NCBI RefSeq assembly: GCF_900129045.1
Contig: NZ_FQTX01000002.1
Location: forward strand, 1-64,000
DNA length: 64,000 bases
Direction of reading: 5' to 3'
Source of the DNA: Bifidobacterium merycicum DSM 6492
GTDB taxonomy: Bacteria > Actinomycetota > Actinomycetes > Actinomycetales > Bifidobacteriaceae
Part shown: positions 1 to 64,000 of the stretch, one piece after another
Position numbering within the stretch: position 1 is the stretch's first letter
How the letters are laid out: each line of letters starts with the position of its first letter
The notes under the pieces: generated by a model
Databases searched by the model: none
Seen by the model: the letters and a program-made list of their open reading frames with translations, nothing else
What the model was told of the DNA's origin: nothing
Made by a program: the position numbers and the translations under genes

Positions 1-1
1 T

Positions 2-556
2 GCGCGTTTCAGATGCCTGTCAGATCAAGGACTTACCACATGGGGGTGTGTTGGGGCCGTAGGGGATGTTGGTTTCAGAGGTGACAAAGAAGAGTCTTTT
101 TTGAGCCGATTGTCGCTAGGAGCCGTTCTTCTCGTCTCGGGGGGCTATTGCAGTGTTTGCGACCTGTTGTCGAGTCTTTCCTTCTATATCACATCGTTTA
201 CTTATATCGGGCTGGTCATGGGAGCGGTGACAGGCGGAATTTTGGGGCTTATTTTCCTTCCTGTAGCTCTTGCGGAAGTGGTGCTCATGGTTGGAATCGC
301 GTTTTGTCTTGGACCGATTGCTCAGACATTGCTCTCGTCAGTGTTTTTCGATGGAGGTCTCGGTCGGCAAATTGTATTGCTGCTAATGAAGACTGGTTCA
401 GCGCTTCTTTCGATTTTGCTTTGCTGCACTATTGTCGACATGTATCCCAAGTGCTATGGATTTGTTTTTGGCGGAACAACAATTAGCCAATCGATTATCC
501 TATTATGGCTTCGGTATACGATGCCTGCTCTGATTTTATACGCTCCATCGCTATAA
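2..556 (+). CDS. Membrane protein, C-terminal part (5' end outside window)
   Basis: The reading frame is open from the second base of the window to a TAA stop, so this is probably the C-terminal part of a longer protein. The only in-window start is a weak TTG at 101, which has no convincing ribosome binding site. About 150 residues are strongly hydrophobic with four or five likely membrane spans, for example around YIGLVMGAVTGGILGLIFL and IVLLLMKTGSALLSILL. The base composition is lower in GC than the genes to the right, which suggests an accessory or transferred region. I do not recognise a family and assign no function. It is followed within 50 bases by a CRISPR-like repeat, so a link to a defence island upstream of the window is possible but unproven. 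Confidence 0.45.
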   Translation, partial: ARFRCLSDQGLTTWGCVGAVGDVGFRGDKEESFLSRLSLGAVLLVSGGYCSVCDLLSSLSFYITSFTYIGLVMGAVTGGILGLIFLPVALAEVVLMVGIAFCLGPIAQTLLSSVFFDGGLGRQIVLLLMKTGSALLSILLCCTIVDMYPKCYGFVFGGTTISQSIILLWLRYTMPALILYAPSL

Positions 557-599
557 GATAGATTTCATTCCAGACGGTTTGGTTATTTCCGAAGCATGA

Positions 600-628
600 G
601 TGTTCCCCGCGCATGCGGGGATAATTTC
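600..628 (+). CRISPR. Solitary type I-E-like CRISPR repeat (relic)
   Basis: A 29-base unit beginning GTGTTCCCCGC and continuing GCATGCGGGGATAATTTC has a 6-bp stem (CCCCGC/GCGGGG) around a GCAT loop and the GGGGATAA right end typical of type I-E repeats. The positions one 61-base period to either side carry no recognisable second copy, so there is no array in the window. It may be the degenerate last repeat of a lost or distant array. The identity is inferred from the repeat consensus only. Confidence 0.45.
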
Positions 629-1080
629 CTGAATTAACTTCACCATTCGTAAAAACATAGATGGCGCATGACGTGATACGCCCAACATCCTTTTCCGCTG
701 CTCCCAACAATTTGTCCGGTTAAAGCAGTCGAAATCCAATGAGCTAAGAACGGAAACCATGACGGACATTACGGAAAGAAAAAGGGAACGAGCACGCGGA
801 AGGAGAGAGCTGCTCGGGGGTCTCGAACGCGTCGAAGGCCGCTGCGGAAGCCGGGCAGGTCGTTGTAGAGCAGTGTCTCGAAGGCCGATCAAATCGAGTC
901 GGAGGTTGCGGTGAGTGGGTGTGATACTCTGCAGGTCGTGCTGGAACTGTTCGTCGGGCCAAGCATGATGAAGGTGACGTTGACCGCTCCCGGGCCGCGA
1001 GTCTGAGAGTTCGGAAGCCAGAGAGCCGGGGAACGGGGAAGCCAAGAAAGCTCTGAGAAAAGAGCTGTCCGGAAATACAA
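629..1080. other. Gene-poor stretch with no recognisable coding content
   Basis: About 450 bases lie between the CRISPR-like repeat and the tRNA terminator. Several frames are open by chance because of the high GC, but none has a ribosome binding site or a recognisable protein. The stretch looks like decayed coding sequence, and I see no repeats or RNA genes in it. Confidence 0.4.
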
Positions 1081-1106
1081 GAAAGGCCCCCGTAAGGGAG
1101 CCTTTC
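1081..1106 (-). terminator. Terminator of the tRNA-Val/Val/Gly operon
   Basis: On the minus strand an AAAGGC-type stem closes around a TTAC loop and runs into CCTTTCTTG, immediately after tRNA-Gly. It would end the three-tRNA transcript. Confidence 0.75.
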
Positions 1107-1112
1107 TCAATT

Positions 1113-1188
1113 TGGAGCGGACAACGGGACTCGAACCCGCGGTCTCAACCTTGGCAAGGTTGCGCTTTACCAACTAAGCTATGTCCGC
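1113..1188 (-). tRNA. tRNA-Gly (GCC)
   Basis: This is a full cloverleaf on the minus strand. The acceptor stem is GCGGACA/TGTCCGC, the anticodon stem CAACC/GGTTG encloses loop TTGCCAA, giving anticodon GCC, and the T arm has GTTCGAA. The 3' CCA is encoded (TGG at 1113-1115 on the plus strand). It is the last gene of a three-tRNA operon. Confidence 0.95.
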
Positions 1189-1221
1189 AAAGAATTCCTG
1201 CCGTGAGAAGCAAGAATTCAG

Positions 1222-1294
1222 TGGGTGATGTAGGAATCGAACCTACGACCCCTTCCGTGTGAAGGAAGTGCGCTAGCCGCTGCGCCAATCACCC
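1222..1294 (-). tRNA. tRNA-Val (CAC)
   Basis: A minus-strand cloverleaf has acceptor stem GGGTGAT/ATCACCC. The anticodon stem CTTCC/GGAAG holds loop TTCACAC, giving anticodon CAC, and the T loop is GTTCGAT. No CCA is encoded. It shares most of its anticodon arm with the neighbouring tRNA-Val(GAC), consistent with local duplication and anticodon change. Confidence 0.95.
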
Positions 1295-1339
1295 GCAAGA
1301 TGTTCCGCTCACTTTCGTGAGCTTCTCATCCGCTTCGCG

Positions 1340-1411
1340 TGGGCGATACAAGATTCGAACTTGTGACCCCTTCCGTGTCAGGGAAGTGCGCTACCTCTGC
1401 GCCAACCGCCC
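1340..1411 (-). tRNA. tRNA-Val (GAC)
   Basis: A minus-strand cloverleaf has acceptor stem GGGCGGT/ATCGCCC with one G-U pair. The anticodon stem CTTCC/GGAAG encloses CTGACAC, giving anticodon GAC. It is the promoter-proximal gene of the Val-Val-Gly operon, and no CCA is encoded. Confidence 0.95.
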
Positions 1412-1423
1412 GAAGCGAGTGTC

Positions 1424-1453
1424 AGCCTACGCCACTTTCGTTGGTAACGCCAA
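1424..1453 (-). promoter_or_regulatory. Putative promoter of the tRNA operon
   Basis: On the minus strand TTGGCG (1453-1448) and TAGGCT (1429-1424) are separated by 18 bases. Transcription would start a few bases before tRNA-Val(GAC). The spacing and position fit; the -10 is imperfect. Confidence 0.4.
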
Positions 1454-1481
1454 ATCGTCGGCGTGTCGCCCGCGGGAGATT

Positions 1482-1524
1482 GGTGCCGGAAAGTGCCGGA
1501 CTCGTGTCGGAAAGTGCCGGACCT
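1482..1524. repeat. Four helically phased GTGCCGGA direct repeats upstream of the tRNA promoter
   Basis: Four copies of GTGCCGGA (one reads GTGTCGGA) follow each other with alternating 10- and 11-base spacing. They form two 15-base repeats, cggaaagtgccggac, at 1487-1501 and 1508-1522. One copy per helical turn places them on one face of the DNA, as for a multimeric DNA-binding protein. They lie between the small-RNA terminator and the tRNA promoter. Confidence 0.55.
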
Positions 1525-1570
1525 CCCGGTCGCCGATCCCAGCGGCGAATGCTCAGTGCGAAGCCTCGCG

Positions 1571-1687
1571 CAAAACAAAGAGTGGACCACCGGTTCGGAG
1601 GTCCACCCGTTGTCAGGAGATGCATCGGAGTACCGATGGTCGGAACGGAACAGCAGGTTCGCACCTGCGAAAGGAGAACGTTCCGAC
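1571..1687 (-). ncRNA. Candidate small structured RNA, about 117 nt
   Basis: A minus-strand promoter points at a compact unit. The transcript would start at GTCGGAACG (1687-1679), which pairs perfectly with CGTTCCGAC (1647-1639). Inside is a 6-bp hairpin GCAGGT/ACCTGC capped by a GCGA (GNRA) tetraloop. A second hairpin, CATCGG/CCGATG, follows directly at 1638-1623, and then comes a terminator (GTGGACC/GGTCCAC plus TCTTTGTTTT). Two apparently unpaired UCUCCU motifs (1677-1672 and 1620-1615) are complementary to Shine-Dalgarno AGGAGA. This suggests a trans-acting, translation-blocking RNA. I recognise no known family, and the function is inferred from layout only. Confidence 0.6.
1582..1606 (-). 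terminator. Terminator of the candidate small RNA
   Basis: A GTGGACC/GGTCCAC stem is followed on the minus strand by TCTTTGTTTT, a typical intrinsic terminator. It separates the small RNA from the downstream tRNA operon. Confidence 0.65.
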
Positions 1688-1694
1688 AGGCTGA

Positions 1695-1722
1695 ATTATA
1701 GGATAGAAAACCTGAAGCGCAA
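1695..1722 (-). promoter_or_regulatory. Promoter of the candidate small RNA
   Basis: On the minus strand TTGCGC (1722-1717) is followed after 16 bases by a perfect TATAAT (1700-1695). The expected start, 7-8 bases on, is the first base of the small RNA's closing stem. Confidence 0.65.
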
Positions 1723-1863
1723 GCAAGAAAAGACGTTTTTGCTGGGTTTTTAGCGTCTGGTAAACAAATGTGTACGTAAGGCGACGGAGGAGACGGATAC
1801 CGGGGCCCGAGAGTATGCCACGCCCGTCATCGCCCAGACGCATAGTGAGGGGCGGAATGTACA

Positions 1864-3435
1864 ATGGACAGCTGGGCTGAAAGCCGTTGGATATTGACGA
1901 CAGGAGGGACGTTGGGCGACATTCGATCTGAGATGGAGCGTCTTCGTCCGGTGTATGAAACCGGTGTGCTGCGACTGCTGATGCGCAACAATTCGCAACT
2001 GTACGTGGCGCTGCTCCGTTCCTCATTCGAACCGTTGACCGGCGAACTGCCGAGGGAAGTACTCGAAGAGCATTTCACCCGCGCACTGTCCAAACTCGTG
2101 GAAACCGGCGAATACACGCTCAAAGACGATCAGACCCCGGCCGAAGCGGCCCGTCGCATCCTCGTAGAATTGTCGCGTGAAGGCGACGGCGACTATGCTT
2201 GGCTGGCGAACTCGCTCGACGTGGCATCCCACCGTTACCTGTACCGTCTCACCGCCCGCGCCCATCGCGCGATCGAAGCCTTGGCCCGTCTCGAAGACAC
2301 CACGCAAACCCTGTCCGGCGCACAGGCCAACAGCATCATCATGGAAATCGAGCATGCGCGCATGCAGCTCACCGCCGACCCGCATGAACGCATCAAACTG
2401 CTCAACCGCGAGATCGAGGAGCGCCAGAAGGAAATCGAACGGCTCGAACACAGCGAAACCGTCGAACAACTGTCGTCCCAGCAGGTCGAAGACATTATCA
2501 ACGTGGTGCACAACACCCTGCGTGGCGTCCCCATCGACCTGCGCGAGCTCGTGCTCGCCGAACGCGACAACGGCGACGCGCTGCGCCGTCGCATGCAAGC
2601 CGGCGCCATGTCCGTCGAACAGATCCTCACCGCCTACCACGAGGAATACCGCCGATCCTTCACCGAGTCGGACAGTGGCCGGCGTTTCGAAGACGCGTTC
2701 CAGATCATCGTCACCGAGGAAGGCCGTCAGGAAATCGACGAAGCCGTGCGCGACATCGCCCGAAACCCGTATCTTTCCGGCGAACCGGGGCTGCTGCTCA
2801 ACCAGGTCCGTGCCGAACTCGAACGCATCTACGAAGGCATCGAGGACGTGCGCCGTCAGATGCGTGCCTCCGACGAAGCCGTGAGCCGACTGGTCCGCCA
2901 GCAGACCGACACGCGCTACCGCACCATGCTCGCCAAACTCAACCGCCTGTTCGCCAAAACCAGCGCCGAAGCGAAAGCGGTTCCGGGCAACTCCTCCCGG
3001 CCGTACCGTACCGACACGGGCACGGCGCAATTCGCGGTATTGCCCACCAGGCCTGCGAAACCGATGATCCATGCGGCCCCGCCGAGCCTTGACGAGCGGG
3101 AGAACATCCCTTCCGTGGAATCGCCGGATCTGAAAGCCATGATCGAGGTCGGCGGCCCGCGTCTGCGGCACATGATGGCATTGATCCGCCAATCGCCGTG
3201 CACGCTCGACGACGGGCGCGTGGATCTCGCGGCCAGCTTCAACCGTCTGCCCGAACGCGAGCGCCGCGAAAGCGAACTCGTCGGATTCCTCAGCGCCTTG
3301 CATGTGCAGAACGGCTCGCAATACGTGCAATGGAATTGCGTGACCTTGGATGGCAGGCCGCGCGTGTGGCGTACCAAGCCGATTGTGGCGAGCGCCGAAG
3401 CCCTTGACGAGATCGTGGGGGAGGAGCGTGTATGA
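1864..3435 (+). CDS. jetA: Wadjet anti-plasmid protein JetA (DUF3375)
   Basis: This is the kleisin-like (MukF-like) subunit of a Wadjet system, a condensin-type complex known to recognise and cleave circular plasmid DNA. The 523 residues match the DUF3375 family in length and layout. A helical N-terminal part includes [21 protein letters not shown]. The middle is rich in Glu/Arg helices around residues 170-200. A conserved C-terminal winged-helix-like part reads [16 protein letters not shown]. The start is uncertain: ATG 1864 has little upstream signal, while an in-frame TTG at 1912 has AGGAGG four bases upstream. The stop overlaps the jetB start (ATGA), so the two are translationally coupled. 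Identity rests on the four-gene order jetABCD more than on this protein alone. Confidence 0.9.
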
Positions 3436-4610
3436 GTGTCGTATCGGGTACGCGGGCCGCGGGCGCTTATGCCGGTGGGATTACCGGTGGGATTACCGGT
3501 GGGATTGCCGGCGGGGTCAATCGAAACGGCTGGAATATTCGGAACATCGTGATGGAACGGGACGGAGACGGTATGGGACAGGAAACGAGTGATGTGATGG
3601 CTGCTGCGGTTGCCGGCGCTGGGGCCGCCGAGGCCGTTGATGCGACGGGTGCCGCGGCGGATGACTTTGATGCTCCGGCCGAGGCGGTCGCCAATCCGTT
3701 CGCGCTGTTCAACGGCGATACCGGTGATATGACGGCCGAAGCGCGTATGGTCGCGATCGCGCTCAAACGTGACCGGTATATCAGCGATGACATGTATTGG
3801 CTGGTGCATGACGACAGCGCCATCCGTGACGCCGTCATGCGCTCGCTGAACAACGATCTGCTTGAACTCAAGGAGAACCGCAAGTACCGCATCATGTATG
3901 CGGCTCCTGTCAACGGCACGGAGACGGGCATCCGTTCCCTGAAGACGCGTGCGAGCCTGACGCGCGAGGAGGCGGCGATGCTCGCCTTCCTGCGCATCCG
4001 CGTGCTCGAATACGAGAACACGCGCACCGGTGCGGAAGGTTGGATCATCAGCCATGACGAGATTCGCGCGGCGCTCACCACGGGCGCGGGGTATTTGGCG
4101 TCCAGCAATGATGAGGAGACGGCCGCGAAGAAGATCCGTGCCACGATTTCGCGCATGATGACCTACGGGTATCTCGAGCAGGGCGATGCGGACGACATGT
4201 ATCTCATCACGCCGTTGGTGCCGGTGGTGCTGGACGGTGACGTGGCCGATCAGTGGCTGGGCGTGTCGGCGGATGAGGTCGATGATTCGGATGGGGATGG
4301 GGCCGCCGTGACAGGGGAGCCGTCTGATTCCGTGGAAGGCGTGGATGCCGGTGATTTCGGTGATGCCGGCGATGCCAACGGTTCAGGCGATTCTGACGGT
4401 TCCGGCGATGCCAGTGAGCAGGATGCCTTGGATTTCGGTGAACAGGACATGCTGGACTTCGACGAACCCGAACCGCTCGTGAAGATCGCGGAACCCGCCG
4501 CCGAACCGAATGAACCGAATGAACCGAATAAGCCGACCGAGTCGACCGAGCCGGGCGAACCGACCGAAGAGACTGCGACGATCATCGACGAGAACGAGGA
4601 GGATCAGTGA
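3432..4610 (+). CDS. jetB: Wadjet protein JetB (DUF4194)
   Basis: This is the MukE-like (KITE) subunit that bridges kleisin and SMC arms in Wadjet. The DUF4194 core spans about residues 90-245 ([19 protein letters not shown] through [10 protein letters not shown]), including [14 protein letters not shown] and the winged-helix end [12 protein letters not shown]. Two unusual extensions flank it. Residues 14-29 are a Gly-Gly-Ile-Thr repeat encoded by four 12-bp tandem units (3471-3518). The last 120 residues are an acidic, low-complexity tail rich in Asp/Gly/Ser and then Pro-Asn-Glu repeats. The N-terminal repeat may be spurious if translation starts at Met41 or Met48. It overlaps jetA by 4 bases, and its stop overlaps the jetC start. 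Confidence 0.88.
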
Positions 4611-7600
4611 TGACTGACAACGATATGCACATCATCGCCGACCGGTGGATGCTGGAAAGCCGCCAGGTCATCAACTGGGGCTCCTACGAGGGCTACCGCG
4701 AGTTCAAGCCGTCCATGAGCGACAAACTGCCCGTCACCCTGCTCGCGGGCGCCAGCGAATCCGGCAAATCCACGCTGGTCGACGCGCAGATCTCCCTGCT
4801 CTACCCGACCGGCACGCCCTACAATAAAGCCTCCAATTCAGGCCGATCCGAACGCAACGATTACACGTATCTGCGCGGCATGGTCGGCTCCAGCGACGGC
4901 GAAAACGGCGAAACGCCGATCTACCTGCGCGGGCGCGACGCCAATGATGCGCCGCAAGCCGTGTGGGGCGCCATCGTCGACACCTACCTGAACCGCACCA
5001 CCGGAGCCGTGCTCTCCTGCGGCAAATTCCTCTACCTCGCATCCGGCGACGGGCGTGGCGAAGTGCGCAGGCAGTACATCGCCTGGGATCGAAAAATCGA
5101 CCCACGTGCAATGGACCGGTTCCGCGACACGCCCTTCACCGCCACCATGCTGAAGAAAGCGTACCCGGAGTGCGATTCCTTCCTCAACGCGGAAGCCTTC
5201 CACGCGTACATCTGGCGCGAAATGGGCCTGAGCCCCGAAGCGTGCCGTCTCCTGCACAAGATCCAATCCGCCGACGCGCCGTCCAAACTCGACGACATCT
5301 TCAAGCAGGGCGTGCTCGGCGTGCCCGAAGCGCTGGAACTCGCGCGCACCACCATCGACGACTATCTGCGCTACGACGAGAACTTCCGCAGCATGGAGGA
5401 GAAAGCCAAGCGCATCGCCAAACTGCAGGACATCCAGAACCTGTATGGCGAATACGCCGAAGCATTGCAGGCCCGGCGCGAATTCGACGCGGTGAACCCC
5501 GACGACGAACAGGGCGGCGCCGCACTCGAAGCATGGGCAAGGTCCCGCATGGCCGGCGAAGTGCGTGCCGGCCTGCCCGCGGCGCAACGCGAACGCGAGG
5601 AACAGGAACGCGCCTACACCGCGGCATGCCACGACAGTGAAACCATCCAAGCCGAACTCGACGAAGTCAAAGCGAAGATCAGCGGACTCGACGACGGCAC
5701 GCTGCAACGTCTCGAAAGCGAACTCGACCGTGCCCGCCGCGACGCGGAAGAGACCCGCAAGCAGCGCACAAGCGTGCAAAACCGCTTCCGGCAGGCCGGC
5801 GACACCATGCCGACCGACGAGGAACAGTGGTACGCCAAGCGCGAAGCCATCAACAACGCCATCGAATCCTACGACATCGATAAGGCGCAGCGCGAAAACC
5901 AGCGCGACGAAATCTACGACGAGGTGCGCGACTGCCGCAAGGAACGCGAAAGCCTGCAAGCCGACCTGAACCGTCAGCGCAACCAGAAAACCCGCATTAC
6001 CCAAGCCATGGACGAGGCGCGCAACATGCTCGCCGAAGCCGTGGGCCTCGACCCCAAGCACCTGCCGTACGTGGCCGAACTCATGGATGTGCGCGAGGAT
6101 TCCGAAACCTGGCGCGTGGCGATGAACGTCACCTACGCGCCGATCGCGCAAACCATTCTGGTCGACAAGCGCTACGAGCAAGGCTTCGCCAAGAAAGTCA
6201 GCGCCATCGACCCGCGTCTCATGATCCGCCGCACCTGGCAGTTCGTGGACACCGGCACCTCCTACGACACGGCGAGCGAAAAAGGCTGGATGTCCAGCAA
6301 ACTGCGGTTCAAAGCGGGCTCCCCGTTCACCGGATGGCTTAAGGAACAGGTCGCGTCCGAACGTTTCGACGCGAAATGCGTCACCACGATCGACGACGAC
6401 AACCGCGACGAACGCCAAGTGCAGACGGACGGCCAGCTGAAGTCCGGTGCGCACGGCTTCCACGGCATCAAGAACACGCACATGATCATCGGCTTCGTCA
6501 ACGAACGGTACCTGACCGAGTTGCAGCGCAAGCTCGAACAGGCCATCGAAAAGCTGGCCGAGGCGACGATTCGCCACGAGCGGGCGAAACGCCAAGTGGA
6601 CCTGCTGCGCGATCAGAAGGAATTGGCGAACCTCGTCTCCGACATGGAATGGTCCAAGGTCGACGTGGTCGGCGCCGAACGTGCCGTCGAGGATCTCAAA
6701 GCGCGCATCGAGGAAATCCGCAGCAACCCCGAACTCGCCGAACTGACCGCCAAGCGTGAAGGCCTGTACGCCCAGCTCGGCCAGGCCAACAGGGCCAAAG
6801 CCATGGCGGAGCTCGCACGCGACGGCGCGGCGAAAACCGTGCGCGAGGAACGTGAATGGCTCGACTCGTACGGCAGCGGCGAATTCGACGATTCGCTCAT
6901 CCCCGAACACCTGTCCAACCAGCTCGCCGACGTCTACGAGGCCGCGTACGGCGTGTCCTCCAGCGAAAACCGCGCGGCGCTCATCGTGTCCGGCGCGTTC
7001 GGCGGCGGCAACGAAACATATGCGGACCGTATTCTGCGCAGCGTCGGCAACGCGATCCGCAAACGCATCGTCTCGCTCGACGATCAGGCGGGCGTGATGC
7101 GCGCCAACGTCGAGACGCGCATGGCGGATTATCTGGAAACCTACGCGCCCGACGACAATACGGTCATCGCAAGCGTGGAGGAATACCGGTTCTTCGTCGA
7201 AGAGCTTCGGAGCCTCGACATGCTCAGCACGCGCAAAGCCACGGACGAGGAGTACGTGAACAGCCTCGACAAGCTGCGCATGAGCTTCATGCAGATCGCC
7301 CGCGCCGTCGACACCGACGCGAAACGCATCGACGAACAGCTCGACCGCATCAATGCGATGCTCGAAGGCCAGCAGTTCGGCCCGCGCCACGGCAGCCTGT
7401 CAATCGACGTGGACGTGCGCAGGCCGGACCACGAGTTCGTGGGGCTGATGAAGAACACCATCGGCGACCTGACCGACTGGAAGCAGAGCGATCAGAACGA
7501 TCCTGCGGCCACGCGCAAAATGTTCGCCAAGTGCCGTCCGCTCATCGAACGGCTGCAGCAGGAGCTCGGCCAGGTGCGCGACACGAACGGCATCAAGAGC

Positions 7601-8092
7601 TACGGGGCGAAGAACCTCGACCCGCGCTGCCGCTGCTCGTTCTACGCGATCGTCAAGCATGAGGACGGGCCGGACGAGCGCATCACCTCGACCGGTGGGC
7701 GTTCCGGCGGCGCATTGCAGGAGCTGACCTCGTTCATCTACGGTGCGGCGTTGATCTACCTGCTGGGCGGCGACGTGACCGGACAGCCGACCTACACCAC
7801 GCTGTTCCTCGACGAGGCGCTCATCAAGGCCGACGGCCGGTACACGCAGCGTGCGCTGAGCGTGCTGCCGAAGCTCGGCTTCCAGGTGATCGTGTCCGCG
7901 CCGGAAAGCAAAACCGCCGAGATCCTCGAAGTGGCGACCAAGGCGTACGTGGCGTACAAGGACGCGTCGGACGGGCACTCCTATCTGCAGGAGATCACCT
8001 CCGACGAGATCGACCGTCTCGAATCCGAAATCGCCGCCGATATGGATGCCGCGTCCGGTTCGGATGACGCGGGCGATACGAGTGGTGAGTGA
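4607..8092 (+). CDS. jetC: Wadjet SMC-like ATPase JetC
   Basis: This is the MukB-like motor of Wadjet, a 1161-residue SMC-type ATPase thought to extrude DNA loops. The Walker A is GASESGKS (residues 48-55). Long charged coiled coils run roughly 270-470 and 640-760 around a hinge-like segment near 470-600. The ABC-signature-like SGGALQE starts near 1033, and the Walker B reads TLFLDEAL (Asp1069, Glu1070). All ATPase motifs look intact, so the protein should be active. GTG 4607 and ATG 4610 are both possible starts behind GAGGAGG; ATG 4610 overlaps the jetB stop by one base. A 485-bp gap separates it from jetD. Confidence 0.92.
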
Positions 8093-8268
8093 CGCTGCCG
8101 GTGCTGCCAGCGTTGCCAGCGGAAACGAAGCGGCGTGACGCGGGCGGCCTGAGCGGCGTTGACGATGTGACGGCCGATGGTGTCGGCGAGGCTGATGGCA
8201 CGGTTGGAACGGTCGACGCGGCAGACCATGCGTCGGTTGTGCGTCAGTTGTGCGTCGGAAGGCGCTAC

Positions 8269-8456
8269 TTCGCTTATGCATGGCAGATTCAGGCCTTCCA
8301 TGGCGGCTAAGTGGCTTATGTATGGCACCGAAACCGGGATATGGCGAGTACGGGGCTTGGAATCGCAGCGCCCGTACTTGCGGTTTCGCCTATCTGGTGC
8401 CATATATAAGCCACCTAGTAATTTCCAAACCCCCGAATCTGCCATACATAAGCGAA
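8269..8456. repeat. Palindromic repeat, copy A (between jetC and jetD)
   Basis: This 188-bp element is bounded by inverted ends TTCGCTTATGCATGGCAG and CTGCCATACATAAGCGAA. Inside lies a second inverted pair, GTGGCTTATGTATGGCACC and GGTGCCATATATAAGCCAC. It lies in the jetC-jetD gap with no transposase, so it looks like a MITE-type or extragenic palindromic element. Its interior is the reverse complement of copy B at 9890-10076, while the left outer arm and its flank are in direct orientation. A third, more diverged copy lies at 16020-16205. Confidence 0.8.
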
Positions 8457-8577
8457 ATAACTGTTCCATCCGTTTCACAAGTGCCCCGGTGCCGGCACAT
8501 CGCCGATATCCCCGGCGCATCGACACGAGGAACGGCCACAAGTAATCGTGCGAAGAGGCACGGGATCGGAGCGTGAA

Positions 8578-9786
8578 ATGAAGTGGAACATCGGTGACTT
8601 GTCGGGAACCGACGCGCAGGTGAAGACGAACATCGGCAAACAGCTCAGGGCGTTCGTCGAACAGTATCTCGACAAGCAGCGTTTTGCGCTCTTTCAGGTC
8701 TGGCCCTACACGGTACGCGCCCCGCAACCCTCCAAAAGCGAATTCGAAAACGATTCGAACACATACATCACCATCACGAAAGTCTTACGGCAATGGGCGC
8801 AATCGCACGATTGCCAGTATACGGAGGTTTTCCGGCTGCAAGGGGCGAACTGCGGCAAAACAACCCTCGTGAAGGACATTGCCGTGCCGGATGAGCGCAC
8901 GGCATTGCGTATTGCCGGCAGGGAATGCGCGAGCCGCTACCGAATCACGCGGCGGCGGTTGCGCTGCCTGCGGGAGGAGTTCAACGCTTCCGATGAGGCG
9001 GTCGTCAAAGTCATTCGGAAACTCGATGATGCAACAGATCTCGATTTCGATCTGGTGCGTCAGGCGGCGCACTATTTCGCGGAACATGATGCATCGGGCA
9101 TGAGCCCACGCGCAGTGCCGATACCCGGATTCTCCACCAAATGGCTGGGTGGCAAAAGCTCCGAGCGGCGCAAGGCGATCTGCCTGTTGCTGGGGCGTGA
9201 CGCACTTGACTTCAAGGAGCGGCCGGGGGAGATTCGATTGCGTTACCTCGATCCCGCCCACCGCGGATACCCGGATCTGTATGTCACCGAGCCGTGGTCC
9301 AACGCCGATTGCGCAGGATTCGACTATGCGGTGATTGTGGAGAACAAGGACACGTATCAGGAAATGCCGGAGATTGAGAACGGTCTATGCATATTCGGCA
9401 ATGGTAGGGCGGCGAACCGTATCGCGGCGCTGCTGCCGTGGATCGCAGACATACCGCATGTCGTCTACTGGGGTGACATGGATGCGGACGGATTGGAGAT
9501 TCTTTCGGAAGTGCGGGAATCGGGAATCGACTGCGAATCCCTGTTCATGGATGTTGAATCCTGTACGCGGTACGAACGGTTCGGCACCGCGTATACGCCG
9601 AAGGGTGAACGACTGAAACTGCGCAATCCCGCGGAGGTTCCGGGTTTGCGCGAGGATGAGCGGGCGTTGTATGAATCGTTATGTTCCGGGGAGGGAGTGA
9701 ATTATCTGCGCATCGAACAGGAACGCATTCCCATCGTGGACGCCGTCGAGCGGCTACGGGCATTCGGCTTTCCCGTCGCCGGATGA
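8578..9786 (+). CDS. jetD: Wadjet nuclease JetD (DUF3322/DUF2220, Toprim)
   Basis: This is the Toprim nuclease subunit of Wadjet, related to topoisomerase VI A, known to cut the DNA loaded by JetABC. The 402-residue protein has an N-terminal DUF3322-like half and a C-terminal Toprim half. The acidic residues are visible: Glu255 in VIVENKD, and Asp300/Asp302/Asp304 in GDMDADG. I chose ATG 8578 (GGAG upstream); a GTG at 8548 is in frame. In most Wadjet operons jetD directly follows jetC; here it is separated by a repeat and flanked on both sides by copies of that repeat. All catalytic residues appear present. Confidence 0.9.
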   Translation: MKWNIGDLSGTDAQVKTNIGKQLRAFVEQYLDKQRFALFQVWPYTVRAPQPSKSEFENDSNTYITITKVLRQWAQSHDCQYTEVFRLQGANCGKTTLVKDIAVPDERTALRIAGRECASRYRITRRRLRCLREEFNASDEAVVKVIRKLDDATDLDFDLVRQAAHYFAEHDASGMSPRAVPIPGFSTKWLGGKSSERRKAICLLLGRDALDFKERPGEIRLRYLDPAHRGYPDLYVTEPWSNADCAGFDYAVIVENKDTYQEMPEIENGLCIFGNGRAANRIAALLPWIADIPHVVYWGDMDADGLEILSEVRESGIDCESLFMDVESCTRYERFGTAYTPKGERLKLRNPAEVPGLREDERALYESLCSGEGVNYLRIEQERIPIVDAVERLRAFGFPVAG

Positions 9787-9818
9787 TTGCGCGACTACGT
9801 GATGGTGCCCGTGGCGAT

Positions 9819-9830
9819 GGGGGGGGGGGG
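9819..9830. repeat. Homopolymer of twelve G
   Basis: Twelve consecutive G are followed by AGAGAG, 33 bases after the jetD stop. Such a tract is prone to slipped-strand length change. It lies outside jetD, so any effect would be on mRNA or on an unproven downstream frame. It could also be a sequencing artefact. Confidence 0.9.
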
Positions 9831-9889
9831 AGAGAGATGGCTGCGCTTCGGCGTGGACGTATGCCCATTACAGGGCGGAAGGGCGCTAC

Positions 9890-10076
9890 TTCGCTTATGC
9901 ATGGCAGATTTGGTGGTTCGGAAATTACTAGGTGGCTTATATATGGCACCAGATAGGCGAAACCGCGGGTACGGGCGCTGCGATTCCAAACCTCATACTC
10001 GCCATATCCCGGTTTCGGTGCCATACATAAGCCACTTAGCTGCCGAGGAAAGCCCGAATCTGCCATACATAAGCGA
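9890..10076. repeat. Palindromic repeat, copy B (downstream of jetD)
   Basis: This 187-bp copy has ends TTCGCTTATGCATGGCAG and CTGCCATACATAAGCGA. The interior, from GGAAATTACTAGGTGGC onward, is nearly identical to the reverse complement of copy A at 8269-8456, so jetD lies between long inverted sequences. The left flank (GCGCTACTTCGCTTATG) matches copy A in direct orientation. Confidence 0.8.
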
Positions 10077-10251
10077 GATATCCCGTTTCGCTGCCGTTTT
10101 GCCACCGTTCCGCGGCGAACGCGCCGGCGATGGAACGGGCTGAGGTGCCCGGACTGCGTAAAACGGCGTAAAAGGGGAGATGCTGCCGGGGCTGGCGTGG
10201 GCTACGATGGCCAAGGATCGCCGAATCGTGACGAAATCGAAGGAGTAGGGC

Positions 10252-10485
10252 ATGAAATTGGACAAGTACGCGGTGTTCTGCATGTTCGGCATGATGCTGG
10301 CGGTGTGTTCGCTGGTGTTCGGCATCATGGGCAAGGCGATCGTGGCCGGATCGTTCGGACTGGCGACCGGCGGCGTCTGCTTCGGCATGCTGCTGTTGAG
10401 CAAAATGCCTGACGAATCCGCCGTCTCCAACGGCAGCGACACCGATTCCGCAAGCAACGCCGACGCGGATGCGGACGAGCGCTGA
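10252..10485 (+). CDS. Small two-span membrane protein
   Basis: This is a 77-residue protein with a clear ribosome binding site (AAGGAG) eight bases before ATG. Residues 8-28 and 30-50 are two hydrophobic spans (FCMFGMMLAVCSLVFGIMG and IVAGSFGLATGGVCFGMLLL). A short acidic Ser/Asp/Ala-rich tail follows and would lie on one face of the membrane. I do not recognise a family. It lies alone between the Wadjet-associated repeats and rpoZ. Confidence 0.7.
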   Translation: MKLDKYAVFCMFGMMLAVCSLVFGIMGKAIVAGSFGLATGGVCFGMLLLSKMPDESAVSNGSDTDSASNADADADER

Positions 10486-10621
10486 GCCGCTCCGTTCGGT
10501 GCCACGCCATCCATGGGCAACGGAATCACCGGAAGCACCCGGAGCGCATCCCGTCATAGTCTTCGCCCAAGGCTATACTTGGCGCGGTTAAGATAGTTTT
10601 CCATGTTTGGAGATAACGCAT

Positions 10622-10906
10622 ATGGCATTCGGCACTGAGCCCACCCCCACCGGACTGGCGACTCCGTCTATCGACGATTTGATGAAGCACGCCGATTCCA
10701 AGTACGCACTGGCGATTTTCGCTGCGAAGCGCGCACGTCAGATCAACTCCTACTTCACCCAGCTCAACGAAGGACTGCTGCAGAACGTCGGCCCGCTGGT
10801 CGAGTACCAGAGCCAGGACAAGCCGCTGTCTATCGCCTTCCGTGAGATCGACGAAGGCCTGCTGGAGGAAACCCTCGGCGAGGATGATCTGACTGAAGGC
10901 AACTGA
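10622..10906 (+). CDS. rpoZ: RNA polymerase omega subunit
   Basis: Omega helps fold and assemble the beta' subunit of RNA polymerase. The 94-residue product has the conserved omega core: [26 protein letters not shown] and the later [15 protein letters not shown] 10622 is preferred over an upstream ATG because GGAGAT sits eight bases before it and the MAFGTEPTP start is typical of actinobacterial omega. A strong terminator follows. metK is next on the same strand, an order seen in many actinobacteria. Confidence 0.95.
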
Positions 10907-10928
10907 TCGCTTTTTGTAAGAAACGTTA

Positions 10929-10968
10929 GGGTCTGCGCTGGTTCCCATGCCGGCGCAGACCCTTTGCT
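10929..10968 (+). terminator. Terminator after rpoZ
   Basis: A perfect 10-bp stem, GGGTCTGCGC/GCGCAGACCC, is followed by TTTGCT. Confidence 0.75.
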
Positions 10969-11131
10969 ATAGTCGGCATGACGGTATGCCGAAGCCGGTG
11001 TTCCCCCATGTGCTCCGAACATGTTCCCATGAGAATGCTCCGGCCGATTCATGCCCGAAAAAAATAAGAAAACCAAACGTATCATTGTGCCTCGCCCAAG
11101 AGCGGGGCGATAAGTCCGAAAGAGGGATGAT

Positions 11132-12349
11132 ATGACTGAAAAGCGGCTTATTTCCGCCGAATCCGTAACCGAAGGCCACCCCGATAAGGTGTGCGACCAG
11201 ATTTCCGACGCCATTCTCGACGACTTGCTGAGGCAGGATCCGTCGTCCCACGTCGCGGCCGAGGTGAGCGCCGCGACCGGCACGTTCATGGTGTTCGGCG
11301 AGGTGAGCTCCGAAGGCTATGTGGATGTTCAGGCGAAGGTGCGCGAAACGCTGCGCCGCATCGGCTACACCAGCTCCCAGGTCGGCCTTGACGCCGATTC
11401 CTGCGGCGTGCTGGTCGCGCTGGTCGAGCAGAGCTCCGAAATCAACCAGGGGGTGGCGCGTCTGAGCGCCGAACAGGAGTCCGCAGCCAGCCGTGAGGAA
11501 CGCTACGAGGCGCAGGGTGCCGGCGATCAGGGTGTGATGTTCGGTTATGCGACCGACGAAACCGACGTGTACATGCCGCTGCCGATCTACTTGGCGCATC
11601 GTCTCGCCTATCGTCTGGCCCAGGTTCGCCACGAGGGCATCGTCCCGCATCTGCGCCCGGACGGCAAGACCCAGGTCACCATCGAATACGACGACGATGA
11701 CAAGCCGGTGCGCGTGGATACCGTGCTGATTTCCACGCAGCATGACCCCGAGGTCACCCAGGCGTGGCTCGCCGACCAGCTCAAGCAGCATGTGATCGAC
11801 CCGGTGCTCGCCGACGTGTTGGGCGATACGGTTCGTCACGACGATTACCGCGAACTGGTGAATCCGACCGGTTCCTTCGTGCTCGGCGGCCCCGCGGCCG
11901 ATGCCGGTCTGACCGGTCGCAAGATCATCGTCGACACCTATGGTGGCGCGGCCCATCATGGCGGTGGCGCGTTCAGTGGCAAGGATCCGTCCAAGGTGGA
12001 TCGTTCCGCCGCCTACGCGACCCGTTGGGTGGCGAAGAACATCGTGGCAGCCGGCTTGGCGCATCGTGTGGAGGTGCAGGTCGCGTACGCCATCGGCGTG
12101 GCCGACCCGGTGAGCGTGAACGTGGAGACCTTCGGTACCGAGATCGGTGTGACGCGCGATCAGATCGCCGCCGCAGTGCGCACGGTGTTCGATCTGCGCC
12201 CGGCAGCGATCATCGACGAACTCGACCTGAAGCGCCCGATTTACGAGAAGACCGCGGCATACGGCCATTTCGGCCGCATCGACGTCGAATTCCCGTGGGA
12301 GCGCCTCAACAAGATCGATGAGCTCAAGGCCGTCATCGCGCAGGCCTGA
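11132..12349 (+). CDS. metK: S-adenosylmethionine synthetase
   Basis: MetK makes S-adenosylmethionine from methionine and ATP in the cytoplasm. The 405-residue protein is full length. Visible signatures are [14 protein letters not shown] (15-28, ATP site), [16 protein letters not shown] (the conserved hexapeptide region) and [16 protein letters not shown] (phosphate-binding loop). The start is ATG 11132 behind AGAGGGA. A small hairpin (CGCCC/GGGCG) lies in the leader about 40 bases upstream; I could not match it to a SAM riboswitch. Confidence 0.97.
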
Positions 12350-12358
12350 GTGCGGCTC

Positions 12359-12443
12359 CGGCTTGGATGTGAATTCGGCTTGGGACTGAACTCGGTCTGG
12401 GTTTGAGTCCGGCTTGAGAGTGAGTCCGTCTTGGGATTGAATC
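12359..12443. repeat. 17-bp degenerate tandem repeat between metK and priA
   Basis: Five consecutive 17-base units of the form CGGCTTGGGACTGAACT keep exact register from ten bases after the metK stop, and a sixth partial unit follows. The CGGCTTG half is best conserved. No function is evident. Confidence 0.7.
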
Positions 12444-12490
12444 CGCCTTGAGCCCAGCCGCGAACCCAAGCCGACGCATCCGAACGAAAC

Positions 12491-12532
12491 ACGCCGCCAC
12501 GCGACCCTAATCCGGTTGCGCGGCGGCGTTTC
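12491..12532 (+). terminator. Terminator downstream of metK
   Basis: ACGCCGCC plus CGC pairs with GCG plus GGCGGCGT around a CCTAATCC loop region, followed by TTTCC. The GC-rich stem lies 140 bases after metK and before the PriA-like gene. Confidence 0.6.
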
Positions 12533-12591
12533 CATACCCACGCCCGCCCGCATGCCCGCCGCTTCGCAACCAGCGCACTTATAGTGGAACC

Positions 12592-15078
12592 ATGAGTTAC
12601 GAGGATGCGGAGCAGTTGGCGCTCGACGGGTTGGCCCCGCGCAAGCGCCGCTCTCGCGCGTCCAGACACACCAAGGCCAGCGTGGATCCGGTCGTGCGCG
12701 TGGTATTGGATATCCAGGCCGCGCATTTGGGGCAGACCTTCGACTATCTCATCGACGAGAAGGATTCCGAATATGCCTTGCCGGGCGCGATGGTGCGCGT
12801 GCGATTCGGCGGGCAGCGCGTCAATGGCATCATCTGGGAGCGCACGGCCACCAGCGAAGTGCCCGCTGCATCGCTGCGCTACGTGGAACGCGTGTTCGTC
12901 GGGGGAGTGCGCGTATCCGAAGCGTTGCGGCGCGACATCACCGCCATAGCCGAAGCCTACGGCGGCACCCGTGCCAACATCCTGCGCCTCGCGATCCCGC
13001 CCCGCGTGGCGAAAGTCGAACAGGAACAGCGGCTTACGGCCTCGTTCGGCCGCGCCGGCATCACGCCGCCACGGTTGAACGAGGCTGCGGGCCGGGCGTT
13101 CGAAACGATGATCGGTTCGTATGATGCCGGCGTGCGCGACCTGCGTTCGGCTTTGCACGGCAACGCGTTCCGGGCGTTCATCGTCGACCCGCTGCCGGGC
13201 ATCGCCTCGGCCGCGCGGGCATTGGCTTGGATGGCCGTGGAATCGTTGGCCGCAGGGCATGCCGCGGTGACGGTGCTGCCGGACGCGCGTGAAACCGATC
13301 TCATGATGCGTGAACTGGAAGCGTTCGGACTGCGGCGGTTTGCGCGCAACGGTTCGGAAACCGGCGGATGGGCCGGCGACGTCGCCGTCCTCACTGCCGC
13401 ACTGCCCCCAGCCGACCGCTACCGCGCATGGCTCGCCATCGCCACGGGCAGCGTGAAATGCGTGATCGGCACCCGCGCCGCCATGTACGCGCCGGTGGAA
13501 GGGCCGGCATTGTTCGCGATCATGGACGACGCCGCCTACCAGCAGGCCGACGGCATGGTCCCCTACGCCCAAGGGCGCGGCGTGATGCGCCTGCGTGCGC
13601 GACTGCACGGTGGCACGTTCGTGGCGCTCGCCAACGCGCGCAGTCCGCTGAGCCAATGGGAGCTGGAATGCGGTGGAGCTGGCAGAATAGGCGGAACCGG
13701 CTGGAATGCCGGTGGACGCGGCATCGACGTGAACAGCGCGGTGAGCGGCCCCAGCGTGGCGATCCGCCCGCTGCCCAGCGTGCTCAAAGACGCCACCCCC
13801 TGGGTGCGATGGCTGAACCGCGACGAGCTCGCACGTCTCGCCGACCCGTCGATCGGCGCACGCGTGCCGCACACCGCGGTCAACAACATCCGTCAGGCGC
13901 TGCGCTCCGGGCCGGTATTGTTCTCCATTCCCGCCGACGGCGTGGCTGAGGCGCTGAGCTGCGCGAACCCGAAATGCCTGCGTCAGGCCAGATGCGCACG
14001 GTGCACAGGCCCGTTGCAGCGGGTGCATACCACCGGCGCAGGTGCAGGCAGTGGTGCCGACGCGCCGCGATGCCGCTGGTGCGGTTTCGCCGCCGTGAAT
14101 TGGCGATGCCGGTACTGCCATTGCGATCGCCTGCGCGTGGTGCATGTCGGCGCGGCCGGTACCGCCGACGAGCTGCGCGGCCTGTTCCGTGGCGTGCCGG
14201 TCCTGCTGTCCAGCCCGAGCCAGCCGAACGGTCCGATTGAGGTCATCGATAACAGGCCCGTCATCGTGATCGCGACTCCGGGCGCCGAACCGCGCATCCG
14301 CGTATCCGGAGGCGACACGAACGGCGTGAATGGCATGAAGGGCATGAAGGGCGTGAATGATGCAAATGGCGCGAATGGCGGCAGGAACGCCAACACGCCG
14401 TACGGCTCATACGCGTCCGTCGCCATCCTCGACGCATGGAACAGCCTGTACAAGCCGGGCCTCGACGCGCGTGTGGATACGCTCGCCTCATGGATGCGGG
14501 TGGCATCGCTGTGCGCACCGCGTACGCGCGGAGGACAGGTGCTGCTGCTCGGCGAAACATATCCGGCCATCGCCCAGTCGCTGATGCTCTGGGATTCCTC
14601 CATCCTCGCCAAGCAGGAGTTGGCGGAACGTCTCGGCACGGGCATGCCGCCCGCGGCGGCGGTCGCTTGCGTGTGGGGGCGTGCCGAATCGGTGCGTGTC
14701 GCCTTGGAGCGTATCGGCGTGATCGGCGGCGACATGGCGGTATGCCCGGCTCCACGCGCCGCACAAGCGGGTTTCGCCCAAGGGGAGATGATCGCCGCAA
14801 CCGGTGGGGGAACGCCGTCCGGTCGCGGCGATGACGGCATGGTGAACTTCGACATGGAATGGCCGGGACTGCTTGGCCCGGTGCCGATTGCCCAGCCGCG
14901 CACGTTGAACGCGCGCGAGCTGGAAGCGACCGCCGATCGTGTCAAGGCCGTGGTGCGCGTGCCGTACGCGCGACGCGAGGAGCTGGCGAAACGGTTGAAA
15001 CACGAGGTCGCACGCCATGTCGCCTCACGCGAGTTCGGCGAACTGCGATTCCAACTCGACCCGAAGGATCTCATCTGA
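12592..15078 (+). CDS. priA: PriA-like primosomal protein N' (helicase motifs not visible)
   Basis: PriA loads the replisome at repaired forks. The N-terminal DNA-binding domain is clear (VVLDIQAAHLGQTFDYLIDE, residues about 38-57), as is a zinc-binding region with paired cysteines near 455-505 (CANPKCLRQARCARCTG and CRWCGFAAVNWRCRYC). Where PriA normally has a GSGKT Walker A, this protein reads DPLPGIASAARALAWM, and I see no DExH motif. This fits the actinobacterial subgroup annotated as a probable primosomal protein. Residues about 575-600 are a low-complexity Asn-Gly-Met-Lys repeat, a likely flexible insertion. Length is 828 residues. Confidence 0.88.
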   Translation: MSYEDAEQLALDGLAPRKRRSRASRHTKASVDPVVRVVLDIQAAHLGQTFDYLIDEKDSEYALPGAMVRVRFGGQRVNGIIWERTATSEVPAASLRYVERVFVGGVRVSEALRRDITAIAEAYGGTRANILRLAIPPRVAKVEQEQRLTASFGRAGITPPRLNEAAGRAFETMIGSYDAGVRDLRSALHGNAFRAFIVDPLPGIASAARALAWMAVESLAAGHAAVTVLPDARETDLMMRELEAFGLRRFARNGSETGGWAGDVAVLTAALPPADRYRAWLAIATGSVKCVIGTRAAMYAPVEGPALFAIMDDAAYQQADGMVPYAQGRGVMRLRARLHGGTFVALANARSPLSQWELECGGAGRIGGTGWNAGGRGIDVNSAVSGPSVAIRPLPSVLKDATPWVRWLNRDELARLADPSIGARVPHTAVNNIRQALRSGPVLFSIPADGVAEALSCANPKCLRQARCARCTGPLQRVHTTGAGAGSGADAPRCRWCGFAAVNWRCRYCHCDRLRVVHVGAAGTADELRGLFRGVPVLLSSPSQPNGPIEVIDNRPVIVIATPGAEPRIRVSGGDTNGVNGMKGMKGVNDANGANGGRNANTPYGSYASVAILDAWNSLYKPGLDARVDTLASWMRVASLCAPRTRGGQVLLLGETYPAIAQSLMLWDSSILAKQELAERLGTGMPPAAAVACVWGRAESVRVALERIGVIGGDMAVCPAPRAAQAGFAQGEMIAATGGGTPSGRGDDGMVNFDMEWPGLLGPVPIAQPRTLNARELEATADRVKAVVRVPYARREELAKRLKHEVARHVASREFGELRFQLDPKDLI

Positions 15079-15211
15079 TGTTCCCGCCGCCGCATGTGAT
15101 ACGCGCCACAGCCGCGTCACGGCGCGTCATGCGGCATAATGAATGCGGAAAACGGACGGTGGCCAGCGGTACGTCCGGCCGGAAACGACAATGCGAGGCA
15201 AGGAGCGGACG

Positions 15212-15916
15212 ATGAAGGGTTGGCCCGGAGAACCGGACATGGAATACGACGTGCTCATGGCACAGGGCGAAGCCGCCGTGAACGCGGGCAAGCCGATCAC
15301 CGACGTGATCTTCGACTTCGGCAACGTGCTGCTGTACTGGGAACCTTCCGCGGTGCTCATCCCACGGTACAGTGCGGAAACCATCGAACAGTTCCTCGAC
15401 AACGACATCTCCGGCTTCTACGACGCCAACGACCGCATGGATGCCGGCGCCACGCCCGAGGAGGGCATCGCGTGGATGCGCGAGACCCACGGCGACGAGT
15501 GGGCCGATATTCTCACGTATTACCTTGAGAACTTCGAGGATTCCCTCACCGGCGTGGTGCCGGGCGCCCGCGTGCTCATCAACGATCTCAAGGCGGCGGG
15601 CATCGGCGTGTGGGGCCTGTCGAACTGGGAGAAGGAGCTGTACCCGATCGCCGAACGTACCACGCCGATCCTGCGCCAGCTGGACGGCAAAGTGGTGTCC
15701 GGGTATGTGAGGCTGCGCAAGCCCGACCGCGCGATCTATGAGAAGGCGTTGGAAGAGTTCGGCATCGGTGCCGAAGGCGCGGTGTTCGTGGACGACAAGG
15801 CGATGAACATCGTCGGCGCGAACAACGCGGGTATTCGCGGCATCCGGTTCCGCGATCCGGTGAAGCTGCGTGAGCTGCTGATCGCCAACGGTGTGGCCAT
15901 CCCTGACGTTCAGTGA
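15212..15916 (+). CDS. HAD-family phosphatase (YihX-like)
   Basis: A 234-residue HAD hydrolase of the IA type, probably acting on a sugar phosphate. Motif I is FDFGNVLL, in which the usual second Asp is Gly, as in the YihX-type branch. Motif II is GLSNW, motif III is the Lys in RKPDRAIYEKAL, and motif IV is VFVDDKAMN. ATG 15212 is chosen because AAGGAG lies eight bases upstream; a longer frame from 15143 lacks this. The exact substrate cannot be read from the sequence. Confidence 0.8.
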   Translation: MKGWPGEPDMEYDVLMAQGEAAVNAGKPITDVIFDFGNVLLYWEPSAVLIPRYSAETIEQFLDNDISGFYDANDRMDAGATPEEGIAWMRETHGDEWADILTYYLENFEDSLTGVVPGARVLINDLKAAGIGVWGLSNWEKELYPIAERTTPILRQLDGKVVSGYVRLRKPDRAIYEKALEEFGIGAEGAVFVDDKAMNIVGANNAGIRGIRFRDPVKLRELLIANGVAIPDVQ

Positions 15917-16019
15917 GTTTTTCAGTGAGTTTTCCGGGGCGGCTTTTACGGCTTCCAGTCGCAATGCCGACCGTTAAGCCGCCAACAACTGCCCGGGCGC
16001 ACGGGTCCGCTGCGCCATC

Positions 16020-16205
16020 TTGCTTATATATGGCGGATTCCGGGGTCCCGATTGCGCTAGGTGGCTTATATATGGCACCCAAAACGAGATATCCCAAGTA
16101 TGGACGGTGGAATACCAAGGATGCTACTTGCGATTTCGCCGTTTACGTGCCATATATAAGCCACTTGGCTGTTTGAAGGCCACGGAATCCGCCATATATA
16201 AGCGA
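16020..16205. repeat. Palindromic repeat, copy C (upstream of fmt)
   Basis: This third family member has ends TTGCTTATATATGGCGGAT and ATCCGCCATATATAAGCGA and the inner pair GTGGCTTATATATGGCAC/GTGCCATATATAAGCCAC. Its interior has diverged from copies A and B. It fills the 470-bp gap between the HAD phosphatase and fmt, where I see no gene. Confidence 0.8.
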
Positions 16206-16386
16206 GATGATAAGCGAGACGGCACAACGCCCAGCGGAGAAGGGTCGATGCCGGGCCAATATACTCGTGCTTGGAGCGTAAACCGACGCGTCGCGTCGAA
16301 GGACCGCGCAAGGTAGGAACCTATAAGCGACAGTCGCGTGGCGGGAAATCCGCGGACACATGCGACAGCGGAACAAGGAGAATAAC

Positions 16387-17355
16387 ATGACGTTGAGATT
16401 GCTGTTTGCAGGCACACCCGAAGTGGCAGTGCCGTCGTTGCGTGCCTTCGCGGCCGATCCCCGGTTCGAGGTGGTTGGTGTACTCACCCGCCCGGATGCG
16501 CCGGTGGGGCGTGGACGCAAGCTCGCGCCGAGCCCGGTCAAGGCCGCGGCGACGGAACTCGGCATCCCCGTATTCACCGACAAGCCGCGCGATCCGGAGT
16601 TCCTTAACACTCTTGCCGAGCTCAACGCCGACATCGCCGCCGTCATCGCCTACGGTAACATCCTGCCCAAGGCCGTGCTCGATGCGGTGCCGCTGGGCTG
16701 GTACAACCTGCATTTCTCCAATCTGCCGAAATGGCGCGGCGCGGCTCCGGCGCAGCGTGCCATCTGGGCGGGCGACGCCACCACGGGCGCCGACGTGTTC
16801 AAAGTGGGTGAGGGGCTCGACGACGGTCCGGTGATCGCCTCCATGACCGTCGAACTGACCGGCCGCGAAACCTCCGGCGAACTGTTGGAACGACTGGCGG
16901 ACGAGGGTGCGCCGATGTACGTGGACGCGCTGGCCCAAGTGGGCGACGGCACCGCGACATTCACGCCGCAAGCCCACGAGCAGGCCGAATACGCGCACAA
17001 GATCAGCGTGGAGGACGCGCATATCGTGGTCGGCGACACGGTCGAAGCCATCGATCGTCAGATCCGTGCGTGCACGCCGAATCCGGGAGCTTGGGCCGAA
17101 CTGCACGCCACGGGTGACGCAGGGGAGTCGATCACCCTGCATGTGTTGGGCGCCATCCCGGCGAATATGGAACGTCCGAACGTGCCGGCCGATTTGAAGC
17201 CGGGCGAGTTGCGGGCTGGCAAGAAGAACGTGTGGATGGGCACCGGCAGCACGCCGTTGGAACTGCTGGAAGTCAAGGCGCAGGGCAAGAAGGCCATGCG
17301 TGCCGCGGATTGGGCGCGTGGCGCCCGCCTCGCCGAAACCGCGTATCTCGACTGA
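16387..17355 (+). CDS. fmt: Methionyl-tRNA formyltransferase
   Basis: Fmt formylates initiator Met-tRNA with 10-formyltetrahydrofolate. The 322-residue protein begins [17 protein letters not shown]. Its catalytic region is [20 protein letters not shown], where family members have the Asn-x-His and Leu-Pro-x-(W/Y)-RG-(A/C)-P motifs. ATG 16387 has AAGGAG eight bases upstream; an earlier frame start at 16360 is unlikely. It partners with the deformylase encoded at 53.6 kb. Confidence 0.97.
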
Positions 17356-17371
17356 ACCCGTAGAGGAGAAA

Positions 17372-17397
17372 TGGCCCGAAACACCCGTTTCGGGCCA
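17372..17397. terminator. Convergent hairpin between fmt and serB
   Basis: An 11-bp perfect stem TGGCCCGAAAC/GTTTCGGGCCA with an ACCC loop lies between the two convergent stops and could serve both directions. There is no strong T run. Confidence 0.6.
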
Positions 17398-17400
17398 GCC

Positions 17401-18081
17401 TCAGTTCAGGAAATCGAGCACCAAGCGCAGGTCGCGCGTCGTGATCGCCGCGGGAGCGGCATCGCGCGTCTTCGGCTTCGCGCAGAACGCGATGCCGAGC
17501 CCCGCTTCAAGAATCATGGGGATATCGTTCGCCCCGTCACCCATAGCCACGGTCTGGCTCATCGGCAGTCCCAGTTCGCTCGCCCAGGCGTGCAGCGAAT
17601 CCAGCTTCACCTGCTTGGTCACGATGTCGCCCAACACTTTGCCGGTGAGCACGCCGTCGCGCGTTTCCAAGCGGTTGGCCAAACGGTAGTCGATATGCGC
17701 ATCATCCGCCAAACGGTCCACGACCTCATGGAATCCTCCCGACACCACGCCGACCTTCCAGCCGTGCGCGTGCAGCGTGTCGATCAGCTCATGCGCGCCG
17801 TTCGTGAAATGGATACGCCGGTACACCTCGTCGAACACGGAAACCGGCAGACCCTCCAACAGCGCCACGCGTGCACGCAGCGCCTCGCGGAAGTCCAGCT
17901 CGCCGCGCATCGCCTGCTCGGTCACGCGGGCGATCCTCTCGCCGCAACCGGCGGCATCGCCCAACTCGTCGATCACTTCCTCATCGATCAACGTGGAATC
18001 GACATCCATCACCAGAAGACCGGGACGGTCGAGGGACGGCTTGGCGGATGCGGTGCTGGCGGGCGAAACGGGTGAAGTCAT
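17401..18081 (-). CDS. serB: Phosphoserine phosphatase
   Basis: SerB carries out the last step of serine synthesis, removing phosphate from phosphoserine. The 226-residue HAD protein shows motif I LLVMDVDSTLIDEE, motif II VVSGGFHE, and motifs III/IV in KLDSLHAW and VAMGDGANDIPMI. The frame stays open far upstream (995 codons), but that is the antisense of arc and dop; the protein begins at Met 18081 just before the conserved domain. It is convergent with fmt and divergent from arc. Confidence 0.93.
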   Translation of the reverse strand: MTSPVSPASTASAKPSLDRPGLLVMDVDSTLIDEEVIDELGDAAGCGERIARVTEQAMRGELDFREALRARVALLEGLPVSVFDEVYRRIHFTNGAHELIDTLHAHGWKVGVVSGGFHEVVDRLADDAHIDYRLANRLETRDGVLTGKVLGDIVTKQVKLDSLHAWASELGLPMSQTVAMGDGANDIPMILEAGLGIAFCAKPKTRDAAPAAITTRDLRLVLDFLN

Positions 18082-18153
18082 GCTTTCGATTGTGGGAAAA
18101 CGTTGGGACAAACACTGGGACAAATGCCGCCGAACGGGCCGCTGAAGCCGTAC

Positions 18154-18181
18154 GGTAGTACGTACGACGGTGGTACGTACG
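18154..18181. promoter_or_regulatory. Paired GTACGTAC palindromes between serB and arc
   Basis: GGTAGTACGTACG (18154-18166) and GGTGGTACGTACG (18169-18181) are two copies 15 bases apart, each holding the palindrome GTACGTAC. They lie about 60 bases before arc in the divergent serB-arc gap, a plausible operator. No regulator is identified. Confidence 0.4.
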
Positions 18182-18240
18182 GTAGCGGTATGCGCGACGA
18201 ACGACGTCGGCGGGCGCAGGGACATGGAAAGGACGCACTC

Positions 18241-19827
18241 ATGGATGATCGCAGGCAGGATGACTTCAACGCCGAGCAATCCGCTCAGGCGCTCGCGCAG
18301 GCGAACGACCAGCTGAAAGCCAAGAACCATGCGCTGGCCGAGGCCCTGACCCGCGCGGGCAAGGAACTGAACAAGGCCCGCGCCCAACTCGCGCAGCTGG
18401 CCCAACCGCCCATGACCTTCGCCACCATGGTGCGCGTCGAATCGTCCCGCACCGACGAATACGGCGTACAGCACGCTTCGGCCGAGGTGATCGCCGGCAC
18501 GAGGCGCATGATCGTGCCGGTCGCTGCCAACTTCAACGTCGCCAGACTCGCCGCGGGCAACACGGTGCTGCTCAACGAATCGATGGTGCTGGTCGACCAG
18601 CGTGCCGCCGACGACGTGGGCGTGGTGCGCACCATCACGCAAGTGCTCGACGACGGGCGCCTGCTGGTGCGTGACGCCAGCGGAGCCCTCACCGCGGTAC
18701 GCCGCTCGTCCGAACTGGCGCTCGCCAAACTGTCCAACGGGCAGCGCGTGCTCGTGGAACCGTCCGCCCGTCTGGCCATCGGCCTGCTGCCGCAGGAGGA
18801 CGATCTCGATCTGGTGCTTGAGGAAATCCCCGACGTCACCTTCGACGACATCGGCGGCCTCGACGCCCAGATTGAACGCATCCGCGACGCCGTCCAACTG
18901 CCGTTCCTGCATCGTGGACTGTTCGAACGTTACAATCTGCGCGCCCCGAAGGGCGTGCTGCTGTACGGTCCTCCCGGCAACGGCAAAACGCTTATCGCCA
19001 AGGCCGTGGCGCATGCACTCGCCGCTGAATCCGGCGCGGGCGGCGGCGTGTTCCTCTCGGTGAAGGGCCCGGAACTGCTCAATAAATACGTGGGCGAGTC
19101 GGAGCGTCTCATCCGTCTGATTTTCGCCAGGGCACGCGAGCGCGCGGCGGATGGCCGGCCGGTGGTGGTGTTTATCGATGAGATGGATTCGCTGCTGCGC
19201 ACGCGCGGTTCGGGCGTGTCCTCGGATGTGGAGACCACGATCGTGCCGCAGTTCCTCACCGAGCTTGACGGCGTGGAATCGTTGGATAATGTGATGGTGA
19301 TCGGCGCGTCCAATCGTGTGGACATGATCGATCCGGCCGTGCTGCGTGCCGGTCGTCTCGATGTGAAGATCCGCGTCGACAGGCCGTCCGCCGAATCTGC
19401 GGTGGCGATTGTGCGGCATTATCTCACCGACGATCTGCCGTTGCGGCAGGGGATGGATGCTTCCGCGCTTGCGGCGGTGCTGGTGCGTGACATCATGGCC
19501 AGGTCCGCGCGGCGTGAGCTTGCGCAGGTGCGTGATACGAACGGGCGTTGGCGTGGGTTGTTCCTTGCGGATGTGGTGTCCGGCGCGAGCCTGAAGAACA
19601 TTGTCGACCGTGCCAAGACGCGTGCGGTCAAGGCTTCGATTGAGACGGGCGGGCAGGTCGCGTTGGATGCGGATCTGCTGGCCGCGGCGGTGGATGACGA
19701 GTTCCGTGAGACGCGTGATGCGCTGCTTGACGCGGATCCCGAGCAGTGGAGCCGTGTCAACGGGTTCGAAACGGGCAGCATCACCGCCATCAGACAGGTT
19801 CCGGAAACGGAAGCGGAACGTGCGTAG
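18241..19827 (+). CDS. arc: Proteasome-associated AAA ATPase ARC/Mpa-like
   Basis: This is a hexameric unfoldase of the ARC/Mpa family that recognises pupylated proteins. The 528 residues contain an N-terminal coiled coil (about 12-60, AQALAQANDQLKAKNHALAE) that binds Pup. OB-fold domains follow (about 65-190), and an AAA domain with Walker A GPPGNGKT (243-250) and Walker B VVVFIDEMD. The C-terminus ends in PETEAERA, lacking the GQYL-type tail that docks mycobacterial Mpa onto the 20S proteasome. ATG 18241 has GGAAAGGA upstream. It heads the arc-dop-pup-pafA cluster. Confidence 0.93.
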   Translation: MDDRRQDDFNAEQSAQALAQANDQLKAKNHALAEALTRAGKELNKARAQLAQLAQPPMTFATMVRVESSRTDEYGVQHASAEVIAGTRRMIVPVAANFNVARLAAGNTVLLNESMVLVDQRAADDVGVVRTITQVLDDGRLLVRDASGALTAVRRSSELALAKLSNGQRVLVEPSARLAIGLLPQEDDLDLVLEEIPDVTFDDIGGLDAQIERIRDAVQLPFLHRGLFERYNLRAPKGVLLYGPPGNGKTLIAKAVAHALAAESGAGGGVFLSVKGPELLNKYVGESERLIRLIFARARERAADGRPVVVFIDEMDSLLRTRGSGVSSDVETTIVPQFLTELDGVESLDNVMVIGASNRVDMIDPAVLRAGRLDVKIRVDRPSAESAVAIVRHYLTDDLPLRQGMDASALAAVLVRDIMARSARRELAQVRDTNGRWRGLFLADVVSGASLKNIVDRAKTRAVKASIETGGQVALDADLLAAAVDDEFRETRDALLDADPEQWSRVNGFETGSITAIRQVPETEAERA

Positions 19828-19863
19828 GAGCCTGACTCGGCTGGAAAGGACAGGGGAACGATC

Positions 19864-21507
19864 ATGAGCGTGTTGCGTGTGATGGGCACGGAGACGGAGT
19901 ATGCCGTGTCGCAGGTTGGTGCGGCGCATTATCAGCCGGTGCGGCTGTCGTTCGATGTGGTGGGTGCGGCTGCGGATACGCGCACGAGGCATATTCGCTG
20001 GGATTACCGGCAGGAGGATCCGGTGAACGATGCGCGTGGCACGCGTCTGGATCGCGCCGCCGCCCGGCCGGAGATGCTCACCGACTCCCCGCAGCTTAAC
20101 ATCGTCAATGTCATCGCCCCCAACGGCGGGCGCATTTATGTCGATCACGCGCACCCCGAATATTCCGCGCCGGAGACCGTCGACCCGTTCCAGGCGGTCG
20201 CCTACGACCATGCGGGCGACCGTCTCATGTTGGCCGCCGTGTGTCAGGCCAGCCATGTCACCGGCCATGTCATCGCATTGCATCGTAACAACGTGGATGG
20301 CAAGGGTGCCAGCTGGGGTACGCATGAGAATTACATGATGCTGCGGCGTGTACCGTTCGACGACGTGGCGGGCCTGATGACCGCGCATTTCATTTCACGT
20401 CAGATTTGGGCGGGTTCGGGTCGCGTCGGTGTCGGCGAGCGCAGCGAGGAGCCGGGTTATCAGCTCAGTCAGCGTGCCGATTACATTCACGCCAAGATCG
20501 GTTTGCAGACCACATTCGACCGTCCGATCATCAATACGCGCGACGAATCCCATTCCACGGGCGAATACCGGCGTCTGCACGTGATCGTGGGCGACGCGAA
20601 CCGCATGGATGTGCCTCAGGCGTTGAAACTCGGCGTGACCAGCATGCTGCTGTGGATGCTCGAACATGCGGATGAGGCCGGATTCGACGTGCACGGACTT
20701 ATCGAGGGACTGCGCTTGGCAGATCCGGTCGAAGCCATGCATACCGTGTCGCATGATCTTGGGTTGGAAGCCGAGCTGCCGTTGGAGCATGGCGGAAGCA
20801 TAACCGCCTGGCAGATGCAGGTGCGGTTGCGCGGCGCGGTGTATGCGGTCGCGTCAATGGTGCTCGGCACCGATACCAAGGGCGAACCGGCATGGGAGGA
20901 CCGGCAGACGCGCAACATCATGGCCATGTGGGGGCAGGCGCTCGCCGACATCGCGGCGATCCGGCATGCCTCCGACGATGAGCGTCTTGCCATGCGTGCC
21001 GAGGCGGGGCGTGTGGAGTGGCTGTTCAAATGGCAGTTGCTGGAGCGGATGCGTCGCAGGCTCGGCGGTGCCGACTGGTCGGATCCGCGTCTGGCCGCCA
21101 TCGATCTGCGGTGGGCGGCGCTCGACCCGGCGGAGTCCATTTATGCCAAGGTCGAATCGAAGACCGAGCGTGTGGTGGATGATCAGGGACTTGACCACGC
21201 CGCGTCCGCCGCGCCGGAGGAGACTCGCGCCTGGCTGCGTGCGGAGCTGGTTCGGCGGTTCCCTGATGAGATCGTGGCTGCCAGCTGGTCGCATATCACG
21301 GTGCGTAGGCCGGAAGCGTTGCGCGATACGCTCGACAACGTGTATGGCAACGCTTCCGCGGAACGGGTGCGGGCGGTCGGCCGGGATGGCCTCGTCGATC
21401 TCGACATGTCCGATCCGCTCGCTTTCGGCGCGGCTCGGACCCGTGACGCGCTGGAACATGCAGGCAGCGCGTCTCAGGCTCTCGGCGCAATCTCCGGGCG
21501 TAGTTAG
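19864..21507 (+). CDS. dop: Depupylase/deamidase Dop
   Basis: Dop is a carboxylate-amine ligase-like enzyme that removes Pup from proteins and, where needed, deamidates Pup-Gln. The 547-residue protein has the N-terminal GTETEYAV metal/ATP motif, then DSPQLNIVNVIAPNGGRIYVD and HPEYSAPE, QLSQRADYI and NTRDESHS. The longer N-terminal insertion (about 30-70) relative to PafA is typical of Dop. It lies 36 bases after arc. Because Pup here ends in Glu, the deamidase step is not needed and depupylation should be its main job. Confidence 0.93.
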   Translation: MSVLRVMGTETEYAVSQVGAAHYQPVRLSFDVVGAAADTRTRHIRWDYRQEDPVNDARGTRLDRAAARPEMLTDSPQLNIVNVIAPNGGRIYVDHAHPEYSAPETVDPFQAVAYDHAGDRLMLAAVCQASHVTGHVIALHRNNVDGKGASWGTHENYMMLRRVPFDDVAGLMTAHFISRQIWAGSGRVGVGERSEEPGYQLSQRADYIHAKIGLQTTFDRPIINTRDESHSTGEYRRLHVIVGDANRMDVPQALKLGVTSMLLWMLEHADEAGFDVHGLIEGLRLADPVEAMHTVSHDLGLEAELPLEHGGSITAWQMQVRLRGAVYAVASMVLGTDTKGEPAWEDRQTRNIMAMWGQALADIAAIRHASDDERLAMRAEAGRVEWLFKWQLLERMRRRLGGADWSDPRLAAIDLRWAALDPAESIYAKVESKTERVVDDQGLDHAASAAPEETRAWLRAELVRRFPDEIVAASWSHITVRRPEALRDTLDNVYGNASAERVRAVGRDGLVDLDMSDPLAFGAARTRDALEHAGSASQALGAISGRS

Positions 21508-21517
21508 AATGTGCACT

Positions 21518-22363
21518 ATGACACAAGAGAATCTACGCGAACTGGCGATGAAGGTCGTCGAAACGGCCAAGGCGGCGGGCGTCCACGCTCTGCAGGATCA
21601 GTTGAACTCACATGGCAGCGTGATCACACACGGCGAGGGCGGTCAGCGTTTCGCCGGCGAAGTGGATAACAGGCTGCTGCGATACGTGTCGGGCCGTCTT
21701 GCGGATATCAATCATTTCGACGGTTTCTGGCAGACCCGCCCGGCGGAAAGCCATCCGGGGCAGCGCTACTGGTGCGTCGGCAAGCTTGACGGTTCCATCA
21801 ACTACGTGCGCAACATGAGCGAATGGGCCGTCACCATCTCCCTGTTCGAATTCAATTGGGAGGGGTCGGCTCAGCCGATTCTCGGCGTCGTGCACGCCCC
21901 CGCATTGGGCGAGACGTATGTGGCGGTGCGCGGCGGCGGCGCGGTGCGCATCCGTAACACGCAGCTCGGCGAGAAACGCGAGAAGGTCGTACCGTCCGTC
22001 ACCCCCAATCTTGAGGGATCCGTAGTGAGTTTCGGCATGTCGTACCTTCCCGGCGAATCCGATCGCGCTCTGGCCGCGGTGGCGGCGTTGGCCGGGCATC
22101 ATCCCGCCGACGTCAAGCGTGTCGGTCCCGCGTCGCTCGACCTGTGCAAGGTCGCGGATGGCACGTATGACGCGTATTTCGAGCCCGCACTGCACGATTG
22201 GGATGTGCCGGCGATTTCCGCGGCAGCCGTGGTGGTCTGGGAGGCGCAGGGTGCGTTGCACCGTTGGGACGGCAGTGACATCCACTGGCGTCAGAACAAC
22301 GACATCGTATGTACCAACGGGCTGATCGACCGCGAGCTCAAGCCGATCCTCACCCAGCACTGA
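21518..22363 (+). CDS. Inositol monophosphatase-family phosphatase
   Basis: A 281-residue Mg-dependent phosphatase of the IMPase/histidinol-phosphatase family, lying between dop and pup. The second motif is GKLDGSINYVRNMSEW in place of the usual DPLDGTTNF, keeping the Asp-Gly. The third motif is HDWDVPAISAAAVV. ATG 21518 is 10 bases after the dop stop; ATG 21509 is an in-frame alternative. The substrate could be inositol phosphate or histidinol phosphate. Its place inside the pupylation cluster may simply be shared transcription. Confidence 0.8.
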   Translation: MTQENLRELAMKVVETAKAAGVHALQDQLNSHGSVITHGEGGQRFAGEVDNRLLRYVSGRLADINHFDGFWQTRPAESHPGQRYWCVGKLDGSINYVRNMSEWAVTISLFEFNWEGSAQPILGVVHAPALGETYVAVRGGGAVRIRNTQLGEKREKVVPSVTPNLEGSVVSFGMSYLPGESDRALAAVAALAGHHPADVKRVGPASLDLCKVADGTYDAYFEPALHDWDVPAISAAAVVVWEAQGALHRWDGSDIHWRQNNDIVCTNGLIDRELKPILTQH

Positions 22364-22456
22364 CCCACCAGCACTGATCCATCGGACACCATTGGGTTCC
22401 ATCGGACTCCATCGGGACGTCAGAACTTCATCAGAACATCAAGGAAGTGACCAATC

Positions 22457-22651
22457 ATGCCACAGCAGTTCCAGCAGACGCAGCATGAGGAGCAGCAGTC
22501 GGGCGGCGAGGATCAGGTTCTTGCCTCCGGCGCCGCACAGCAGCAGGAGGACTTCGATGTCCTCGATTCCGTGCTCGACGATATCGAATCGACGTTGGAG
22601 ACCAGCGCCGAGGATTACGTGTCGAGCTTCGTGCAAAAAGGCGGCGAGTGA
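22457..22651 (+). CDS. pup: Prokaryotic ubiquitin-like protein Pup (ends GGE)
   Basis: Pup is the small disordered protein tag linked to lysines by PafA. This one is 64 residues, Gln/Glu-rich at the N-terminus. The ARC-binding helix is FDVLDSVLDDIESTLETSAED, and the C-terminus reads YVSSFVQKGGE. Ending in Glu rather than Gln means it is ready for ligation without deamidation. AAGGAAG precedes the ATG. Its TGA stop overlaps the pafA ATG by one base. Confidence 0.97.
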   Translation: MPQQFQQTQHEEQQSGGEDQVLASGAAQQQEDFDVLDSVLDDIESTLETSAEDYVSSFVQKGGE

Positions 22652-24138
22652 TGCCTCAGCTGCGTGACAGCAGCACCCGCGCCATGCATGAGCGTACCGG
22701 TATGCGCGACGGATTCGAACGTATCTTCGGCATCGAAACTGAATACGGCGTATCCGTCACGGGTGCCGATAAAGCCGTGGACGCCGGTCAGGTGGCCATG
22801 ACGATGTTCCAGCCGGTCGTGTCGCGGGCGAGATCCACCAACACGTATCTGGACAACGGTTCACGCCTGTACTTGGACGTCGGCTCGCACCCGGAGTATG
22901 CCACCGCCGAGGCGGCCGACCCCATGGACGCGCTCGAACAGGATCTCGCTGGTGAACATATCATGCGGCGTCTCGCCTTGGATGCGCAGCACCGTCTGCG
23001 TGCCGGTCATGGCGACCATGCCACGATCCACGTGTTCAAGAACAACGTCGATTCCGCCGGGCATGCGTTCGGCTGCCATGAGAATTATCTCGTGCGCCGT
23101 TTCGTGAATCTTGAACTCATCGAGGAGCAGCTGTTGCCGTTCCTCATCACCCGTCAGCTGTATACGGGTGCGGGGCGGTTCGCCGAGTCGGGTTTCCAGA
23201 TCACGCAGCGTGCCGACTTCCTTGACGAGGCCGTCTCATCCGCCACCACGCGGGCGCGCCCCATGATCAACACCCGTGACGAGGCGCATGCCGATCCTGA
23301 ATCCTACCGGCGTCTGCATGTGATCATCGGTGATTCCAACCGTTCGCAGTGGGCTACGTGGCTGAAGCTCGCCACCACGCATCTGGTGCTGTGCGTGATC
23401 GAGGATGCCGTGCGGCGTGGTGTTCCCTCCGGGTTCGAGGGGCTTGCTTTGGCCGACCCCACCGAGGCGAATCGCACCGTGAGTCGTTTCCTGGATGACC
23501 CGGAAGCCGGATTGGCTGTCAAGGGTGCGGATGGTGAAGCAAACGGTCGCACGTTGACGGCCATGCGGATCCAGCGCCGGTATTTCGACGTGGTCGAAGC
23601 GTTCGTGCATGAACATGGCGACGCAATCGCCGCTGGATTGCCGCGTACTTCGCCCGAAGCGATTCTCGACGCATGGCGTTGGGCGTTGGATGCGTTGGAG
23701 CGTGGGGATATGGCCGCGCTCGCGCAGCGTGTGGATTGGGCGGTGAAATACCGGTTGGCGGAGGCGGTGCGCCGCCGTAAACCGCAGGTTTCCCGCACCG
23801 CGTTGGAGCGTCTGGAATTGGAGTACCATGATGTGGCCAACGGTCGCCTGTACGGTTCGCTGGTCGCACACGGCCAGTTGAGGCGGATCGCCGACCGGGA
23901 TGCCGGCGACAAGGCGGTCGATACGCCGCCGCAGGGCACCCGTGCCGCGCTGCGTGGGCGGTTCGTGCGTGTCGCCCGCGAGGCGAACGCGCAATTCTCC
24001 TGCGATTGGACCACGTGCACGCTGGCCAGTCCGGTCCGGCGCGAGGCGGTGCTGCTCGACCCGTTCGACGCGCACTCCACTGCGGAGTTCACCGCGCTGA
24101 TGGATGCGCTGCGCGGCGAGGCTGGCGGAGTCCGGTGA
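22651..24138 (+). CDS. pafA: Pup--protein ligase PafA
   Basis: PafA attaches the C-terminal Glu of Pup to lysine side chains using ATP. The 495-residue protein shows FGIETEYGV near residue 26, YLDNGSRLYLDVGSHPEYATAE, FKNNVDSAGHAFGCHENYL and NTRDEAHAD, all expected for this glutamine-synthetase-like fold. It begins at ATG 22651, coupled to pup; Met at MRDGFERIFG is a second option. No prcB/prcA proteasome genes are in the window. Confidence 0.96.
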   Translation: MPQLRDSSTRAMHERTGMRDGFERIFGIETEYGVSVTGADKAVDAGQVAMTMFQPVVSRARSTNTYLDNGSRLYLDVGSHPEYATAEAADPMDALEQDLAGEHIMRRLALDAQHRLRAGHGDHATIHVFKNNVDSAGHAFGCHENYLVRRFVNLELIEEQLLPFLITRQLYTGAGRFAESGFQITQRADFLDEAVSSATTRARPMINTRDEAHADPESYRRLHVIIGDSNRSQWATWLKLATTHLVLCVIEDAVRRGVPSGFEGLALADPTEANRTVSRFLDDPEAGLAVKGADGEANGRTLTAMRIQRRYFDVVEAFVHEHGDAIAAGLPRTSPEAILDAWRWALDALERGDMAALAQRVDWAVKYRLAEAVRRRKPQVSRTALERLELEYHDVANGRLYGSLVAHGQLRRIADRDAGDKAVDTPPQGTRAALRGRFVRVAREANAQFSCDWTTCTLASPVRREAVLLDPFDAHSTAEFTALMDALRGEAGGVR

Positions 24139-24159
24139 GACTAGCGAGACATGTGAGGC

Positions 24160-24203
24160 ATAAGCAAACCCCCCGTCCGACATCGGGCGGGGGGTTTGCT
24201 TAT
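24160..24203. terminator. Bidirectional terminator between pafA and hup
   Basis: A perfect 16-bp stem, ATAAGCAAACCCCCCG/CGGGGGGTTTGCTTAT, lies between two convergent genes, with AT-rich ends on both sides. Confidence 0.85.
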
Positions 24204-24216
24204 CTATGGCGCGAGA

Positions 24217-24501
24217 TCACTTCTCGGTGACAGCCTTCTTCAGCAGGGAGCCAGCGGAGATGCGCACGCCGTAGGTGGCGGGGATCTCGATGGTTTCGCC
24301 GGTACGCGGGTTGCGACCGGTGCGGGCGGCGCGCTTGACGCGCTCAGCGGAGAACAGACCGGTCAGCTTCAGGCCTTCGCCGGACTTCATAGCCTCGACG
24401 AACACATCCTGGAAAGCGTTGACGGCAGCTTCAGCCTGAGCCTTGGTCAGGTTGGACTTCTGAGCAATCTTCGAGACGAGATCAGACTTGTTGTATGCCA
24501 T
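24217..24501 (-). CDS. hup: HU-family DNA-binding protein
   Basis: HU is a dimeric nucleoid protein that bends DNA. The 94-residue product begins MAYNKSDLVSKIAQKSNLTK and contains the family signature near GRNPRTGETIEIPA, the tip of the DNA-wrapping arm. It has no C-terminal lysine-rich tail, unlike the long HU of mycobacteria. AAGGACA lies upstream of the start. Confidence 0.97.
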   Translation of the reverse strand: MAYNKSDLVSKIAQKSNLTKAQAEAAVNAFQDVFVEAMKSGEGLKLTGLFSAERVKRAARTGRNPRTGETIEIPATYGVRISAGSLLKKAVTEK

Positions 24502-24681
24502 AAGTGTCCTTCTTTATCCGGGGATGACTCCGCCAGGAGTGCATCCGTTTGTGACATGTAAGATATTAGCGCACGAACCCGCCAAATACCGCATTATGAC
24601 AACGTTTTTCCGTGTTTTTCTCCCGTTTTGGGCAAAAATGTGAGGCTTATGTGGCAAGTTCGCATGATTGGACGGGTTTCC

Positions 24682-27084
24682 TCAGATGAGATCATGGCGA
24701 TCCAGCCATTTCATGGCCAGAGCACCCAGCGGGATGCGCAGCCAGTAGAACACCACGCGATGCAGCAGCGTGGCGGACAACGCGACGCCCTGCGGAACAC
24801 CGACCGCCACGAACGCGAAGGTGAGCGCCGCTTCCACGCCGCCCAAGCCGCCCGGCGTGGGGACCGCGGAACCGAGCGCGTAGGCGAGCATGAACACGAA
24901 AATCGTTTCGATGGGGTTCATATGCACGCCGAACGCGAGCAGTGCCGCCCAGAACGCCAGACCGGTGGCGATGTTCTGCAACGCGCCGCCGCCGATGCTG
25001 ACCGTCAATTCGGTCGGCTGATTGAGCACGTTGACCAGCTGCGTGAAATATCGTTTCGCCATGGGCGCAAAACGTTGCGTCACCACATGCCGCAGTGGCG
25101 GAATCATCATGGCGATGGCCAATACCGCGCCGACCGCGCCGAGCGCGATCACCAGGGTGTTCGTGGGAATGCTGCCGGACAGCGTGTGCTTGCCGGTGAA
25201 CAGGCCGATGAGAATCAGCAACGCGAAATACGTCAGGTAATAGACGGCCATCACTGCGCTCATGATCGCGGTGGCGACGGTGTTGCGGTAGCCGGTTTTG
25301 CGCAGGAACTGCAGGTTCACGAAGGCAGGGCCCACGCCCGCGGGCATCGACACGGTCGCGAAACCGCCGGCCACCTGGCTCATGAATATGCCGAGCGGGC
25401 GACGTTTGTTTTTCTCGATCAGCGCGCCGAGCGATAGGGAGGAACCCATCCAGCTGAGCACGCCGAACGTGAGACATATCGCGGCCATGGCGGGATTCGC
25501 GTTGCGCAGCGCAGCGATGATCTCCTCGGGCTTGAGCTGGGTGAACACCACGACCACGGCGACGATGACCAACAGCATGGCCAGCATGGACCGCCAGGAG
25601 AAGCGGGCGAGCGTCACCGGTTCCGGGGCGTCGTTCTGCTCGTCGTCGGCCATGGCGTTGATACGGGTCTGCAGGGTTTTCAACATCTGCTTATCCCAGG
25701 ATTCCAGCGCGCGTGTGGGGAAGGGGATGGCGACCTTCTGCAGGAACGGCGCGATGTCGAGCAGCGTCTCCTCACCCCAGACCTCGCGTGCGGCGGCGAG
25801 CGCGTCGTCCACGCCGATGAGTGCCGCGAACAGGGCGAGGAGTTGCACTTTGTCGAGTGCGATGTTGGTGCCTGCCGATCCGCTGTCGCCGTTGTGCCAG
25901 CCTGCGATGACGGGGATGCCGCCGTCCATTCGGGCGAGGGTGTCGGGGGTGATGCAGCGGTGCGTGTAGCCGCGGCGGTTCGCCACGTCGAGGAATCGCA
26001 TGTATTCGATGGCGTCGTCGTAGGTGAGCAGGTTCAGGTTCGTGGGGCGTTCGCCGGTGTGCGCGTCGAGGACGAGAATCGCGGATTCCTCGGTGTCGGC
26101 CACGCCGTATGGTGCCATGGCGGGCAGTCCGGCGGAGCGTAGTCCCAGCAGCATGGCGAAGTGGTGTTGTACGGCGTCGCGGACGTTGCGGTCGCGACGG
26201 ATGGAGATGCCGGTGAATCGCAGCCAGCTCCACAGCTGCTTGAGGTATCCGGCGGTGTGCATCTGCGCGTCGAGTACGGAGATCACGTACCGTTTGCCGG
26301 CTGCGGTGCGCATGTCGTAGATGCGCGAGCCTTCGACCAGGTCGTCGTCGAGGGAGACATTGAGGGCGCGGACGCGTGAATGGGGTTCCTGCTGGCGTGT
26401 GAGGGTTTCGACGTCGAGGCCGATGTTGCGTAGTACGTTCGCCAGGTCCTTGCCCCATGCGCCGGTGTTGCGCGTGCCTACGATGAATCGGATGATCATG
26501 CCGAGCGCCCTGCCTATGACGAACGAGACGAGCATGCCCGTCACGGAATGCCAGGAGAGGATGACCATGAGCGCGGCGGTGGCGTAGAGGATGTTCCATC
26601 CCCATTTGACCGACGAGCGTATGCGTCTTGGGCCTGCGGTGGTCAGGAAGGCCGCCATGGCCGCGTAGATGCCAGGCAATAGGCCGGAATCCAGCATGGT
26701 GGTGGCGGAAATCAATGCCAGCGCCAGGATTCTGTCGCCCAGTCCGCATAGCAGGGTGGAAACGGCCCATGAGGCGAGATAGCCGATGAGCATGCTGGCT
26801 ATGGCGGTCACCGTGGTGAGCCATTCGCGGGCGAAGAGCAGTTGCAGGCTCACCATCACGACGATAAGGACCGTGGCGAGTTGCTGCAGTACGGATGCGG
26901 GGATGTCCGCGAGCCAGTTGATGGCTTGCGCCGCGGTGTGGGCGTCGGATTCGACGCCGCTGGTGATACCGCCCATGTATACGGCGAACACCATCACTAT
27001 GATCGCGCCCACGAGTGAAAGCGCCGCGCGGGTGAGGTCCCCGAAGTCTCGTGTGCGCCGTGGGGCGACGTCGTCAATATGCAT
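24682..27084 (-). CDS. Flippase-like membrane protein (LPG-synthase TM family) with kinase-like domain
   Basis: An 800-residue membrane protein in three parts. The N-terminal 240 residues carry about six hydrophobic spans. Residues about 250-460 resemble a degenerate protein-kinase or aminoglycoside-kinase fold (EYMRFLDVANRRGYTHRCITPDT, then GWHNGDSG). From about 500 to the end is the lysylphosphatidylglycerol-synthase transmembrane/UPF0104 family, with its hallmark PTPGGLGGVEAALT and MPAGVGPAFVNLQFL. It may move lipids or undecaprenyl-linked glycans across the membrane; the substrate is unknown. The start is ATG 27084 with AGGACGG upstream. It is downstream of purB on the same strand, beyond a terminator. 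Confidence 0.8.
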   Translation of the reverse strand: MHIDDVAPRRTRDFGDLTRAALSLVGAIIVMVFAVYMGGITSGVESDAHTAAQAINWLADIPASVLQQLATVLIVVMVSLQLLFAREWLTTVTAIASMLIGYLASWAVSTLLCGLGDRILALALISATTMLDSGLLPGIYAAMAAFLTTAGPRRIRSSVKWGWNILYATAALMVILSWHSVTGMLVSFVIGRALGMIIRFIVGTRNTGAWGKDLANVLRNIGLDVETLTRQQEPHSRVRALNVSLDDDLVEGSRIYDMRTAAGKRYVISVLDAQMHTAGYLKQLWSWLRFTGISIRRDRNVRDAVQHHFAMLLGLRSAGLPAMAPYGVADTEESAILVLDAHTGERPTNLNLLTYDDAIEYMRFLDVANRRGYTHRCITPDTLARMDGGIPVIAGWHNGDSGSAGTNIALDKVQLLALFAALIGVDDALAAAREVWGEETLLDIAPFLQKVAIPFPTRALESWDKQMLKTLQTRINAMADDEQNDAPEPVTLARFSWRSMLAMLLVIVAVVVVFTQLKPEEIIAALRNANPAMAAICLTFGVLSWMGSSLSLGALIEKNKRRPLGIFMSQVAGGFATVSMPAGVGPAFVNLQFLRKTGYRNTVATAIMSAVMAVYYLTYFALLILIGLFTGKHTLSGSIPTNTLVIALGAVGAVLAIAMMIPPLRHVVTQRFAPMAKRYFTQLVNVLNQPTELTVSIGGGALQNIATGLAFWAALLAFGVHMNPIETIFVFMLAYALGSAVPTPGGLGGVEAALTFAFVAVGVPQGVALSATLLHRVVFYWLRIPLGALAMKWLDRHDLI

Positions 27085-27166
27085 ATCCGTCCTATCCGTT
27101 ATGCGTTGCGGGCTGTGCCGGCTGTCGGGTCACGTGCCGGTGCGGCCCGTGACGCCCATGAATGTG

Positions 27167-27214
27167 GATTGCCGATGCCGGCGGCGCCTTGGGGCGTCAC
27201 CGGCATCGGCAATC
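27167..27214 (-). terminator. Terminator after purB
   Basis: A 15-bp perfect inverted repeat GATTGCCGATGCCGG/CCGGCATCGGCAATC lies just after the purB stop on the minus strand. It has no T run, so it could instead be a processing or protective hairpin. Confidence 0.6.
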
Positions 27215-27226
27215 GGAGTGTGCGGT

Positions 27227-28663
27227 TCAGCGGTCGAAGGCGACCAGCTTGCCGGCCCATCCGGTGTAGGTCGCGGGGGTCAACGCCTTGAGACGTGCCG
27301 CGGTCTCATCGTCGAAGGACTGTTCGTCGATGAAGTGTTCGACGGCTTCCTTGCTGATCTCGTGGCCGCGCATCAGCTCCTTGACCTTCTCATACGGCTT
27401 CTCCATGCCGGGCAGGCCCTTGAGCTCGCAGGCGCGCATCGCGGTCTGGATCGGCTCGCCGAGCACCTCCCAGTTGGTGTCGAGCTCATGCTCGATGGCG
27501 TAATCGTTCGGGTGGATGGACTTCAGGCCGCCCATCAGGTTGTACAGGGCCAGCTGGCTGTAGCCGAGCGCGGAACCGATGTTGCGCTGCGTGGTGGAAT
27601 CGGTCAGATCGCGCTGCCAGCGGGATTCCACCAGCGTGGCGGACAGGGTGTCGAGCAGGGAGCAGGAGATCTCGAAGTTCGCTTCGGCGTTCTCGAAACG
27701 GATCGGGTTCACCTTGTGCGGCATGGTGGAGGATCCGGTCGCGCCCTTCACCGGGATCTGCGCGAACACGCCACGGGAGATGTACATCCACACATCCACG
27801 CACAGGTTGTGCATGATGCGGTTCGCGTGGGAGACGGTGGAATACAGTTCGGCCTGCCAATCATGGCTTTCGATCTGCGTGGTCAGCGGGTTCCAGGTCA
27901 GTCCCATGCGGTTCTCGACGAACTCACGGGAGACGGCGATCCAATCGACGTCCGGGCAGGCGGCCAGATGGGCGCCGAACGTGCCGGTCGCGCCGTTGAT
28001 CTTGCCCAGGTACTCCTGTTGTTCGATGTGCTTGAGCTGACGGTTCAGACGGTACACGTATACGGCGAGTTCCTTGCCGAGCGTGGTCGGGGTGGCGGGC
28101 TGGCCGTGGGTCAGGGAGAGCAGCGCCTTGTCCTTATACTCTTCGGCCTTGCCGGCGAGATGGTCGATGATCTCCTTGAACGCGGGGGTCCACACGTGTT
28201 CCATGGCGTTCTTCACGCAACGGGCGGTGGAGAGGTTGTTGATGTCTTCGGAGGTGCAGGCGAAATGCACCAGCGTCTTGAGACGGTCGTTGATGTTGGT
28301 CAGTTCGGCGGGGGCTTCGTCGATGAAGTCGTCGATGTAGTATTCCACGGCCTTCACATCATGGTGGGTGATCGCCTCATGCGCGGCGTGGCGGGCGATG
28401 CCTTCGGCGCCGAAGTTCTCGGGGATGGCGCGCAGATACGCCTGTTCGGCTTCGGTGAACGGGGTGACGCCGTCGACGACGGGGCGGTTGCCGTTGCCTT
28501 CGAAACCGTTGGCCAGGAGGATCATCCATTCCACTTCCACGCGCATACGTTCGCGGTTCAGTGCGGGTTCGCTCAGGTATTCAACCAGAGGGGCGGTGGC
28601 GTTGCGATAACGGCCGTCGAGAGGGGTGAGTGCGACTGCGGGAGAGATATCAGTAAGATTCAT
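27227..28663 (-). CDS. purB: Adenylosuccinate lyase
   Basis: PurB acts twice in purine synthesis, releasing fumarate from SAICAR and adenylosuccinate. The 478-residue protein has the superfamily signature GSSTMPHKVNPIRFEN and the conserved TSEDINN and LTHGQPATPTT stretches, the latter with the catalytic His. LTPLDGRYRNATAPL at the N-terminus marks the longer PurB subtype found in enterobacteria and bifidobacteria. The gene is divergent from vsr. Confidence 0.97.
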   Translation of the reverse strand: MNLTDISPAVALTPLDGRYRNATAPLVEYLSEPALNRERMRVEVEWMILLANGFEGNGNRPVVDGVTPFTEAEQAYLRAIPENFGAEGIARHAAHEAITHHDVKAVEYYIDDFIDEAPAELTNINDRLKTLVHFACTSEDINNLSTARCVKNAMEHVWTPAFKEIIDHLAGKAEEYKDKALLSLTHGQPATPTTLGKELAVYVYRLNRQLKHIEQQEYLGKINGATGTFGAHLAACPDVDWIAVSREFVENRMGLTWNPLTTQIESHDWQAELYSTVSHANRIMHNLCVDVWMYISRGVFAQIPVKGATGSSTMPHKVNPIRFENAEANFEISCSLLDTLSATLVESRWQRDLTDSTTQRNIGSALGYSQLALYNLMGGLKSIHPNDYAIEHELDTNWEVLGEPIQTAMRACELKGLPGMEKPYEKVKELMRGHEISKEAVEHFIDEQSFDDETAARLKALTPATYTGWAGKLVAFDR

Positions 28664-28722
28664 GCCTTTCAGGGTACTTGGTGGCGTGGAGCTGTGCGGC
28701 GTATGGCGTTACACTCGTGTGC

Positions 28723-29322
28723 GTGGCAAGCGAGAACGAAGAGAATGCGAAGAAGCGCAAACCGGTGAAACGGGCGAAACGGGGGAAGAACACGAAACGC
28801 GCGACAACCGGCGAAACCGGTAAATACGAGCGCGGCACGCGCAGCTACACCATGTCGCGCATCCGCGGCAAAGACACCAAAATCGAAGTGCTCGTACGCA
28901 GCTACCTGTTCCGCCGCGGCCTGCGATTCCGCAAAAACGACAAACGCTACCCAGGGCATCCGGACATCGTGCTGCCCAAATACCACGTCATCGTATTCGT
29001 CAACGGCTGCTTCTGGCATATGCATGAGCACTGCGGCAACCATTCGATGCCCAAATCCAACGTGGAATTCTGGAATGCGAAACTGCTGCGCAACCGCGAG
29101 CGCGACCGTGACCAGCATCATCGTCTGCTCGACGACGGCTGGCGTGTCATCGACGTATGGGAATGTGAACTCGCCAAACCGGTGCGTGAGGAACGGCTCG
29201 AACGGCTGTATACGCAGATCGTCGACTCAGAAGAGTCGCATATCGATGAGACCGGCGACAGTCGGTGGGTGTGGGACGATGAGGGGAACGGCGGGAAGAA
29301 TAGCGGGAAAACCGTCGAATGA
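28723..29322 (+). CDS. vsr: Vsr-type very short patch repair endonuclease
   Basis: Vsr nicks at T:G mismatches produced by deamination of 5-methylcytosine. After a basic N-terminal extension of about 40 residues, the core is typical: TMSRIRGKDTKIE, PGHPDIVLPKY (catalytic Asp81) and NGCFWHMHEHC, with the zinc-binding Cys/His set and catalytic His. A later WECEL supplies the final Cys. The start is taken as GTG 28723; a longer GTG frame from 28678 has no support. No cytosine methyltransferase is found nearby, although vsr usually accompanies one. Confidence 0.9.
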   Translation: MASENEENAKKRKPVKRAKRGKNTKRATTGETGKYERGTRSYTMSRIRGKDTKIEVLVRSYLFRRGLRFRKNDKRYPGHPDIVLPKYHVIVFVNGCFWHMHEHCGNHSMPKSNVEFWNAKLLRNRERDRDQHHRLLDDGWRVIDVWECELAKPVREERLERLYTQIVDSEESHIDETGDSRWVWDDEGNGGKNSGKTVE

Positions 29323-29610
29323 GCCGAATGGATTACGCCGTCGGCATGGTATCGGCACGTGCCGCTAGTATCGGTTAGGCCTATTCGAGCCGAATCGTGA
29401 GCTCAAAGGCCTGACAAGACAAGATCCTTGCCGAGTAGAGCTACGGGATTCCTCAATGTTTTTGCAGCGATGCCGTCGCGCCGAAACGGGCGGCGGGCCG
29501 GCTTCAGGGAGTAAACGCACCGAAGGCCACGTTGCGAGGAAACCGCTACCCTCGCGCAGCGTGTGTGGGCGGGCGCACGTGCCGGATGCGACACGACTAA
29601 GGAGCAGATC
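29323..29610. other. Leader region before the GNAT gene, no gene seen
   Basis: A 288-base gap with no convincing open frame. A GCGAGG/CCTCGC hairpin lies about 60 bases before the acetyltransferase start. Confidence 0.4.
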
Positions 29611-30314
29611 ATGGCTGCGAAGAACGCAACCAACCCCGCCGGCGGGAATGCTGGCATCAACCCGAATTCCATCATCTACCGCCCCATCACCTGGGACGAT
29701 CTGGATGCCGTGACCGAACTGTTCGACCGCACCTGGCCGCAGGACGGGGCGCTCGCGGGCACCGAGTATTCGACGCTAATATCCAGATATTTCGTGCTGC
29801 ACTACCTGCAGCCGGCCACGTTCGCGAATGCCGCGTTCACCGCGGATGGCGTGCTCGCGGGCGTCACATTCATCCGTGTAGCGGGGGAGAGTCCCCAGCT
29901 CGACGAGATCGACGTTGCCGGGGAAATGACCGAAACTGAGCGTCTGATCCGCGCCGACGTCGAGGCGTCGAAACGGCTTGACCGACTCAACAACGCCTTC
30001 GCCCTGGAGCTGGAGCTGGAACGCGAAGGCCATGCCAACGAAACCACGCTGGGCGAACTGGAACTGTTCGTCGTCAACCCGGATGTGCGCGGGTGCGGCG
30101 TCGGCGGAGGATTGTGGAACCGTATGCAGCGGTATCTGGCGGCATGGGACGTGGACGCGTTCTATCTGCATACTGATTCCGACTGCGACGTGAGCTTCTA
30201 CGATCACAAGGGGCTGGAACGCATCGCGGAACGCCCCGCCGGCACTCCGGTGGCCGAGGGGGACGAACCGTTGTTCGATGACATGTTCATCTACCGTGGA
30301 CAGGTGCAGATCTG

Positions 30315-30315
<1 letters not shown>
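29611..30315 (+). CDS. GNAT-family N-acetyltransferase
   Basis: A 234-residue acetyl-CoA-dependent acetyltransferase. Motif A with the pyrophosphate-binding loop reads LFVVNPDVRGCGVGGGLWNRM (about residues 153-173). The fold ends with DVSFYDHKGLERI, the usual beta-strand and FY/YxxxGF-like motif. The start is ATG 29611 with AAGGAG upstream. Its stop overlaps the MFS start by one base, so the two are probably made together, perhaps as a modify-and-export pair. The substrate is unknown. Confidence 0.85.
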
Positions 30316-32572
<2,257 letters not shown>

Positions 32573-32587
32573 TCCGCAAGGAATCCC

Positions 32588-32623
32588 AGCCTCCCGCGGC
32601 CAAGACGGCCCGGGAGGCTTTTT
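32588..32623 (+). terminator. Terminator after dapB
   Basis: A stem AGCCTCCCG/CGGGAGGCT is followed by TTTTT, a textbook intrinsic terminator. Confidence 0.9.
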
Positions 32624-32668
32624 CATGCCCGGAAACGAACCCATCCTGCCGCATCCCCTTCGGCGCAT

Positions 32669-32850
32669 CTCCCCTCCTCAAAATCAGACAAATTTGGCTT
32701 GGTTTTGTCGGAAAACGGGGATGGGGTTCCGCCGGCTTGTGCCTCCCCTCCTCAAAATCAGACAGATTCGGCTTGGTTTTGTCGGGAAGTGGGGATGGGG
32801 CCTGTCGGGTTGTGATTCCCTCCCCCGAATCGGACGGATTCGGGCGTACG
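32669..32850. repeat. About 74-bp tandem repeat, first locus (dapB-dapA gap)
   Basis: Units starting CTCCCCTCCTCAAAATCAGA at 32669 and 32743, and a diverged third near 32817, repeat every 74 bases. Each includes a small hairpin (GACAAA...TTTGTC) and a GGGGATGGGG block. The same unit recurs at 38930-39085. The 330-base gap holds no gene. Confidence 0.75.
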
Positions 32851-32901
32851 AGGCGAGGGGCGAATACGGGAAAGGGATTGAAATGTGAAACGGACAGTGG
32901 A

Positions 32902-33849
32902 ATGAGCGTTGTAGCGTCCGTGGCGGGAAGTACCGTGGCAGATATGAGTGAGAGTGACATGCACCTGTTGAACCCGGCCCCGTTCGGACGTATCCTTCCG
33001 GCGATGATTACCCCGATGAAGCCCAATGGCGACGTCGATTTCGAAGCGGCCCAGAAACTCGCCAAGCAGCTTGTGGCCGACGGTGCCGACGGTCTGGTGG
33101 TCAACGGTACCACCGGCGAATCGCCTGTCACTCACATGGATGAAAAGGTGGATCTCGTCCGCGCGGTCAAGGAAGTCGTGGATGTGCCGGTGATTTCCGG
33201 CGCAGGCTCCAACGACACCGCGCACACCGTTCGCATGGTCGAACAAACCCAGGAGGCGGGCGCCGACGCGGTGCTCGTGGTCATGCCGTACTACTCCCGT
33301 CCGAGCCAGGACGGCGTCGTCGGCCATTACAAGGCCGTCGACGAAAGCACCGATAAGCCGATCATCGTCTACGATGTTCCCTCCCGTACCGGTCTGAAAG
33401 TCAAGGTCGAAACGTACGACCGTCTCGCCGAGTTGGATCATGTTGTGGCGGTCAAGGACGCCACCGGCGATCTGGCCGCGGCCGTCGAGAAGCAGCAGCG
33501 TACCGGGCTCGCCTGGTATTCCGGCGATGACGGCCTGTTCCTGCCGTTCCTCTCCATCGGTGCGGTGGGCATTATCTCCGTGATCGCACATGTGGCCGCT
33601 GGCCCGATGGCCGATTTGGTCGATGCGTTCGATCGCGGCGATATTCATGAGGCGCAGCGTCTGGCCAATCGACTTGCGCCGCTTGTCCATTCCATGAACG
33701 GTGATGGCTATCAGGCCGTTATGGCCAAGGCCGCGTTGAAGGTGCGCGGCGTACTGGACAGCACCACCATGCGTCTGCCGAATATCGGTCCGGATGCTGC
33801 ACAGCTCGAGAAAGCGAAGGCGGGCATGCTAGCCGCCGGATTGCTGTGA
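32902..33849 (+). CDS. dapA: 4-hydroxy-tetrahydrodipicolinate synthase
   Basis: DapA condenses pyruvate with aspartate semialdehyde, the first committed step to diaminopimelate and lysine. The 315-residue protein has GTTGESPV (pyruvate carboxylate site), the catalytic Tyr in VVMPYYSRP, YDVPSRTG, and the Schiff-base Lys in VAVKDATGD. The start is uncertain: ATG 32902 is taken here, but Met 32944 (MSESDMHLLNP) is equally near the conserved domain, and neither has a strong ribosome binding site. Confidence 0.95.
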   Translation: MSVVASVAGSTVADMSESDMHLLNPAPFGRILPAMITPMKPNGDVDFEAAQKLAKQLVADGADGLVVNGTTGESPVTHMDEKVDLVRAVKEVVDVPVISGAGSNDTAHTVRMVEQTQEAGADAVLVVMPYYSRPSQDGVVGHYKAVDESTDKPIIVYDVPSRTGLKVKVETYDRLAELDHVVAVKDATGDLAAAVEKQQRTGLAWYSGDDGLFLPFLSIGAVGIISVIAHVAAGPMADLVDAFDRGDIHEAQRLANRLAPLVHSMNGDGYQAVMAKAALKVRGVLDSTTMRLPNIGPDAAQLEKAKAGMLAAGLL

Positions 33850-33897
33850 GGCAACCCCTCGAGTTTCGCCGTGCACAGCCGGACGATTCCAACTGTC

Positions 33898-33919
33898 GCT
33901 CCCGTAAGAGTACGGGAGC
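33898..33919 (+). terminator. Hairpin between dapA and rnj
   Basis: An 8-bp perfect stem GCTCCCGT/ACGGGAGC lies 30 bases before the rnj start. It may terminate dapA or protect or regulate the rnj 5' end. The following ACTTCAATAA is a poor T run. Confidence 0.5.
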
Positions 33920-33949
33920 ACTTCAATAAATAAGGAATAGTCCCTCAGT

Positions 33950-35830
33950 ATGGCACAAGAAAAGAAAGCAACGAAAAGCACGCGTCGCCGCGGTTCGGCG
34001 TCGCGCAAGAGCAACGACACGCAGTCCCAGAAGAGCACCTCTCGCCGTGGTGCTGCGTCGAGAACCCGTGGTCGCAACACGAAGAGCGCACCGCAGGCCA
34101 CCGCGCCCCAGCAGGACGCGGTGCTGATCGCCCCGCCGAAGTATCGCAAGGGCTCGATGCGCATCACGCCACTCGGCGGTCTGGGCGAGATCGGGCGCAA
34201 CATGAATGTGGTCGAATACAACGGCCACCTGCTGCTCATCGACTGCGGTGTGCTCTTCCCGGAGGAGGAGCAGCCCGGCGTCGATCTGATTCTTCCCGAT
34301 TTCAGCTATATCAAGGATCGTCTCGACAAGGTCGAGGCGCTGGTGCTTACGCATGGTCATGAGGATCATATCGGCGGCGTGCCGTACCTGCTTAGGCTTC
34401 GCCCGGATATCCCGCTGATCGGCTCCAAGCTCACCCTTGCCTTTGCGGAGGCAAAGTGCAAGGAGCATCACATCAACCCGACGAAGGTCGAGGTCACCGG
34501 GCGTGACAAGCTCAAGGCCGGCCCGTTCGACCTTGAATTCATCAACGTCACGCATTCCATTCCGGATGCGTTGGCCGTATACGTCAAGACGCCGGCCGGC
34601 TCCCTGATCGATACCGGCGACATCAAGCTCGACCAGCTGCCGCTCGATCACCGCATCACCGATCTGGTCGAATTCGGCAAGATCGGCGAAAAGGGCGTGG
34701 ACCTGCTGATGATGGATTCCACCAACGCCGAGGTGCCCGGCTTCGTCAAGCCCGAAACCTCCATCGGCCCGGCGCTCGATCAGGCATTCGCCCAGGCCAC
34801 CCGCAAGATCATCGTCGCCAGCTTCTCCAGCCACGTGCACCGCGTGCAGCAGGTTGTGGACGCCGCCCACAAGTACGGTCGCAAGGTCGTGTTCGTCGGC
34901 CGTTCGATGGTCCGCAACATGTCCATCGCCGCCGATCTGGGCTACCTGCACATCCCCGAAGACACCGTGGTGGATCTCAAGCAGGCCAACGACATCCAGG
35001 ATGACAAGCTCGTCTACATGTGCACCGGTTCGCAGGGCGAGCCGATGGCAGCCCTTGGCCGCATCGCCGACGGCAACCACCGTGACATCCATATCAACGA
35101 GTTCGACACCGTCATCCTCGCCAGCTCCCTGATCCCGGGCAACGAGCACGGCGTGTACAAGGTCATCAACAAGCTCGTGCAGCTCGGCGCGAAGGTCGTC
35201 AACCGCGACAACGCCGCAGTGCACGTGTCCGGCCACTGCAATGAGGGCGAGCTGCTGTACATGTACAACATCGTCAAGCCCAAGTGCGCCATGCCGATCC
35301 ACGGCGAGAACCGCCATCTGGTCGCCAACGGCCTGATCGCCGTCAAGACCGGCGTCGACCCGCAGAACGTGGTGCTCGCGGAGGACGGCGACGTGGTCGA
35401 CCTCTACCATGGCAAGGCCGCGGTCGTCGGCTCCGTGCCGTGCGGCTACGTGTATGTCGACGGCGATTCGGTCGGCGAGCTGACTGACGAAGAGCTGGAG
35501 AAGCGCCGTATTCTCGGCACTGAAGGTTTCGTCTCGTCGTTCGTCGTGGTCGACACCGACAACCGCGAGGTCGTTTCCGGCCCGAAGATCTATCTGAACG
35601 CCGTGGCCGAGGATGAAAGCGAATTCGACAAGGTCCGCCACCAGATCGTCCAGCAGCTGAACGACGCGATGATGACGGGCACGAAGGACACGCACAAGCT
35701 GCAGCAGATCATGCGCCGCACGCTGGGCAGCTGGGTTGCACGCCAGCTGCATCGCAAGCCGATGATCGTGCCCGTTGTGGCCGACATCGCCACCGATGTG
35801 GACGAGAACATGCTGGTCGGACGCAACTGA
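33950..35830 (+). CDS. rnj: Ribonuclease J
   Basis: RNase J is a metallo-beta-lactamase-fold enzyme with 5'-3' exo- and endonuclease activity in RNA decay. The 626-residue protein starts with about 55 basic, disordered residues (SRRGAASRTRGRN), an actinobacterial-type RNA-binding extension. The catalytic core has HGHEDH (135-140), DTGDIKLD and the beta-CASP region with CTGSQGEPMAAL. It lies 100 bases after dapA, the same neighbourhood as in other actinobacteria. Confidence 0.95.
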   Translation: MAQEKKATKSTRRRGSASRKSNDTQSQKSTSRRGAASRTRGRNTKSAPQATAPQQDAVLIAPPKYRKGSMRITPLGGLGEIGRNMNVVEYNGHLLLIDCGVLFPEEEQPGVDLILPDFSYIKDRLDKVEALVLTHGHEDHIGGVPYLLRLRPDIPLIGSKLTLAFAEAKCKEHHINPTKVEVTGRDKLKAGPFDLEFINVTHSIPDALAVYVKTPAGSLIDTGDIKLDQLPLDHRITDLVEFGKIGEKGVDLLMMDSTNAEVPGFVKPETSIGPALDQAFAQATRKIIVASFSSHVHRVQQVVDAAHKYGRKVVFVGRSMVRNMSIAADLGYLHIPEDTVVDLKQANDIQDDKLVYMCTGSQGEPMAALGRIADGNHRDIHINEFDTVILASSLIPGNEHGVYKVINKLVQLGAKVVNRDNAAVHVSGHCNEGELLYMYNIVKPKCAMPIHGENRHLVANGLIAVKTGVDPQNVVLAEDGDVVDLYHGKAAVVGSVPCGYVYVDGDSVGELTDEELEKRRILGTEGFVSSFVVVDTDNREVVSGPKIYLNAVAEDESEFDKVRHQIVQQLNDAMMTGTKDTHKLQQIMRRTLGSWVARQLHRKPMIVPVVADIATDVDENMLVGRN

Positions 35831-35883
35831 TTTCGATTCCCGCCACGCGGGTGATCGTCCGTGTGGCGGCAGACCCCGTATCG

Positions 35884-35936
35884 ATGACGTCCCGGTGGTC
35901 GGATCCAAGGAAAGGATCCGATCACCGGGACGTCAT
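35884..35936 (+). terminator. Strong terminator after rnj
   Basis: A 23-bp stem with one G-U pair (ATGACGTCCCGGTG, then GTCGGATCC, against their complements) closes on AAGGAAA. It is followed by TCGTTTG. Confidence 0.85.
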
Positions 35937-36041
35937 TCGTTTGACGTGATATCGCGGCGTTTCCCCCGAAGCGGGCGATGCCGGTAGGGGGTCGCGCAAG
36001 ACTTGGGGTCTTCGTAAGCTATAGACCGGAACGGCAATGAG

Positions 36042-36074
36042 GACGGCATGACCGACGACATCGGTCATGCCGTC
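36042..36074. terminator. Second hairpin between rnj and pepN
   Basis: A 14-bp perfect inverted repeat GACGGCATGACCGA/TCGGTCATGCCGTC lies about 65 bases before pepN. It has no T run, so it may be a leader hairpin instead of a terminator. Confidence 0.5.
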
Positions 36075-36139
36075 TCGCATTGCCTGATGGACGAATAACA
36101 GGAACCACCGCGGATACCGCAAGATATCGAAGGAGTCGT

Positions 36140-38749
36140 ATGCCCGGATCAAATCTCACCCGCATCGAGGCCGAAGAACGCAAAGCCGTTGTAGAGGCCC
36201 CCATCCACTATCACGTCGATCTCGACCTCACCGTCGGCGGCAAGACCTTCGGCAGCACGTCCCGCATCAGCTTCGGCGCAAGAAGCGGCGCATCCACCTT
36301 CCTCGACCTCATCGCGGATGACGTCGAATCCGTGGAACTCAACGGCGTCGTGCTCGATCCGAGCAAGGTGTTCGTCGACAACCGCATCGAACTGACCGAC
36401 CTTAAGGAGAACAACGAGGTCACGGTCAAGGCGCTGTGCCGCTATTCCAACACCGGCGAGGGCCTGCACCGCTCCGTCGACCCCTCTGACGGCAACATCT
36501 ACCTGTACTCCCAGTTCGAAGTGCCGGACGCCCGCCGCGTGTACGCGGTGTTCGACCAGCCCGATCTGAAGGCCATCTTCGACTTCGAGGTGCTCGCGCC
36601 GGAATCCTGGATCGTCGCCTCCAACATGCCGGTGCATCAGGTCGAAGCGACCGACCGCGTCACGCTCGACGGCACCATGGGCGATCATGCGAACGAGGGC
36701 ACGAAGCGCTGGGTCTTCGAAAGCACCCCGGTCATGAGCTCCTACCTGACCGCCATCTGCGCCGGCCCGTACGCCGAATGGCACACCGAATACAGCAACG
36801 AGGACGGCCGTGTCGTGCCGATGGCCATGTACTGCCGTCAGGCGCTGGCCAAGGCCTTCGAGAAGGACGTCGATTACCTGTTCGACATCACCAAGAAGGG
36901 CTTCGCCTTCTACGCCAAGACCTGGGGCGTGCCGTACCCGTACGCCAAGTACGACCAGATCTACGTGCCGGAATACAATGCGGGCGCCATGGAGAACATC
37001 GGCATGGTCACCATCCGTGACCAGTACGTGTTCGAATCCAAGGTGACCGACGCGTATGCGGAACGCCGCGTGGTCACCGTGCTGCACGAGCTCGCCCACA
37101 TGTGGTTCGGCGACTACGTGACCATGAAGTGGTGGAACGACCTGTGGCTCAACGAATCCTTCGCCGAGTTCACGTCCACGCTCGCCACCGCCGAAGCCAC
37201 CGAATGGAAGGATGCCTGGGCCACCTTCAGCTCCGGCGAGAAGAGCTGGGCGCTGCGTCAGGATCAGCTGAGCACCACGCATCCGATCGTCGCCCCGATC
37301 AACGACCTCAACGACACCTACGTCAACTTCGACGGCATCACCTACGCAAAGGGCGCTTCCGTGCTCAAGCAGCTCGTCTTCTACGTGGGCCGTGAGCGTT
37401 TCTTCGAGGGCATCAACAGCTATCTCAACAAGCACGCGTATTCCAACGCCACGCTCAGCGACCTGCTCGACGAACTGGAGATCACCTCCGGCCGCGACCT
37501 GAAGGCGTGGAGCGCGCAGTGGCTCGAACAGTCCGGCATCAACACCATCACCACCGAGGTCGAGGAGAACGAGGACGGCACCATCAAGCGTCTCGCGCTC
37601 CGTCAGACCGCTCCTGCCGAGCATCCGGTGCTGCGTGCGCACCGTCTGGCAGTCGGCTTCTACAACGAGGATCCGCAGACCGGCAGGATCGTGCGCACGG
37701 ATCGTTTCGAACTCGATGTGGACGGCGAGCTCACGATCGTCGAGGAGGCCGCAGGCAAGACCCGTCCGGCACTGATTCTGGTGAATGACGACGATCTGAC
37801 CTACACGAAGCTGCGTTTCGACGATAAGAGCCTGAAGTTCGCCGCCGACAACCTGTACCGTTTCGATGATGCGCTGGCACGTTCCGTGATTTGGCTGGCC
37901 TTCTGGGATATGACCCGCGACGGCGAGCTGCCGGCGAAGCAGTTCATCGAGACTTCGCTGGCCGCCCTTGCCACCGAGCGCGAATCCACCACGTTCCGTT
38001 ACGCGCTGGCCCAGATCAGCACCACGGCATGGCATTACACCGCCGAAGCCGACCGTGCCGACGTGGTCAGGCATGTCGCGGCCGAACTGTTCAAGCTGGC
38101 CAACGCCGCCCAGGCCGGTTCCGACGAGCAGTTCCAGCTCATCACCGCGTACCTCGGCTACGGTGAGCCGGGTGACGAGGCGTTCGCCGCCAACGCGAAG
38201 GGACTGCTTGACGGTTCCGTATCGCTCGAAGGCCTTGAGATCGACAACAACTTCCGTTGGACGGTCATCAATGCGCTGAGCACGGTCAACGAGATCGATC
38301 AGGCGGGCATCGACGCCGAACTCGCCAAGCGCGAAACCACCGAGAATCGCGAGTTCGCGTTCGGCGCACGCGCCGTGGCCGGTACCGCCGAGGCGAAGGC
38401 TTGGGCGTGGGATGAGGCGCTGCACAACGATGCGCTGACCAACATGCAGCTGGAGGCCGTGGCTCGCGGCTTCGCATCCACGCCGCGTGCCGATCTGGCC
38501 GAGCCGTATGCCGAAAAGTACTTCGAGACCGTGGATTGGATCTGGGGCAACAAGACGTTCCACATGGCTGAAGCGCTGCTGGAAGGCCTGTACCCGGCGT
38601 ACGCCGATCCTGCCAAGCTGGTGGAATTGGGTGACGCATGGCTCGCCTCCCACGAGGATGCGGACAATGCGTTGAAGCGCATCATCCGCGGCAACGTCGA
38701 ATCCTCGCACCGCACCCTCAAGGTGCGCAGGTACAACGAAAGCCTGTGA
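36140..38749 (+). CDS. pepN: Aminopeptidase N (M1 family)
   Basis: A zinc aminopeptidase releasing N-terminal residues from peptides in the cytoplasm. The 869-residue protein has the substrate-binding NAGAMENIG, the zinc motif HELAH (316-320) with the third ligand Glu in WLNESFAEF, and a C-terminal ERAP1-like helical domain. There is no signal peptide. ATG 36140 has AAGGAG eight bases upstream; an in-frame start at 36080 adds 20 unlikely residues. Length matches actinobacterial PepN. Confidence 0.96.
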   Translation: MPGSNLTRIEAEERKAVVEAPIHYHVDLDLTVGGKTFGSTSRISFGARSGASTFLDLIADDVESVELNGVVLDPSKVFVDNRIELTDLKENNEVTVKALCRYSNTGEGLHRSVDPSDGNIYLYSQFEVPDARRVYAVFDQPDLKAIFDFEVLAPESWIVASNMPVHQVEATDRVTLDGTMGDHANEGTKRWVFESTPVMSSYLTAICAGPYAEWHTEYSNEDGRVVPMAMYCRQALAKAFEKDVDYLFDITKKGFAFYAKTWGVPYPYAKYDQIYVPEYNAGAMENIGMVTIRDQYVFESKVTDAYAERRVVTVLHELAHMWFGDYVTMKWWNDLWLNESFAEFTSTLATAEATEWKDAWATFSSGEKSWALRQDQLSTTHPIVAPINDLNDTYVNFDGITYAKGASVLKQLVFYVGRERFFEGINSYLNKHAYSNATLSDLLDELEITSGRDLKAWSAQWLEQSGINTITTEVEENEDGTIKRLALRQTAPAEHPVLRAHRLAVGFYNEDPQTGRIVRTDRFELDVDGELTIVEEAAGKTRPALILVNDDDLTYTKLRFDDKSLKFAADNLYRFDDALARSVIWLAFWDMTRDGELPAKQFIETSLAALATERESTTFRYALAQISTTAWHYTAEADRADVVRHVAAELFKLANAAQAGSDEQFQLITAYLGYGEPGDEAFAANAKGLLDGSVSLEGLEIDNNFRWTVINALSTVNEIDQAGIDAELAKRETTENREFAFGARAVAGTAEAKAWAWDEALHNDALTNMQLEAVARGFASTPRADLAEPYAEKYFETVDWIWGNKTFHMAEALLEGLYPAYADPAKLVELGDAWLASHEDADNALKRIIRGNVESSHRTLKVRRYNESL

Positions 38750-38802
38750 TCGCCGATAGCACCGGGATGATACCCGGTCGATACGGGAGGACGCGGTAAG
38801 GG

Positions 38803-38852
38803 GCGTCGTCCGATTCCTCGAAAGGGGATTGGGCGACGTCCTTTTCATTGCC
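38803..38852 (+). terminator. Terminator after pepN
   Basis: An imperfect GC-rich stem (CGTCGTCCGATTCC against GGATTGGGCGACG with G-U pairs) closes on TCGAAAG. It is followed by TCCTTTTC. Confidence 0.6.
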
Positions 38853-38929
38853 CTATGCAGGGCCATACGCAGGTGGGGAAGCCCGATTGTCTGTTTTAAA
38901 TTGTATTCCTTATATTCCTTATATATAAG

Positions 38930-39085
38930 CTGTCTTTTGTCGGAAAGTGGGGATGGGGTCCGTCGGCTTGCATCCCCCTTCCTCAAAATCGGACGGATTT
39001 GGCCTGTTTTTGTCGGGAAGTGGGGATGGAGGGGCGTCGGCTTGTGTCTCCCCTCCCTGGAATCGGACGGATTTGGCTTGTTTCC
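38930..39085. repeat. About 73-bp tandem repeat, second locus (pepN-GH13 gap)
   Basis: TTTTGTCGG followed by (G)AAGTGGGGATGG recurs at 38935 and 39008 (73 bases apart), with TCAAAATCGGACGGATTTGG between and a third half-unit ending near 39085. It is the same family and orientation as the repeat at 32669-32850. No gene is seen in this 480-base gap. Confidence 0.75.
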
Positions 39086-39170
39086 CATGATGATTGGTTC
39101 CCGATCGGTCATTAGCCGTTGTGCCGAAGGCGTGGCGGAATTCGATCGATAGCCTGGGCCGTAACGACAA

Positions 39171-39202
39171 TCGCCCCGTTCCCACTGAGGGAAACGGGGC
39201 GA
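39171..39202 (-). terminator. Terminator of the GH13 gene
   Basis: TCGCCCCGTTCCC pairs with GGGAAACGGGGCGA around ACTGA, just after the stop on the minus strand. Confidence 0.65.
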
Positions 39203-39232
39203 ATGTTTACCGGATGATTTGCGCGGCAGGGC

Positions 39233-40858
39233 TCACCTTGCGATGACGAAGGATTGCGGCGGCAGCATGATGCCGCCTTCCTCGAACGCGGGGGAGTCGA
39301 TGGCGAACAGTGCGTCGCCGTCCAGTCCGTCGACGGCCACGTGCTCGACGTTCCGGCCGGGGTTGACCGCGATCACCAGACGCTCGTCGCCGGTGGTCCT
39401 GGCGAACGCGAACGCCCTGCCTTCGCCTTGGATCACATCGAAACCGGCCGTCGTATGCAGCGCCGCTTCGGACTTGTGCAGCGCGAGCACCGACTGGATG
39501 ACATGCCACAGGGAATCGTCGTTAGCCATGGCGTCCTCGACGGTCGGCGCGTCCGCGGCCGGGTCCACCGGCAGATACAAGTCGTCGGCACGGCCCTGGG
39601 AGAATCCCAGATTCGCGCCGTGGTCCCATTGCATAGGCGTGCGGCTGCCGGTGCGATTGTAGCCGCCCTCCTTGGAACGCATCGGCAGGTAGCGCATGCC
39701 GATCTCGTCGCCGTAGTAGATGAACGGTGCGCCGGGCAGGGTGAGCAGCGTGGCGTAGGCGAGCTTGCGTTCGCGGTCGGTCAGGCGTTGCGCGGTGCGA
39801 AGCGTGTCGTGGTTGCAGGTGATGAGGTTGAACAGACCGTGATAACGTTCCGCATCACGCAGCTGGGGTACGTACTGGCCGAGGAACGCATCGACAGGCG
39901 TGCCGCTGTCGGCGTTGAAATAGCTGGCATCGTTATCATGCGAAAGCGGCGTATCGGTGTTGCGCAGCAGCATGTTGTAGCCGTTCGGATTGCCGTCCCA
40001 ACGCCAATCGAGATAGAAGTCCATATCGAAACCGGCCTTGAGCGACTCGTAAGGTCGACCCCATTCGGAGACGAACGCCGCCTCGGGGAATTCGGGGCGG
40101 ATCTTGGAGAAGATGTACTGCCAGGTCCTGATGGTGAACGGCTTGCCTTCGTCGTCCTGCTTGACCAGGCTGTCGGCCATGTCCACGCGGAAGCCGTCGG
40201 CTCCGCGCGAGAGCCAGAAGCGCATCACGTCGACCATCGCGTCGCAGGTGGCGATGGCCTCCGGGCCGAGCGCGGGCTTCTGCCATGCGCGGCGCGGATG
40301 CGCGAATCCGTAGTTCAGCGCGGGCTGGCACTTGAAGAAGTTGAGGATATAGGTGCCGTCGCGTTCCGCCTCGCCGCCGATGAACGGCAGGCCGTCGCCG
40401 TTGGAGATCCACGTATCGGTCCATATATACCGTTCGGAAACGTTGTCATCGCCGACGACGCGATCGCGTTCCTCCGGCTGCGCGCTGGCCTTGAACCAGG
40501 GGTGTTCCTCGCTGGTGTGGCCCGGTACGAGGTCGAGCAGTACGTGCATGCCGCGACGGTGCGCCTCGTCGAAAAGCCTGACGAGGTCGTCGTTGGTGCC
40601 GTAGCGGGGGGCAACCAGGGTGTAGTTGCGTACGTCGTAGCCCGCGTCCTTGAAGGGGGAATCGAAGCAGGGGTTGATCCACAGGGCGGTGCATCCCAGA
40701 TTGTGGATATAGTCAAGCCGCTGAATGATGCCGTTGATGTCACCGATGCCATCGGCGTTGCTGTCTTGGAAGCTTTGGGGGTAGATTTCGTAGAATGCCG
40801 CGGTTTCAAGCCATTCCGGGCGGTTCGTGCATACGTTCTCTTGCATTTGTTTCCTCAT
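39233..40858 (-). CDS. GH13 alpha-glucosidase (maltodextrin/oligosaccharide hydrolase)
   Basis: A 541-residue cytoplasmic GH13 hydrolase; no signal peptide. The four conserved regions are readable: DLVPGHTS, GFRVDMAD (nucleophile Asp), AFVSEWGRP (acid/base Glu) and TCNHDTLR. Unlike many alpha-glucosidases of this type, region II reads GFRVDMADSL. It is divergent from the binding-protein gene of the ABC operon and shares its regulatory region, so it probably acts on the imported malto-oligosaccharides. The translation start may be the first Met or the internal Met five residues on (MQENVC). The subfamily, and thus alpha-1,4 or alpha-1,6 preference, is not certain. Confidence 0.88.
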   Translation of the reverse strand: MRKQMQENVCTNRPEWLETAAFYEIYPQSFQDSNADGIGDINGIIQRLDYIHNLGCTALWINPCFDSPFKDAGYDVRNYTLVAPRYGTNDDLVRLFDEAHRRGMHVLLDLVPGHTSEEHPWFKASAQPEERDRVVGDDNVSERYIWTDTWISNGDGLPFIGGEAERDGTYILNFFKCQPALNYGFAHPRRAWQKPALGPEAIATCDAMVDVMRFWLSRGADGFRVDMADSLVKQDDEGKPFTIRTWQYIFSKIRPEFPEAAFVSEWGRPYESLKAGFDMDFYLDWRWDGNPNGYNMLLRNTDTPLSHDNDASYFNADSGTPVDAFLGQYVPQLRDAERYHGLFNLITCNHDTLRTAQRLTDRERKLAYATLLTLPGAPFIYYGDEIGMRYLPMRSKEGGYNRTGSRTPMQWDHGANLGFSQGRADDLYLPVDPAADAPTVEDAMANDDSLWHVIQSVLALHKSEAALHTTAGFDVIQGEGRAFAFARTTGDERLVIAVNPGRNVEHVAVDGLDGDALFAIDSPAFEEGGIMLPPQSFVIAR

Positions 40859-40894
40859 AAAACCTAGTTAACGAATGGTGATTTGCGACACATT

Positions 40895-40980
40895 TTACTG
40901 TTGGCGTGGCATCGTTTGCAAAACAGTGGTATATTGCTGACTGATGATGCAAAGCAAAGTTTCTGCAAGCGTTTTGCGTG
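40895..40980. promoter_or_regulatory. LacI-family operator-like sites in a divergent promoter region
   Basis: Between the GH13 gene and the ABC operon are GCAAGCGTTTTGC (40965-40977), one base short of the common bifidobacterial LacI-type palindrome GCAAAACGTTTTGC, and a half-site CGTTTGCAAAAC (40913-40924). A TATATT lies at 40930. This suggests control by a maltodextrin-responsive LacI-type repressor not encoded here. Confidence 0.5.
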
Positions 40981-41050
40981 GGTGACGGCGCCAAGCATCA
41001 ACACAGGTGATTGCATCCCCGAAGGGGGGTGCATAAAGAAAGGAAGATCG

Positions 41051-42301
41051 ATGAAGATCAATTGGACCAAGGCAATCGGTTTGACCGCGGCTGCTGCCAT
41101 GCTGCTGCCTCTCGCTGCTTGCGGTTCCAGCAACGACAGCGCTGCGAAGTCCAGCGGCTCCACCGAGGAAGTCGCCCTGAGCGTGTGGGCACCGCAGGAG
41201 GATCAGGCCAAGGACAACAACTGGCTGGACAAGACCGAGAAGGCGTTCGAGAAGGCTCACCCCGAGTACAAGATCACGTGGAAGAACGACGTCGTTTCCG
41301 AAGCTGACGCCGCCGATACCGTGGAGAAGGATCCGTCCGCCGCAGCCGATGTCTACATGTTCGCCAACGATCAGCTCGGCCGCCTGGTCGACGCCGGCGC
41401 CATCGGCGAAGTCGGCACCAACGAGCTCAAGCAGGTGAAGGAACAGAACACCCAGTCCCTGATCGACTCCGTCTCCAACGGTGGCAAGGTCTACGGCGTG
41501 CCGTACACCACCAACACCTGGTTCATGTACTACGACAAGTCCGCGTTCTCCGCCGACGACATCAAGAGCCTCGACTCCATGCTGGCCAAGGCCAAGGTCG
41601 CCTTCCCGATGACCAACGGCTGGTACCTGCAGGCCCTGCTGACCAAGTCCGCCGACCTGACCTTCTTCGGTGACGGCACCGACGCCTCCAAGGGCATCAC
41701 CGTCGACAAGGACAAGCTGACCGCCGCCACCAAGTACCTGGTGAGCGTCGCCAACAACCCGAACTTCGTGCTCGACAACGAGAACTCCGGCCTCTCCGAT
41801 CTGCAGGCTGGCAATATCAAGGCCTACTTCTCCGGCTCCTGGGATGCCGCGAACGTGAAGAAGGCTCTGGGCGACAACTATGGCGCCGCTCCGCTGCCGA
41901 CCTACACCGTGGACGGCAAGTCCTACCAGATGCAGGCCTTCGCCGGCTCCAAGGCCGCCGCCTACAACCCGAACGCCAAGAACCAGAAGGCCGCCGCCCA
42001 GTTCGCCGCGTACCTCGGCTCCTCCGAGTCCCAGAAGACCCACTACGACATGCGTGAGGTCATCCCGTCCGACAAGACCCTGACCTCCTCCGATGAGTTC
42101 AAGGGCAACGAGCTGGTCAACGCCCAGTCCACCGTCGCCGACGAGCAGTCCCTCATCCAGCCGACCATCTCCGCGATGAACAGCTGGTGGGATTCCGCTA
42201 AGGCCTACGGCGAGTCCATCACCAACAAGGTAACCACCGCCGACAACGCTGCCGAGAAGGCTTCCGCTTGGGCTGATCAGCTTGCTGTGATGAACAAGTG
42301 A
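41051..42301 (+). CDS. malE: Maltodextrin ABC transporter, solute-binding lipoprotein
   Basis: A 416-residue extracellular binding protein of the MalE family. Residues 1-24 are a lipoprotein signal with lipobox LAAC (Cys24), so it is lipid-anchored outside the membrane. The mature part begins with a Ser/Gly/Asp-rich linker and then VALSVWAPQEDQAKDNNW, typical of MalE-like proteins, with FAGSKAAAYNP later. ATG 41051 has AAGGAAG upstream. Two permease genes, a pullulanase and a divergent alpha-glucosidase point to malto-oligosaccharide uptake. Specificity is inferred from context. Confidence 0.92.
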   Translation: MKINWTKAIGLTAAAAMLLPLAACGSSNDSAAKSSGSTEEVALSVWAPQEDQAKDNNWLDKTEKAFEKAHPEYKITWKNDVVSEADAADTVEKDPSAAADVYMFANDQLGRLVDAGAIGEVGTNELKQVKEQNTQSLIDSVSNGGKVYGVPYTTNTWFMYYDKSAFSADDIKSLDSMLAKAKVAFPMTNGWYLQALLTKSADLTFFGDGTDASKGITVDKDKLTAATKYLVSVANNPNFVLDNENSGLSDLQAGNIKAYFSGSWDAANVKKALGDNYGAAPLPTYTVDGKSYQMQAFAGSKAAAYNPNAKNQKAAAQFAAYLGSSESQKTHYDMREVIPSDKTLTSSDEFKGNELVNAQSTVADEQSLIQPTISAMNSWWDSAKAYGESITNKVTTADNAAEKASAWADQLAVMNK

Positions 42302-42358
42302 TTCGGTTCCATACCAACAAATAACTGAACATACGGATTCCCCCCAAGAATCCAACCC

Positions 42359-42393
42359 GTGCGGCCACGGCGCTACTCGTGCCGTCGCCGCAC
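42359..42393 (+). promoter_or_regulatory. Hairpin between malE and malF (differential expression)
   Basis: GTGCGGC and ACGGC pair with GCCGT and GCCGCAC in the 260-base gap after the binding-protein gene. Such hairpins often protect the malE mRNA or partly stop transcription so that the binding protein is made in excess over the permeases. No T run is seen. Confidence 0.5.
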
Positions 42394-42562
42394 GGACACA
42401 CAAATCTCATAGACCCGTTCCCGCACGCCGCTTCGAAACGATGCGGCGGACTCCTTACGCTGCGGTGGGCGGGTTTATTACTGAGTACGCCCGGGGCATG
42501 GCTGCCCATGGGCACGGGGATCAATCCCCAGAATCATTCGTACATTGAGAGAGGCGATTTGA

Positions 42563-43969
42563 ATGACAGCAGCGACTCTTTCCCCCAGAGAGATGAAGCG
42601 CCGCCGCAAAATGGGCGCGGACTACGTTCCGCCGTCGCCCTACACGGTGAAGGCCGCGCTCACTGAGGGCGACATTTTCACCAAACTGTCCGCCGTGATC
42701 TTCGGCCTGGGCAATATCGTGCGCAAGCAGTACGTCAAGGGCATCGCGTTCCTGGTAGCTGAGATCGCGTTCTTCGTATTCCTGTTCACCAACGGCATCG
42801 GCTATCTGGCCAAGCTGCCGACGCTGGGCACCCAGAAGCAAGGCAAGGTGCTCGTCGACGGCTACTGGGTCTACACCGAAGGCGACCGTTCCGTCGTCAT
42901 CCTGCTGTACGGCGTGTGCACCATCGTCCTAATCCTCCTGTTCCTGCTCCTGTGGCGTCTGTCCATCAAGACCGCGTACAAGGCCGAATGCCTGGCGAAG
43001 GAAAACGGCAGCGCCCCGACCATCAAGGACGACTGGAAGACCCTGCTCGACGCCAAGGCGCACCAGCTGCTGATGTTCCTGCCGACCCTCGGCATCCTCG
43101 TCTTCACCGTGCTGCCGCTGATCTTCATGATCTCCATGGCGTTCACCAGCTACGACCACCGCAACCTTGTGCTGTTCCACTGGGTCGGCCTTGAAAACTT
43201 CAAGCAGCTGTTCTCCAGCGACGTGAGCAACACCGTCAGCGCCTCCATGTTCCTGCAGGTGCTGGTCTGGACCCTGGTCTGGGCGTTCTTCGCCACCTTC
43301 CTGAACTTCTTCCTCGGCCTGTTCCTGGCCATGGTCATCAACCGCAAGACCACCAAGTTCAAGAACTTCTGGCGCAGCATCTTCTCCATGTCCATCGCAG
43401 TGCCGCAGTTCGTGTCCCTGCTGGTCATGCGCTCCATGCTCCAGCCGAACGGTGCCATCAACCAGCTACTCATGCAGTGGGGTTGGATCGACAGCCCGCT
43501 GCCGTTCCTGACCAACGCCACTTGGGCACGTATCACCGTGATCATCGTGAACCTGTGGGTCGGCATTCCGTACACCATCATGCAGGTCACTGGCATTTTG
43601 CAGAACATCCCGGTCGATCAGTACGAGGCCGCCAAGCTCGACGGCGCGAACTGGTGGCAGATCTTCACCAAGATCACCATGCCGTACATCATCTTCGTGC
43701 TCACCCCGTACCTGATCACCACCTTCACCGGTAACGTGAACAACTTCAACGTGATCTACCTGCTGACCGGTGGCGCCCCGACGCCTGTCGGCGCATCCGC
43801 AGGTAAGACCGATCTGCTGATTACCTGGCTGTATAAGCTTACGGTCGACAAGTCGGATTACAACCTCGGTGCGGTGATCGGCATCATGACCTTCATCGTG
43901 TTGGCCGTGGTCTCTCTGATCACCTACCGTAACTCCGGCTCCTACAAGAATGAGGAGGCATTCCGATGA
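42563..43969 (+). CDS. malF: Maltodextrin ABC transporter permease MalF-like
   Basis: A 468-residue inner-membrane permease with an extended N-terminal portion and six to eight spans. Near the C-terminus is the EAA loop for ATPase contact: YEAAKLDGANWWQIFTKI (about residues 353-370). AGAGAGG lies upstream of ATG 42563. It overlaps the next permease by four bases (ATGA). No ATPase gene is in the cluster; a shared MsiK-type ATPase encoded elsewhere is the usual actinobacterial solution. Confidence 0.92.
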   Translation: MTAATLSPREMKRRRKMGADYVPPSPYTVKAALTEGDIFTKLSAVIFGLGNIVRKQYVKGIAFLVAEIAFFVFLFTNGIGYLAKLPTLGTQKQGKVLVDGYWVYTEGDRSVVILLYGVCTIVLILLFLLLWRLSIKTAYKAECLAKENGSAPTIKDDWKTLLDAKAHQLLMFLPTLGILVFTVLPLIFMISMAFTSYDHRNLVLFHWVGLENFKQLFSSDVSNTVSASMFLQVLVWTLVWAFFATFLNFFLGLFLAMVINRKTTKFKNFWRSIFSMSIAVPQFVSLLVMRSMLQPNGAINQLLMQWGWIDSPLPFLTNATWARITVIIVNLWVGIPYTIMQVTGILQNIPVDQYEAAKLDGANWWQIFTKITMPYIIFVLTPYLITTFTGNVNNFNVIYLLTGGAPTPVGASAGKTDLLITWLYKLTVDKSDYNLGAVIGIMTFIVLAVVSLITYRNSGSYKNEEAFR

Positions 43970-44865
43970 GTTCCAAGCACGCAGTAGCTGAACCCGAACG
44001 TCGTGGCCTGTTGCACGACCAGAAGAAGCGTCGCATTCTCGGCGACGTCCTGTCCTACGTCCTGCTTTCCGTCCTCGCGATCATCTGGCTGATCCCGGTG
44101 GTCTGGGTGTTCCTGGAAAGCTTCAACAAGAACACCAAGCCGTACCCGAAGACCTTCTTCCCGACGGAGTTCACCTTCGACAACTACGTCAAGCTGTTCA
44201 CGGACACCACCGTGCTCAACTTCCCGAAGATGTTCACCACCACCTTCATCGTGGCCTGCTTCACCTGCGCGATCTCCGTGGTGTTCGTGCTCTCCGTGGC
44301 GTTCTGCATGAGCCGTATGCGCTTCCGCACCCGCCGCACCTTCATGAACATCGTCCTGATCCTCGGCATGTTCCCGAGCATCATGGCCGTCACCGCCATC
44401 TACTTCATCCTGAAGGCGATGAACCTGACCAACGGCAACGTGACGATCATCGCCTTGATCCTCGTCTACTCCGCCGGCACCGGCGCGGGCTTCTACGTGA
44501 TGAAGGGCTTCATGGACACCATTCCGACCTCGCTCGACGAAGCCGCTATGATTGATGGTTGTACGCGATTCCAGGTGTTCTACAAGATCATCATCCCGAT
44601 CTGCAAGCCTATGATCGTCTACCAGGCAATCACCGGCTTCCTGATCCCGTGGCTCGACTTCGTGATGGCCAAGGTCATCTGCCGCACCCAGTCGAACTAC
44701 ACCGTCGCCTTGGGTCTGTGGCTCATGCTGCAGAAGGAATACGTACAGAACTTCTACGCACGATTCGCTGCCGCGGCTGTGGTGATCTCCATCCCGATCG
44801 CCATCATGTTCATCGTGATGCAGCGCTTCTACCAGGAGTCGATGTCCGGTTCCGTGAAGGGATAA
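43966..44865 (+). CDS. malG: Maltodextrin ABC transporter permease MalG-like
   Basis: A 299-residue permease with six spans and the EAA loop LDEAAMIDGCTRFQVFYKI near residues 185-203. It pairs with the preceding MalF-like protein to form the translocation channel. Its start overlaps the malF stop, and the pullulanase gene follows after six bases, so the operon continues. Confidence 0.93.
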   Translation: MSSKHAVAEPERRGLLHDQKKRRILGDVLSYVLLSVLAIIWLIPVVWVFLESFNKNTKPYPKTFFPTEFTFDNYVKLFTDTTVLNFPKMFTTTFIVACFTCAISVVFVLSVAFCMSRMRFRTRRTFMNIVLILGMFPSIMAVTAIYFILKAMNLTNGNVTIIALILVYSAGTGAGFYVMKGFMDTIPTSLDEAAMIDGCTRFQVFYKIIIPICKPMIVYQAITGFLIPWLDFVMAKVICRTQSNYTVALGLWLMLQKEYVQNFYARFAAAAVVISIPIAIMFIVMQRFYQESMSGSVKG

Positions 44866-44871
44866 CATACC

Positions 44872-46914
44872 ATGTCGCTCGCTAACGCAACAGAGCCTTA
44901 TCCGTTGTGTTTGGAGCGTCGATTGGGCGCCACCGTTTCCGACGATGGCGCCCAATTTGCGCTCTGGGCACCTACCGCAAGCCATGTGACGCTCAGACTG
45001 TTCGCGCACGGCACCGATACCGAGCATGGCAGCCGCGCACTGGGCGAATACCCCATGCACTTCGAGCAGGACGGTGCATGGACGGCGAACGTCCCGGGAA
45101 CTAAGCATGGCGTCTACTACGATTACCTCATCGAATTCGCCGACGGCAGCGTGACCCGCAGCGCCGATCCCTGGGCCCGTGCCGCGGGAGCCAACGGTCG
45201 GCGCAGCATGGTCGTCGACCTGCGGCGCACCGATCCGGAAGGATGGGAGCATGATGCCCGGCCCATGACCCCGATGAGCGGGGATGTGATCTGGGAGACG
45301 CATATCGGCGACTTCAGCAACGATCCGAACAGCGGCGTGCCGGCGGAGCACCGGGGCAAGTATCTTGCCTTCACCGATGGCGGCACCACGCTGGAGGGCG
45401 AAGGCGGGTTCCCCACTTGCGTCGCATACTTGAAGGCGCTCGGCATCACCGTCGTGCAGCTGCTGCCGTTCTACGACTACGGTTCCGTCGACGAGACTCG
45501 CGCGGGCGGCTACAACTGGGGCTATGATCCGGTCAACTACAACGTTCCCGAAGGATCGTATGCCACCGATCCGTATGACGGCGAGGTGCGCATCCGCGAA
45601 TGCAAGGCCATGATTCAGGCGCTGCACGCCGCGGGCATCAAGGTCGTGATGGACGTGGTGTACAACCACATGTACACGACGGACAACTGGTTCGAGCGCG
45701 TGGTGCCCGGCTACTATTGCCGTCGCACCGAGGATGGTGCGTTCGCGAACGGCTCCGGCTGCGGCTGCGACATGGCCAGCGAGCATGCGATGTTCCGCAG
45801 GTTCATGGTCGAATCGGTGACCTATTGGGCGAGCGAATACCATCTCGATGGTTTCCGCTTCGACCTCATGGGACTGATCGACGTGGAAACCATGCGGCAG
45901 ATCCGCGAATCGCTCGACGCACTGCCCGACGGGCAGTCGATCCTCATGTACGGCGAGCCTTGGGCGGCGGGGGAGAGCGCGCCTCTTGACGGCACGGTGC
46001 TCGCCGACAAGTCCGCGCTGGGTGCGCTCGACCATCGCATCGGCCATTTCTGCGACACCACGCGCGACGCGATCAAAGGCCACGTGTTCTACCGTGACCA
46101 GCCGGGCTACGTGAACGGCGCGGCACAGCAGAACAGGCAGGCCGTATTGGACGCTGTGAACGCCCATCGCACCGCGGCCGTGCGTGAGGGCGAGGCGGGG
46201 CAGATCATCCAGTACGTCTCCGCGCACGACGATCTGACCCTGTGGGACAAGCTCAGCATCAGCATGCGCGGCAACGGCGCGAACCATCTTGACAGCAACG
46301 CCATGTACGACGACATCCTCGACGGCGAACAGGTCGCGAAGGACGTGCTGAGCGCCAACATGCTGTCGGCCGGCCTCATCGCTACCGCCGCGGGCCTGCC
46401 GTTCATGCTGTCCGGTGAGGAGTTCGCGCGCACCAAGTACGGCAACGACAACTCCTTCGAATCCGGCAGCAGGATCAACCTACTCGATTGGACCCGTGCC
46501 TTGGCCATGCGGGGCTTGGTCCGCTACTATGCCGATCTCATCGCCCTGCGCGCCGCGTCACCCGCATGGTTCGACGCCGAACGCGCGATCGTGCCCACGG
46601 AAAGCTCCATGGTGGCCTTCCTTGTCGGCGATCATGCGGTGCTCGTCAACCCCGATGTGCGCGAGCACACGATGCCGTTGACCGTGATGAACCGGGCCGT
46701 GGCGGAACGTGATGGGAACGCGAATGGCTTGAGGCGTCCCGTGTGGCGTTGCGTGCTGGACTCCACCAGTGCTCGTTACGCCATCGGCGGACATGACGAC
46801 GGTGGTTCGGATGCCTTCGCCTCCCACGTGGATGCCGGTGACGGCGAGTGCGTGTTGGACGGCGCGGGATTCCACTTGGCGTCGCGTTCGTTGTCGATTT
46901 GGACGAAGGAGTGA
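44872..46914 (+). CDS. pulA: Type I pullulanase (debranching GH13), intracellular
   Basis: Cuts alpha-1,6 branches in imported maltodextrins. The 680-residue protein has an N-terminal CBM48-like domain (FALWAPTASHVTLRLF) and the type I pullulanase signature YNWGYDP (214-220). The GH13 regions are DVVYNHMY, GFRFDLMGL (nucleophile Asp), LMYGEPW (acid/base Glu) and SAHDDLTLWDK, where HDN is more usual than the HDD seen here. There is no signal peptide, consistent with action after uptake. It lies six bases after malG and two bases before the HAD gene. Confidence 0.92.
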   Translation: MSLANATEPYPLCLERRLGATVSDDGAQFALWAPTASHVTLRLFAHGTDTEHGSRALGEYPMHFEQDGAWTANVPGTKHGVYYDYLIEFADGSVTRSADPWARAAGANGRRSMVVDLRRTDPEGWEHDARPMTPMSGDVIWETHIGDFSNDPNSGVPAEHRGKYLAFTDGGTTLEGEGGFPTCVAYLKALGITVVQLLPFYDYGSVDETRAGGYNWGYDPVNYNVPEGSYATDPYDGEVRIRECKAMIQALHAAGIKVVMDVVYNHMYTTDNWFERVVPGYYCRRTEDGAFANGSGCGCDMASEHAMFRRFMVESVTYWASEYHLDGFRFDLMGLIDVETMRQIRESLDALPDGQSILMYGEPWAAGESAPLDGTVLADKSALGALDHRIGHFCDTTRDAIKGHVFYRDQPGYVNGAAQQNRQAVLDAVNAHRTAAVREGEAGQIIQYVSAHDDLTLWDKLSISMRGNGANHLDSNAMYDDILDGEQVAKDVLSANMLSAGLIATAAGLPFMLSGEEFARTKYGNDNSFESGSRINLLDWTRALAMRGLVRYYADLIALRAASPAWFDAERAIVPTESSMVAFLVGDHAVLVNPDVREHTMPLTVMNRAVAERDGNANGLRRPVWRCVLDSTSARYAIGGHDDGGSDAFASHVDAGDGECVLDGAGFHLASRSLSIWTKE

Positions 46915-46916
46915 AC

Positions 46917-47654
46917 ATGGCACGGTATGATGCGGTGTTCTTCGACCTGTATGGCACGCTCATCGATATCCGGACCGACGAATGGTCACAAGCGGCATGG
47001 GAGGCGTTGCGTGTCGCACTGAACGACGCTGGTGCCGGCTATGCGGACGGGGACGAGGCCAAGCGTCGCTTCGACGAGGAACTGGCCCGCGAGATGTCCG
47101 GGCATGAGGATGATCGCTGGTATGAGCCGGAATACATTCCCGTGTACCAGCGTATGCTCGCCGCCCATGGCGTGGATGCCGACGAATCCACGGCCCGCGC
47201 GATCGGCTGGGTGTTCCGTCACTCCACGACGAGCCTGTTCCGCTTGTACCCTGGTGTGCTCGAACTGCTCGAGGCTCTTGGGAAAGCGGGCATCCGCACC
47301 GTGCTGGTCAGTAATGCGCAATCGTCCTTCACCCGCCCGGAACTGGCGTTGCTCGGCCTTGACAAGGCGCTCGACCGCATCCTCATCTCCAGTGAGGAGG
47401 GGACGCGCAAGCCGGGTCCCAAGCTGTTCGAGCTGGCGTTGCGCCGCGAAGGCATCGACGCGAAGCGGGCGGTGATGGTCGGCAACGACACCACCTGCGA
47501 TATCGCAGGTGCGGCCTCGGCGGGCATCGACGGCATCTACCTGCACACCGAGATCTCACCGGAGTCCGATCCGGATGAGTGCCCGCAGGCGCTGTTGTCC
47601 TGCAAGGGTGCCGATTACGGTGCGGTGCTGGATTTCGTCCTTGGACGCGACTAG
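46917..47654 (+). CDS. HAD-family hydrolase
   Basis: A 245-residue HAD phosphatase with motif I FFDLYGTLID (nucleophile Asp; the second Asp is replaced by Tyr, as in some IA members), motif II LVSNAQ, motif III Lys in TRKPGPKLFE and motif IV MVGNDTTCDIAGA. It follows the pullulanase by two bases, so it is probably the last gene of the maltodextrin operon and may act on a sugar phosphate. The substrate is unknown. Confidence 0.85.
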   Translation: MARYDAVFFDLYGTLIDIRTDEWSQAAWEALRVALNDAGAGYADGDEAKRRFDEELAREMSGHEDDRWYEPEYIPVYQRMLAAHGVDADESTARAIGWVFRHSTTSLFRLYPGVLELLEALGKAGIRTVLVSNAQSSFTRPELALLGLDKALDRILISSEEGTRKPGPKLFELALRREGIDAKRAVMVGNDTTCDIAGAASAGIDGIYLHTEISPESDPDECPQALLSCKGADYGAVLDFVLGRD

Positions 47655-47727
47655 CCAAGTTACCGTAGGCCAGTACAGTAAGCCATAGCCGAACCGGCCC
47701 GCATGGGGCCGCCAACGAGAGGAACAC

Positions 47728-48501
47728 ATGAAGCAGCAAGACACGAAAACCGACAGCACCGAGCTCATCGGCCGTCGCAAGCGCAGACGGCACGGCCTGA
47801 CGGTCTTCAACCTCAAAGTGATCGGCGCCGTTTTCATGTTCCTCTCCGTGGCGAGCGTCACGCTGGTTCCCGCGATGTTCGGAGGCAACATCACCAAGGA
47901 CATGACCGCGCTGAGCGTCGCCGTCCTGTGTGAGGTCGTCTCATGGTGCGCCATTCCGATTTACGCATGGCTGCTGTTCGACGGCTACCGTCATACGCAT
48001 AACCGTTGGATGTACCTGCTGCAACTGCTGGTGCTCGCCGTCGTCTGCGAGGTGCCATACGATTGCGTGACCACCGGCAAGACCTTCGATTTGAGCTCGC
48101 AGAACCCGGTGTTCGGCTTGCTCATCGCGCTGATCGTGATCGCCGCGCTCGACTGGATCTCGAAGCATTACGAGGGTGCCGTGCGCTACGTGTTCATGGT
48201 CGTTCTGGTGATTGTGGGCCTACTGTGGAACCTGATGCTGCGCGTGGGATTGAGGCAGGGCGTCATGAACGTCGGTGCGATCACCTTGGCGTTCGTGATG
48301 GTCTTCTACCTGTTGAACAAGCGTGAGAACACCATGATGATCACGGCCGGTCTGATGGGTGCGGTGTCGCTCATCGCCCCAGCGGTGGGTGTGGCGTTCC
48401 TGCATTACCGCCGCGACGAGCTTGGCTACAAGCATGCGTGGACCAAGTGGGTGTTCTATCTGCTGTACCCGGCGATGCTGCTGGTGGGCATGGCGGTGTG
48501 A
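47728..48501 (+). CDS. TraX-family membrane protein
   Basis: A 257-residue membrane protein with about seven to eight spans matching the TraX family. The family pattern is visible in FNLKVIGAVFMFLS, then PIYAWLLFDGYRHTHNRWMYLLQLLVLAVVCEVPYD. TraX was named for acetylation of F-pilin, but chromosomal members are of unknown function and may acylate envelope components. A basic N-terminus (RRKRRRHG) precedes the first span. It stands alone before a bidirectional terminator. Confidence 0.8.
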   Translation: MKQQDTKTDSTELIGRRKRRRHGLTVFNLKVIGAVFMFLSVASVTLVPAMFGGNITKDMTALSVAVLCEVVSWCAIPIYAWLLFDGYRHTHNRWMYLLQLLVLAVVCEVPYDCVTTGKTFDLSSQNPVFGLLIALIVIAALDWISKHYEGAVRYVFMVVLVIVGLLWNLMLRVGLRQGVMNVGAITLAFVMVFYLLNKRENTMMITAGLMGAVSLIAPAVGVAFLHYRRDELGYKHAWTKWVFYLLYPAMLLVGMAV

Positions 48502-48570
48502 CCGTGCGGCCGTATGGCCGGAACCATACGGAATCCGTGAAGGACCGGTGATTAGGGAATTACGGATATG

Positions 48571-48606
48571 CGAAAACGTGCGTCGGGAATCCGGCGCACG
48601 TTTTCG
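48571..48606. terminator. Convergent terminator between traX-like gene and gadC
   Basis: A 12-bp perfect stem CGAAAACGTGCG/CGCACGTTTTCG gives T-rich ends in both directions. Confidence 0.85.
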
Positions 48607-48670
48607 TGTAACAGGAGAAAGAAAGAAGAAGGTTGTCGCGTGTCAATGACGCGCGATGATGATCACAGGC

Positions 48671-50098
48671 TCACCTCGCTTCCTTGGCCTGACGGGGCGG
48701 GTTGACCAGAATGCCGGTGGCGTTGCGCTTCTCCTGATCGGAACGCATATCCCAATCGGGGCGGCGCAGCGCGTACATGATCAGCGGCGGCACGCCGAGC
48801 ACCACCACGACCACGGCGACCAGCAGCGCGTATCCCAGCGACGACATGCCGGTGAATCCGGCAGGGCGTACGAAGGTGAGCACGAAGGCCGCCGCCGCGG
48901 CCACGAAACCGACGCCCGCGATCCACTTCAGCGCGGGCACACGGTAGGTGCGTACCACTTCGGGGTGGGAGATGCGCAGACGGATCGCTGCGACGAACAT
49001 CATCATGTACATGATCAGGTACAGTGCGGTGGCCATATCCACCAGCGTGGCGAACGCGGTGTTGCCGTTCGGAATGAGCACGAACAGCAGTGCGAGCACG
49101 GTGACGATGGCTCCCTGCGCCAGCAGGATGCCCTCCTGGACGCCGGCGGCGTTGCGCTTCTGCAGCACGGGCGGCATAAGACCGGTCCTGGCCGCGGCGA
49201 GCAGACCGCGCGAGGGGCCTGCGATCCAGGTGATCACCGAGGAGAACGCGCCCAACGCGATGAGCAGGGAGATGACCGGTACGCCCCAGCTCATGCCGAA
49301 GTGGTCGAAGAACTCCTTGAAGGCCAGGTTGATGCCGTCGATCAGGCCAAGCTCCCTATGCGGCACGGCGAAGGCGATGGCGAGCGTCGGCAGTACGAGC
49401 ACGAGCAGGATGAGCACGGTGGACAGCGCGGTGGCGCGCGGGAATTCACGGCCCGAGTCCTTCATGTCGTTGGCGTGCACGGCGTTGACCTCCATGCCCG
49501 CGTAGGCGAGCACGTTCGAGACGATCAGCACGATGGACGCGATGCCGGTCCACGGGGGCAGCAGCGCGGAGGCTTGCAGGGAAGTATGCATCGGTTCGCC
49601 GGCGAACAACCAGATAGCGCCGAGGATGATGAGCAGTGCGGCCGGGAACAGCGTGCCGATCAGGCCGGAGATGGAACCGACCTTGGCGAACAGGTTGCCG
49701 CCGCGCAGGGCGACGAGCGTGGACACCCAATACAGCACGATGATCACGGTGGCGACGTATACGCCGTTGTTGCCCAAACGGCCGGAACCGAACACGTAGG
49801 AGAGGCTCACCGCGATGAACGAGATCTGGATTGGGTACCACACCACGTTCTGGATCCACTGCAGCCAGATGGCCACGAATCCGGCGCGGTTGCCGAAGGC
49901 CTCGCGTACCCACACGTACACGCCGCCCTTCCAGCCGGTCGCCAGTTCGGCGGCGACAAGCGCGGTGGGCACGAGGAAGAGCACCGCCGGAATCAGGTAC
50001 AGCAGCACCGAGGCCAAGCCGTAATCGGCCATGGCCGGCAGGGATCGCAGCGAGGCGACCGCCACCACGGTGAGGATGGCGAGCTGGCCGACCGACAT
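48671..50098 (-). CDS. gadC: Glutamate:GABA antiporter GadC-like (APC family)
   Basis: A 475-residue amino-acid/polyamine permease with about 12 spans, best read as the glutamate/GABA exchanger because the adjacent gene is glutamate decarboxylase. It starts at Met 50098 (AAGGGAA upstream), directly before span 1 (QLAILTVVAVASLRSLP); the frame runs 50 codons further, but that part is not membrane-like. The C-terminus (RRPDWDMRSDQEKRNATG) is short compared with the 35-residue pH plug of E. coli GadC. It has its own promoter because a terminator separates it from gadB. Confidence 0.88.
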   Translation of the reverse strand: MSVGQLAILTVVAVASLRSLPAMADYGLASVLLYLIPAVLFLVPTALVAAELATGWKGGVYVWVREAFGNRAGFVAIWLQWIQNVVWYPIQISFIAVSLSYVFGSGRLGNNGVYVATVIIVLYWVSTLVALRGGNLFAKVGSISGLIGTLFPAALLIILGAIWLFAGEPMHTSLQASALLPPWTGIASIVLIVSNVLAYAGMEVNAVHANDMKDSGREFPRATALSTVLILLVLVLPTLAIAFAVPHRELGLIDGINLAFKEFFDHFGMSWGVPVISLLIALGAFSSVITWIAGPSRGLLAAARTGLMPPVLQKRNAAGVQEGILLAQGAIVTVLALLFVLIPNGNTAFATLVDMATALYLIMYMMMFVAAIRLRISHPEVVRTYRVPALKWIAGVGFVAAAAAFVLTFVRPAGFTGMSSLGYALLVAVVVVVLGVPPLIMYALRRPDWDMRSDQEKRNATGILVNPPRQAKEAR

Positions 50099-50109
50099 CA
50101 GCGGTTCCC

Positions 50110-50328
50110 TTAGCCTTCGATCCGGTCTGTGTCGAAGCGTCGGGGTGTGCCGCAGCGGTTCCGGAAGGCGAGCGTGGAATCGTCGTGGTCCGATTTGCCC
50201 CAGACCCCGGGTGCCCCGCCGCGCTTGTATTGTGCGCAACGATGGCAAGTGGCTTCCTTGTATGTATGCTCATTGCAGCCAGCTTTCATGAACTGTGTTG
50301 TTTTCGAAAAAAATGATTGGTTAAACAT
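50110..50328 (-). CDS. Possible small Cys-rich ORF between gadB and gadC
   Basis: A 72-codon frame with four Cys and two His in MKAGCNEHTYKEATCHRCAQ and later RNRCGTP ends 11 bases before gadC, in a different frame. The ribosome binding site is weak. It could be a leader peptide of gadC, a tiny regulator, or chance. I do not recognise it. Confidence 0.25.
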   Translation of the reverse strand: MFNQSFFSKTTQFMKAGCNEHTYKEATCHRCAQYKRGGAPGVWGKSDHDDSTLAFRNRCGTPRRFDTDRIEG

Positions 50329-50355
50329 GTGGAAAACGTCTAATTAATGAAACGA

Positions 50356-50419
50356 AAAAGGCGCCCCGGACGGGTTCCCGCACGAAGAGAGAAAGAGACG
50401 TGGCAACCCGCCCGGGGCG
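50356..50419 (-). terminator. Terminator of gadB
   Basis: CGCCCCGGGCGGGTT pairs with AACCCGTCCGGGGCG on the minus strand and runs into CCTTTTTC. This means gadB and gadC are probably separate transcripts. Confidence 0.8.
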
Positions 50420-50429
50420 TGGGCCCGGG

Positions 50430-51881
50430 TCAGTGATGGAACCCGGAGACGTGCGCCTCGGAAGGCATCGGAGCCTCAAGCGAATCGAGGTACTTTACGC
50501 AGGCCCTGAGATCCCTCAGGAACGACTCGGCCAGATCATGGCTGAACCCATTGCGCACCACGATGCGCTGCACGGTCACGTCGGTCAGATCGACGGGCAT
50601 CGGATAGGCCGGAACCAGCCAGCCCTTCATACGCAGACGATCCTGCAGATCGTACAGGTTCCATTTGCGGTTCGGCTTGTCCTTGAGCATCCATGCGAAC
50701 ACCGGGATGTCGGAACCGTCGTTCCACAGGGTGAAGTCGTCCATCTTGGCGATCTCGCCGGACAGGTACTTCGCCACGTCATGCGAAGCCTGCTGCACGC
50801 GGCAGTAGCCCTCGAAACCGAGACGCAGGAACATGTAGTACTGCAGCAGCACCTGGGCGCCGGGGCGGGAGAAGTTCAGCGCGAAGGTCGGCATCTCGCC
50901 GCCGAGGTAGCTGACCTTGAACACCAGACTCTCCGGCAGATCCGCGGTGGAACGCCACACAACCCAGCCGAGTCCGGGGTAGACCAGGCCGTACTTGTGG
51001 CCGGACGTGCTGATGGACACCACGCGCTTGACGCGGAAGTCCCAGGCGAGGTCGGGCTGGATGAACGGCGCGACCATGCCGCCGGACGCCGCATCCACAT
51101 GGATGTGGACGTCGAGCCCGGTCTTCTCCTGGATGCGGTCGAGCGCATTGGAGATCTGCTGCACCGGCTCGTACATGCCCGTGTAGGTCACGCCCATGAT
51201 GGCGACCACGCCGATGGTGTTCTCGTCGACGTAACGCTCCAGATCATGGCCGTCCAGCACCTTGTGGTCCTCACAGATCGGCACGAACCGCGGCTCGACG
51301 TCGAAGTAGTTGCAGAACTTCTCCCAGCAGACCTGCACGGCGCTGCTCATGACCAGATCCGGCTTGTCGGTGGGCAGACCGGCGGCCTTACGCGCATTGA
51401 CCCAGCGGCGCTTGAGCGCGAGGCCACCCAGCATGCACGCCTCGGAGGAGCCGATGGTGGACGTGCCGATCGCATGGTCGGGATCGGGATTGTTCCACAG
51501 GTCGGCCAGCATGCGCCAGCAGCGGTTCTCGATCTCCGCGGTCTTCGGATACTCGTCCTTGTCGATCATGTTCTTGTCGGCCGCCTCCATGTAGATGCGG
51601 TTGGCGTAGTCGTCCATCCAGGTGCTGACGAAGGTGGCCAGGTTCAGGCGGGCGTTGCCGTCGAGCATGGCATCGTCGTGGACCACCTGGTAGGCGGTCT
51701 CAGGCAGGCTGCCCTCATGGGGGATGCGGTTCTTCGGGAACGCCTTGACTTCCTTCGGGCGCGAGAAGATCGGATTGATCTCGATGCCATCGAAGGGAGC
51801 TACGCCGTCGATGCTGTTGTCTTCGCCACCGCAGCAGCCGCAAGTCGAATCGTTCATGGTGGTGGAATGCATATCTGACAT
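50430..51881 (-). CDS. gadB: Glutamate decarboxylase
   Basis: A PLP enzyme that converts glutamate to GABA and consumes a proton; with GadC it forms an acid-resistance system. The 483-residue protein has HVDAASGGMVAPF and the PLP lysine in STSGHKYG (Lys about 296), and it ends SGFHH like family members with a C-terminal His. ATG 51881 follows AAGGAAG; the frame extends 20 codons upstream. The N-terminus carries a Cys-rich cluster (STCGCCGGEDN; Cys14, 16, 17), which I do not expect in the enzyme from E. coli. Confidence 0.96.
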   Translation of the reverse strand: MSDMHSTTMNDSTCGCCGGEDNSIDGVAPFDGIEINPIFSRPKEVKAFPKNRIPHEGSLPETAYQVVHDDAMLDGNARLNLATFVSTWMDDYANRIYMEAADKNMIDKDEYPKTAEIENRCWRMLADLWNNPDPDHAIGTSTIGSSEACMLGGLALKRRWVNARKAAGLPTDKPDLVMSSAVQVCWEKFCNYFDVEPRFVPICEDHKVLDGHDLERYVDENTIGVVAIMGVTYTGMYEPVQQISNALDRIQEKTGLDVHIHVDAASGGMVAPFIQPDLAWDFRVKRVVSISTSGHKYGLVYPGLGWVVWRSTADLPESLVFKVSYLGGEMPTFALNFSRPGAQVLLQYYMFLRLGFEGYCRVQQASHDVAKYLSGEIAKMDDFTLWNDGSDIPVFAWMLKDKPNRKWNLYDLQDRLRMKGWLVPAYPMPVDLTDVTVQRIVVRNGFSHDLAESFLRDLRACVKYLDSLEAPMPSEAHVSGFHH

Positions 51882-52202
51882 CGCAACTTCCTTTTCATTG
51901 GGCCGAACGTAATCTGCGTTCGCGCCTAACAAGATAGACACGGGCGGCTTCGGGCCGCACGCGCAAAGCCGCCGAGTTCGCTACGTGGGGACGGGTTTTG
52001 CGCTTCGCGCCGTCCGTGCTATTCGCGCGCGTATACAGCTAAGGAGTCGTCGGTGCGGATGACCGGCGCGGCGACCCGATGCGCGTCCATAATGTGATTG
52101 TGAAAATGAACCTGAAATGCGCCGGGCATGGCAAGGCGGTGAACACCGTTGAGTACGATAGAGCGCGGAAAGAAAATTTCAGATAGCAAGGACTGAATAC
52201 TC
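51882..52202. other. Divergent gadB/glmM intergenic region
   Basis: A 320-base gap with no gene. A GAACG/CGTTC hairpin lies in the gadB leader on the minus strand. No clear promoter boxes could be assigned. Confidence 0.4.
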
Positions 52203-53585
52203 ATGCCGAACATGTTTGGAACCGATGGCGTTCGAGGATTGGCGAATAGGGACTTGACCGCGCAGCTGGCGTTGGATCTGGGCGATGCCGCCGTGCGTGT
52301 GCTGGGGGATAGCGACAGAGGGGATCAGCCGGAAGGCCGTCGCCGTGCGTTGGTCGGCAGGGATACCCGTGTTTCCGGTGATTTCCTCGCATCCGCACTG
52401 TCCGCGGGCATGAGCGCCGGCGGCTTTGACGTGATCGACGCGGGCATCATCCCGACCCCAGGGGTCGCGTTCCTGACCTCCGTGCTCAACGTCGAGATGG
52501 GTGCGGTGATCTCCGCCTCCCATAATCCCATGCCCGACAACGGCATCAAGTTCTTCGCCCGCGGCGGCTTCAAGCTGCCCGACAGCAAGGAGGATGAGAT
52601 CGAAGCCGTGCTCGGCAAGGACTGGGAGCGCCCGACCGGTGCCGGCGTGGGCCGTGTCAGCCACGACACCGTGACCGCCACCAACCTGTACATCGACCAT
52701 CTCGTCTCGTCGATCGCCCCGGTCCAGCCCGACAAGTCGCAGCCCACCCCGCTGAAGGGGCTCAAGGTCGTGGCGGACTGCGCCAACGGCGCCACTTCCG
52801 TCGTCGCCCCCGAAGCCCTGCGCCGCGCCGGTGCCGACGTCATCGTGATCAACGCGTCCCCGGACGGCTACAACATCAACAAGAACGCCGGTTCCACGCA
52901 CCCCGAACAGCTGCAGGCCATCGTCAAGGCATCCGACGCCAACCTGGGCGTGGCGTTCGATGGCGACGCCGACCGCTGCCTGGCCGTGGACGAGGACGGC
53001 AATATGGTCAACGGCGACCAGATCATGGGCATTCTGGCCCGCGCCAAGAAGCGCGAAGGCAAGCTCGCCCACGATACGCTGGTCGTCACCGTGATGAGCA
53101 ACCTCGGCCTGAAGCTCGCGCTGAAGGACATGGGCATCGCCACCGTGCAGACCAATGTGGGCGACCGCTACGTGCTCGAGGAGATGCTCAAGGGCGGTTA
53201 CACGCTGGGCGGCGAACAGTCCGGCCATGTCATCAACCGTGAATTCGCCACCACCGGCGACGGCACGCTCACCGCGCTCACGCTGTGCAACGAGGTGGTG
53301 AAGTCCGGCAAGAGCCTCAAGGAACTCGCCGCCGACTTCCCGCAACTGCCCCAGACCCTCGTCAACGTGCCCAACGTCGACAAGCTCGCGTCGAAGACCA
53401 ACCCCGTGGTGCTGGAAGCCGTGCGCAAGGAGGAGGCCATGCTCGGCGAAACCGGCCGCGTGCTGCTGCGTCCCTCCGGCACCGAACCGCTGGTGCGCGT
53501 GATGGCCGAGGCCGCCACCCAGCAGCAGGCCGACGAGGTGTGCGCGCGCCTCGCGAAGGTCGTCGCCGACGAGCTCGCCCTGTAG
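52203..53585 (+). CDS. glmM: Phosphoglucosamine mutase
   Basis: GlmM interconverts glucosamine-6- and -1-phosphate for UDP-GlcNAc and peptidoglycan. The 460-residue protein starts MFGTDGVRG. It has the phosphoserine loop VISASHNPMPDNGIKFF, the metal loop DGDADRCLAVDEDG, GGEQSGHV and the C-terminal phosphate loop RPSGTEPLVRVM. All are intact. Def follows after 63 bases on the same strand. Confidence 0.97.
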   Translation: MPNMFGTDGVRGLANRDLTAQLALDLGDAAVRVLGDSDRGDQPEGRRRALVGRDTRVSGDFLASALSAGMSAGGFDVIDAGIIPTPGVAFLTSVLNVEMGAVISASHNPMPDNGIKFFARGGFKLPDSKEDEIEAVLGKDWERPTGAGVGRVSHDTVTATNLYIDHLVSSIAPVQPDKSQPTPLKGLKVVADCANGATSVVAPEALRRAGADVIVINASPDGYNINKNAGSTHPEQLQAIVKASDANLGVAFDGDADRCLAVDEDGNMVNGDQIMGILARAKKREGKLAHDTLVVTVMSNLGLKLALKDMGIATVQTNVGDRYVLEEMLKGGYTLGGEQSGHVINREFATTGDGTLTALTLCNEVVKSGKSLKELAADFPQLPQTLVNVPNVDKLASKTNPVVLEAVRKEEAMLGETGRVLLRPSGTEPLVRVMAEAATQQQADEVCARLAKVVADELAL

Positions 53586-53648
53586 CAAAACCGGTCGAAC
53601 CGGCAGAACAGTCTGAACGTCTGAACGTCAAACGCCCAAAGGAGATCC

Positions 53649-54302
53649 ATGTTCGGTAAGAACAGCAAAGTCGACCTCGAACTCAACCGCGACGTCGAAC
53701 AGCTCATCAAAACCGGAGGCAAGGAGCATATCCTGCCCATCGTCCAGGCCGGCGAGCCGGTGCTGAGACAACAGACCGCCGCCTACACCGGGCAGTTGTC
53801 CAAGCACACGCTGGCCAAGCTCATCGAGGCGATGCGTATCACCATGCTCGAAGCGCCCGGCGTGGGACTGGCCGCCACGCAGATCGGCCTCGGCCTCGCC
53901 CTGGCCGTGCTCGAGGACCATGTGCGCGACGATGAGGACGATCCGCGTGAGATCGGCGAACTGCCGTTCCATGTGATCATCAACCCCTCCTACACGCCGG
54001 TCGGCACCGAAACGCGCAGCTTCTACGAAGGCTGCCTGAGCTTCGACGGCTATCAGGCGGTGCGTAAGCGCTGGCTCGACATCGACGCCGAATGGGACGA
54101 CGAGAACGGCGAACATCATAAGGCGCGTATGCACGGCTGGCCGGCACGCATCTTCCAGCATGAGACCGACCATCTCAGCGGCGAACTGTACATCGACAAG
54201 GCCGAGATCCGTTCGCTGACCACCTACGAGAACCTGGAGGATTTCTGGTGTGAGGATCCCGTCCCCACCGAAGCCGCCAAGGAACTCGGTTTCGACCTGT
54301 GA
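53649..54302 (+). CDS. def: Peptide deformylase
   Basis: Removes the N-formyl group from nascent proteins. The 217-residue enzyme has the three metal-site motifs GVGLAATQIG, EGCLSFDGYQ and QHETDHLSG, with Cys and two His as ligands. ETDHL replaces the common EIDHL; the catalytic Glu is kept. AAAGGAG lies upstream of the ATG. It belongs to the longer actinobacterial type with an N-terminal extension. The exonuclease gene follows after 16 bases. Confidence 0.96.
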   Translation: MFGKNSKVDLELNRDVEQLIKTGGKEHILPIVQAGEPVLRQQTAAYTGQLSKHTLAKLIEAMRITMLEAPGVGLAATQIGLGLALAVLEDHVRDDEDDPREIGELPFHVIINPSYTPVGTETRSFYEGCLSFDGYQAVRKRWLDIDAEWDDENGEHHKARMHGWPARIFQHETDHLSGELYIDKAEIRSLTTYENLEDFWCEDPVPTEAAKELGFDL

Positions 54303-54318
54303 GACGGCGGAGCGCGGT

Positions 54319-55737
54319 ATGAGCTGGCAGAACGAGGCCAAGGGCGATATCGGGCAGTGGAGGCTCGCCATGCCCAAGGATGCGGACGGCAACGCCGTCG
54401 ATTGGGAATGGATCGATTCGCTCGACCTCGCCGCGGGCATCGGTTGCCTTGGCGAGGAGGATGCCGATCATGCCGATCCGCAACGGATCCATGACGCACT
54501 GAAGGCCGACTATGCCGTGCGTGACCGGCTCGAACCGGTCATCGCGCAATGCAACACCGCGTTCATGACCGATTTCGACCGCATCATCACGTCCTACCGG
54601 CTTCCCCGCGCCCTCGCCTACGCCAACCGGCGGTTGAACGACGAGATCGACACGCTGCTGAAGGCCGGCGAATCCCAAGGATTGTGGAAGGTCTCGCGCA
54701 AAAGGCAAGGGCGCGGCACGGCGGTGGTGCTTGGCGCTCCCGAGCCCGGCGCCCATATTCCGCCCGTCATCGACGTCACCGACATCCGCGACCGCACCGC
54801 CGACATCCTCAACGCGCGCGCGGAACGACGTAAGGCCGAACGCTTCCAGCGTGAGGCGTCGTCGTCGCTGATGGCGCAGGCGAGCCTGTCCGGCATCACG
54901 GATGGCGGTTCCGCGACCGGTGTCGCGAAGGAGACGGCTCCACGCAAATCCGCGAGTGATTGGCGTAACGTGTACCTACCTGGGCGCGACATCGACACGG
55001 TGATGGGCATCGACATCGAAACCACCGGCACCGATCCCGCCCGCACGTACATCATCGACGTGGGCTTCGAATACATGAACCTGGCATCGCCGCGCCCCGA
55101 AGACGGGAACAATGGGAATGGCGGAAATAACGGGAACAACGCGAATGGCGACTATGCGTACGAGCAACCGGACTACGTCGCCGGGGACGCCTACGGCCAG
55201 TCGAGGTTGAGCTTCGGCGTCACGGCCAGGTGCGCACGGGTCGGCAACCCCTTCATCGCCAAACTCACCGGCATCGACATCCGCGACCGTGGACCGGCCA
55301 GCGGCCATCGGCTGTTCGACGAATGGCAGGCCGCGCAATCCGGGTTGCTGCAACGGTTGATGCAACAGCCGTATGTGGCGCATAACGCCACTTTCGAACA
55401 TGGGTTCTTCATGCTGAACGTGGCCGGATACGCCGAAGCCTACCGTGCCGGCGACATCGTGATCGTCGACACCATGCCGATGAGCCGGCAATGGGATCCG
55501 GGTTCCGAGGCGACACCCGACCATCCGTACGGCGACAACACGCTGGACGCCTACGCCAAACGGCAGGGCGCGCTGGCCCCGGACCGCAGCGAGCGCCATC
55601 TCGGGCTCGAGGACGCGCACATCATGCTCGTGGCGATGAAACACCATCTCGACTGGCTGCGCGAACAGGGAAAAGGCCCGTGGGGTGCGGATGGCCGGCC
55701 CGGCGTGGGCGGCAAGCAGTGCGGCAGGCGCAGCTGA
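54319..55737 (+). CDS. DEDDh 3'-5' exonuclease (DnaQ-like) with N-terminal extension
   Basis: A 472-residue protein whose C-terminal half is a DnaQ/RNase T-type exonuclease: MGIDIETTGTDP (Asp and Glu), VAHNATFEHGF (Asn/His region) and HLGLEDAHIM (catalytic His and Asp). A Gly-Asn repeat (GNNGNGGNNGNNANG, about 262-276) interrupts the domain. The N-terminal 230 residues, rich in Asp/Glu and helices, match nothing I know. The start is ATG 54319, 16 bases after def, although the frame is open further upstream. It may trim DNA or RNA ends; the exact role is unknown. Confidence 0.82.
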   Translation: MSWQNEAKGDIGQWRLAMPKDADGNAVDWEWIDSLDLAAGIGCLGEEDADHADPQRIHDALKADYAVRDRLEPVIAQCNTAFMTDFDRIITSYRLPRALAYANRRLNDEIDTLLKAGESQGLWKVSRKRQGRGTAVVLGAPEPGAHIPPVIDVTDIRDRTADILNARAERRKAERFQREASSSLMAQASLSGITDGGSATGVAKETAPRKSASDWRNVYLPGRDIDTVMGIDIETTGTDPARTYIIDVGFEYMNLASPRPEDGNNGNGGNNGNNANGDYAYEQPDYVAGDAYGQSRLSFGVTARCARVGNPFIAKLTGIDIRDRGPASGHRLFDEWQAAQSGLLQRLMQQPYVAHNATFEHGFFMLNVAGYAEAYRAGDIVIVDTMPMSRQWDPGSEATPDHPYGDNTLDAYAKRQGALAPDRSERHLGLEDAHIMLVAMKHHLDWLREQGKGPWGADGRPGVGGKQCGRRS

Positions 55738-55888
55738 CCCGCAGATTGGCGGTTGCGGGCTGCTTGGATGCGGGCTGTCGTGGTATGAGTTGCTTGGGCA
55801 TAAAGTTGTCCGGGCATAAGCCGATGGGCGCCAGCTGGCGTACGTCGCCGGATGGCAACCGTTCGGATAATGGAGACAAGGGATGATA

Positions 55889-55912
55889 TGGGACGCCGAT
55901 GATGGCGTCCCA
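55889..55912 (+). terminator. Hairpin upstream of the glycosyltransferase
   Basis: A 9-bp perfect stem TGGGACGCC/GGCGTCCCA lies 20 bases before the start codon. Its closeness to the ribosome binding site suggests a role in translation or a terminator for the upstream gene. Confidence 0.5.
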
Positions 55913-55932
55913 TCGTGTATGGAGGTGCGGCA

Positions 55933-57186
55933 ATGGAATCCAACGGGAGGCGTGAAGACCCGGGCGAAAGACCGCTCACCATCGCCATGGTGGTGGATTC
56001 GGTCGGCAATCAGGGCAACGGTACATCGAATTCCGCGCTACAGTGGGCGCGGGAACTTGAACGGCAGGGGCATACCGTGCGCTTGGTGGGCGTGGGTGCC
56101 CCCGTATACGCCGCGAAAATCCACCATGTTCCGCTGGTCTCATGGGTGGCCGCGAAACAGCAGATGCAGTTCGCCGAACCGGACGATGCATTGTTCCGAG
56201 CCGCTTTCGACGGCGTCGACGTGGTGCATATCTACATGCCCTTCGCCTTCGGCCGTCGCGCCGCGGCCGTCGCACGCCGCATGGGCATTCCGGTGACGGC
56301 CGGCTATCACGTCCAGCCGGAGAACGTGCTGTATTCCGCCGGTCTGTTGCGGTTCATCCCCGGACTGCCGCATCTGATCTATCGCCTGTTCCACCATTGG
56401 CTGTACCAAGGCATCCGCCACATCCATGTGCCCACCGACATGACCGCGCGGTTGCTGCGCGAGAACGGCTACCGTGCGAAACTGCATGTGATCTCGAACG
56501 GGTATTCGCCCCAATTCACGCCGAGGAACGTGGATGCCGAAAGCGGTTTCGAGGCAGGTGCCGAAACGGGTGAAGGACATGCAGGAGGATGTGCAGGAGC
56601 GCGTACAGAAGCGCATGCGGATAGTGCGCGGGACGCGGGCGGCGAGCCGTTCCGCATCATCGCATCAGGCAGACTGACGCATGAAAAGGATCACATCACC
56701 CTGATCAAGGCGATCGGGCTCAGCAGGCACGCCAACGAAATCGAATTGGTCATCGCCGGCGCCGGACCGCTGAAACGGTATCTGCGCATCCAATCGGACC
56801 GCAGGCTGAAGCGTCCCGCGAGCATCGGATTCCGCCGCAACGCCGACATGCCGGAACTCCTTCGTTCCGGCGACCTGTTCGTGCACTGCTCCATCGCGGA
56901 TATCGAATCCATCAGCGTCATCGAAGCGATGGCGTGCGGGCTGGCTCCGGTGATCGCGGTATCCGACCTGTCCGCAGCCAGTCATTTCGCGCTACTTCCG
57001 CAATCCACGTTCCCCGTGCGCGACCCGGCCGCGCTCGCGCAACGCATCGACTGGTGGATCGAACACCCGGAGGAGCGTGCCGTGTGGAGTCAGCGTTACG
57101 CGCGGCACACCAAGGAACGGTATTCCGTGGAATCGAGCGTCAGGGCCTTCGTGGCCATGGAACGCGAGGCTATAGCAGATCGATGA
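55933..57186 (+). CDS. GT4-family glycosyltransferase
   Basis: A 417-residue glycosyltransferase with GT-B fold. The N-terminal half contains IAMVVDSVGNQGNGTSNSALQWARELERQGH. The C-terminal half has the donor site RIIASGRLTHEKDHITLIKAI and the E-x7-E motif in ADIESISVIEAMACGLAPV. It resembles diacylglycerol glucosyltransferases and may make glycolipid. A low-complexity Ala/Gly/Glu linker sits near 205-235. ATG 55933 follows GGAGGTG. Its last 17 bases overlap the end of the convergent ltaE gene. Confidence 0.85.
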   Translation: MESNGRREDPGERPLTIAMVVDSVGNQGNGTSNSALQWARELERQGHTVRLVGVGAPVYAAKIHHVPLVSWVAAKQQMQFAEPDDALFRAAFDGVDVVHIYMPFAFGRRAAAVARRMGIPVTAGYHVQPENVLYSAGLLRFIPGLPHLIYRLFHHWLYQGIRHIHVPTDMTARLLRENGYRAKLHVISNGYSPQFTPRNVDAESGFEAGAETGEGHAGGCAGARTEAHADSARDAGGEPFRIIASGRLTHEKDHITLIKAIGLSRHANEIELVIAGAGPLKRYLRIQSDRRLKRPASIGFRRNADMPELLRSGDLFVHCSIADIESISVIEAMACGLAPVIAVSDLSAASHFALLPQSTFPVRDPAALAQRIDWWIEHPEERAVWSQRYARHTKERYSVESSVRAFVAMEREAIADR

Positions 57187-58195
57187 GCCGGTCGGTCTCC
57201 TCGCGCGTGGTGGCCCAGCTTGTGCAGATGCGCATCACGGTATGCGTGTCGTCCGCCTTCTCCATGAAGCCGAGCAGCACATGCTCCTCCAAACGTGCGT
57301 GGGTCGGCTCGTCGAGCGTGACGAAGATCTGATTGGTCGGAGCGTCGAGGGTCAGCGTGTAACCCTTGTCGCGCAGCGCTTCGCGGATACGGTCCGCGGC
57401 CTCGTTGGCGTTGCGGGCGATACGGAAGTACAGGTCGTCGGTGAACAGCGCGTCGAACTGCACGCCAAGCAGGAACCCTTTCGCCAACAGTGCGCCATGC
57501 TGCTTGATCACAGTCAGGAAATGCTTCGGCGCCTTGCGGTTCGTGAACACCACGGCCTCGCCGAACATGGCCCCCACCTTGGTGCCGCCGATGTAGAACA
57601 CGTCCGCGATCTCGGCCAGGTCGCGCAGCGTCATGTCGCAGGCGGAAGAGGTGAGCGCGTAGCCGAGGCGCGCACCGTCCACGAACAACGGCATATCGTA
57701 CTTGTGCGCCACGTCCGCGATGCGACGCAGATGCTCCTTGGTGTACACGGTCCCGTATTCGCTGGACTGCGACACGTACACGCATCCGGGGAACACCATG
57801 TGCTCGTAGTTGCCGTCCGCGTAGAAGGTGGCGCAGAACTCATCCAGTTCGTCGGCGTCCATCAGGCCATCGTGCTGGGGGATGGTGAGCACCTTGTGCC
57901 CAGAGTATTCGATGGCGCCCGCCTCATGCACGTTCGGATGGCCGGATTCCACGGTGACCACGCCCGCATACGGGGGAGTGATGGCGTCGATGACCACCTG
58001 ATTGGTCTGCGTGCCGCCCACCAGGAACCAGATGTCCGCATCCGGCTTGCCGCAGGCCTTGCGGATGCGCTCCTTGGCGTGGTCGCACACCTCGTCGCTG
58101 CCATAACCGGGGTAGGGGGTGTCGCTGATGGCGGCCAAAGCCTCGAGCACGGCGGGGTGCGCGGCCCTGGAATAGTCGTTTTCGAAGTGCAGCAT
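57170..58195 (-). CDS. ltaE: Low-specificity L-threonine aldolase
   Basis: A PLP enzyme splitting L-threonine and related beta-hydroxy amino acids to glycine and an aldehyde. The 341-residue protein starts at Met 58195, preceded by AAAGGAG. The frame runs further upstream through a terminator and tRNA-His, which cannot be coding. Landmarks are HFENDYS, HPAVLEAL and the PLP-lysine region YIGGTKVGAMFGEAVVF. It is convergent with, and overlaps, the glycosyltransferase gene by 17 bases. Confidence 0.9.
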   Translation of the reverse strand: MLHFENDYSRAAHPAVLEALAAISDTPYPGYGSDEVCDHAKERIRKACGKPDADIWFLVGGTQTNQVVIDAITPPYAGVVTVESGHPNVHEAGAIEYSGHKVLTIPQHDGLMDADELDEFCATFYADGNYEHMVFPGCVYVSQSSEYGTVYTKEHLRRIADVAHKYDMPLFVDGARLGYALTSSACDMTLRDLAEIADVFYIGGTKVGAMFGEAVVFTNRKAPKHFLTVIKQHGALLAKGFLLGVQFDALFTDDLYFRIARNANEAADRIREALRDKGYTLTLDAPTNQIFVTLDEPTHARLEEHVLLGFMEKADDTHTVMRICTSWATTREETDRLIDLL

Positions 58196-58231
58196 CGGTT
58201 CTCCTTTTGGTTCGGACATGCTTTGGATACG

Positions 58232-58258
58232 AAAAAACCCTTCCCGAGGGAAGGGTTT
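58232..58258 (-). terminator. Terminator of tRNA-His
   Basis: An 11-bp perfect stem AAACCCTTCCC/GGGAAGGGTTT is followed on the minus strand by a T run. Confidence 0.9.
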
Positions 58259-58261
58259 CAG

Positions 58262-58338
58262 TGGGGTGGATAACGCGGCTCGAACGCGCGACCTTCTGAA
58301 CCACAATCAGATGCTCTACCAACTGAGCTATATCCACC
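58262..58338 (-). tRNA. tRNA-His (GTG)
   Basis: A minus-strand cloverleaf has acceptor GTGGATA/TATCCAC. The extra G at position -1 faces C73, as needed by histidyl-tRNA synthetase. Anticodon stem TCTGA/TCAGA holds loop TTGTGGT, giving GTG. CCA is encoded (TGG at 58262-58264). A TATAGT -10-like box lies about 45 bases upstream (58386-58381). Confidence 0.95.
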
Positions 58339-58609
58339 ATGTTCATGTGAACGGCGAACCGTTTCGCACAACGAGTGATTACTATACACGATTTTTGCGC
58401 TTCGCACGCATCGGCGTGTTGCGGCGTGTTTTTTATCGGCCGCGCGGTTGGTCGATGTCTGTCGGATCATGTTCGAAATGTGATTGATGCGTGGTTATGC
58501 GGATGCGAGATGCCTATTTTTTGGGGCGAAACTGTTCGCGGAACAGCGTATGCCGGGAATTGGCGACAATGCTTGGCGTAAAGCAATGAGAGAAGGATAG
58601 AAGTCAACA

Positions 58610-59647
58610 ATGGAAAAGGTCAAAGCCTTTGGGGAGTGGCTTACCAAATGGTTCACCGCGATCGTGATCGCGTGGGCCGTGTTCAACTATTTCGTGCCGC
58701 AGGCCAGCCTGTGGGGCAAATCCTATACCGGATATTTTCTGGGTATCGTGCTGTTCGGCATGGGCCTGACGCTGACGCTCGATGATTTCAAGCGCATCCT
58801 CACCCAACCGCTGATGGTGATCGTCGGAACCGTGGCTCATTTCGTGATCATGCCGTTGGTGGCGGTGTTGCTGTGCTGGATCTTCCGTCTTGACGGTGCG
58901 CTCGCCGTCGGTGTGATCCTGGTCGGATGCTGCCCGTCCGGCACGTCCTCCAATGTGATGAGTTATCTGAGCCGCGGCGACGTGGCGCTGGACGTATCGA
59001 TCGGCATCCTGTCCACGCTGTGCGCGCCGTTCATGATCCCGCTGCTGATGCAGTGGCTTGCGTCCCAATATGTGACGGTGCCGACGCAGTCGCTGTTCCT
59101 CAACGCCGTCAAGGTGGTGCTGTTCCCGATCGCGCTTGGCGTGGCTTGCCATGCCATCTTCAAGGAGAAGATCGAGAAGGTCACCGTGGCGCTGCCCATC
59201 GTTTCCCAGGTGGCCATCCTGCTGATCATCGGTGTGGTGGTCGCGGCCAATGGTCCGAAGCTGTTCGTGGCTTCCTCCCTGCTGGCCATTCCGGTGGTCA
59301 TCCTGCATAATCTGTGCGGTTACGCGCTTGGCTTCGGTTTCTCCAAGCTCATGTACAAGGTGTATCCGAAGGGATTCCGGTATGCGCAGCAGAAGGCCAT
59401 CACCTTCGAAGTGGGTATGCAGGATTCCGCGCTCGGCGCCACGCTGGCCTTGACGTCCTTCGCCTCCAATCCGCTGGCCGCGGTGCCGTCCACCTTCTTC
59501 AGCGTGTGGCATAACATCTCCGGCTCCGTGCTGTCCAGCTGGTGGCGTGGCCATGACGACAAGCATCAGATCCATCCTGATTCCGACAACGGCGAGAAGG
59601 GCTCCGCGTCCGTGGATGCCAAGAAGCCGGCTTCGGCTCAGGCCTGA
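58610..59647 (+). CDS. BASS-family transporter (bile acid:sodium symporter family)
   Basis: A 345-residue membrane protein with ten expected spans. The two family signatures are clear: VGCCPSGTSSNVMSYLSRGDVALDVS and FEVGMQDSALGATLAL, which form the crossed discontinuous helices and the sodium sites. The hydrophilic C-terminal 40 residues are cytoplasmic. The substrate may be bile acid or an organic acid such as pantoate; bacterial members differ and the sequence does not decide. AGAAGGA precedes ATG 58610. It is monocistronic, with a terminator after it. Confidence 0.9.
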   Translation: MEKVKAFGEWLTKWFTAIVIAWAVFNYFVPQASLWGKSYTGYFLGIVLFGMGLTLTLDDFKRILTQPLMVIVGTVAHFVIMPLVAVLLCWIFRLDGALAVGVILVGCCPSGTSSNVMSYLSRGDVALDVSIGILSTLCAPFMIPLLMQWLASQYVTVPTQSLFLNAVKVVLFPIALGVACHAIFKEKIEKVTVALPIVSQVAILLIIGVVVAANGPKLFVASSLLAIPVVILHNLCGYALGFGFSKLMYKVYPKGFRYAQQKAITFEVGMQDSALGATLALTSFASNPLAAVPSTFFSVWHNISGSVLSSWWRGHDDKHQIHPDSDNGEKGSASVDAKKPASAQA

Positions 59648-59707
59648 TGACGTGACCGGTCGCGTGATATGCGTGGCTGACGCGTGATATGCGCGGCTGG
59701 ATTTGCA

Positions 59708-59746
59708 AACAGCCTCTGAACTGTGCGAAACAGCTCAGAGGCTGTT
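59708..59746 (+). terminator. Terminator after the BASS transporter
   Basis: A 12-bp perfect stem AACAGCCTCTGA/TCAGAGGCTGTT is followed by CGTTTCT. Confidence 0.85.
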
Positions 59747-59868
59747 CGTTTCTGGCGGCTGTGAGCGGCGATTTGTTCGATTCTGTTCATTTTGTTTGAC
59801 GTGCTCAAAGCATTGAAATTACTGGTATTCTGAATGTTTTTACGCCGTGTCTCATGTTCGATACGGTG

Positions 59869-59874
59869 TATACT
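59869..59874 (+). promoter_or_regulatory. -10 box of the candidate structured RNA
   Basis: TATACT sits six bases before position 59881, where the structured unit begins with GAAGGC. No convincing -35 hexamer is visible 16-18 bases upstream. Confidence 0.45.
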
Positions 59875-59880
59875 GTAACT

Positions 59881-60148
59881 GAAGGCCGGAGTTGCTGACT
59901 GGTCGAGGATTCGTCAGATCGCAACGAAGCGCCAAGGCCGTGAGGTGCAAGCGCAACGCCTTCAAAATAATTGAAGATTGCAGGATTGGAACGGCGGCGA
60001 GGGAAAGCCGGCAGGGATGCCGGGGCCGTCGGGAACGAGGTGATTGGTTCCTGGCGCATGCAAGGTGGCATGGCGGCTGGGAATGAGAAGCTGAAAGCAG
60101 AGGCAGCGGCCCCGGCGAAGGTTATCGCCGGGGCCGCTCTTTTGTGTT
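59881..60148 (+). ncRNA. Candidate structured non-coding RNA, about 260 nt
   Basis: A stretch with no credible gene shows dense nested complementarity. GAAGGC (59881-59886) pairs with GCCTTC (59958-59963). Within it GTTGC/GCAAC (59891-59895 with 59921-59925) encloses TGAC/GTCA. Then follow hairpins TTCAA/TTGAA, CCGGCA/TGCCGG and GGAAC/GTTCC, and finally a 14-bp terminator. The -10 and the terminator bracket it as a free-standing transcript. I compared it by eye with RNase P, tmRNA, 6S and cobalamin elements and found no convincing match. The next gene is 400 bases away, so a riboswitch is less likely. Confidence 0.55.
60105..60138 (+). terminator. Terminator of the candidate structured RNA
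   Basis: A 14-bp perfect stem AGCGGCCCCGGCGA/TCGCCGGGGCCGCT closes on AGGTTA and is followed by CTTTTGTGTTT. Confidence 0.85.
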
Positions 60149-60234
60149 TGGCACGATGCTTTCGAGTTTGACCCTTGAGTTTGACCCTTAGGTGTATTAG
60201 ATGTAGCTGTATGACGAGCTTCCCTCTCTCTGCC

Positions 60235-60519
60235 TGCACTGGTGGATGCTTGGGGCGTAGCGATTTGGCGGCATTTTCTCTGTCTCTCTACGCTGACGGG
60301 GCCTCAGCGTGGTTGTTTGGGGACGGGTTCCCCATTTGTCTGCGCTGAGGGGCTCTCAGCGTAGCCGTTTGGCGGCATTTTCTCTGTCTCTCTACGCTGA
60401 CGGGGCTTCAGCGTAGCCGTCTGGCGGTATTGTCTCCGTTTGTCTGCGCTGACGAGTTCCCAGTGCATCTATTTGGCGAAGTCTTTGTCGCCTGTCTACG
60501 CTGGCGGGGTGCGATCGCC
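60235..60519. repeat. 52-bp tandem palindrome array, left of mutarotase gene
   Basis: Units of exactly 52 bases begin with TCTACGCTG or TCTGCGCTG at 60287, 60339, 60391, 60443 and 60495, with a degenerate unit at 60235. Each carries an inverted repeat (CTACGCTGA...TCAGCGTAG) and then a conserved TTTGGCGGCATTTTCTCTG block. The whole unit is conserved, so there are no spacers and it is not CRISPR. An array with the same 52-base spacing lies at 61472-61745. Confidence 0.85.
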
Positions 60520-60555
60520 ATTCCCCATTCGGGGTGCCGCGATGGTGTTTAGACA

Positions 60556-60561
60556 TATAAT
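60556..60561 (+). promoter_or_regulatory. -10 box giving a probable leaderless transcript
   Basis: A perfect TATAAT ends one base before ATG 60562 and seven before ATG 60568. A start site at the usual distance would coincide with the second ATG. Confidence 0.45.
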
Positions 60562-60567
60562 ATGCAT

Positions 60568-61434
60568 ATGTCTAATGAAATGGTGATTAGGAATATCAAT
60601 GTCGATACCGCATCGGCTATGGTCAGTGATTACGGCGCCCATGTGCTTACTTGGGCTCCGCGTGGGGAAAGCGCGGTCGTATGGTGCCCGTCAGTCGTCC
60701 ATCTGAACGAAGGTAAAGCCATACGCGGCGGCGTGCCGATCATCTTCCCCTGGTTCAACTTCGGTTTCGAGAATGGCAGGGTCACATCCAAAAAACCGAA
60801 GCATGGATTCGGACGTGTAAGTTTTTGGGAATTCGACGAGCGGGCGTCAAACGAGGGGCATCTGCGCTACATGCTATCCGACGAGGCGATCGATGATACC
60901 GTCCTCGCGCAGTTCGGTTTTGGCGGCATTCCGCGATTCCATGCCATCTACGACATCGAAATCGGCGAGTCCCTCACCATGGCGTTGACCGTATGCAATG
61001 TGGGTAACGTGCCGTTTGCCTATGAGGCGGCGTTGCATACCTATCTGCATGTCGGCGATGTCGATTGCGCCAAAGTGCTGGGATTGGAGGGTGCGCGTTA
61101 CGTCGATACCACGTTGGAGGACGATCCGATTGTTGTTCAGGGGAATGAGGCGGTCGCCTTCTCCGGTCTGGTTGATCGCATCTACTATTCGACGGACACC
61201 CTTCGTCTGCGTGATGATGCGTTGGGCCGCACCATCGTCATCGCCAAACAAGGTGCGCCGCAGACCGTGGTGCGGAATCCGGGTGAACGCAACGGCAATG
61301 CGATGGGTGATCTGAGCAAGGGGGAGTGGCGTCGTTTCGTCTGCGTCGAAGCCGTTGCGAACCGTGACGGCGCCATCACCGTGGATCCGGGTGAATTCCA
61401 CACGCTTTCCCAAACCATTTCCGTCGAACGCTAG
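60568..61434 (+). CDS. D-hexose-6-phosphate mutarotase (YeaD/aldose epimerase family)
   Basis: Interconverts alpha and beta anomers of glucose-6-phosphate. The 288-residue protein shows the family landmarks KAIRGGVPIIFPWFN and HGFGRVSFWEF, then the substrate-binding His in AALHTYLHVGD and the catalytic Glu near ETVDPGEF-type end (VDPGEFHTLSQ). Met 60568 is preferred because a perfect TATAAT ends seven bases before it, suggesting a leaderless mRNA; ATG 60562 is an in-frame alternative. No ribosome binding site is visible. Repeat arrays flank the gene on both sides. Confidence 0.9.
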   Translation: MSNEMVIRNINVDTASAMVSDYGAHVLTWAPRGESAVVWCPSVVHLNEGKAIRGGVPIIFPWFNFGFENGRVTSKKPKHGFGRVSFWEFDERASNEGHLRYMLSDEAIDDTVLAQFGFGGIPRFHAIYDIEIGESLTMALTVCNVGNVPFAYEAALHTYLHVGDVDCAKVLGLEGARYVDTTLEDDPIVVQGNEAVAFSGLVDRIYYSTDTLRLRDDALGRTIVIAKQGAPQTVVRNPGERNGNAMGDLSKGEWRRFVCVEAVANRDGAITVDPGEFHTLSQTISVER

Positions 61435-61471
61435 CCCCAACCCGTAAATCCGCATCTCGCGCATCTATGAA

Positions 61472-61745
61472 GTCGTGCGTCCATGCCCTGGGCGTAGCGA
61501 CTTGGTGGTTTCGTCTCCGTCTGGCTATGCTGAGCGGCTCTGAGTGTAGCTGTTCGGCGAACTCATTTCCATCTTGCTACGTTGGCGGGCTTTCAGCGTA
61601 GTCAGTTGGTGATGCTTCCGTCGTTTGTCTACGCTGAGCGGCTCTGAGCGCAGCCGTTTGGCGGGCCCATTTCCGTCTGTCTACGCTGAGCGGTTCCGAG
61701 CGCAGCCAGTTGGTGGTGGCGTCGCCGGCTGCATACGCTGAGCCC
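61472..61745. repeat. 52-bp tandem palindrome array, right of mutarotase gene
   Basis: Units begin at 61524, 61576, 61628, 61680 and 61732, each 52 bases apart, with a weaker unit at 61472. They share CTACGCTGAGCGG...CTCTGAGCGCAGCCGTTTGGCG-like content with the array at 60235-60519. The two arrays are in the same orientation and bracket one gene. Confidence 0.85.
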
Positions 61746-62035
61746 TCCCCAAAAATCGTCCGCGACACGACGATGGAAAGCATTGTCGCACCCTGCCGTA
61801 TACTGATAATTCGTGTGTGCCAACGGCAGGCCTTATGTAACAGGCAAGTCGGTTGGGATATCCCGCGAATCGCATGGATCGCGCGCAGTAATGCGGCGGC
61901 GAGAGAGGAGCGGGTCATCGGGCCGGTGAACAGTGGCTATCTTTCCGATTCGGGTTCGCCCGTGTGAATGGGAGAGTGTGGTTGCAGTGCGGCGGCCTCA
62001 CAGGTAAGAAGAACCACTGAATCGGAGAATTCAAG
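61746..62035 (+). promoter_or_regulatory. Upstream region and long leader of the str operon
   Basis: A TATACT box at 61799-61804 and an ATCGTC/GACGAT inverted repeat (61755-61774) lie 230 bases before rpsL. The long leader fits a ribosomal-protein operon with feedback control, but no S7- or S12-binding structure was identified. No gene is seen here. Confidence 0.4.
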
Positions 62036-62407
62036 TTGCCTACTATTGAACAGCTCGTCCGTAAGGGACGCTCGCCGAAGCCGAAGAAGTCCAAGACTTT
62101 GGCGCTGAAGGGCAGCCCGCTGCGTCGCGGCGTGTGCACCCGTGTCTACACCACCACCCCGAAGAAGCCGAACTCCGCTCTGCGTAAGGTCGCCCGTGTG
62201 CGTCTTTCCTCTGGCATCGAAGTCACTGCTTACATCCCGGGTGAGGGCCACAACCTGCAGGAGCACTCCATCGTGCTCGTGCGCGGCGGCCGTGTGAAGG
62301 ATCTGCCGGGTGTGCGTTACCACATCGTGCGTGGTGCCCTCGATACCCAGGGCGTTAAGGACCGCAAGCAGGGTCGTTCCCTGTACGGAGCAAAGAAGGC
62401 GAAGTAA
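62036..62407 (+). CDS. rpsL: 30S ribosomal protein S12
   Basis: S12 lies at the decoding centre. The 123-residue product begins [19 protein letters not shown] and has [12 protein letters not shown], with the wild-type lysine (Lys43) where streptomycin-resistance changes arise, and [12 protein letters not shown] with Lys88. It starts at TTG 62036 behind GGAG; no ATG is available. It is first in the str operon rpsL-rpsG-fusA. Confidence 0.98.
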
Positions 62408-62412
62408 GAGAT

Positions 62413-62883
62413 ATGTCACGTAAAGGACCTTCCAAGAAGCATCAGCTGCTGCCGGATCCGATTTACGGCTCCACCGTTGTGGCACAGCTCATCAACAAGA
62501 TCCTCCTCGACGGCAAGAAGTCGATCGCTGAGGACATCGTGTACTCCGCGCTCGATATGGTCAAGGAAAAGACCGAGCAGGAGCCCGTGGCCGTGCTGAA
62601 GCGCGCCCTCGACAACATCCGTCCGTCCCTCGAGGTCCGCTCCCGCCGTGTCGGTGGTGCCACCTACCAGGTGCCGGTCGAGGTGAAGCCCGCCCGTGCG
62701 AACACTCTGTCCCTGCGCTGGCTGACCGACTTCTCCCGCGCCCGTCGCGAGAAGACCATGGCCGAGCGTCTCGCCAACGAGATTCTCGACGCCTCCAACG
62801 GTCTGGGCGCTTCCGTGAAGCGTCGCGAGGACACCCACAAGATGGCCGAGGCCAACAAGGCCTTCGCCCACTACCGCTGGTAA
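62413..62883 (+). CDS. rpsG: 30S ribosomal protein S7
   Basis: S7 nucleates assembly of the 30S head. The 156-residue protein starts [20 protein letters not shown] and has the signature region [29 protein letters not shown] (here [20 protein letters not shown]). It ends in [11 protein letters not shown], the normal length. It follows rpsL by five bases. Confidence 0.98.
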
Positions 62884-62916
62884 TCACTCGGACCTTTAGA
62901 AAGTTAAGGATTAAAA

Positions 62917-64000
62917 ATGGCTGAAGAGGTGCTTTCGGACCTTCATCACGTCCGCAACATCGGCATCATGGCTCACATCGATGCCGGTAAGACCACCACT
63001 ACCGAGCGTATTCTGTTCTACACCGGCAAGAACTACAAGATCGGCGAGACCCACGACGGTGCTTCCACCATGGACTTCATGGAGCAGGAGCAGGAGCGTG
63101 GTATCACCATCCAGTCCGCCGCTACCACCTGCTTCTGGCACCGCCAGTCCCACGACACCAAGGACAAGTTCCAGATCAACATCATCGACACCCCGGGCCA
63201 CGTGGACTTCACCGCCGAGGTGGAGCGCTCCCTGCGCGTGCTCGATGGTGCCGTTGCCGTGTTCGACGGCAAGGAAGGTGTGGAGCCGCAGTCCGAAACC
63301 GTGTGGCGTCAGGCCGATAAGTACGGCGTTCCGCGTATCTGCTTCATCAACAAGATGGATAAGCTGGGCGCGAACTTCTACTACTCCGTCGACACCATCA
63401 AGGACAAGCTGGGCGCGACCCCGCTTGTGATGCAGCTGCCGATCGGCGCCGAGAACGACTTCACCGGCGTCGTCGACCTGGTCGAGATGCAGGCTTACAT
63501 CTGGAACGGCACTGAGGAGCTCGGCGCCAAGTACGACACCACCGAGATCCCGGACGATCTGAAGGACAAGGCCGAGGAATACCACAACGCCCTCGTCGAG
63601 GCCGTTGCCGAAACCGATGACGCCCTGATGGAGAAGTTCTTCGGTGGCGAGGAAATCACTAAGGAAGAAATCCGCGCCGCTGTTCGCAAGCTGACCATCA
63701 ACAAGGAAGCCTTCCCGGTCTTCTGCGGTTCCGCGTTCAAGGATAAGGGCGTTCAGCCGATGCTCGACGGTGTGGTTGACTACCTGCCGAGCCCGGAGGA
63801 CGTGCCGGCCATCCAGGGTTACGACCCGCAGGATGAATCCATCGAAATCGACCGCAAGCCGCTGAAGTCCGATCCGTTCTCGGCTCTGGTCTTCAAGATC
63901 TCCACCCACCCGTTCTACGGCAAGCTCGTGTTCGTGCGTGTCTACTCCGGTGCCGTCAAGCAGGGCGATTCCGTGCTCGACTCCACCCGTGGCAAGAAGG
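62917..64000 (+). CDS. fusA: Elongation factor G (3' end outside window)
   Basis: EF-G is the translocation GTPase. The first 361 residues are present. The G1 motif [17 protein letters not shown]2 region [18 protein letters not shown]3 DTPGHVDFT and G4 NKMDKLGA are all intact, and the open frame reaches the window end. AAGTTAAGGA precedes ATG 62917. It follows rpsG by 33 bases. Confidence 0.98.

Follow-up and report, generated by a model that had tools for sequence, protein, structure and literature searches.

The question raised by this locus is whether two near-identical repeats, lying on either side of the nuclease gene of a predicted plasmid-defence operon in Bifidobacterium merycicum (G000), can flip or remove that gene and so serve as its on/off switch, as a first-pass annotation had proposed. 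The window, that is the whole stretch of DNA analysed (64,000 nucleotides at the start of contig NZ_FQTX01000002.1), contains adjacent matches to the Wadjet type I models for JetA, JetB, JetC and JetD in the order A-B-C-D (PADLOC), and from its sequence the operon is predicted to be a Wadjet type I plasmid-defence system composed of:

1864..3435, + strand: jetA, kleisin-like (PADLOC JetA1, E 6.6e-269)
3432..4610, + strand: jetB, MukE-like (PADLOC JetB1, E 1.6e-95)
4607..8092, + strand: jetC, MukB-like SMC with Walker A GASESGKS (PADLOC JetC1, E 0; motif scan)
8578..9786, + strand: jetD, Toprim-type nuclease subunit (PADLOC JetD1, E 4.9e-167; Pfam JetD_C, E 7.9e-43, and DUF3322; ORF list)

The gap of 485 bp that had been reported from the jetC stop at 8092 to the jetD ATG at 8578 is correct, an in-frame GTG at 8548 being a possible alternative start, and it is the third largest among the 34 genus genomes carrying both genes on one contig (measured by homology ends, the range is 27-739 and the B. 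merycicum value 491). A sigma-70 scan found no promoter for jetD in either orientation. A run of 12 G at 9819-9830, a possible slippage tract in non-coding DNA, lies between the jetD stop and the second repeat, and a SAM-VI riboswitch is found at 11078-11136 ahead of metK (Rfam, 76.2 bits, gathering 57.5). The repeats themselves, together with a third copy in the window, are:

8266..8461, + strand: element copy A, motifs at 8274-8285 (+), 8316-8327 (+), 8398-8409 (-) and 8440-8451 (-)
9887..10080, - strand: element copy B, inverted relative to A, motifs at 9895-9906 (+), 9937-9948 (+), 10019-10030 (-) and 10061-10072 (-)
16022..16208, no strand assigned: third element copy, motifs at 16024 and 16066 (+), 16148 and 16190 (-)

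Near-identical repeats with inverted interiors do stand on either side of jetD, as first described. Copy A is 92% identical to inverted B and 71% identical to B read directly (genome BLAST); in a repeat search the inverted arms 8256-8459 and 9887-10090 (204 nt) are 89% complementary, and without inversion the match is limited to the outer arms, 29/29 nt on the left and 27/28 nt on the right. Each copy is a near-palindrome whose outer arms are identical read either way, hence the inversion is visible in the asymmetric interior only, and the most fitting description of copy B is a sister copy of A in inverted orientation. With one mismatch allowed, the motif TTATNTATGGCA has 13 matches in the window versus 0.18 expected and is therefore not there by chance; eight of these lie in A and B, four in the third copy and one is a stray.

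The element is not a private jetD switch; it is a dispersed Bifidobacterium element, forming an intergenic family of 20 copies in the 2.27-Mb B. merycicum genome (15 contigs). Its layout is four 12-bp motifs at offsets 0, 42, 124 (reverse complement) and 166 (reverse complement), with length changes in none of the 20 copies. Scanned for half-sites (two 12-bp motifs at a distance of 42 bp, no more than 3 mismatches), the genome gave 19 forward and 20 reverse matches, and a reversed-pattern control gave 0. All 19 forward half-sites have a reverse half-site at exactly 124 bp, while for the lone reverse half-site a degenerate counterpart with 9 mismatches lies at that offset, making this the 20th element; the 39 half-sites thus all lie within full elements, one of them with a degenerate half, and B. 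merycicum has no orphan half-sites. Repeats occurring elsewhere at similar density had been named as evidence against a switch, and this is partly the case given the 20 copies genome-wide, yet three of them fall within 8 kb here. On ORF inspection 19/20 elements are free of filtered ORFs. Only copy B is overlapped, by a minus-strand ORF of 181 codons that is probably spurious, since it extends across a small plus-strand frame (from 10252) that relatives conserve. No match to the element was found in a plasmid collection. Arrays of 4-9 copies of another, shorter palindrome (a family of about 41 bp, TCAGACA...TGTCTGA) stand around some elements of B. merycicum and B. pongonis (L119:4396-5252, L123:7533-8304, L137:2645-3430, L143 and L152), none of them in the window.

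ERIC, BIME, RUP and Correia are bacterial intergenic palindromic repeats that are dispersed, non-coding, dyad-symmetric and 100-200 bp long. Our element resembles them in size and in being dispersed, non-coding, intergenic and dyad-symmetric, but judged by their descriptions it is set apart by its four motifs, invariant spacing and randomised spacers, and by the absence of an Rfam match. Recombinase-trio (RIT) and mosaic integrase cassettes with inverted ends are reported from Bifidobacterium; unlike those ends, the B. merycicum half-sites belong to full 178-bp elements, and we rejected the idea that they terminate a recombinase-trio element since orphan half-sites do not occur. In the open-licence literature we found no description of a palindromic or MITE-like Bifidobacterium repeat of such a kind.

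What is conserved in the element may indicate its function. Across the 20 B. merycicum copies, mean pairwise identity is 0.75-0.79 in the outer motifs, 0.86-0.87 in the inner motifs, 0.57-0.58 in the next block and 0.65 in the centre, and the spacers (0.40-0.42) are nearly as variable as the flanks (0.36-0.38). A constant length combined with unconstrained sequence suggests that spacing along the helix is what matters, 42 bp equalling four turns. Covariation was assessed by comparing the arms of one element with arms of different elements (2000 permutations; 20 B. merycicum and 26 B. pongonis copies). The observed value was reached in B. merycicum by 522 permutations for the outer motif, 1996 for the spacer and 1835 for the flank, with a weak within-element excess for the inner motif (48), stem (88) and centre (106); in B. 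pongonis the outer motif, spacer, inner motif and centre gave 1836-1999, with a weak excess for the stem (46) and flank (167). Left-right covariation thus shows no consistent within-element excess over arms from different elements. Since the motifs are kept, the spacers diverged, the lengths fixed and the covariation inconsistent, a protein-binding array fits better than a selected hairpin, and we regard the element as a putative protein-binding array.

In a first sample of 39 relatives the element was matched in B. merycicum itself only; a genus scan that scored up to 7 candidates per genome then placed it in at least 9 of 112 Bifidobacterium genomes, B. merycicum included, and a pattern scan of GTDB species genomes returned 40 stretches, of which 30 belong to Bifidobacterium and 10 to other bacteria. 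The sister species B. pongonis 64T4 (G086) has 26 elements aligned at the 124-bp offset, 24 with at most 5 mismatches per half and two with one degenerate half (9 and 11 mismatches), as well as two more with shortened centres (offsets 80 and 89). Half-site matches number 10 in B. erythrocebi DSM 109960 (G061), 2 in G044 and 6 in G094. B. kashiwanohense JCM 15439 (G053) and Bifidobacterium sp. N4G05 (G068) share the 42-bp unit and dyad layout around a different centre, at offsets 114-125; one B. kashiwanohense copy (L197:2289-2508) carries an extra unit, giving three 42-bp units on one side, and N4G05 (L220) has two at apparently the same site.

The elements are mostly old sites, because 16/20 B. 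merycicum copies have a B. pongonis counterpart at the same place (flank alignments at 15 loci, the check covering the fetched, element-bearing B. pongonis stretches). In one orthologous pair the centre is 44 bp shorter in B. pongonis, and spacer identity is 0.62 in 14 orthologous pairs versus 0.43 in non-orthologous pairs. One near-complete empty site was seen (L135 against B. merycicum L177), in an alignment too diverged either to reveal or to exclude a target duplication. The B. pongonis assembly is a draft with an 8% contamination estimate and one mirrored contig: the two ends of C1 (236440 bases) are mirror images for 22 kb or more, which is probably an artefact of assembly, and for this reason an apparent doubled element pair on C1 was rejected and taken as one locus.

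The suggestion that recombination could flip or remove jetD stands, at the species level, for removal, which has a natural example in B. pongonis. There jetA (513 aa), jetB (421 aa) and jetC (1173 aa) are all open and are followed by one element and then by the same downstream genes through metK, and a search of 112 genus genomes gave no JetD match for this species at E <= 1e-20. On its left this single element is flanked by sequence like that to the outer left of A, and on its right by sequence like that to the outer right of B: in alignments over 30, 60, 120 and 180 bp, each comparing the single element with the left or right element of the bracket, the left flank scores z 3.8-4.4 against A-left versus 0.4-1.3 against B-left, and the right flank z 3.0-11.0 against B-right versus 0.7-3.2 against A-right. 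The core is equally like A and inverted B (138/178 each). B. erythrocebi and G044 carry jetABC-jetD at this locus and have neither A nor B there, and jetD is ancestral because these outgroups keep it there. G044 has a diverged partial element, read by eye, just downstream of jetD and another before jetA; among the jet loci examined, the two-element arrangement around jetD occurs in B. merycicum only. A transfer of jetD into B. merycicum was considered and rejected, as JetD is fast-evolving throughout and the identities fit vertical descent (72% for JetD versus 91% for JetC between G061 and G044; 62% versus 85% between B. merycicum and G061). Between B. merycicum and B. pongonis dN/dS is 0.12 for JetC, 0.07 for JetA and 0.32 for JetB, against 0.09-0.15, 0.08-0.11 and 0.25-0.28 in other comparisons among these species, and does not date the loss of jetD.

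A difference of one element versus element-module-element was found at three loci: at jetD, at two-component genes (bracketed in B. pongonis L054, single element in B. merycicum L141; the response regulator has Pfam support and the putative kinase is without a Pfam match) and at a sortase pilus operon of about 8 kb (bracketed in B. pongonis L122, single element in B. merycicum L148). With left paired to left and right to right, the two-component left flank scores z 7.5-12.6 versus 0.6-2.4 and the right flank z 1.5-5.2 versus 0.5-3.3, the wrong element scoring higher at 30 bp; the pilus left flank scores z 5.0-10.3 versus 0.1-2.3 and the right flank z 0.1-11.3 versus -0.2 to 1.3, again with the wrong element ahead at 30 bp, where both are low. 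The single-element cores are nearest to the right element at both loci (two-component: 147, against 135 for the left and 145 for the left inverted; pilus: 149 versus 128). Only for jetD is the direction of change clear. Of the outgroups, G061 has the pilus and G044 lacks it; at the two-component locus G044 carries an element and G061 a remnant. In B. erythrocebi (G061:C6:46129-49465) a response-regulator match lies beyond the neighbouring gene, on the opposite side compared with B. pongonis. A fourth candidate for inter-element deletion (L132, 5.8 kb) was not counted, as only its right junction in B. merycicum is near an element.

Copies A and B are the most alike of all 190 B. merycicum element pairs (91.6%, inverted). 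The bracket of a copper-ATPase ranks second of 190 (87.1%, inverted), and the B. pongonis two-component bracket second of 325 (87.1%, inverted), surpassed by a pair that lies on two contigs in similar surroundings. Three further brackets are unremarkable (ranks 18/190, 50/325 and 62/325), and two wider neighbouring pairs rank 98/190 and 146/325. For the closest inverted brackets, but not as a general rule, this points to gene conversion.

Loss of jetD is not confined to B. pongonis. JetC was found in 60/112 genus genomes and JetD in 35/112 (E <= 1e-20), all 35 among the 60, leaving 25/60 JetC-bearing genomes without a JetD match. About 5 kb after jetC was read in 20 of the 24 others (11 tblastn queries, E <= 1e-3); JetD was not found there in 19/20, and in none of the 20 was an element found after jetC, the jetC end itself not being picked up in G067. 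G088 keeps a 95-residue JetD remnant after jetC. Matches to jetD with one in-frame stop each, at G053:C1:1196124-1197266, G055:C2:411071-412204 and G007:C12:322437-323501, are further signs of its decay. A gene of about 1000 aa after jetC was rejected as a jetD replacement in species lacking JetD, the one scanned in Pfam being UvrA-like. Thus jetD loss is common in the genus and mostly occurs without elements, the element route being indicated for B. pongonis only.

Taken together, we consider it rather probable that recombination between bracketing element pairs converts the copies and removes the intervening gene, as it likely did with jetD in B. pongonis. The element is a dispersed 196-bp mirror-symmetric Bifidobacterium repeat with four near-identical motifs at fixed spacing; in this model a protein would bind these motifs, and the deletion would arise by RecA-dependent recombination or by slippage between the near-identical outer arms. 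These routes are invoked because a full-length pair in inverted orientation would by itself yield an inversion and no deletion; the inverted state of A and B stands against a deletion, as ordinary crossing-over would flip jetD unless the outer arms paired or the ancestral orientation was another one. Also against it are the three brackets that are not unusually alike, the two-component and pilus right flanks, which at 30 bp score better with the wrong element, the L132 module, which in B. merycicum has an element near its right junction only, the other species that have no JetD beside jetC and no elements, and the draft state, 8% contamination estimate and mirrored contig of the B. pongonis assembly. 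It is unlikely that the association is a coincidence, with elements sitting at gene borders, jetD lost by an unrelated deletion and the single element being one original copy. The many JetD-less genomes without an element, and the L132 module, which differs without two elements in B. merycicum, would agree with this, but the single element keeps both outer flanks at three loci, which places the junctions at the element.

An invertible switch, in which A-B recombination would flip jetD within a population and turn the nuclease on or off, is distinctly unlikely. Inversion stays plausible because A and B are the most similar of the 190 pairs and inverted, and the 485-bp gap sets jetD apart from jetABC. 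Nevertheless, jetD is adjacent to and co-directional with jetC in 34/34 genomes having both on one contig (G043 has them on different contigs), so that the opposite orientation, sought across relatives, occurs in 0/34 species-level genomes and the flip is unproven; the copper-ATPase bracket is collinear in B. merycicum and B. pongonis, none of the six Phage_integrase (tyrosine recombinase) matches of the genome lies in the window and its single Resolvase match is on another contig, and a flipped jetD would lose any read-through from jetC with no promoter predicted either way. The proposed on/off role therefore goes beyond the evidence, inversion being unobserved in the species-level comparison. 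It is quite improbable that the copies flanking jetD are insertions of a MITE moved by a transposase located elsewhere: the element is short, non-coding and dispersed with inverted ends, and its copy number varies between relatives, yet most copies have a same-place counterpart in B. pongonis, the spacers are randomised with lengths fixed, unlike neutral decay, and B. merycicum has no unpaired end marking an autonomous element. Least of all do we expect the element to act as a structured RNA or hairpin and thereby uncouple the expression of jetD from that of jetABC. Copy A, which sits between the co-directional jetC and jetD, has a predicted RNA fold of -106.8 kcal/mol (z -10.7); against this, arms of the same element pair no better, consistently, than arms of different elements, the gene contexts of the 20 elements are mixed (7 ++, 5 --, 5 convergent, 2 divergent, 1 open), and an Rfam scan of 7500-17000 found no family at the element. 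Perhaps, as a bolder and rather doubtful extension of the recombination model, the element is the dyad site of a Bifidobacterium nucleoprotein or recombinase complex at which bracketed modules (jetD, two-component, sortase pilus, copper pump) are reshuffled, its mirror symmetry letting sites pair in either direction and so giving rise to both inversion and deletion. If this is true, a single step would strip a defence system of its nuclease and leave a disarmed SMC complex.

Compared with known systems, the B. merycicum operon has the four subunits of Wadjet type I / MksBEFG (JetABCD) in the order A-B-C-D, but its jetD stands behind a 485-bp gap and is element-bracketed, and the B. pongonis locus is JetABC only. 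PMC10123090 presents MksG as the executing nuclease. In lacking JetD, the B. pongonis JetABC resembles MksBEF without a nuclease, as portrayed in PMC10586767; unlike in MksBEF, the nuclease has been lost in one lineage, where an element marks the junction, and a chromosome role is putative. JetABC without JetD would be an MksBEF-like SMC complex unable to cut plasmids, and JetABC may have a nuclease-free role in Bifidobacterium. The B. pongonis locus offers a natural case, with an element-marked junction, of a Wadjet operon losing its nuclease and keeping its SMC core, which is the step proposed to turn JetABCD into the chromosome-organising MksBEF. Moreover, the putative binding partner of this four-site Bifidobacterium DNA element could be fished out directly, and element brackets point to gene modules that differ between sister species.
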